Shown: positions 1-32,830 of the stretch, in pieces
Layout of the letters: each line of letters begins with the position of its first letter
Position numbering within the stretch: position 1 is the stretch's first letter
IMG/VR virus record: IMGVR_UViG_3300032193_000139
Coordinates: 1 to 32,830 of that record
Source: a virus
Length of the DNA: 32,830 bases
Reading direction: 5' to 3' (one strand)
Program-made: the position numbers and the translations under genes
The notes under the pieces: model-generated
Told to the model about the DNA's origin: nothing
Database searches by the model: none
The model's input: the letters and a program-made list of their open reading frames with translations, nothing else

Positions 1-3000
1 CCGTTTTCTGGTAGAGCATTGTAGTCAACACCAGAACCAGCAAATTCCCAAGTGTGAGAAGAAGAGTTAACAATAGAAGGTCTGTGTAGTCTAATGGTCT
101 TACCCAACATCGTGCTGTTAGATACAGCAAATCCTGTATCAATGTCGGTAAAGTCTGTTGGCAATCCATTACCAGATTCTAATGTGATAACGGCAGGAGC
201 ACCAGCAGCACCACCAGTAACAGCATCAATGAAATATTCCAGAGATGTGTTGGTATTTCTATAACCATCAATCTTGACGATATAGTGCTCAAGTGGTTTT
301 CTTCCAAGACCACTGACTTCGAAGGTTGTTTTACCAGTAACAGTCTGACCAACTTCTGTAATTAGACCAATGTCAAAGTCATATGCTGTATCTCTAAAAC
401 CAACACCACGGAGAGCGTACTTACCAAAGTTAGTAGCGGAGTTGGTGATAGAACAATATCCACCAGATTCAGCGAGGACGCCATCTTCACAGAAAATAAC
501 AAAGACCGAAACTAACTGGGTATAACCATCATTGACGATCTTATATCCAGTACCACCAAAGGAGACAATGGTGAATGCCGAAGCAACCATTGATTTACCC
601 TGATTAGGGAATGTAGCAGAACCATCTGGTTGTAGTCCAGGGAATGGGCAGTTGGGTTGCTTGACCTTAGAACCATCAACCTCAGCACCGCCACCACCTT
701 TGAAGGAGATAACAGAAGAGTTCTGAGTGTATGGCGATGCTTCGATGATTGGGTAATCATCATAAGTAGCTCTTACAGTAACTCTAGTTCCGTTAGTGTC
801 ATAAATGTAAGAACTTGGGTACGAGATAATCTGACTGTAATCGTACAGTGTGCCATATGTTCTTTCGGTGTCTCCAGGAAGAATAGTACCACTTAAAATA
901 TCATCAAGGAGAGTGAATTCTGTTTCAATAGCAGTGTTAACACCATCACAAATTGGGTTAGAACCATCTAGAAGAATGTTCCAATCTTCAAACTGTGGAA
1001 TTTCATTAACGGTATCAACGGGATCATAGATTAAAATAGTTCCATTTGCTAAAGCACTAACATACGTATGAGATACTCCAGCAGCAGATCCAGCGTTACC
1101 AACATTAGTAGTAATAGTTGTAAATCCACCAGATGATGTGACGTTACTAATTGTTTGACTTCTTCCATAATTAGCATCGCCTGGTTGTGGACTTGGGTGA
1201 TCACCACCTGAACCAGAAGAACAATTGAAAGTAAGTGCTCCCTCTACGAAAGCAACTTTATCATTTGTTGTTGGAGAAGTTAATGGTGTTGGGAAAGTTA
1301 CAGTTAGAATACCAGTATCAGCAGCGTACGTTGCGCTGGTAGGAGATACTGAAACAACATTACCAGCATTAGACCAGTTTCTAGATGCTCTTTGAGCATG
1401 TAATTTTACTCTTGAGAAAGCATATAAAGTCTCATCTTTTTGTGCTTCTGGAATGCCAGTTAATGTTGCTCCACTAAAGTAGAATTCGGCAGCATTGACA
1501 ATACCAGCATTTCCTCCCAAAGCGAGGTCACGAATAACACCAGATAAAATGTGGTTAATATCTCGACGACACTTTCTTTCATTAATATCACTGAGAGCAA
1601 GAGAAGGATACTGAACTTTAGTCTCTTGATATGCTTCTTCAGCAATGACATGCCTATTTCTAGCAATTAAATAAGCAGCATCTAGATAAGTGCCATTTGT
1701 ATTGTTTGCTAAAACATCCACAAATAGATATGCTAACGTATTGATAGCATTTGCTACGTTAGTACATGTTGCCCCACCAGAAGTGTCATCAAGAATAGTG
1801 TTATCGATGTACTTAGGAAGTGTTGTATAAGTTGGGGTAAATTCAGGATCATTAACAGTGCCCTCTCCAATACGCCACTTTCTCATGGCAAATATTGCTA
1901 GTTCTCTAGAATATTCAAGAGCACGAACAGTTTGAATAATCTCATTATCGACATAAGCAACTCTCTGGGTTGCTCCTTCAACATATTTTTCTGCTGCTTT
2001 AATCACAGCAGCATTTGATCCAAATTCCAAATCTTGAATTATAGCATTCAAGAAGTGACCAATATCTCTACGACACTTATTATCGCTTGTTGGGATATTG
2101 AAACTTGGGTATACCTTTTGAGTTACTACACCATCAATAGAGCAGGATACTTCTATGTCAGCAATTCTAATTAAATCATCTTCATTGAGAGCAGCAAAGT
2201 TGCCCGATGTTGTAATAGTAGCTTCACCAGTAGTAATATTATCATACTGGAAATCTGTGATAGGATAAGAAACTCCCGAATGAACTACAGAACCACCGCC
2301 AACATAATTATGAACGAATCTGGAAGTTCCTAGATAAATTTTTAAAGTCGATCCAGTGATATCATATGCCGAGAAGTATTCCTTCTTGAATTCGTCGTTA
2401 ATACGTCCGACAACTTCATCAGCAATAAAATCAATATTGTTTCTAATTTGCAAACAAGCATCTTGGAATCTTCTTGCCAGTGGTTGTGCCTGACCAAATT
2501 TGTTTGGTGAGTTTAACAGAGATAAAGTTACACTCTTCGAAGCATTTGTAATCTTAGCGTTTGCCCCAGGTTCATATGGTGCCTCCTCAGTGTAAGAAGT
2601 CATCCAAGGCATTTTCTTCGGAATTACAATTCTTCTAGAGCGACCATCAGCATCTTCAAGAACCTTGTAAATTCTTTGCTTGCCATTTAGAGCAGAGAGA
2701 TCTGGATTTGCTGTTGGCAATCCCTCGACCAAAATTTCTTGACCTTCTTTGAAGTCGTGAATATTTCCAGAACCAATTAGGTTATTTGTATAGAGTACAA
2801 TACCACCTAAGTCTTCTCCATCTCCATACTCATCACTCTGGAATCCCCCAGTAAATGTTCCTTGAAGAGATCCTACAATTTTAGCGATGGGTAAGAAAGA
2901 AGTATTGTCAGTATCTTCAAATACTACCTCACCCTCAGCTCTAATTGATTTGATATCTTGGGAGATGAACGTCTTGGCAATACGTAACCACTCAAAATCA

Positions 3001-4706
3001 ACTGAACCGTGTGTTTCGGTTCCTGTATCATGTACAGGGAAAGTATCATCAGATTCTCCGTCACCAGTTACTCCAGTTACTGTGTAGACGTTTTGGTTAT
3101 ACCAAACTTTTTGACCAACAGTATATGTTTGATAATTCTCGTAAGGAACTGTATCACTACCACCAAATCTGAATAGTTCACCTGAAGAGAATGAACCATT
3201 GATAACGTCATACTCTAGATTACCAGTCAAGTAAACGTCTGGTTCATTGGTATCAGTAATATCAAAAGTTAATCTAGTAATTAAACCGTTAGCAGTACTG
3301 TTGACACCACGAATCTTTTGTCCTACTGATAATAACTCTGGAGCAACGGTAGCTGTGTTATCTGAAAATGTCAGTGAGAATTTTTCTTCTCCAAAAACTT
3401 GATGTCCTACTGGGAAGTTAAGTCCAAAATCTCCATTGATACTAGCATCATATGTAATTCTTTGCTTGTCATCAAAGACCATAGCAAAGTCCCAGGTAGA
3501 CTCTGGTTGACCATTAACGTCTAACTTATCTCTGTAAGTAACACCAATAACATAGTTCTTATCACCAAACTTAAAGATGTGCTTACCAGGATTTTTTGGT
3601 CTAATAATTACGAGTCGTAAGTTATCACCAACAACGGAAGCGTCTGGTGGTAGAGAAATGGGGTTGTCTTCTTTATAGTCACCACCAGAAACAATGATAG
3701 TTTCTTTAACACCAGGAGTTTCCCAAGCAAGTTGTGCTGCTCTCTTAATTGTACGTACTGGTTGAGCAGCAGAACGACCATTGTTTAGGTCATCACCAAT
3801 CTGTTCTGAAACATAGATACGACCACCAACGTCATTCGTTGCTAGGTTGAGGACGTATTCTGTAGTTGCTACTTTGTCTGATCTATCACCAAGAGCAGGA
3901 GTGATAGAGCGTGGGAATAAACCACTAGCTGGTAATTCGTTATAGAACTTTTCTGTTGGGTCATTTACCCTAAAACCAACATGCTTAAATAAAGCCTCTC
4001 CATTGTATTGTTCTCCATCACTATGTGTTGGTGGAACTGTACCAGTAATTCCTGCTTCAGTTACTTGATACAAATTGAAACCATACCACCTGTACTCTCC
4101 TACTTGAAGAAGAACAGGAACGGATGACCATTCGGTTCCACCACCATTTAGATAATTCTTTAAGTGGGGTGCTCTAAATTTTGTATCTGGAGTAGCAAAG
4201 TTATCAACAACTAAGTTTGAAACTCTCGCTGAATCGGAAATAATAGATGTAGAAGTTCTGATAGCACCGTTGATATCAAGTTCGTAATCAATACTATCAA
4301 TAGTTGCTTCAATTTGAGCATTGGATCCACCACCACCTTGAACGTATACAATAGGTGGAAAAGTATATCCGTCACCAACTTCAGTTACGGCGATATCAAT
4401 AAGAATACCATCTTGAATAGTAGCAGAAGCTTCTGCTTGTAGACCATCTGTCTGATCGGGCGGATCAATATAAACAACAGGTTCTGTTGTAAACCCAAAT
4501 CCTGGATTGATAATCTCAATCTTATCAATCTTTCTTCCAGTCCTATTAACACCAATTCTAGTTTGATTGGCATCGTTATTCAATGCCCTAAAAATTTCCC
4601 TCTGGTTAGACCCACTTCCAGATTGAATGACAAATTGGGTGGTGCCAATTATTGACGGTGTTACGCCTTTGATAGTCTCTTTATCAGAATTAAACTGGAA
4701 GCTCAT
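1..4706 (-). CDS. Large virion structural protein with beta-helix segment (3' end beyond window)
   Basis: The frame is open from the ATG at 4706 to the left edge (1568 codons plus two bases), so the C-terminus is missing. The N-terminus is MSFQFNSDKETIKGVTPSII. Two GxGY-type repeats follow: INPGFGFTTEPVVYI (about 65) and VTEVGDGYTFPPIVYV (about 115). Near residues 290-365, GGRIYVSEQIGDDLNNGRS, then RTIKRAAQLAWETPG and ISLPPDASVVGDN, look like the first coils of a right-handed beta-helix (pectate-lyase-like). Two related helical blocks starting CRRDIGHFLNAIIQDLEFG (about 876) and CRRDINHILSGVIRDLALG (about 1045) lie 169 residues apart. The last visible residues, SSSHTWEFAGSGVDYNALPE, are typical of this cyanophage family by my recollection. 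The CGGA (4717-4714) upstream of the ATG is the probable SD. It may be a fibre or baseplate protein; any carbohydrate binding or enzymatic activity is only inferred. Confidence 0.87.
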   Translation of the reverse strand, partial: MSFQFNSDKETIKGVTPSIIGTTQFVIQSGSGSNQREIFRALNNDANQTRIGVNRTGRKIDKIEIINPGFGFTTEPVVYIDPPDQTDGLQAEASATIQDGILIDIAVTEVGDGYTFPPIVYVQGGGGSNAQIEATIDSIDYELDINGAIRTSTSIISDSARVSNLVVDNFATPDTKFRAPHLKNYLNGGGTEWSSVPVLLQVGEYRWYGFNLYQVTEAGITGTVPPTHSDGEQYNGEALFKHVGFRVNDPTEKFYNELPASGLFPRSITPALGDRSDKVATTEYVLNLATNDVGGRIYVSEQIGDDLNNGRSAAQPVRTIKRAAQLAWETPGVKETIIVSGGDYKEDNPISLPPDASVVGDNLRLVIIRPKNPGKHIFKFGDKNYVIGVTYRDKLDVNGQPESTWDFAMVFDDKQRITYDASINGDFGLNFPVGHQVFGEEKFSLTFSDNTATVAPELLSVGQKIRGVNSTANGLITRLTFDITDTNEPDVYLTGNLEYDVINGSFSSGELFRFGGSDTVPYENYQTYTVGQKVWYNQNVYTVTGVTGDGESDDTFPVHDTGTETHGSVDFEWLRIAKTFISQDIKSIRAEGEVVFEDTDNTSFLPIAKIVGSLQGTFTGGFQSDEYGDGEDLGGIVLYTNNLIGSGNIHDFKEGQEILVEGLPTANPDLSALNGKQRIYKVLEDADGRSRRIVIPKKMPWMTSYTEEAPYEPGANAKITNASKSVTLSLLNSPNKFGQAQPLARRFQDACLQIRNNIDFIADEVVGRINDEFKKEYFSAYDITGSTLKIYLGTSRFVHNYVGGGSVVHSGVSYPITDFQYDNITTGEATITTSGNFAALNEDDLIRIADIEVSCSIDGVVTQKVYPSFNIPTSDNKCRRDIGHFLNAIIQDLEFGSNAAVIKAAEKYVEGATQRVAYVDNEIIQTVRALEYSRELAIFAMRKWRIGEGTVNDPEFTPTYTTLPKYIDNTILDDTSGGATCTNVANAINTLAYLFVDVLANNTNGTYLDAAYLIARNRHVIAEEAYQETKVQYPSLALSDINERKCRRDINHILSGVIRDLALGGNAGIVNAAEFYFSGATLTGIPEAQKDETLYAFSRVKLHAQRASRNWSNAGNVVSVSPTSATYAADTGILTVTFPTPLTSPTTNDKVAFVEGALTFNCSSGSGGDHPSPQPGDANYGRSQTISNVTSSGGFTTITTNVGNAGSAAGVSHTYVSALANGTILIYDPVDTVNEIPQFEDWNILLDGSNPICDGVNTAIETEFTLLDDILSGTILPGDTERTYGTLYDYSQIISYPSSYIYDTNGTRVTVRATYDDYPIIEASPYTQNSSVISFKGGGGAEVDGSKVKQPNCPFPGLQPDGSATFPNQGKSMVASAFTIVSFGGTGYKIVNDGYTQLVSVFVIFCEDGVLAESGGYCSITNSATNFGKYALRGVGFRDTAYDFDIGLITEVGQTVTGKTTFEVSGLGRKPLEHYIVKIDGYRNTNTSLEYFIDAVTGGAAGAPAVITLESGNGLPTDFTDIDTGFAVSNSTMLGKTIRLHRPSIVNSSSHTWEFAGSGVDYNALPEN

Positions 4707-4739
4707 CTCGTATTCCGTAAATATCTTATTTCCTCAAAG

Positions 4740-4747
4740 TATTTAGG
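4740..4747 (-). promoter_or_regulatory. Candidate weak late promoter in gap before the beta-helix gene
   Basis: The 47-bp gap contains, on the minus strand, CCTAAATACTTTGAGGAAAT beginning at 4747. CCTAAATA matches TATAAATA at 6 of 8 positions, and the downstream CTTTGA(A/G)GGAA-like tail is shared with the candidate at 9411. It lies 34-41 nt before the ATG at 4706, a usual distance. The short inverted repeat TTCCT...AGGAA that flanks it is too weak to call a terminator. Confidence 0.35.
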
Positions 4748-4753
4748 AAGATA

Positions 4754-5260
4754 TCAAACCCATTTACCGCTAACAACATTCACGTATCCAAACCACCTAA
4801 CAGTTGACAACCCAGTTTTCGTTGTCTGACAAGACCAAGCATTTGCTGATCCAGCATCGTATGGAGATACTGTCCAAAGCTCTCCTTCTGGGATAGAATC
4901 TTTGATTATAGTTTCTAAAGATGAGAGGTGTGTTACGGATCCAGCATTGTCACATGTTACTGTACTCTCAAGTTTTACAGATAACTGTGCTCCAGTTCCA
5001 GCAGTGTTTAATCCAATAATATGTGACGTGATAAAGTTAATTGATTTTGATGGCAGTAGAATTCTAGATCCATCTTGGAAAGATAGAAATCCATCATTCT
5101 GTGTTGTCACAATATATTCCGTTCTCGTTGTATTGGGAATATCAGATGTCAGATTAAGCGAGTTTACATTTTTTACATTTCTATCATTATCAACAAGAGT
5201 TGTCTGACTTACTGAAAATCCACCTACCGAATCGAACTCTTTTAAATTTGTAGTTGGCAT
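4754..5260 (-). CDS. Small virion structural protein, 168 aa
   Basis: A 168-residue protein with no signal peptide or membrane segment. Segments such as NDGFLSFQDGSRILLPSKSI, LETIIKDSIPEGELWTV and TVRWFGYVNVVSGKWV are typical, by my recollection, of a small beta-rich structural protein family found beside the large fibre-like proteins of cyanomyoviruses. The start is well supported: AGGAG (5274-5270) lies 9 nt before the ATG and immediately after the stop of the preceding gene, leaving a 15-bp gap. Its position between two large fibre-like proteins suggests a joint or cap component of the baseplate or fibre, but this is inference. An open frame on the opposite strand at 4902-5207 is a shadow with no family-like sequence. 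Confidence 0.8.
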   Translation of the reverse strand: MPTTNLKEFDSVGGFSVSQTTLVDNDRNVKNVNSLNLTSDIPNTTRTEYIVTTQNDGFLSFQDGSRILLPSKSINFITSHIIGLNTAGTGAQLSVKLESTVTCDNAGSVTHLSSLETIIKDSIPEGELWTVSPYDAGSANAWSCQTTKTGLSTVRWFGYVNVVSGKWV

Positions 5261-5269
5261 TGTTGTGTT

Positions 5270-5274
5270 CTCCT
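5270..5274 (-). promoter_or_regulatory. Ribosome-binding site of the 168-aa gene
   Basis: AGGAG on the minus strand is 9 nt before the ATG at 5260 and directly after the TAA stop of the 1357-residue gene. It is the strongest SD in the window, and it fixes the start of this small gene. Confidence 0.75.
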
Positions 5275-5275
5275 A

Positions 5276-8200
5276 TTAAATGAGGGCGACGTTGTTAATA
5301 GATCTGATGATGAAAACAAATCTAACAGCATCACCATTAGGGATAGCATCATCCAACGTTCCCCTAACTCTAACATTACCTAGAGTATCTCCAGCAAGAT
5401 TTGGAGTCTCATATTCAAAAATAATATCTTTAACTAGATTTGGACCAGTCTGTAAAGAGCTAATCTCATTATATAGAATATCTGCTCTGTTATCTGTAAT
5501 TACATATTGAATATATTCTTTCTCTGCTAGTAGAGTGCCATCTCTTCCATACGCTTGAATTTCTAAAGTACAACTATCAACCAATTGGTTATCATATAAG
5601 ACTACGTTGAAGGTGTCGTTTGTTCCTCGGACTAACTCAATTCTTTGTGATTTAAATCCATAATCTCTTTGGTTTAGTTGAGATCCAATGTTGTCGGTAA
5701 AGGTTGCCCAGTATGGGAGATCGGCAAGTAAAGCATAGGCATTTGATTGGAATTCGCCAGTTTCCGTAATACGGAACATCGGGCGATTAGTTAAACCAGC
5801 AGAAACGCCAAGTTCTAAGTTTGCTTTAGTTGTCGATAAGTAGACCCTATCCGTGAACAAACCATTGTCATTATGATCTAGTGATGTATCGATAGCATCA
5901 CCAAATGTTACTTTCTTCACAGTAACATTCAATTCATTAGTAACACTTGATTGAATTGTATCAACTTCACCAAAATTAAATGCTGTTGTTGTAATTTCTA
6001 GTGTACTCTTATCTTGGTTTACAAAATACAGCGTATCTTGGTCTCCGCCAGGAGTTAACTCTGGGGCAATATAAGTATCGCCATCAACGTCTCTAACACC
6101 ACCTAGAGAAGACCAAGATGCTCCGTTATAACCTTCAAACTGAGTAATGGTTGTGTTATATCTAATAGAACCTTGTGCTGGAATTCCTCTATCTCCAGAA
6201 GCTCCAGCAGGAATTACTAAAGATGTGGGGGCAGAGACAACAACCTTTTTATCTGCTGCTGGAGTAATATAAAGATCTTTGGAAATCGATGAAATATTAT
6301 TATCTAGAATCTTGGTTTCGTTGGAAACAACCAGAGGACAATCGTTGTTAGGTCCAAGTTGAACGGATAAACATTCGGTGAAAACCAAATCTCTAACAGC
6401 AACTACGATAAATTGTAGTTGAGTATTCCCATGACTAAAAGCATTTCCAGTTGTATCGACAGGAGCATTTGATAACGAATCTGTTGTTCCATCTCCACCA
6501 ACTACCAAGTACAAGTTATTTCTATACTTCAGATAAGTTCCATCTGTCACAAAAGTGTTTGGTTGCCACTCTTCGTACGCTGGAATAGTCGGATCAATAG
6601 AACGAATCTTATTTACAGCAGCAAATTCTAGATACTCTGTGGATAGCTTTGCCGATATTGGACCATCATTATAGAATCTTAGGATGTTATCATTTACGTT
6701 TACATCTAGTTCGGCAGTAATTTTTGTGTTTCCATCAACGTCTCTTACACCGCCCAACGATGTCCACGAACTGACATCAGAATTATAACCTTCATATTGG
6801 TAGGTTTCTGTATTATATCTAATACATCCATCAATAGCGACATTAGCAGGCGGTCTTTCTCCAGTTGTTCCTGCTGGTACAGCGAAAGCAGTGGTGCCAT
6901 TAGTTTTTACAATTCTACCAGTACCATTAGCCCCGATCTCTAAATCATTACCTTCGCCCGAAGCAAAAACCGAATTGTCGTCAATGTTGACAATATTATC
7001 TACTATTAAAGAAGTTGCTTTAATTTGACCAGTAGTCTCAAGAACATTTGTGGCAGTAGTAAATGTTACTTGATCTGTGCCAAACTTAACATCTCCATTA
7101 ATTTTTGTTTGTGGGGACGTTACAGTAATAGAAGTATCGTGTGTAATAACAGGAACATCTAAGCTAGTTGATAATGCTCCAGTACCACCTGTTATATTAT
7201 TTGTGGTTAAATCGCCAATATTACCAGTAGAACCAGCAAGGTCTGTGATAGTTACAACGCCAGAAACGCTATTAATAGCAAGGAGATTATTTTGCTGAAT
7301 ATCGGTAGCTTCTAGTAAAAATCCAGATCCAAATGTTTTTGGATTGTTGGCATTTTTAGTAATTACTGCTGGTCCACTTGATAAAGAAATACCTCCTTCG
7401 GGGGAAGCAGCGTTATAGTAATATAAAGGAGAATCTGTATCAGAAGTGATGGTTATAGTACAATATGTTTGATCTCCAATAACCTCTGTAATTTTGCCTA
7501 CAGTATACTCAGCACCAGAAAATGTAACATCACCAGTTCCTGTAGTTGAGGCAGCACTGGAAAGTGTTAATGTGGTTGTAGCACCAGAAACGACAACATC
7601 ACTAACTACAACTCCCGAAGGAAAGGATGAGGTAGCAAATGCTCCCGTTAGAACCATTCCTTTATAAAAAGTGCCGATACTTGTGCTAACATCTACTGTA
7701 TCTACTCCAGAAGTAGTTGAAATAGATACGTTTTCATATAGAGTATGAATGCCATCAACAGTTTGTGATACATAATAACCAGAAAGTTCGGTAACATTGT
7801 ATCTGTAAGTATCTCCTACATAATGAATTAAATCGGGTTGTCTAACGCCATCGATAAAAATAATATCTCTAACTTCTACTGTTGCAACTTCATTTCCACT
7901 TAAGGGGAGACCTGGAATAACATCGCCAGATCGATCATCTTGAGCAATACCCCTAATTCTGGTGATAGAACTTCCAATAGTTTCAACATCTGTAACTAAA
8001 AAGTTGAGTGTACCTGGAGCAGGCGAAGGATCGCTAAGAGTAGATCCAATTGAAATCGATCCAGCAGATGGATTTGATGTAAATGTTAGTTCTTGCTCTT
8101 GTTGACTTGTTACTATACGTTCAATGGGTTGTGTCAGTAATAAAGGATCAACCCCAAATTGATCGCCAATTTCGTAACTACTACCACCAACATTTACATC

Positions 8201-9349
8201 GAAACCAGTAACTTGACCTACATCTGAAATATCAAATTCAAATCCAGAACCATTGGCACTTCTTAAATACTGTGCTTTATCAAATCTTACTACAGAAAGA
8301 CCGCTAGCTGTTGGTGGGAAGTCAAATGTAATTAAATTGAGATCGTAATTAACACCAACAAAAGTTGATGGCAACGCTCCAGAACCAGATACTACGCTTA
8401 CGTTAGCACCATCTGCAATAAAGGATACATCGTCTAGAGTATATTCTGATACGTCAGCAACCAGATCAATTTCTACATCAACAGTAGATCCTAAAGTGAG
8501 ATTATTTCCAGCAGCATACCCACTTCCACCGTCAACTACGGTAAAGTTATTGACTGTTCCTGGTACGTTAGTGATAGTGAATTCAAAACCAGCACCACCT
8601 CCTATATCTGCTGCCGCGGCAGAAAGAACATCTCCTTGAGCATATCCAGATCCAGAATCAGAAATGATTACGTCATTAACAGTATTTGATTCATCAACAG
8701 AAATAAGTGCTGTAGCACCTGTTCCAGAACCAGAAATATTAGTTAGAGCAATGTCTTCATAGTATCCTTGGTCATACCCACTACCAGCGTTGGTAATAGT
8801 TCCTTCAATACCAGCAACATCAAAATTAGCAAGTGCTCCTGTACCACTACCATCCGTCTGTACAGGAACATTTGTATATGTACCAGAATCATATCCAGAT
8901 CCAACGGTAGTTACTGATCCGATAATACCAGTGACCGTTAAATCAACAGTAGCTTCAACACCTGTACCACCAATCAACGGAACCGCTGTATAAGTTCCTT
9001 CGTCATAATTAGTACCAGCGTTTAGGACTACTAATCCCTCATTGAAAACTGCTTTCTGAATAGCAAAAGCGTTTTTATAAAATTTTATTTGCTCTCCGAT
9101 ATCAAGCAAATCTCCAGTAGATCCAACCCATCTGACTAAATCAGATTGTGGTCTATATAAACCTAAACTTTCTTGACCAGTAAATGCCAGCGATGGGGCG
9201 GATGCTGTTCCATCTCCTAATTTGATATTGCCAGCCGCAAGGTCACTGTCTCCAGCGGTAGTATTATATAAATCTAAACCAATTAGATTAATAACCTGCC
9301 TTTGCCTTTCAAGCGTGTCAGATTTTGCAACGGATCTAAGAACTGCCAT
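5276..9349 (-). CDS. Fibre-like virion structural protein with tandem GSGY repeats, 1357 aa
   Basis: Probably a fibre or peripheral baseplate protein. Residues about 45-75 (ASAPSLAFTGQESLGLYRPQ) resemble the 'PS..F..D..TG.YRP' segment of phage fibre proteins. Residues about 105-290 hold five tandem copies of a 40-46-residue unit with the core NAGTNY, VGSGY, NAGSGY, DSGSGY, DGGSGY. Two larger modules, about 225 residues apart (starting near 823 and 1048), each carry VPAG..G.R..., IRYNT....EGYN, W.SLGGVRDVDG, a motif often seen near the ends of phage fibres. The C-terminal 180 residues contain no motif I recognise. The SD AGAGAT (9363-9358) is 8 nt from the ATG, and the start lies 14 bp inside the preceding gene. 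A candidate late promoter (CATAAATA, 9411-9404) lies about 55 bp upstream. Receptor binding is possible but unproven; a structural role is likely. Confidence 0.85.
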   Translation of the reverse strand: MAVLRSVAKSDTLERQRQVINLIGLDLYNTTAGDSDLAAGNIKLGDGTASAPSLAFTGQESLGLYRPQSDLVRWVGSTGDLLDIGEQIKFYKNAFAIQKAVFNEGLVVLNAGTNYDEGTYTAVPLIGGTGVEATVDLTVTGIIGSVTTVGSGYDSGTYTNVPVQTDGSGTGALANFDVAGIEGTITNAGSGYDQGYYEDIALTNISGSGTGATALISVDESNTVNDVIISDSGSGYAQGDVLSAAAADIGGGAGFEFTITNVPGTVNNFTVVDGGSGYAAGNNLTLGSTVDVEIDLVADVSEYTLDDVSFIADGANVSVVSGSGALPSTFVGVNYDLNLITFDFPPTASGLSVVRFDKAQYLRSANGSGFEFDISDVGQVTGFDVNVGGSSYEIGDQFGVDPLLLTQPIERIVTSQQEQELTFTSNPSAGSISIGSTLSDPSPAPGTLNFLVTDVETIGSSITRIRGIAQDDRSGDVIPGLPLSGNEVATVEVRDIIFIDGVRQPDLIHYVGDTYRYNVTELSGYYVSQTVDGIHTLYENVSISTTSGVDTVDVSTSIGTFYKGMVLTGAFATSSFPSGVVVSDVVVSGATTTLTLSSAASTTGTGDVTFSGAEYTVGKITEVIGDQTYCTITITSDTDSPLYYYNAASPEGGISLSSGPAVITKNANNPKTFGSGFLLEATDIQQNNLLAINSVSGVVTITDLAGSTGNIGDLTTNNITGGTGALSTSLDVPVITHDTSITVTSPQTKINGDVKFGTDQVTFTTATNVLETTGQIKATSLIVDNIVNIDDNSVFASGEGNDLEIGANGTGRIVKTNGTTAFAVPAGTTGERPPANVAIDGCIRYNTETYQYEGYNSDVSSWTSLGGVRDVDGNTKITAELDVNVNDNILRFYNDGPISAKLSTEYLEFAAVNKIRSIDPTIPAYEEWQPNTFVTDGTYLKYRNNLYLVVGGDGTTDSLSNAPVDTTGNAFSHGNTQLQFIVVAVRDLVFTECLSVQLGPNNDCPLVVSNETKILDNNISSISKDLYITPAADKKVVVSAPTSLVIPAGASGDRGIPAQGSIRYNTTITQFEGYNGASWSSLGGVRDVDGDTYIAPELTPGGDQDTLYFVNQDKSTLEITTTAFNFGEVDTIQSSVTNELNVTVKKVTFGDAIDTSLDHNDNGLFTDRVYLSTTKANLELGVSAGLTNRPMFRITETGEFQSNAYALLADLPYWATFTDNIGSQLNQRDYGFKSQRIELVRGTNDTFNVVLYDNQLVDSCTLEIQAYGRDGTLLAEKEYIQYVITDNRADILYNEISSLQTGPNLVKDIIFEYETPNLAGDTLGNVRVRGTLDDAIPNGDAVRFVFIIRSINNVALI
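8480..9030 (-). repeat. Five tandem GxGY protein repeats in the 1357-aa gene
   Basis: The encoded protein has five consecutive units of 40-46 residues with cores NAGTNY, VGSGY, NAGSGY, DSGSGY and DGGSGY. Each is followed by a Gly-rich turn (GGTG, GSGTG, GSGTG, GGGAG) in all but the last unit. At the DNA level the units are diverged, so this is an old protein repeat and not a recent tandem duplication. Confidence 0.75.
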
Positions 9350-9536
9350 TTCTTACTATCTCTTTTAGGAGTTGTTTGATTTCAGATATTTCTTCCTTCA
9401 AAGTATTTATGTCGTTAATTGCATTGCCAAAAGTCTGGGAAAAACTCTTGGCGGAAGGCTTCTCTGTGTTTATGATTGCCCCAGTCTCTGTGTCACGAAC
9501 CAGATTGTCGTGACCCTCAACTTTTAGATATTTCAT
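9336..9536 (-). CDS. Small coiled-coil protein, 66 aa
   Basis: This small protein starts with KYLKVEGHDNLVRDTETGAI and ends in a predicted amphipathic helix (INDINTLKEEISEIKQLLKEIV) with hydrophobic residues at heptad spacing. Proteins with this 'VEGH..LVRD..TGAI' start and a coiled-coil tail are common among the small genes of cyanomyovirus structural regions, by my recollection; their function is unknown. The ATG (9536-9534) overlaps the stop of the 2701-residue gene as TGATG, and I see no purine-rich SD just upstream, so translation probably depends on termination of the upstream gene. Its 3' end overlaps the next gene by 14 bp. Short length could suggest a chance reading frame, but the coupled overlaps, the family-like N-terminus and the absence of any competing frame argue for a real gene. 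Confidence 0.82.
   Translation of the reverse strand: MKYLKVEGHDNLVRDTETGAIINTEKPSAKSFSQTFGNAINDINTLKEEISEIKQLLKEIVRNGSS
9404..9411 (-). promoter_or_regulatory. Candidate late promoter within the 66-aa gene
   Basis: The minus strand reads CATAAATACTTTGAAGGAAG from 9411. CATAAATA matches the late consensus TATAAATA in 7 of 8 positions, and the following ACTT resembles the region after the T4 consensus. It lies 55 nt before the ATG of the 1357-residue gene, inside the coding sequence of the small coiled-coil gene. Placement before a large gene supports a promoter, but a chance match in coding DNA is possible. Confidence 0.5.
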
Positions 9537-12500
9537 CAGAATGTAGCGATTGCTCGTAGATCTTGAATCTTGGGAACATAAGCAGGATTATCAGTCTTCA
9601 TGACGATCTTGATTGAGAATGACGTGAAGTCGATCAAATCTTTAGCGTCATAAGAAAGTTCTTGGTAGTCTTCCTGCTTTTCAAATTGCCCAGAGATAGA
9701 GTTTGCTGGAGTTGCTAGAATAGGAATATTAGGACTTCCATCACCATTGAATGGAACCCAACTCGTGTCAGCTAGACTAATGGAACTGGAAGCAGACTTA
9801 ATCTTGTAATAAAGTTTGATGTTATCAAAATCTGTAGCATTTGCTGTCATCTTAACGGTGATAGCAGTACCAGGATTATTGATAGCAATTTCTTTAGTTA
9901 CATACTTAGCAACCGAAGAACTGTTAGAAGAATCAGTTTCTGGAATATAATCAACACCAGGAGTGTATGATACAGAAGCAACTTCTACAAACAAAGGATC
10001 GTCAACAGAATTTGTAGTTTTTACTACATCACCTTGTCTAAAGATATCTTGTACCTGATTTGCTGACTCTAGAGCTCTACTTAAATCTAGTTCTGCTGTA
10101 GTTCCAACGTAATCGTCATTGATTGGTTGGTAGCAATTTTCAACAACTAGAACCTGCTCTTCTGGATCCCAAAGAACAACATTTCCATTGATTTTGTTAT
10201 CGTAAGAAACATCTAGATCATTAGGATTGTATGCTACTAAGTTTGTATCTTTGTCAAATCCAATTGGAATTCTGGTGATACCGAGAACCTGGACAACAAC
10301 ATTGCTGATACCATTACCTTGAGCATCGATAACATCAAGGTATTCGTTTTTGACAAACTCAGTTTCTGTTATCAAGTCAATTGTAAATTTACCAACTTCA
10401 ACTTCTTTGACGAATCCTTGGGCGTTTGAAGTTGATCCTACGAGAGTCACGCCCTTAGTAACCTGAGCTTGGTTATCTCCATTTACAGAAAGATTTAAAT
10501 CATAGATTGGTAGGAAAGAAAGAATTTGATTTCTCTTTCCATATCTATCCTCATAACCAGTAGCATTTTCTACTCTGTTCGAAGCAGTCTTAACCGAAGC
10601 TGTTCTCAAATCAATTACTGGAGACAGGGCAGAATCAGTAGTTGACATCATCATCTTGTATGTCAATGTATTTGGTACATCATTCAATACGGCATTGATG
10701 TCAGAAGCAATTACCTTCTGGTTGATGAAGTAATGTTCTTCATTCAAGAAGGTTCTTTCATACGTAGTCTTATCATAAGTCTTAAATTCTGTAGCACCTG
10801 AATCTACAGGAATGATATTAGTCGTAGAAACAAATGTCTCTAACTTAGTTCCATCTACCTCCAAGTAAGGAATTTGAGCATAGAGTTTTTCATACTTTCT
10901 ATTATAGCTGGCAATTACATTATCACCGCCACCTAGTACACTAGATCCAGCAACACTTGGTGAAATGATATTATAACTATCGATGCCAGCGTTAGAAACC
11001 TGGAACAATCTTCCATTTAAAGTAGAACTAGAAATGCCGCCAACATCTTGGGTTTCGCCATAGAAAACATAAGACTTGCCGCTATCTTCAAAACCATTAT
11101 CTCTGTGATAAACTTTGACAATAGAATTGTTGTTCTTAAACAGAGAAGATGTAGCGTTTGATTGAGATCTTACACTAGTTTCGAATGGTGCTGATGGTAG
11201 TAGTTCGTATCCTAAAGAATCTACAGTTAGTTCAAACTCTGCTGGTGATGTGATATCAAACTGAGCACGATATAAGGTGAACTTAATATCTTCAAATAAA
11301 TCTTCTGTCCAGTTATCAGTATTTTGTGATTTATAAACCGATCCGAGAGCAGATTGTGTTGTAACTTGATTGCTGGTGGCAATCTCAGTTTCTCCGAGTT
11401 TAGAAGACCAGATTTCATAATCTAAGGAATCTGTCTCGATAGCTAGAGCATACTCAGTATTGTTAGACAAATAAACTGGATGCTTGAAAGCAAATCTAGT
11501 TGGAGTAGTGGATTCAACTGAATCAGCATTATCAATAGCAATACCCATTATTACTGCTGGAGTATCTTTTGTGATTTCAGCACTGATAGAAGCTCCAGCA
11601 GCACCAGCACCAACTCCCTTAATAACAACAGATGGTGGTTCTGTATAACCACGACCAGAGAGGAATACCTCGGAGTTGTATACTTTTCCGCCAGAAACAA
11701 AGATGCTAGCAGTAGCAGTAGACCCTCCAGGTAACTGGGGACTTTCTACAACAATAGAAGCGGACTCATATCCATCTCCAGTAGATACAACATTTAGTTT
11801 AGAAACTCTTCCAGAATCTTTAGCAATAGATAGACCTAACGTCGTGTTATTTGCTTTATTGTAAGCAGATAGAGAAGGAACTTGTAGAAGTTCATTAGGC
11901 ATAAAGGAATTGCCGTTGTGGTTGTCTAGAACCAAAGTATAAACTTGATCCTTAGTCAACTGGAATATAGTGCTGGCGTCATCTCCTACTCTAACATTAC
12001 TTCCATCATATATCTTGGAAATAGGACCAGAAGCATTTGACATAACTCCAGTAACAAACTCGCCCTTTTCAATACTGACAGTATCAAGTTCTCCAGTAAC
12101 ATATACTCTCAAATATGTTTCTGGATTTAGGGAGACTTCTGTGCCAGGAACAATATTCTTTCCTGGTTTTCCTAGAGAAACATCTGTTAAGTATGCTCTC
12201 AAAGGAATAGTATCACTCTTTTTCTTGAAGAAGAGATCGACACCAGTAACCATCACACCTTGATTAAAGTTTTCAATCTTGAAGGTCTGAGCAAGTGGAT
12301 TTGGTTTGATTGGATTATCAGTATTGCTCTCAGTTAATTGTACACCTTCATTTGCCTTGAAGTGAGACACTGCTGTTGAAATAATGCTAGGTGGATTACT
12401 AGGAGTAGATCCCATAGCATAGAATTTAACTTCAGCATATGTGACAACTTCGGACTTATCTCCGTTACCAGAATCAGAAGTAAATCTGATGGTTTTTTCA

Positions 12501-15500
12501 CCTGTTGTGATTCTAAGTTCTTCTGCTCCCTCATTGTAGTTCACAGTATCAACGTTTCCTGTCCAAACAGCATTAGAAACTGGTGGAGCTCCAGCTGGTA
12601 CGAGTAAAATGCCACTCAGATTGCCGTTAGAATCGGTTACAAGAGGCGCTCCGAAGGTTCCTACACTATTTCCAGCAATTCCAGTAAAACGACTGTCAGG
12701 GGCACACCAGGCACCAACGTCTTTACCTTCCATAAAGACATACACTTTAGTGTTTGGTTTCAGTCTATTGACAGTAAACTCAATTGGAATAGATCTAGCA
12801 AAGAATGTTAGAGAACTGGCGACAGTCTTACCACCAACATTCTTAGTAGCAATACCTTTTCCAATCTCATTATTCTGAGGACTTACATTTGAAGAGCTAG
12901 AAATCTTTGCTGCCGTAACAGTAGATTCGATGTCTTCACTATTGATATTGGAGAAAGATTCGATGTTTCCAAAAGCTTGATCTGTTCCAATCCAATTTAC
13001 GATGAAAGAGTTGTAGACGCTAGAGTAAGCATCGTTTACATTACCCTCTTTTGCCAAGAAAATAGAATTAATTTTTGTATTGGAATCTGATACTAGCGGA
13101 ATTGAAGACTGGTCATACCAAGAATCGTGTTGGGGACTAATATGAGAATCTCCAACATATTGAATTACAACAAATGGATTTGGATTGATAGTAGTTGTGG
13201 CGTTCTTGTTGCCAAGCAACTCAACTTCTGTGAATGGGAGAGTAATAACATTATCGTTGATAACATATCCATCTGCTTGTCTCTGGTCCTCTCTAGTATT
13301 AACTTCTACCAGTCTGAGACTATCTTCTTTAGTTTGTGCTCTTAGAACTGACTGTTGTGTATCGATAGCACACTTATAGTCAATAGACTTAAGATTGCCA
13401 GTACCATGAGATTCGAAATTATCAACTAAGAAACCACTCTTGGTTTTTTCCAAACCAAGATCATCCTTGACTTGCATGTTTTGAGTTTGCTGCTCTAGGA
13501 TGCTTAGCGTGGTGTAATACTCAAGACGCTCAATACGCTTCTCTAGTTTGCCGATATCCTTCATGGTATAACGCTTGTTATCCACAGGAACAACTCTAAC
13601 GTCTCTGCTGCTATTTGTATAAGCAGGGATGTGTAGATAGCAAAGAGCTACAGCATCTTCGATGGGTTCTGGTTTTGCTGGATTCAAAGAAGAGTTACCT
13701 TTCTTGATGGTAAAGTCTCCTTTCTTAGTCAAGAATAGTCCATCAATACGATCAAGATACTGCTTCTCACTAAATGTCATTGTGTAAGAAATATTAGCAG
13801 AATCTTTCACTGGAGATGGAGTTGCTGCTGCTACACCACCCTCACCAACAAAACTAATGTAATCAGTAGAATCATATTTGGAAACTACAGACTCATCTTG
13901 GAATCCTGTAATAGATGTATTCTTATCTACTTTTGGTCTGAAATCAATACAATCCCTGAGAGGAACAACACCGCTTATATCGGAGTTAAATAATGGAATT
14001 TCATTGGATGGAACTCCAGCTTCATGTGTGTAGGAATCTACCGTACAGAAATCTCCAGTAGAGTGGTCAAAGTAATCGAAGACAACAACAATCTGACCAG
14101 TGGGAGCATCTACTCCTGGTTTGAGGATAATTCTAGATACATCATAATATGTGTCACGCTGACCATCATCAAAGTTGAATTTGTAAGTGATATCAGTACC
14201 ACTAACTAGGTTGCCAGACTTATCAATTGCTGGTGGGTTGGTTGAAGTTCCTTCGTATACTTTCTTAAGTTTGTATACATCGGAATAAGAGAATGTTTCG
14301 ATAGCATCGGAATCATAATCTTGACCTCTAATAGGAATTACTCTATCGCCAGAAGAAATAACAATAACTCTCTTGTCTTTAATAGCAGTCTTGAGTCTTG
14401 GTCTAGCTCTACCAATTTCTACAGTAGCAGTAAGTTTTAGAGTTGGATATGTGCCACCATCAGGAATAACTCCAAAATAAGATGCTGGAAGATCTTTTAT
14501 TCTTAAAGCACCAGCAGTTACTGTACTAGCGGTAACAATAGATTCTGAGATATCGATGTATTTGGAGTCAATAAAAACAATATCTCCATTCTCGACAAGA
14601 GGAGAAGATCCTTTATCCAAAATAGTAATAACAAAATTCTTCTCATCAAATCCTACAAATCTTTGAGTTCCGACTGGCAATTGGGCAGTAAAGGTTAAAC
14701 CAGAACCAGGAGAAGATAGTTCAGTAACAAAATCTTTTCTGATGTAATACTTAAACTTAGTATCAGACTCGTCATTAATAACAGAAGCAACTTGCTTACT
14801 TCCAGTTGGGAAGACGAGTGTTGCTGTAGCATTATTAAGTCTAGGGCGTAGTCTGATTACAGTGGCATTAACAACATTTTGTGGTAGGGAAACATCTAGA
14901 TAGATTCTTGGTTTTTCAATACCCTGTGTATCGGTTACATATTGTACAACAGCTTTAATAGTTTCATTATTTTCTCCACTAAACTGAACGATGTCACCTT
15001 GTACCAAGAAACCAGATAGGTCGGCACCAAATCCATTACATTCAACATATTTTCTTCCCTTATAACCAAAGAAAGTAAATGCGCTTACTTGATCAAAGGT
15101 AGCATATTGACTAGAAGATACATCAATGTCAGCAGAGAATTTATAGTTGTTGTAAGTAGATCCGAAAGACTTTACATTTTGTGGAACGTATGTAAATACA
15201 GTATCTCTATAAAGGACAGGTACGATAGTAGCAGGATTTACATCTGTATTGCTATCTTCGTTAGTAGAAATAACTGGGGGATTGAAAAACTCTAGATTAC
15301 GTAACTTATTATCTTTGATACCAGCTGAGTATACAAAAGCACCGCCTGTAATTTCAGAACCATAGGTTTCCATAGAAATCTTGGACTGATCATAGGTAAC
15401 TCCATTGATAACCATACTGACACCAGTGGTATATCCACCACCTCGGTTGGTCACAATAAAGTGTGAAATTGTATTATTCTTAGCAATTCTATTAGTGTTA

Positions 15501-17641
15501 TTATCTTCGTCTAAAATAGTTTCGCCTGGAATAAATTCTCCATAAAGAGTAGTTACAAATAACTTTTTCTTAGACGTAAAATTGGCAGTAGCATCATTTT
15601 CGATAACACCGTATGCCTTACTGTCCTTACCATAAACATACTTTCCTGTAGAGAAAGTTCCGTTTCCAATAGGAGCTTCTAACAAGAGACGAGTGAAGAA
15701 GGTTGGATTGAAGTACGAGAAACCAAAGGTAGCATTATATGGTTGAGTATTTCCAACTCTTCCTCTAGAAAGAACGATGTCAGTATCCTGATTAAATCCA
15801 GCACCTCTGTTAATGAGTCTGAAGTTCTTTGGTTTTGCTAGTCCAATAACTGGGGTAATACTTTCGTTATAATCAACAATGGTTCCATAGGGAGCACTTT
15901 CTGTCTCCATGGTTCCTTGTGTTGAATAGATAAATCTCAATCTATCTGCTGGACCTAGATCATACTCGACTAAGTATTCGTCTAGAATAGCTCTGTCTCC
16001 AACAATAGTTAACTCTAAGAATTGAGCATCTGTACTTGGGTCTACTTGTACACGACTTACAATACTCTTAGACAAAACATCAGCAAATTTGCCATCAACT
16101 GTGCTATTGCCTCTTTCAGTGACAAAATAAATTCTGTCTGGAATTTCTGAAAGGGTAGATGGGAATACACCTTCTACCTTAACATAGATTGTCTTAATAC
16201 CTTGTGCTACAGTAAAGGTCTCAGATCTTCTGTTGACAGAAGTTTTCTGAGTTTGTGTTCCTAAACCATTGGTGCCAACTGTACCATCGTTAAAGACTCC
16301 ATTCAAAGTTACTGTTGGATATCCAGTGATTACATCACCAACTGTATTGAGAGGTACGGAGTTGAAAACATTAGTAATGCTAAATTCTGGTAGACCACCA
16401 GACTTGATAGTAATATTATCTCTGGTGAGAGTATCTCTTCCCTTTTCAACTTCTAGATCTTTAGTCTCTTTATTGACAATTTCATATCCTTTTACATATG
16501 CCTTTCCAGAACTGACGGAAAGAACCATTTTACCGTCTGCTTCGAAAGTGGAGTATCCATTTACCAAACCAGTTTCTTGACTTAACTGATAGACACCATT
16601 GTTATTATTTGTCTGGTAAAATTCTCTAACAGAAAAATCAAAGTCATTTACAACATAATCACCAGACTCATCGTAAGTTCTTCTTGCTAATGTTTCTTCT
16701 AGAAGACTATAGTCAGCTGGTTTTACTTTCTTCTCTACTACGCCTTCTTTAATCTTAAGTAGTTCAATAAAGTTTCTGTCAGTATCAGAAGAATATCCAA
16801 AAGAAGATAGTGTTAAATTAATTGCTAGACGATTTGCTCCAGGGGCAGAAGCATTCGAATATCCCTTTGCATTATCGTATAGAGAAACATCGTCTTGGGC
16901 AGTGACAATTTCTTCTTCTACGCTGAATCCAACTTTTGCCGATGCTTTATCGTAATATTTGTCAACAACTAATAGTTGCTTAGAATTTTTAACAAAGAAA
17001 CCGTTGACAAAGTATACACCTTCTTCTACGTCAACCGCAGTGGAAAATCCCATCGCTGGACTAGAGAGAGTGCTAGTGTTTCCAGAGATGGGATCTGTTA
17101 CGTTAATACTTGTAGGTAGAGCACTACCGTCCGTTCCAACAACCAGTAATGGTGTATTAACTCCATCTACAACTTCTAATGTCTCGCCTTGGCGGAAATT
17201 AGTTTCGTTATTAGCATCGCCACTATTTTCGTATTTTACGAATAGTGTGTCAGACTGAATATCAGACCCATAATCAGTCTGAAGAATCTTGGCGATGACA
17301 CCTGAGTTAATACCTCTAACCGTAGTACCAACGAGTTGCTTGATGTCGTATTTCTTATATACGATTCTGCCGTTCTCGTTTACGGCTACTTCTGACACAG
17401 AAGATAACTTAACATAATCCAGTTTGGTGTTTAAATTAACACCACCTGGGATGACTTGCTGCCCTTGCTTGAAGAGAAACTTGCCATAATTCTCAATCTG
17501 ATTCTGAAGGATAGACTGGAGGGAGGTTAACTCCCTCGTTTGAATAGAATATCCTGGTCTGAAGAGAACTTTATAGAAATTCTTTCCAGCATCAAAATCA
17601 TCATAATAAGGTGCTACATTAAGATTAGTCTTCTGTGGCAT
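9536..17641 (-). CDS. DUF4815-type giant virion structural protein, 2701 aa
   Basis: A large tail or baseplate structural protein of the cyanophage family whose N-terminus matches DUF4815: YYDDFDAGKNFYKVLFRPGY, then QTRELTSLQSILQNQIENYG. Further family hallmarks in order are: VVPLRDCIDFRPKVD (about 1225-1240); a predicted helix DIGKLEKRIERLEYYTTLSI (about 1362); NPFVVIQYVGDSHISPQHDS (about 1485-1510); FTVNRLKPNTKVYVFMEG (about 1615); DSNGNLSGILLVPAG (about 1670); and PLAQTFKIENFNQGVMVTGV with DLFFKKK (about 1780-1805). GxGY beta repeats occur near 615, 735, 1955 and 1998. The C-terminus, FSIKIVMKTDNPAYVPKIQD, is also typical of these proteins. It follows gp8, the place of T4 genes 9 and 10, so a fibre-socket or peripheral baseplate role is plausible but inferred. 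The SD GGAG (17650-17647) is 5 nt from the ATG and lies inside a hairpin. The stop overlaps the next start (TGATG). Confidence 0.88.
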   Translation of the reverse strand: MPQKTNLNVAPYYDDFDAGKNFYKVLFRPGYSIQTRELTSLQSILQNQIENYGKFLFKQGQQVIPGGVNLNTKLDYVKLSSVSEVAVNENGRIVYKKYDIKQLVGTTVRGINSGVIAKILQTDYGSDIQSDTLFVKYENSGDANNETNFRQGETLEVVDGVNTPLLVVGTDGSALPTSINVTDPISGNTSTLSSPAMGFSTAVDVEEGVYFVNGFFVKNSKQLLVVDKYYDKASAKVGFSVEEEIVTAQDDVSLYDNAKGYSNASAPGANRLAINLTLSSFGYSSDTDRNFIELLKIKEGVVEKKVKPADYSLLEETLARRTYDESGDYVVNDFDFSVREFYQTNNNNGVYQLSQETGLVNGYSTFEADGKMVLSVSSGKAYVKGYEIVNKETKDLEVEKGRDTLTRDNITIKSGGLPEFSITNVFNSVPLNTVGDVITGYPTVTLNGVFNDGTVGTNGLGTQTQKTSVNRRSETFTVAQGIKTIYVKVEGVFPSTLSEIPDRIYFVTERGNSTVDGKFADVLSKSIVSRVQVDPSTDAQFLELTIVGDRAILDEYLVEYDLGPADRLRFIYSTQGTMETESAPYGTIVDYNESITPVIGLAKPKNFRLINRGAGFNQDTDIVLSRGRVGNTQPYNATFGFSYFNPTFFTRLLLEAPIGNGTFSTGKYVYGKDSKAYGVIENDATANFTSKKKLFVTTLYGEFIPGETILDEDNNTNRIAKNNTISHFIVTNRGGGYTTGVSMVINGVTYDQSKISMETYGSEITGGAFVYSAGIKDNKLRNLEFFNPPVISTNEDSNTDVNPATIVPVLYRDTVFTYVPQNVKSFGSTYNNYKFSADIDVSSSQYATFDQVSAFTFFGYKGRKYVECNGFGADLSGFLVQGDIVQFSGENNETIKAVVQYVTDTQGIEKPRIYLDVSLPQNVVNATVIRLRPRLNNATATLVFPTGSKQVASVINDESDTKFKYYIRKDFVTELSSPGSGLTFTAQLPVGTQRFVGFDEKNFVITILDKGSSPLVENGDIVFIDSKYIDISESIVTASTVTAGALRIKDLPASYFGVIPDGGTYPTLKLTATVEIGRARPRLKTAIKDKRVIVISSGDRVIPIRGQDYDSDAIETFSYSDVYKLKKVYEGTSTNPPAIDKSGNLVSGTDITYKFNFDDGQRDTYYDVSRIILKPGVDAPTGQIVVVFDYFDHSTGDFCTVDSYTHEAGVPSNEIPLFNSDISGVVPLRDCIDFRPKVDKNTSITGFQDESVVSKYDSTDYISFVGEGGVAAATPSPVKDSANISYTMTFSEKQYLDRIDGLFLTKKGDFTIKKGNSSLNPAKPEPIEDAVALCYLHIPAYTNSSRDVRVVPVDNKRYTMKDIGKLEKRIERLEYYTTLSILEQQTQNMQVKDDLGLEKTKSGFLVDNFESHGTGNLKSIDYKCAIDTQQSVLRAQTKEDSLRLVEVNTREDQRQADGYVINDNVITLPFTEVELLGNKNATTTINPNPFVVIQYVGDSHISPQHDSWYDQSSIPLVSDSNTKINSIFLAKEGNVNDAYSSVYNSFIVNWIGTDQAFGNIESFSNINSEDIESTVTAAKISSSSNVSPQNNEIGKGIATKNVGGKTVASSLTFFARSIPIEFTVNRLKPNTKVYVFMEGKDVGAWCAPDSRFTGIAGNSVGTFGAPLVTDSNGNLSGILLVPAGAPPVSNAVWTGNVDTVNYNEGAEELRITTGEKTIRFTSDSGNGDKSEVVTYAEVKFYAMGSTPSNPPSIISTAVSHFKANEGVQLTESNTDNPIKPNPLAQTFKIENFNQGVMVTGVDLFFKKKSDTIPLRAYLTDVSLGKPGKNIVPGTEVSLNPETYLRVYVTGELDTVSIEKGEFVTGVMSNASGPISKIYDGSNVRVGDDASTIFQLTKDQVYTLVLDNHNGNSFMPNELLQVPSLSAYNKANNTTLGLSIAKDSGRVSKLNVVSTGDGYESASIVVESPQLPGGSTATASIFVSGGKVYNSEVFLSGRGYTEPPSVVIKGVGAGAAGASISAEITKDTPAVIMGIAIDNADSVESTTPTRFAFKHPVYLSNNTEYALAIETDSLDYEIWSSKLGETEIATSNQVTTQSALGSVYKSQNTDNWTEDLFEDIKFTLYRAQFDITSPAEFELTVDSLGYELLPSAPFETSVRSQSNATSSLFKNNNSIVKVYHRDNGFEDSGKSYVFYGETQDVGGISSSTLNGRLFQVSNAGIDSYNIISPSVAGSSVLGGGDNVIASYNRKYEKLYAQIPYLEVDGTKLETFVSTTNIIPVDSGATEFKTYDKTTYERTFLNEEHYFINQKVIASDINAVLNDVPNTLTYKMMMSTTDSALSPVIDLRTASVKTASNRVENATGYEDRYGKRNQILSFLPIYDLNLSVNGDNQAQVTKGVTLVGSTSNAQGFVKEVEVGKFTIDLITETEFVKNEYLDVIDAQGNGISNVVVQVLGITRIPIGFDKDTNLVAYNPNDLDVSYDNKINGNVVLWDPEEQVLVVENCYQPINDDYVGTTAELDLSRALESANQVQDIFRQGDVVKTTNSVDDPLFVEVASVSYTPGVDYIPETDSSNSSSVAKYVTKEIAINNPGTAITVKMTANATDFDNIKLYYKIKSASSSISLADTSWVPFNGDGSPNIPILATPANSISGQFEKQEDYQELSYDAKDLIDFTSFSIKIVMKTDNPAYVPKIQDLRAIATF

Positions 17642-17644
17642 CGT

Positions 17645-17690
17645 TACTCCGCCAAATACTTTAATTATCGTTGAAGTATTTAGCGGAGTA
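17645..17690 (-). promoter_or_regulatory. 17-bp hairpin between gp8 and the DUF4815 gene, burying the RBS
   Basis: Positions 17645-17661 pair with 17674-17690 over 17 bp with a 12-nt loop; in the minus-strand RNA all pairs are Watson-Crick except one G-U. The 3' arm contains GGAG (17650-17647), the only SD of the 2701-residue gene, 5 nt from its ATG. No U-run follows, so it is not a typical intrinsic terminator. The 5' arm also contains GCTAAATACTT (17684-17674), a 6-of-8 late-promoter-like match. If transcription started there, the transcript would lack much of the 5' arm and the SD could be free, whereas read-through transcripts from gp8 would fold it. Confidence 0.7.
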
Positions 17691-17699
17691 AAAGTTGAA

Positions 17700-19664
17700 T
17701 CAGAACTCGATTACGAGTTTGATATCTTCAATCTGGTCTTCAGCACGGGTGATGAGACGACGGTTCTCAACGTAGATAACCTCACCAGAGTTGTTCTCGA
17801 TTTCAGGGGTGGCAAGACCGTTGTTGAAGGTGATACCCGATCCAGCAGGGGAAGAGTTGTCACCAACGGTTACAGCACCTGTAGCAAGAGAATACTCACC
17901 AGAGATTGCCTGACCAGCGTCAGCAATGAATGCTCTTACAACACCATCATCTTGGTGAAGAGCAGGAGTCTGCATGTACTTGAGAACACCAGATCCAGGA
18001 GTGCCAGCGGTAGGAGTTGGGGAAGAAGCGTCGAGTTTCCAGGAAACAACGGTGCCTCTAGCTTCGCCACCAGTAGGCAGAGTCTGAGTAATCAACTCGT
18101 CAACTTGATAATCAGCGGTTACGTTGTCAAGCTTGAGAGCGAATAGACCATTGAGGTTGCTGGCGGTTGTTCTGTTGGTAGTACCGTAAGCGAAAGGATC
18201 ACGGATAATACCGATACGACGGAAGTCGTTATCAACAGGGAAGTCGCCGTCGCCTTCAGCGTACTCAAGGCGAATGTTGGTCATAACACGCTTAGCGTTA
18301 AGCTCTTCTTCGAAGTTAGCACCGTGACCACCTTGAGGAGGAAGGATAACTTCAATAGCACCAGTGGCAGTAGCACCAACGGTTGCCTTGGTGATAGCAC
18401 CAGTACCTAGGGCAGAATGGTCAGCAGGAGTCTTGGCAGTTCCGTCACCATAGAGACCGTAAGGAGCACCAGTCCAACCAGCATCAGCTTGGTCGATACC
18501 AGTCTTGAGATGAACACTACCATAGGTGTATCCAGTACCACGGACGATTACATTAGCGGTTTGGATAGTACCACCAGAGATATCGATTTCAACAATACCA
18601 TCACTACCGTCACCGATGATTGGAGCATAGTAGAGACCATTAGGTAGGTTAGTACCATTCGACTCAATATAAACAACGTCAATAGCGTTGGGGTTAGCAG
18701 CTGCTAGTTGCTCAGTGGCGTGGCGAGTAGCATTACCACCAACAACATTACCACCACCATCAAGGACAGGCTTGAGGGCAATAGGCATGAAGTCAGTAGA
18801 ATAGAAGCGGATAACATCATTCGTAGGAATGGTGTACATGTACTTCCACTTATATCCTCTACCAACAACACTGCTGGTAGAAGTATCATACTCCCAGAAA
18901 ATGCCAGTGGCAGCATCATAGGAACCAGCACCAGAACCAGGGTTGGTTGTAGGCTCTAGTTGTACGGTATTGTTACCAGCACCGAGACCTTGGTCTTCGC
19001 CATTGTAGAGGCACTTGAATACTTCGTATTGACCATTGACTAGGTAGAACTTAGCATCAGCGATTGATTCTTCGCCAGTAGATGTTGGTTTGCCTGTTTG
19101 ACCAGTTGTCGTCTTGGAATAGTCTGGTTTCCACATGTCGAACACAGGGTTGTTCGATGGGTTCCAGTTGTAACGACGAATGACCTGACGGGCATAGTCA
19201 GTGGTGATCTTTTTGGCAGCGATGAGGTCATCATAGACTTCATACTTTTCTGCTTGGTTGTCGATTGGAGCGGGAGGTACATCCTCAGTAGCGTAGCGGT
19301 AAACACCAGATAGTGCTTCAGCACCAGTGTCAGCAGTTCCGTTATGACCCTTAACAAGGGAACCGACAGCAGGAGCAGCGGCAGTGTTAGGTCCGATAGC
19401 GGAGAGGAGTAGCGAATTTTCGGTTACGCCTTCGATCTGTCCGAAGAAGGTAGCGCCTTGACCAGCGGATGGTCCAGTACCACCAACGTAAACGAATTGT
19501 CCCACAACGAAGTCAGCGGTGGGTTGGTAAATCTCTAGATAGGAGTCCCAGCGTTGGGGACGACCCACGAAGAAATACATGTTAGTATTTTCTGCTTCAT
19601 CCATAGATTCTAGAAATTGGGAAGCATTGAAAATTCTAAACTTATCTGAAATGATAGCAGCCAT
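17700..19664 (-). CDS. gp8: Baseplate wedge subunit gp8, enlarged (654 aa)
   Basis: Gp8 is a baseplate wedge protein that bridges gp7, gp10 and gp6 in T4. The N-terminus (ISDKFRIFNASQFLESM, then NMYFFVGRPQRW) matches T4 gp8 (TSKFRTEKMLNFYNSI, NTIFITFGRSEPW). The middle GYKWKYMYTIP matches GYVWEYLFEIP. FPVDNDFRRIGIIRDPF matches LPGNKGFRQISIITNPL, and the C-terminus (SGEVIYVENRRLITRAEDQ) matches SGEMIYMENRPPIIMAMDQ. T4 gp8 is 334 residues; the extra length sits mainly after the GYKWKYMYTIP segment, where a GTGY repeat occurs (about residue 375), and between the IIRDPF and SGEVIYVENR segments. An SD AGAGAG (19678-19673) lies 8 nt from the ATG, with a double TATAAATA late promoter just upstream. 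G+C is visibly higher than in neighbouring genes: hand-counted lines give 47-57% against 35-37% in the gp7-like gene. Different codon selection or strong expression could explain this. Confidence 0.94.
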   Translation of the reverse strand: MAAIISDKFRIFNASQFLESMDEAENTNMYFFVGRPQRWDSYLEIYQPTADFVVGQFVYVGGTGPSAGQGATFFGQIEGVTENSLLLSAIGPNTAAAPAVGSLVKGHNGTADTGAEALSGVYRYATEDVPPAPIDNQAEKYEVYDDLIAAKKITTDYARQVIRRYNWNPSNNPVFDMWKPDYSKTTTGQTGKPTSTGEESIADAKFYLVNGQYEVFKCLYNGEDQGLGAGNNTVQLEPTTNPGSGAGSYDAATGIFWEYDTSTSSVVGRGYKWKYMYTIPTNDVIRFYSTDFMPIALKPVLDGGGNVVGGNATRHATEQLAAANPNAIDVVYIESNGTNLPNGLYYAPIIGDGSDGIVEIDISGGTIQTANVIVRGTGYTYGSVHLKTGIDQADAGWTGAPYGLYGDGTAKTPADHSALGTGAITKATVGATATGAIEVILPPQGGHGANFEEELNAKRVMTNIRLEYAEGDGDFPVDNDFRRIGIIRDPFAYGTTNRTTASNLNGLFALKLDNVTADYQVDELITQTLPTGGEARGTVVSWKLDASSPTPTAGTPGSGVLKYMQTPALHQDDGVVRAFIADAGQAISGEYSLATGAVTVGDNSSPAGSGITFNNGLATPEIENNSGEVIYVENRRLITRAEDQIEDIKLVIEF

Positions 19665-19699
19665 TGAAAAAACTCTCTATAGAACGATTTGGTCTGATT

Positions 19700-19713
19700 T
19701 ATTTATATTTATA
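19700..19713 (-). promoter_or_regulatory. Double T4-type late promoter upstream of gp8
   Basis: On the minus strand the sequence reads TATAAATATAAATA, which contains two overlapping perfect copies of TATAAATA (19713-19706 and 19707-19700). This octamer is the late-promoter -10 element recognised by the gp55 sigma factor of T4-like phages. It overlaps the stop codon of the 620-residue gene and lies 36-49 nt before the gp8 ATG, so transcription would start about 10 nt downstream and give a leader of some 25-35 nt. It is the only perfect match I noticed at a gene boundary in the window. Confidence 0.78.
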
Positions 19714-21571
19714 TGATTTGGAAGGGAATTATTTCATCATTAGCGGAGATAGCGGTTCCCGATCCACTATGGAGCGATAATCCCGTAAATCCAGTCTCTG
19801 TCTTGCCTGTATAATCATATACAGAGATTGTACCATCTCCGTGAGCAAAGAGCAACTTTCCAGAGTCTTCAAAATATACTGTAGATTGTACAGTTAATGT
19901 GTCACCAATCAACGACCCAGATGATTTTGTAACTGGGGTTTGAATTGATGGAATACCCATATTGAATCTCGTGCCATCCATAAGAACAGCAGAAAAACCT
20001 CTAATTGAAGTATCAAAATCTTCAATACGGATTTGGTCTCCGTACATTCTTTCAAAATCGAAGAAGGTGTTGCCAAAATCATTTATTCCAGTATCAATGA
20101 ACATCACATTTTCGAACCCTTCTAAAGTGACCCCAGCATTTCCTAACTGATAATTCTCCAGACCGTCTGGGGAATACACTGGTAGGTTTCTCACAGTGTA
20201 CGGACCATCCCTAAGAATTACTTCCGTAAAATCTTCATCTAGTTCAAATACTGTTCCACCTCTTTCGATAATATATTGAGTCAGAACAAAACGCTCAATT
20301 TGATAGTCTACTGTACCTCTGTTGTAGGGGAATGTTGTCGAAGATCCTCCACCACCTGTAGTTTCTTCACTTCCGTCAGAAAGTGCTTTCATCAATAAGA
20401 CTGTGGAGAATGTGTCAAGATCATTGACAACATTCATAATATCAGGTAGTACGTGCTTAATCTTAGGAGCAACGTTTATCTGATATTCATAATCAACTTG
20501 TGACTTCTCACGGAATGCCTCTGGCATAGAAACAAAGCTGTAAGATTCTGCCTTGACTTCATTAAATTTGGCACCAACAGTAATATCTGTGGATGAAGAA
20601 ACTACCGTACAATCTTTAGTGTCTAAGAAATCGATCGTAGATAGAACATCAATCGGCAATGTTGTGTTTTGCTCAATTTGACCGCGAGAATCGAATTCTA
20701 ATGTCGATATAGCATTGCTTACAATTTGCTGACCACTTTCATATCTGGATACAGTATCAATTGTTAGGTTATGCCCGACCGAAATCTTAATAAGTGTTTG
20801 TTCTGCTCCAGCATCAGACACCACTGGCGGTCTAACAATAGAACGAAAATCTTCGAAATAAGCATCACCAGTTTCTATAGCAGCAAAGCTATAATATGGT
20901 GTAGTAGTGCCATTAATAACTTTGAACTGCCTAGCAGGATCTTCTTTTATTAGAATTTGAAGTTGTCTTCTAATAATACGTTCTGCTCCATCAATACCAC
21001 CTTTCTTCTTTTTAATTACGAAGGAAGTAGTTTGATCATGGAAAGCATCGCCAGTTTCTATAGCAGCAGAAGCATGTCGGGGTATAGTAACCTGAGCAAT
21101 GACAGTGTTGGGATACATCTTAAGATGTAGTTTCTGTTCATTTCTGAATACTACATCTGTTCCAGCTACGGTAACTACCTCTTGTATATTAAGATCTTCT
21201 TTTAAGATAGAACGGTATATTTGTGCTGGTTCGAATGCTACAAATGGATATAGAGGACTGAAAGCATCAGCAACAGACTGAATCTGATCTCTTTCCGTAA
21301 TTGCTAAGTCTAAATTAGGAACCCACGAAGAAGTAATTACTACGGGCGATATATTCCCATGGACATTTATTGGAAGCGAAGATCCTCCAGGTTCTATTGC
21401 TTCTAAAAAATGGTCAGTTACTTCAAATACTGGTGTAGAGGGGTAGAATTTCTCGTAATGATAAACAGCATCTTTATCAACGCCGTGCATCTCCATTCCA
21501 GACTTGGAGTCTGTATCTCCCCTAATTAAACTTACGACAGATTCAGATCTATAGTGACGGTATGATGCCAT
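19709..21571 (-). CDS. Virion structural protein between gp7 and gp8, 620 aa
   Basis: Probably a baseplate-associated virion protein; T4 has no gene at this position between 7 and 8. The start ATG at 21571 overlaps the stop of the preceding gene as TAATG, with a weak SD TAGAG (21583-21579), so translational coupling is likely. There is no signal peptide or membrane segment. An eight-residue motif AAIETGDA occurs twice, 61 residues apart (about residues 167 and 228), and is matched by a 25-bp DNA repeat. A poly-Gly linker (GGGGSS) lies near residue 410. The last 60 residues (LTVQSTVYFEDSGKLLFAHGDG...) resemble the G.L.I..E...Y module found four times in the upstream gp7-like protein. The segment NVAPKIKHVLPDI resembles AVAPKVNQIISEI near the C-terminus of that protein, which hints that the two share ancestry. 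The function is not known to me; the stop codon overlaps the late promoter of gp8. Confidence 0.8.
   Translation of the reverse strand: MASYRHYRSESVVSLIRGDTDSKSGMEMHGVDKDAVYHYEKFYPSTPVFEVTDHFLEAIEPGGSSLPINVHGNISPVVITSSWVPNLDLAITERDQIQSVADAFSPLYPFVAFEPAQIYRSILKEDLNIQEVVTVAGTDVVFRNEQKLHLKMYPNTVIAQVTIPRHASAAIETGDAFHDQTTSFVIKKKKGGIDGAERIIRRQLQILIKEDPARQFKVINGTTTPYYSFAAIETGDAYFEDFRSIVRPPVVSDAGAEQTLIKISVGHNLTIDTVSRYESGQQIVSNAISTLEFDSRGQIEQNTTLPIDVLSTIDFLDTKDCTVVSSSTDITVGAKFNEVKAESYSFVSMPEAFREKSQVDYEYQINVAPKIKHVLPDIMNVVNDLDTFSTVLLMKALSDGSEETTGGGGSSTTFPYNRGTVDYQIERFVLTQYIIERGGTVFELDEDFTEVILRDGPYTVRNLPVYSPDGLENYQLGNAGVTLEGFENVMFIDTGINDFGNTFFDFERMYGDQIRIEDFDTSIRGFSAVLMDGTRFNMGIPSIQTPVTKSSGSLIGDTLTVQSTVYFEDSGKLLFAHGDGTISVYDYTGKTETGFTGLSLHSGSGTAISANDEIIPFQII
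20861..21068 (-). repeat. 25-bp direct repeat pair in the 620-aa gene
   Basis: The 25-bp sequences at 20861-20885 and 21044-21068 differ at one position and lie 183 bp (61 codons) apart, in frame. They encode AAIETGDA twice. The intervening sequence shows no clear further similarity, so this is either a conserved functional motif or the remnant of a duplicated 61-residue unit. Confidence 0.7.
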
Positions 21572-24500
21572 TAGTAAACTCTACGTGTAATTGACTGAGA
21601 ATTGGTAATTTGCCTGTTCATGTTTGGCGACAACTTGGAAGAAGACGCTATCTTAATATCTATGGAAGCAGTAGTGACAGTTTGGACGTGCTTAACATCA
21701 TGACTATCATCAACTGGTCCTTCAACACGGAGGATAGCGGGTTGCTTATAATATACTGGGCGACCAATGATCTTAGAAGTAGCAAACTTCATCTCATGGT
21801 CAGGAACATCAAGTGTTGCCTGAAGAATAGTTAAGAAACGATCTCCAGCATTAACACTAATTTGATCGACTTGAGTAACTTCAATATACTCTTCATTCTC
21901 AAGAATAGCTATAGAAGGTATAGACTTGATTTCAAGTCCGCTTACATCCAACTCAACAGTGGAGTGAGAAACCATGTTGAAGGCTTCCACAACAACTGTA
22001 GAATCCCTGATGTTCTCTGGTTTAGCATCTACTAGCTTAGTATTGAGAATGAGAACATCAGATGTTGAATGACGTGGATCTAATGTAGACTTGATATTCT
22101 CAACGATCTGACTATGAGTAATAGAAGCAGATCTGACTAGTTGCTGTTGAGTAAATGCCTTTGTTTCCTGATGACTTAGAGTGAGTATATTAGTGGATAG
22201 AGATGCCGAAGGAATAGCAACAGGAATCTCGGAAATAATCTGATTTACCTTAGGAGCAACGGCAAGTTGTACCTCTTCCCTAATTTGTTTTTCTACATCA
22301 GGACGTACCCTAGCATTTTCATTAGAGTAAATTGGGTATACCTTATATTGAGTAGCACTAGCTGTACTTACATCAGTTTGTGTGAAGTGGAAGGAAGTAA
22401 CAACTTCTGCCTGAGGAACGGCAATTACTGTAATATGAGAATCTGGTTGTAGGGTGGTGCCGATACTCTCTTCTGATGTATTTTGAGTCTGGAACCATAA
22501 CTCATAGTGATCATACTCATATGGGAACTGAGGTTGGATGCCCTCTTCATTGCCAGTCTGTACTTGTACAACGGAATGACTTTCAATTGTAGTTTCAAAT
22601 GCCTGGATATCATCAACGAAAGATTCAATTACTGTTAGACCAGCACTGATAGCAGTGATGTACTCTTGTTCATGAACTACTAGATCACCAGCGTTGTGAG
22701 ACTGGATTGGAGATCCTTGATAACCTCTAATTACATTTAAGAAACGATCAGGCAACTTCTTCTGGTAGAAGAAGAGCTCTCCATTAATACGTAATCTGTC
22801 GGCAGTATCAGGGAATCCAGATGTGTTACCGACAAGTAAAATTGTATCATCGAGATCAACAGGAGCATCGAGGAATGTTCCAAGACCACTGGTTCTATTA
22901 ACATCATACTTATTGATGATGTCTTTGAAGTCAATGTGGATATGAGAAGTAATTTCTCTATGAACCTTTTCGTCAATTTGAGATTGCTTAGCAAAATTAA
23001 TCTCTGTAACGTGAGAAGTAAGTCCACCATTGAATAGAGTGATCTGCTTATCAATAGTAGTGCTGAAGGACTCGATATTAATATCAGGATTGCCAATAAT
23101 CTTAAGATCATCCTCACTAGTCTGAATCATTTCAAGCTCAATAGGCTTCTGATTCTTGTCAGGATCGGGCATAACATGCTCGATGATCTTTCTCTTATCT
23201 GGTGTATTTGGATCAGCAGTACCAGTAAAGCTACCGAAAGAAGCAATAGAGAAGAACTTACTTTGAGCACCAGCACCAGTAATAATAATTTCGGTGACAA
23301 TATTTGGTTGCTCGATTCTTACGTTGAGTTTTGGTTGAGCTCTTAGGTAAGTAAAACTATCAATCTTACGAGAATTCTCTTTAATTCTCTTATACCTTCT
23401 AGCAACAACAACTCTAGGAGGTTGAGTGTATCCACTACCTTGTTTGGTCAATACAACATCAAGGATTTGACCACCATAGGCAATTACTTCTGCTTCAGCT
23501 CCACCACCATTTCCATCTACTGGAATAAAGTGAATAACTGGAGTTTCATAGTAACCATATGCTGTGGGTTGTAGGAGAGGACCACCATTTAGATAGATTA
23601 GAAGGTCTCTTTGGTTCCACTCAAGAGCAGCAACATTCAAAGATGTTACTTGTCCAAACTGGTCAACAGCAGCGGTCATACTAAGACCAACGCCTTCTGT
23701 ATAACCATTGTAATCAGTTACGTCAATTTGAGAATATAGATTATTCTGTACAAGGTCGCCGTCATTGAAAGACTTGACCTTAGCTTCCATCGTGGTTCCA
23801 GTGATTGTTCTGAAATCACGTTCGCCGTCAATTAGAATTCTATCTCCTTCAATTAAGTTTCCGATCAAAGAATTTCTGTTGTTCCAGACATCCTCTGCTT
23901 GCTTGTATCCATAGAATTGTGGAGCAGTTCTCTTTTGAACAATTCTTTCACCATTATCATCAGTTTTGTAATTATATGCTATGGAGTACGTTCCATTTAT
24001 TGGGAACTGATATGATGGTAGATACTCGTAAGCAAATGTTACTTGGAAGTATAATGGTAGATCTGGATCAATAACTACGTTTCTTTCATTAGTTAATGTC
24101 AGAACAACTGTATCAGGACCACCACCTAACTCAGCTTCCAGTAAGTTGCCCATGGGTTTTCCATCTTGAGCAACGTGCCACTTTGCTCCAGCAAGACGAG
24201 TCATCGTCTCGTAAACAGCAGCAAACTCAGCATTAATTCCAGTACCAGTTAAAGTTACCTCAATAAGGTTTAGGAACTGGGCAATTTCATAATCATAGAA
24301 AGTTAGAGTTCTTGGAACATCACGACCATAAACAAGAATTACATTTACATCTTGAGTAACTCTCCTTCCTGTCTCATCAATATAGAAAGATAGTGGTTCA
24401 GTAAACTCAATGTTTGGTCCAACAATCTGATAAGACTCGATGTCTCTTTGTAATACACCGTCGATGAAAACCAAGGCATAGGAAGGATCATCAACCTTTC

Positions 24501-27500
24501 TTACATCTCTAGTAATTTCATCTAAAAGAAGATATGGACCAGCTCCTCTGTATTCATAAATCTCCGTGTCAATAGTTAGTCTCTCATAACTACCAACAGT
24601 GATGATCGAACAGAACTCATAATTTTTAAGAATTTCTGGAATTCTTTCCTCATCATACAAATCATCGTTGTCGATGGGTGGTTTGGAGAATACAATTACA
24701 TCTGTTACATTCTCATCTTCACTACGTCTAATGTAATAAGCATTCGAGAATGGTTCTCTAGCATTCTGTCTAGCTTTTTGTACTACACCATTTAATGTGA
24801 CAATAAAGTTTTCATATTCGTCAGACTTTACAATCGTGCCATCTTCCCAGTACAAGTCAAATTCAAATTTGACTCCATCGAATTCTGGAGAAATATCTCT
24901 TACTTTCTTAGCGTATCTAGCAGATAGATCGTTATTCTTAAATTTAATAGATCTGCCATAGAACTTGACAGGATCAACATCTTGACCCTCTACAAGACGA
25001 TAACCAAGAGGAGGCTTGGCAAATTCAATTTGAGTTCCACTGACAGTGTAAGAAACTCCTGGTTCTTGCCAAACACCATCCAGAGTTACAAATAACTCTT
25101 CTTCTTTTCTTAAATTAACAGGAACTTGCCTTACTCTATCAATTAAAGTAAAAGTAGTTGTTCCTGTCAATTGACCAGTTACTGGATCGAATCTACCATC
25201 AAATGCTGGAGACAATTCAATATAATTCGATTGAGTTTCTGATGTATCAAAAGTATCAACAGATACAGATCCTCTACCTTCTTCTACAATCAAGGTTTGT
25301 AATTTCTGTTGGGAAACTACAACTCTCTGTCTTGGAGCACCTTCGAATTCTTCAGGAAGTAGAGAACGAATCCCCTGTACCTTCGCTTCAATTACAGTAT
25401 TGTGAGATGATACTAATTTCTGCTGTGGAATTGCTGGCAATGCTGTGGCATCAATAACCATCTCGCCAAACATCTTGAATCCAGCTGGGTGGACCGTCTG
25501 TTTGATTAAATCTCTCCAGATGTCAATAGAAGACTTGGATTTGATTATGTAAGAATAATCTTGGTAGAAGAAACTGTCAGTGAGTTTCTGTGTAGATTCA
25601 CTGAGTTTTCCTCTATCGGAGTTGAAGAATCCGAAATTGTCGATATAAGGTCTATAATCGACATCATACTCTGTAGTTATTTGAGCAACTAAAACGGCAC
25701 TACGTCTTCCATCTCTGGATAAGATTTGCTGACCTTCTTTAAATACTCCTTTGATGCCAGTAACTTTTAGCAAGTTACTTCCTTCTCTGTAAGAGGCAAC
25801 AGTCGCTGTTACAGTTTGTACTGTGGAATAATTAAATTGCTTCAGGTCTGAAATGGGTTGTACAACTACCTCACCCGAATAGAAAGGTCCATCAATTTCT
25901 TTCAGTAAGAAAGATGTTGCTGATTTATAACTAGGAATTTGTGATGTATCACCATGATAACCACTTCCTGGAGATTGAATAGAAACCCCTTTAGGTAATC
26001 CGATGTTATTGGATCCAAAGTATACCTTCAAATCAGACTCGACAATTCTTACTGATGGGGGAGAAGTATAATTACCACCATCTATTACATTAAGACCATC
26101 AATAACGCCAAACTTCGAAAGAACTTCAATGACAGCACCAGATCCTTCTCCGTCAACAACGGCAATTGGTTTGGAATAATTCGAACCACCATTTACTACG
26201 GTAGCTCCTAAAATATTGCCTCCAGATGAATTGTAATCCAGTACAACATCTGCTCTGTTAGCAACATCTACTTCGACACCACGAACAATTGGCAATGAAG
26301 TATAATTTACACCAGAGTTGATAAGAGATAGAGAAACAATATTGCCAACGGCTTTAGAAGCTGGGGTTATGTAAGAAATAGATCCAGTTCCATCATAAGC
26401 AGGAATTTGGTCAAGATTATATACAAATCTTGTGTCGGTGATGTAAATAACATCCTTTACACCAGTCAAAGGATCATCAACAATTCTTAAGTAAGATCCA
26501 CTAGTATCTACATCTTCAGCTCTAATAAAATAGAAGTAATTTTGGAAGTTGACTGGTACTTGCTCTTGATAATCATTACCAGCAATAGCAGGTCCAAATC
26601 CTAGTTTAATGCTTACAAAAGACCCAGCATTTCCTGGAGCAATTCCACTAGTTGTTTTTTCTTCTGTGAATACATTGTAGTTAGCACTAGATGAAAAATC
26701 TAGGTATGTTCCAACCATAGAGATGTGTGAGATATCAAAAGTGTATCGGTAATACTTTTGGATATCGATGATTGGGTTAATATCAAAACTTGTATTGTCT
26801 GTGGAAAACTCTAGTCTATTACCAGCATCTGTTACGGTCCTGAAAGTAACTTGCTTGCCAGGAACACTAGAGTCGAAGAAACTACTGCTATTAGATAGTT
26901 TTTGTGGAGTTGGAGCCGAATAATCAAATCCTACAAAAATTTCTCCAGTTTCTGTGGAATATTCTAATAATGTTGGTTTACCAATACCGTCTCCAAATGG
27001 TTTGAATCCATCATCAAATCTATAGAAACCATCTTTTAGAGTTACTTCAGTTGTATTGTAATGATTTGCCTCAACTGTGCCTTGAGCAGCTCTAGTAACA
27101 GTAACTGCTTTGTCCGTGACATTAACACTAGAAACCTGTACTACTTCTTCTTCGATCTGTAAATAATCATCTTGAGATATATTAGTTACGTTTGATAAGT
27201 ACAGAACACTGTTTCCTTTAGCAAAACCAACCCAATCAACTCTAAGAGTAAATCTCTGTGGACTTGTAGCTTCTGGTGTCCTTAAGAGAGATGTATCCAA
27301 AACAGTGAGAATATCTCCCGTTCTGTATCCATATCCTTTTGTAGTTACGATTGCTTCAGTTACTCCAGCATTTGAAAAATTGAAAGGAGAAGATACGACA
27401 AGGGTTGCTCTAGCATTATATGGAGCACCAACATAACCTAGGTTATTTCTAACTAGAGTTTGATCTTGGAAAATTAGTTCTACATCTTCATAAGTTCCAA

Positions 27501-30500
27501 CGGTGTATTGTTCACCACTATTAATAATATCACCACTCCCAATTCCAACATCAGTAATTTCCGATGTATGAGTTGGTTGTACTGTAGTAGCAGATTGATA
27601 TAATCTCTTTCTCACATAATATGTCGTGGTGCTATCATCGTCGTCTGGAATGACATTTACAGTTGCTTTATCACCTATTGACAATCCATGATTATCGGCA
27701 GTTTCTACAATAGCAATATTGTCATTGATTTCAAATATCGTTAATCCAGTACTTAATGACTGTAGTGAAATAATTTCAGATCTGTTAGTATCACTTAAGT
27801 TGGTACTACGTAGATAATACCCTTGGATAGTAGAAAACGCTCCAGTCTCTACTTTCACTTTAACAGAGTTTTGTCTGCTGGTTGATTCTAAAATTATTCC
27901 ACTAGCGATGACATCATCGTCATCATTAGTCAATGTGAGTGTTGATCCCTGAGTGAAAGTCGAATCTCTATCAAGGAATAAGTTTAATACTAATGTTTCT
28001 GAGTCGAAAGTTAGATTAGTTTTAAATTTTCCGCCAACATTTCTTACTACTAAAGTAGTATCATTGATTACGTCACCAATTAATTCACCATCAGCTATTT
28101 GTACCCCATCCTCAAACATGGTGATTCTATCACCAGCAAACAAATAAGCAGTTTCTAAAATCTTGATATAAGTGGCAGGAGTTTCTGTAGACTCTAGCGA
28201 TACCACAGAACGACCAGAAACTTCATTAACCTTTGCTATTGCCAGTTCTCCACCTGTACCAGTCTCATCAATAACAACATCACAACCAGGAGAATGATAT
28301 TCTCTAGATTCTTCAACCATAGAGGATGTAATATTTCCTCGTCTAATACTATCAACACTACCAACAAATCCGACTCCATTTGTCTCAGACAAAGAACTTC
28401 TGACAGATTTTACTCCAACTGGCAAATCACTCTGTGATATTGGGGAGTTGTAATTGGAATCTACTGGTAGAGAGTAGAAATTGTCACCAATGATGTATGG
28501 GAACTCTGGTGTTTGAGTTAAACCAGAATCAGAAACGGTTACAAAGTAAGCATACGTTCCTTCTGGATATTCTGGGGTTACACAGAATCTGCCATTATTT
28601 TGATCCAATTCAGTTTTGCCTGAGTTGACACTTGGAACCCACTCATAATCTTCAATAAATGTTCCCATAGGGAACAAATCTGTATCTGGACCACCAACTC
28701 TATTTGCTTTTAGTTGATATCCACTACGCATCCTACTAACGTCAGATAGGAAAGTAACAGTTCCCAATGGATCGGTATATCCATATGGTCCGTAGATTGG
28801 ATTGCCATCGTAAGCAAATCCGATGATCGGAGAATGTCTTAGTGGAGTATTTGGGAATTCCTGGGCATTTTGACCATAGAAAGAAGCATCTGGATATGCT
28901 CTAGTTCTTACCGAAATAGGATTGGCAACATAACCATAACCATAACCACGAAGATTATTGTAGCTTGGGAAGAAAGTACCATTGTCACTATCCAATTGAT
29001 TCTTATTCAATTGATAACGATCATAAGTCCATTCTTTGATCTTACATGTAGCAGTAGCTGATCTACCAGCAGGAGTTACACTGACATTAATGTATCCTCT
29101 AGTATAGAAACGTCCTCCACTAATTTTAGTACAACTTTCAATACCACCATTAGCATCTAGAACTGCTTCAAACTCAGCAAACGCTCCTTTTCCTAAATTG
29201 TCTACAATTACAATTTTTGGAGGAGAAGAATAGTATTTTCCTGGTTCTACAACGTCAATACTAGTAATAGCACCATTAGTAACAACAGGAGATAGTCTTG
29301 CCCCCTCTCCAGAAGTTATTCTAATAGTAGGATCATCTGTAAAAGCTTCGTTTGTGCCGATAATGATTCTATCGACAACACTGCCAGACAAAACTGCTGT
29401 CGCTTTATTAGGAACTTCGTTTAGAAGCACAAAAGGTGGTGCTTCATACCCAGATCCCTTATTAGTTATGGTTGTAGAAACAATAGATCCAAATTTTTCA
29501 GTCTTATCATCTTTATAACTGATGACAGGAACACCATCCAATAAAACACCGACATCCCTAGTAGATGTCTTATAAACTTCAGTAGTTGCTACTGGATGCT
29601 TTCTAATTAATTTTAAATTTCTTTGATCTTCTGGAGTGTAATTTAGAGTGGCACCTGACAGTGAAGATCCTACAGGCCAACCAGATGAACAAATATAGTA
29701 ATATTGATCATCTTCGTAAATAGCAGAAACGTCGCCAACGAAGTCTTTAACAACTCCTCTAACAACTGGTTTGCCAGTACTTGGAGACTCATTCAAGAAC
29801 CATCTATTTTTGAAAACGTATTCTGGATCTGTTGGAGTGCCAAAAGTATAATCACTATTATAGATGTCATGAATAACTGGATCTCTGGTAATAAATCCAG
29901 GATCTGAAACATTGATTAGATCGCCAACAGTAGCATATGGTTGGGGAGAAGTTGATGACAGTCCATAAACAGCACCAAATAAGATGATAGTAGCACCATT
30001 GGCGGTGATGGGATTGTATGAATATACTCGATCACCTACACTATGGTTTCTTCTAGGACCAATTCTATCAGAAATAATAAATTGATTAACAGTCTTTGAA
30101 CTGTATACAAATTCTTCATCTCTAATGAGAAGTCTTCCTGAAGATGGAAATCCTTCAGTACTCTTTACAGTAATTCTATCACCAGTAAAATCTGTATTGA
30201 CGATGTTATCAAGGAGAGCAGTTCTACTAGAAATTTCAAACGTGCCATTTAAGGTGGTGGAATCAATACCAATTTCATAATAATTGTCAATACCATCAGA
30301 CTTAATAGATCTGACAAAATCTACAGCAGCAGAAGCAAAATTAGTCTCACTTTCCTGAGTGATAAGATTACCAACTAAATTTTGAATATTGCCAGAAACA
30401 CTAATACACTTTAAAGTGTTGTCTTGTTCCCAACCAGATGTGGATGCTTTTAGGGTATAATCTTTTGGATTTAGAATTTCAGGAACATTGTCTGGTTCCT

Positions 30501-31140
30501 TAGAAATAATAGAATTAAATATAAACTTGACAGACCTATCAGTACCTTTTGCTTTATAGAACTTACTGATATTCTTAATTAGAAGACGCTTATCTACATC
30601 TTCTTTTAAATATGCTTCTGGAAAAGAACTGAGGTATGTCTTCTCAAATTCTTTCACTAGAGCATATAAAAACAGGTTGCTGATATTGTGTACAGTAGAT
30701 CCAACACCGTGAGCAGCTGCTGCTGTAGTTACAAAGCGAGACGAGTGATACAAGTCACCCAAAGTAGTATTACCACTAACTCCTCTAGAAACTTCTGTTA
30801 GAGTATTTCCTTCTCTAGTTTGATAAAAGAGGATTTCTTCGCCAATCTTAATGTAACCATTTTCTTCGGGGAAAGAAGAAGCATTAGATAAAGTTATAGA
30901 TGACTGATCGGCAGTAACACTTGCTGCCAATGTAGTAGACTGACTTAAAAGATTTTTTTCATACGTATCGATATCAGCATACTTTTCTAAATTGGTGATA
31001 ATATCGATAGGCTGGCCAACAGAAGACTGCTGTTCATAGTACTTTTCTATGAACTTAGAGAAATTTTGATATTCGTTGTTAATAAACCCTGGAAGTTGTG
31101 ACTCAATCAGGGACGATATTTTTCTCTTCTTAGGAGCCAT
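21571..31140 (-). CDS. gp7: Giant gp7-like baseplate wedge initiator, 3189 aa, with YHYH domain
   Basis: The gene lies between gp6 and gp8, where T4 has gene 7. Residues about 1-225 resemble the C-terminal third of T4 gp7 as I remember it: FSKFIEKYYEQQ (T4 FCEAYIQYL) and ISKFYKAKGTDRSVKFIFN (T4 FYSTKGIEASYKFLF). The later gp7 signature, T4 VIRFVHPVGF, appears here as LIKQTVHPAGFKMFG near residue 1880. About 1650 residues are inserted between them, and 1300 follow. The insert holds GxGY beta repeats (about residues 565-635, 1610-1730), a YHYH-type domain (about 766-880; IIGFAYDGNPIYGPYGYTDP, LDQNNGRFCVTPEYPEGTY) and beta modules with G.L.I..E...Y. Three 'LFVTLDGVWQ' repeats lie near 2020, 2110 and 2222. 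T4 gp7 is 1032 residues and nucleates wedge assembly. A weak SD (CAGAG, 31153-31149) stands 8 nt before the ATG. The reading frame is open throughout. The gp7 assignment rests on short motifs plus gene order; 'baseplate structural protein' is the safe call. Confidence 0.75.
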   Translation of the reverse strand: MAPKKRKISSLIESQLPGFINNEYQNFSKFIEKYYEQQSSVGQPIDIITNLEKYADIDTYEKNLLSQSTTLAASVTADQSSITLSNASSFPEENGYIKIGEEILFYQTREGNTLTEVSRGVSGNTTLGDLYHSSRFVTTAAAAHGVGSTVHNISNLFLYALVKEFEKTYLSSFPEAYLKEDVDKRLLIKNISKFYKAKGTDRSVKFIFNSIISKEPDNVPEILNPKDYTLKASTSGWEQDNTLKCISVSGNIQNLVGNLITQESETNFASAAVDFVRSIKSDGIDNYYEIGIDSTTLNGTFEISSRTALLDNIVNTDFTGDRITVKSTEGFPSSGRLLIRDEEFVYSSKTVNQFIISDRIGPRRNHSVGDRVYSYNPITANGATIILFGAVYGLSSTSPQPYATVGDLINVSDPGFITRDPVIHDIYNSDYTFGTPTDPEYVFKNRWFLNESPSTGKPVVRGVVKDFVGDVSAIYEDDQYYYICSSGWPVGSSLSGATLNYTPEDQRNLKLIRKHPVATTEVYKTSTRDVGVLLDGVPVISYKDDKTEKFGSIVSTTITNKGSGYEAPPFVLLNEVPNKATAVLSGSVVDRIIIGTNEAFTDDPTIRITSGEGARLSPVVTNGAITSIDVVEPGKYYSSPPKIVIVDNLGKGAFAEFEAVLDANGGIESCTKISGGRFYTRGYINVSVTPAGRSATATCKIKEWTYDRYQLNKNQLDSDNGTFFPSYNNLRGYGYGYVANPISVRTRAYPDASFYGQNAQEFPNTPLRHSPIIGFAYDGNPIYGPYGYTDPLGTVTFLSDVSRMRSGYQLKANRVGGPDTDLFPMGTFIEDYEWVPSVNSGKTELDQNNGRFCVTPEYPEGTYAYFVTVSDSGLTQTPEFPYIIGDNFYSLPVDSNYNSPISQSDLPVGVKSVRSSLSETNGVGFVGSVDSIRRGNITSSMVEESREYHSPGCDVVIDETGTGGELAIAKVNEVSGRSVVSLESTETPATYIKILETAYLFAGDRITMFEDGVQIADGELIGDVINDTTLVVRNVGGKFKTNLTFDSETLVLNLFLDRDSTFTQGSTLTLTNDDDDVIASGIILESTSRQNSVKVKVETGAFSTIQGYYLRSTNLSDTNRSEIISLQSLSTGLTIFEINDNIAIVETADNHGLSIGDKATVNVIPDDDDSTTTYYVRKRLYQSATTVQPTHTSEITDVGIGSGDIINSGEQYTVGTYEDVELIFQDQTLVRNNLGYVGAPYNARATLVVSSPFNFSNAGVTEAIVTTKGYGYRTGDILTVLDTSLLRTPEATSPQRFTLRVDWVGFAKGNSVLYLSNVTNISQDDYLQIEEEVVQVSSVNVTDKAVTVTRAAQGTVEANHYNTTEVTLKDGFYRFDDGFKPFGDGIGKPTLLEYSTETGEIFVGFDYSAPTPQKLSNSSSFFDSSVPGKQVTFRTVTDAGNRLEFSTDNTSFDINPIIDIQKYYRYTFDISHISMVGTYLDFSSSANYNVFTEEKTTSGIAPGNAGSFVSIKLGFGPAIAGNDYQEQVPVNFQNYFYFIRAEDVDTSGSYLRIVDDPLTGVKDVIYITDTRFVYNLDQIPAYDGTGSISYITPASKAVGNIVSLSLINSGVNYTSLPIVRGVEVDVANRADVVLDYNSSGGNILGATVVNGGSNYSKPIAVVDGEGSGAVIEVLSKFGVIDGLNVIDGGNYTSPPSVRIVESDLKVYFGSNNIGLPKGVSIQSPGSGYHGDTSQIPSYKSATSFLLKEIDGPFYSGEVVVQPISDLKQFNYSTVQTVTATVASYREGSNLLKVTGIKGVFKEGQQILSRDGRRSAVLVAQITTEYDVDYRPYIDNFGFFNSDRGKLSESTQKLTDSFFYQDYSYIIKSKSSIDIWRDLIKQTVHPAGFKMFGEMVIDATALPAIPQQKLVSSHNTVIEAKVQGIRSLLPEEFEGAPRQRVVVSQQKLQTLIVEEGRGSVSVDTFDTSETQSNYIELSPAFDGRFDPVTGQLTGTTTFTLIDRVRQVPVNLRKEEELFVTLDGVWQEPGVSYTVSGTQIEFAKPPLGYRLVEGQDVDPVKFYGRSIKFKNNDLSARYAKKVRDISPEFDGVKFEFDLYWEDGTIVKSDEYENFIVTLNGVVQKARQNAREPFSNAYYIRRSEDENVTDVIVFSKPPIDNDDLYDEERIPEILKNYEFCSIITVGSYERLTIDTEIYEYRGAGPYLLLDEITRDVRKVDDPSYALVFIDGVLQRDIESYQIVGPNIEFTEPLSFYIDETGRRVTQDVNVILVYGRDVPRTLTFYDYEIAQFLNLIEVTLTGTGINAEFAAVYETMTRLAGAKWHVAQDGKPMGNLLEAELGGGPDTVVLTLTNERNVVIDPDLPLYFQVTFAYEYLPSYQFPINGTYSIAYNYKTDDNGERIVQKRTAPQFYGYKQAEDVWNNRNSLIGNLIEGDRILIDGERDFRTITGTTMEAKVKSFNDGDLVQNNLYSQIDVTDYNGYTEGVGLSMTAAVDQFGQVTSLNVAALEWNQRDLLIYLNGGPLLQPTAYGYYETPVIHFIPVDGNGGGAEAEVIAYGGQILDVVLTKQGSGYTQPPRVVVARRYKRIKENSRKIDSFTYLRAQPKLNVRIEQPNIVTEIIITGAGAQSKFFSIASFGSFTGTADPNTPDKRKIIEHVMPDPDKNQKPIELEMIQTSEDDLKIIGNPDINIESFSTTIDKQITLFNGGLTSHVTEINFAKQSQIDEKVHREITSHIHIDFKDIINKYDVNRTSGLGTFLDAPVDLDDTILLVGNTSGFPDTADRLRINGELFFYQKKLPDRFLNVIRGYQGSPIQSHNAGDLVVHEQEYITAISAGLTVIESFVDDIQAFETTIESHSVVQVQTGNEEGIQPQFPYEYDHYELWFQTQNTSEESIGTTLQPDSHITVIAVPQAEVVTSFHFTQTDVSTASATQYKVYPIYSNENARVRPDVEKQIREEVQLAVAPKVNQIISEIPVAIPSASLSTNILTLSHQETKAFTQQQLVRSASITHSQIVENIKSTLDPRHSTSDVLILNTKLVDAKPENIRDSTVVVEAFNMVSHSTVELDVSGLEIKSIPSIAILENEEYIEVTQVDQISVNAGDRFLTILQATLDVPDHEMKFATSKIIGRPVYYKQPAILRVEGPVDDSHDVKHVQTVTTASIDIKIASSSKLSPNMNRQITNSQSITRRVY

Positions 31141-31145
31141 CTAAT

Positions 31146-32830
31146 TTACTCTGGGTAGGCTGTAAACTTGCTGCTTGTCATATCAACGTCCAAATACACT
31201 TCTCTCATGGCAACGATGTCGTCATACATGGGAAGGGCACGAAGTTCGATTTTATTATCACTGAAGCTTCCTTGTACAATAGTTAAATCGTACAATTGGA
31301 CCTCACCTTTTTCATAATTTACGGTTCCAACGGAATCATTCAGCGTAATTTTATCACCAGTCAATCTGTCTAATCTATATAGGACCATTGCTCCATCGTT
31401 ATCTTCCAAATACACCGTGTACGTTGGGAATTCGCTTACTTTGAACCCTGTAGATGTGACTACTGGTCCTTCACATTTCTCATCAAATCTGTTCTGATAA
31501 CAGATCTCGTAGTAACTCTTAGAATTTAACTGAGGAAAGAAATCCTTTCTCAATGTGAGACTGGTGGTATTGGAGTTGATAGAAGAGTCCGAATTGTCAA
31601 TTGTAGAAACAAATTTACTATATCGGAACTTGCCATTGAATTTCTCAGTTTGAGACTGTCTGAGATAGGACTCTAAAGATGATTTTACTTTAGTCTGTAC
31701 TTGCTCGGGTCTCTGGGTAGTCCTGGAAGTATCGTAGTAGATGCTCGAATTAACCTCGACATACAAAATCGAAGCATCAATAATATCTGGTATAACAGAA
31801 GCAACCATATATGGCTTCAATTTCTTAGCAATATCCTTCTTAGTGGCGTTAGATAGGTAATTTGAACTCTCTGGTTTAATTACAATCTTGACCTTTCCAT
31901 ACTCTGGGGGATCATCTTCTTCTCCACCAAATGTAATAATATCGGAAATTGCTGGATAAATGTTTCTTACAATGGCAGCATAATCATCTGATGTTACCGC
32001 TCTATCCTGTGTAGAAAAGTACTTAGGAGCGTTGTATTTGATCTGTGAGATGGATTCGATCTCGGCACCACCTTCCGCTGCTACAGACCCCTCTACGGTC
32101 ACGCTAACAGGGAATCCTGTGGAATAGAAGATATCTGTTAGTACACCGTTCCAGGTAAAGTTCTTAGCGCCGTTTGTAGAAGCACCATTTGTAATTAGAT
32201 AAGAGATCTCAATTTGCTCTCCATTCTCTAGAGCTCTACCAATTACACCATCACCAAAGAAAATTTCATATCTCTCGTCTTCAATTTCATCTACAAAGAA
32301 AACAGGAGAGTCGGGTCCAACATTGAGAATATTATCAGAATATTCGTGATCTAGATATGCTGTTGACTGATCACTAGCAAAAACTCTTACTCGAAGACTA
32401 GAAATGTCAACGTTAGCATTCTGAATAATAAATCTTTGCTTAATAGAAGTATCTACGATATAATTGTTCTCAATTAATGTTCCTTCGTAGACAGGAATTT
32501 CAGTGAAAACTGCTGTTGAATTAGAAACAGGAGCAGTATGATCGTCAATAGCGACGAATGAATATAAAGTATCGTCAAACGTCGTCGTAAACCCCGTTCC
32601 CTTCTTGAATAAGGAGGTTGTAGGAGCACTTTGACCATATGATGCCGAAAAGGATACTTTCGCCACTGGAGCGGTTCTAGACTTAGGTTTGTATCCTAAT
32701 TGCTTGGCAAGTGATACAACGTTGTCACGAAGAGTAGCAGAGTCTAGAAACAGCTCGTTCACCACCATGTTGGTGTTGAATGCTGTGTAGTAAGTATTAT
32801 AAGCAAGAACGTCCAACAGGACGCTCATTG
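31146..32830 (-). CDS. gp6: Baseplate wedge subunit gp6 (5'-truncated by window edge)
   Basis: This is the baseplate wedge protein gp6 of T4-like phages; in T4, gp6 forms the inner ring that joins wedges around the hub. The visible part is 560 residues plus two bases. It opens with the segment LLDVLAYNTYYTAFNTNM followed by LFLDSATLRDNVVSLAKQLGY. From memory this lines up with T4 gp6 around residues 50-95 (LCDLLAYNTLY..., ANLRSSVVQAAQDNGY). T4 gp6 is 660 residues, so roughly 50 N-terminal residues should lie beyond the right edge. The ATG at 32828 is therefore probably an internal Met, not the start; the preceding codon ends in CA, which fits a residue such as Ala or Ser. The middle part (FFGDGVIGRALENGEQIEISYL, split here for length) is typical of J/gp47-like baseplate proteins. 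The stop TAA (31148-31146) lies 5 bp before the next gene, so the two are probably cotranscribed. Confidence 0.93.
   Translation of the reverse strand, partial: MSVLLDVLAYNTYYTAFNTNMVVNELFLDSATLRDNVVSLAKQLGYKPKSRTAPVAKVSFSASYGQSAPTTSLFKKGTGFTTTFDDTLYSFVAIDDHTAPVSNSTAVFTEIPVYEGTLIENNYIVDTSIKQRFIIQNANVDISSLRVRVFASDQSTAYLDHEYSDNILNVGPDSPVFFVDEIEDERYEIFFGDGVIGRALENGEQIEISYLITNGASTNGAKNFTWNGVLTDIFYSTGFPVSVTVEGSVAAEGGAEIESISQIKYNAPKYFSTQDRAVTSDDYAAIVRNIYPAISDIITFGGEEDDPPEYGKVKIVIKPESSNYLSNATKKDIAKKLKPYMVASVIPDIIDASILYVEVNSSIYYDTSRTTQRPEQVQTKVKSSLESYLRQSQTEKFNGKFRYSKFVSTIDNSDSSINSNTTSLTLRKDFFPQLNSKSYYEICYQNRFDEKCEGPVVTSTGFKVSEFPTYTVYLEDNDGAMVLYRLDRLTGDKITLNDSVGTVNYEKGEVQLYDLTIVQGSFSDNKIELRALPMYDDIVAMREVYLDVDMTSSKFTAYPE

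Follow-up and report, generated by a model that had tools for sequence, protein, structure and literature searches.

Why would a T4-like cyanophage fill almost the whole of the short gap between two virion genes with a single RNA hairpin that takes in the ribosome-binding site (RBS) of the downstream gene? The window that we analysed (IMG/VR record IMGVR_UViG_3300032193_000139, 32,830 nt) is a piece of such a phage, its top DNA matches being to Synechococcus and Prochlorococcus myoviruses, and its minus strand carries every large gene. These include a baseplate wedge gene (31146-32828) and virion genes encoding a 3189-residue protein, a 620-residue protein, the baseplate wedge protein gp8 (17700..19664) and a 2701-residue protein (9536..17641), together with further virion and tail-fibre-type genes. 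The 2701-residue product is VrlC-like (phrog_358, DUF4815), with matches to its first 300 residues in 909 phage records, and VrlC is a baseplate component (PMC7029224). Between the gp8 stop codon TGA (17702-17700, minus strand) and the ATG of the 2701-residue ORF (17641-17639) there are 58 nt (17642..17699), and the complete device discussed here is contained in them.

The minus-strand RNA of this gap folds into an uninterrupted stem of 18 pairs (17691-17674 with 17661-17644), all of them Watson-Crick except for one U·G; the stem described in the initial annotation is therefore present, its length being 18 pairs rather than the 17 bp given there. The 5' arm, UUACUCCGCUAAAUACUU (17674..17691), and the 3' arm, AAGUAUUUGGCGGAGUAA (17644..17661), enclose a loop region (17662..17673) with two further, weak pairs beyond the 18-bp stem. 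The Shine-Dalgarno GGAG (17647..17650) is paired within the 3' arm, 5 nt upstream of the VrlC-like ATG. The minimum free energy of a 121-nt stretch was -36.7 kcal/mol, as against -16.7 +/- 3.0 kcal/mol in 200 dinucleotide shuffles (z = -6.6), none of which (0/200) reached the value of the hairpin. Both the sequence and the fold bear out the earlier description of a hairpin that occupies almost all of the gap and includes the GGAG of the gene for the 2701-residue protein (ORF start 17641). Also as described, the stem is not followed by a U-run in the window sequence, and the hairpin does not have the form of an intrinsic terminator (a G+C-rich stem, then a U-run). An Rfam search with the hairpin gave 0 matches at the gathering score, and the sub-threshold hairpin matches were mainly to microRNAs.

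The 5' arm contains a T4-type late box, GCTAAATA (17677..17684, minus strand), and the promoter-like sequence that had been noticed in this arm was indeed found there as GCTAAATACTT. A late promoter of the form NATAAATA has been reported in cyanophages, and every cyanophage of this type whose sequence was available by 2010 had g55 (PMC2984593). On the plus strand of S-CAM4, CTAAATA lies 20-60 nt upstream of ORFs in 10 of 24 cases and ATAAATA in 18 of 42, with control words in the same position in 1/16, 1/5, 0/31 and 0/22. T4 late promoters have an 8-bp box spanning -13 to -6 (PMC2988020), and therefore the +1 of the late RNA is predicted at about 17671 (+/- ~1), in the loop, so that this RNA would lack the entire 5' arm and not, as first proposed, a part of it. 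We rejected the idea that the palindrome represents two divergent late promoters (as at T4 77337/77385), the opposite strand reading CCAAATAC, which is not a late box.

Taken together, the best explanation of this arrangement is probably an RBS hairpin that is bypassed by a late promoter placed in its 5' arm. RNA entering from gp8 would fold the gap into the 18-bp stem and lock up the VrlC-like gene's Shine-Dalgarno sequence, which would keep ribosomes from initiating. A gp55-type late polymerase starting at the GCTAAATA box would yield an RNA whose 5' end lies in the loop and which, free of the whole 5' arm, would be translated. The source of the large baseplate protein would then be late transcripts of its own gene rather than read-through from gp8. 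We infer that the promoter is active, where it starts transcription and that translation of read-through RNA is repressed; the fold, the extent to which it is conserved, its alignment with the box and its independence of terminators were computed directly. In the computed folds, the RBS of RNA arriving from upstream is held in a helix, and freeing the Shine-Dalgarno sequence and AUG costs 24.3 kcal/mol in the window read-through RNA versus 7.0 kcal/mol in the late RNA.

To survey relatives we collected 80 through gp8, 111 through the hairpin pattern and 120 through the beginning of the VrlC gene, whether or not a hairpin was present; together with a few named isolates these gave 298 leaders, 180 of them distinct. 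The box occurs in the register of the window in 108 of the 180, with a stem of at least 10 arm-arm pairs in 104 of these 108, so the stem is not lost in close relatives, an outcome that would have spoken against the initial annotation. The predicted start lies 28-33 nt from the ATG in all 108 hairpin leaders. Five of the 180 have a terminator and box without an RBS hairpin, and the remaining 67 have neither the box nor comparable sequestration of the RBS. The hairpin-blind set (103 leaders) was made up of 37 leaders having box and hairpin, a single leader having just terminator and box, and 65 that had neither; about 15 further loci from that scan had already been counted among the hairpin-search loci. 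All 111 exact matches to the hairpin pattern were at the VrlC-like locus and S-CAM4 has a single copy, for which reason we rejected a mobile or repeated element. Leaders of the S-CAM4 type carry GGCGGA just outside the stem. Outside the gene tree described below, the box is present in Syn1, S-RIM44 and Sf-CH11 with neither a terminator nor an RBS hairpin; in the gap after gp8 of Syn1 and S-RIM44 the late box lies in a small palindrome, CCTAACCT-CCTAAATA-AGGTTAGG, that stops short of the RBS.

Two other loci are recorded here as separate observations. In the window itself, a tail-fibre-type gene ending at 4706 is preceded by a second gap (4707-4753, minus strand) that holds a late box, TCCTAAATACTT, and a hairpin weaker than the first; the sole relative found has the GCTAAATA box without a similar hairpin. 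In S-CAM4 (NC_031900, position 98634) a hypothetical gene has its start region covered by a hairpin in which a late box is embedded; we considered this locus as a second conserved case and rejected it, as the hairpin was found in S-CAM4 and an identical copy and not in most relatives.

In the 67 box-less leaders gp8 and the VrlC gene lie 2-47 nt apart, and at most 9 nt apart in 39 of them, as if the two genes were translationally coupled; the median opening cost in box-less leaders is 3-4 kcal/mol. Such near-contact in distant relatives (2-9 nt), along with the mere 8 nt that separate the window's gp8 stop codon from the stem, could suggest that ribosomes finishing gp8 open the hairpin, which would then tune translational coupling instead of silencing read-through. 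Judging from its footprint size, however, a ribosome terminating on gp8 would extend no further than the stem's base, and the hairpin persists in terminator-bearing leaders in which the gap is ~95-104 nt; we therefore consider this explanation unlikely.

A separate terminator, consisting of a G+C stem and U-run, lies upstream of the hairpin in 56 of the 108 hairpin leaders, which bears on a further explanation, namely that the hairpin ends or protects the gp8 mRNA (as a terminator, 3'-end stabiliser or RNase site) and that RBS pairing is a by-product. A strong stem directly 3' of the end of a gene is what one would expect of such an element, but the stem lacks a U-run, and it invariably stops at the RBS and includes the promoter, features that a terminator does not need. 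A tree of the N-terminal part of the gene shows 15 changes of the terminator, 4 of the hairpin and 5 of the box; the history of the terminator is therefore separate from that of the hairpin, while box and hairpin travel together. This makes a role at the gp8 mRNA end quite improbable. Strong U-run terminators between gp8 and the VrlC gene (e.g., in leaders L015, L022-L025 and L034, among others) were thus gained or lost ~15 times on the gene tree. The only tree clade with a box but without an RBS hairpin has a terminator just upstream, and a terminator taking the place of the hairpin fits the silencing of read-through, this being a single event. Median opening costs without a terminator are 15.5 kcal/mol in the read-through RNA and 7.0 kcal/mol in the late RNA; with a terminator they are 8.7 and 6.4 kcal/mol, respectively. 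A weaker hairpin where a terminator lies upstream (median opening cost 9.3 kcal/mol, as against 17.2 kcal/mol) had a raw p of 8e-5, but with 7 independent tree pairs the effect was not significant and we did not retain it.

The pairing itself appears to be selected. RNAalifold found no consensus structure on a MAFFT alignment of 81 leaders, likely due to misaligned bulge classes, and in its place we used per-sequence pairing, an arm-swap test and a hand-picked 12-row alignment. In the arm-swap test, which optimises matched and swapped arms alike, leaders pair at -16.2 kcal/mol with their own arms and at -15.2 kcal/mol with the 3' arm of another phage, 0 of 2000 permutations being as good. Among representatives less than 90% alike the number of permutations as good was again 0/2000, rising to 14/2000 below 80% and 116/2000 below 70%; the signal for selected pairing thus fades once none but distant representatives are retained. 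In the 12-row alignment 84% of cells pair, versus at most 55% in slid registers, and five cells have changed on both sides, which one of 500 shuffles reaches. Several pair types occur outside the box, e.g., four nt before the box T we counted C-G 65, U-A 17, U·G 12, G-C 3 and A-U 1, these counts being taken from each leader's own best fold and hence biased toward pairing. Compensatory stem changes in relatives, which the initial annotation had named as a check, are thus seen in part: changes in both arms keep the pairing, with a weaker signal among distant representatives. With that qualification, the hairpin structure appears from the compared sequences to be kept in relatives.

One could still suppose that the complementarity has no regulatory effect and reflects common descent along with separate constraints on promoter and RBS, as the box is invariant, so that much of the stem cannot covary, and the arm-swap signal weakens with distance. 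Against this, the AGUAUUU of the 3' arm, which is neither promoter nor Shine-Dalgarno sequence, is kept only where the box is present, and matched arms pair better than swapped ones; we regard the absence of any effect as very unlikely. Of the 108 leaders, 99 retain the U·G pair at the box T, and in 102 the mRNA-sense fold beats the antisense fold. An A opposite the box T would pair equally, but would place CTAAATAC, a divergent late promoter, on the other strand, and the wobble may be kept to avoid this. That the palindrome functions at the DNA level, as an operator covering the late promoter like the one of I-TevI autorepression, which is known to overlap a late promoter (PMC2988022), is the least credible explanation and highly improbable, since the U·G would be a mismatch in a DNA palindrome, the sense fold is the stronger and the loop and distal stem vary freely.

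The hairpin with a bypassing late promoter has close counterparts in T4. In T4 e, soc and 49 the RBS is held in a helix on long transcripts, a late box lies in or beside the 5' arm and the late RNA lacks the arm (PMC3014915). As a control, we scanned T4 for late boxes that pair into the RBS and recovered e, 49 and I-TevI, all documented RBS hairpins (PMC3014915, PMC2988022), with e and 49 showing the layout of the window; soc was not among the listed matches. The scan also brought up T4 77337/77385 and 112007/112057, where divergent late promoters overlap as one palindrome, each leader folding onto its own RBS, and which scored as high as e and I-TevI. The T4 layout of RBS hairpin and late promoter recognised in the initial annotation is thus strongly supported, by the conserved layout, the matched-arm pairing, the sense-strand wobble and the T4 control. 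Compared with e, soc and 49, the gene (baseplate VrlC), host group and sequence are different, and the stem is longer than in e. Similarities extend to T4 I-TevI, whose late promoter is placed so that the late RNA cannot form the inhibitory structure, and to Aeh1 mobE, compared by description, where an RNA hairpin hides the RBS with a similar promoter arrangement (both PMC2988022). I-TevI, however, is an intron homing endonuclease with an operator, none being known here, and mobE is a homing endonuclease gene whereas the present hairpin serves a virion gene. At -13/-12 the late consensus of Aeh1 reads a/gC, as does GCTAAATA (PMC2988020). In Aeromonas phage 25, seg43 has a stable hairpin right at its RBS (PMC2988022), like the S-CAM4-type leaders, while the window has its RBS within the stem; the effect on translation is putative in both.

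One difference from T4 concerns timing. RBS hairpins in T4 act on early or middle read-through RNA, early read-through being documented for e, soc and 49, and the silencing of early read-through had been proposed here as well, but what lies upstream are virion genes, and a late box (19705-19700) precedes gp8 itself, so that early silencing does not find support. For the same reasons the read-through RNA would be at least partly late, with the late-type boxes upstream of gp8, TATAAATATAAATA (19700..19712, minus strand), as its putative source. We tentatively suggest, with some doubt, that the hairpin separates late from late: the dose of the VrlC-like protein would be set only by its own late promoter, uncoupled from the late gp8 operon, and in one cyanophage lineage this would have replaced a near-touching, probably coupled gp8/VrlC arrangement. 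The silenced RNA may be early, middle or late, and such insulation from the late gp8 operon seems about as likely as early silencing.

Reviews of T4-type RBS hairpins (PMC3014915 and PMC2988022), in the portions considered, name none in cyanophages, and PMC3014915 examined syn9, S-PM2, P-SSM2 and P-SSM4 solely for gene e, which all four lack. Syn9 could not have shown the hairpin because it has no gap between gp8 and the VrlC gene. Our literature searches, which had most subscription journals outside their reach, found no report of such a cyanophage hairpin, and a T4-type late-gene RBS switch in cyanophages has apparently not been described before. A regulatory switch familiar from T4 textbooks would thereby be extended to marine cyanophages, which are abundant, and to a gene for virion assembly. 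More than 100 naturally occurring versions of the locus are available, among them lineages in which promoter, hairpin or terminator has been acquired or lost, and therefore, unlike with the few T4 cases, why late genes would need RBS hairpins becomes testable by comparison.
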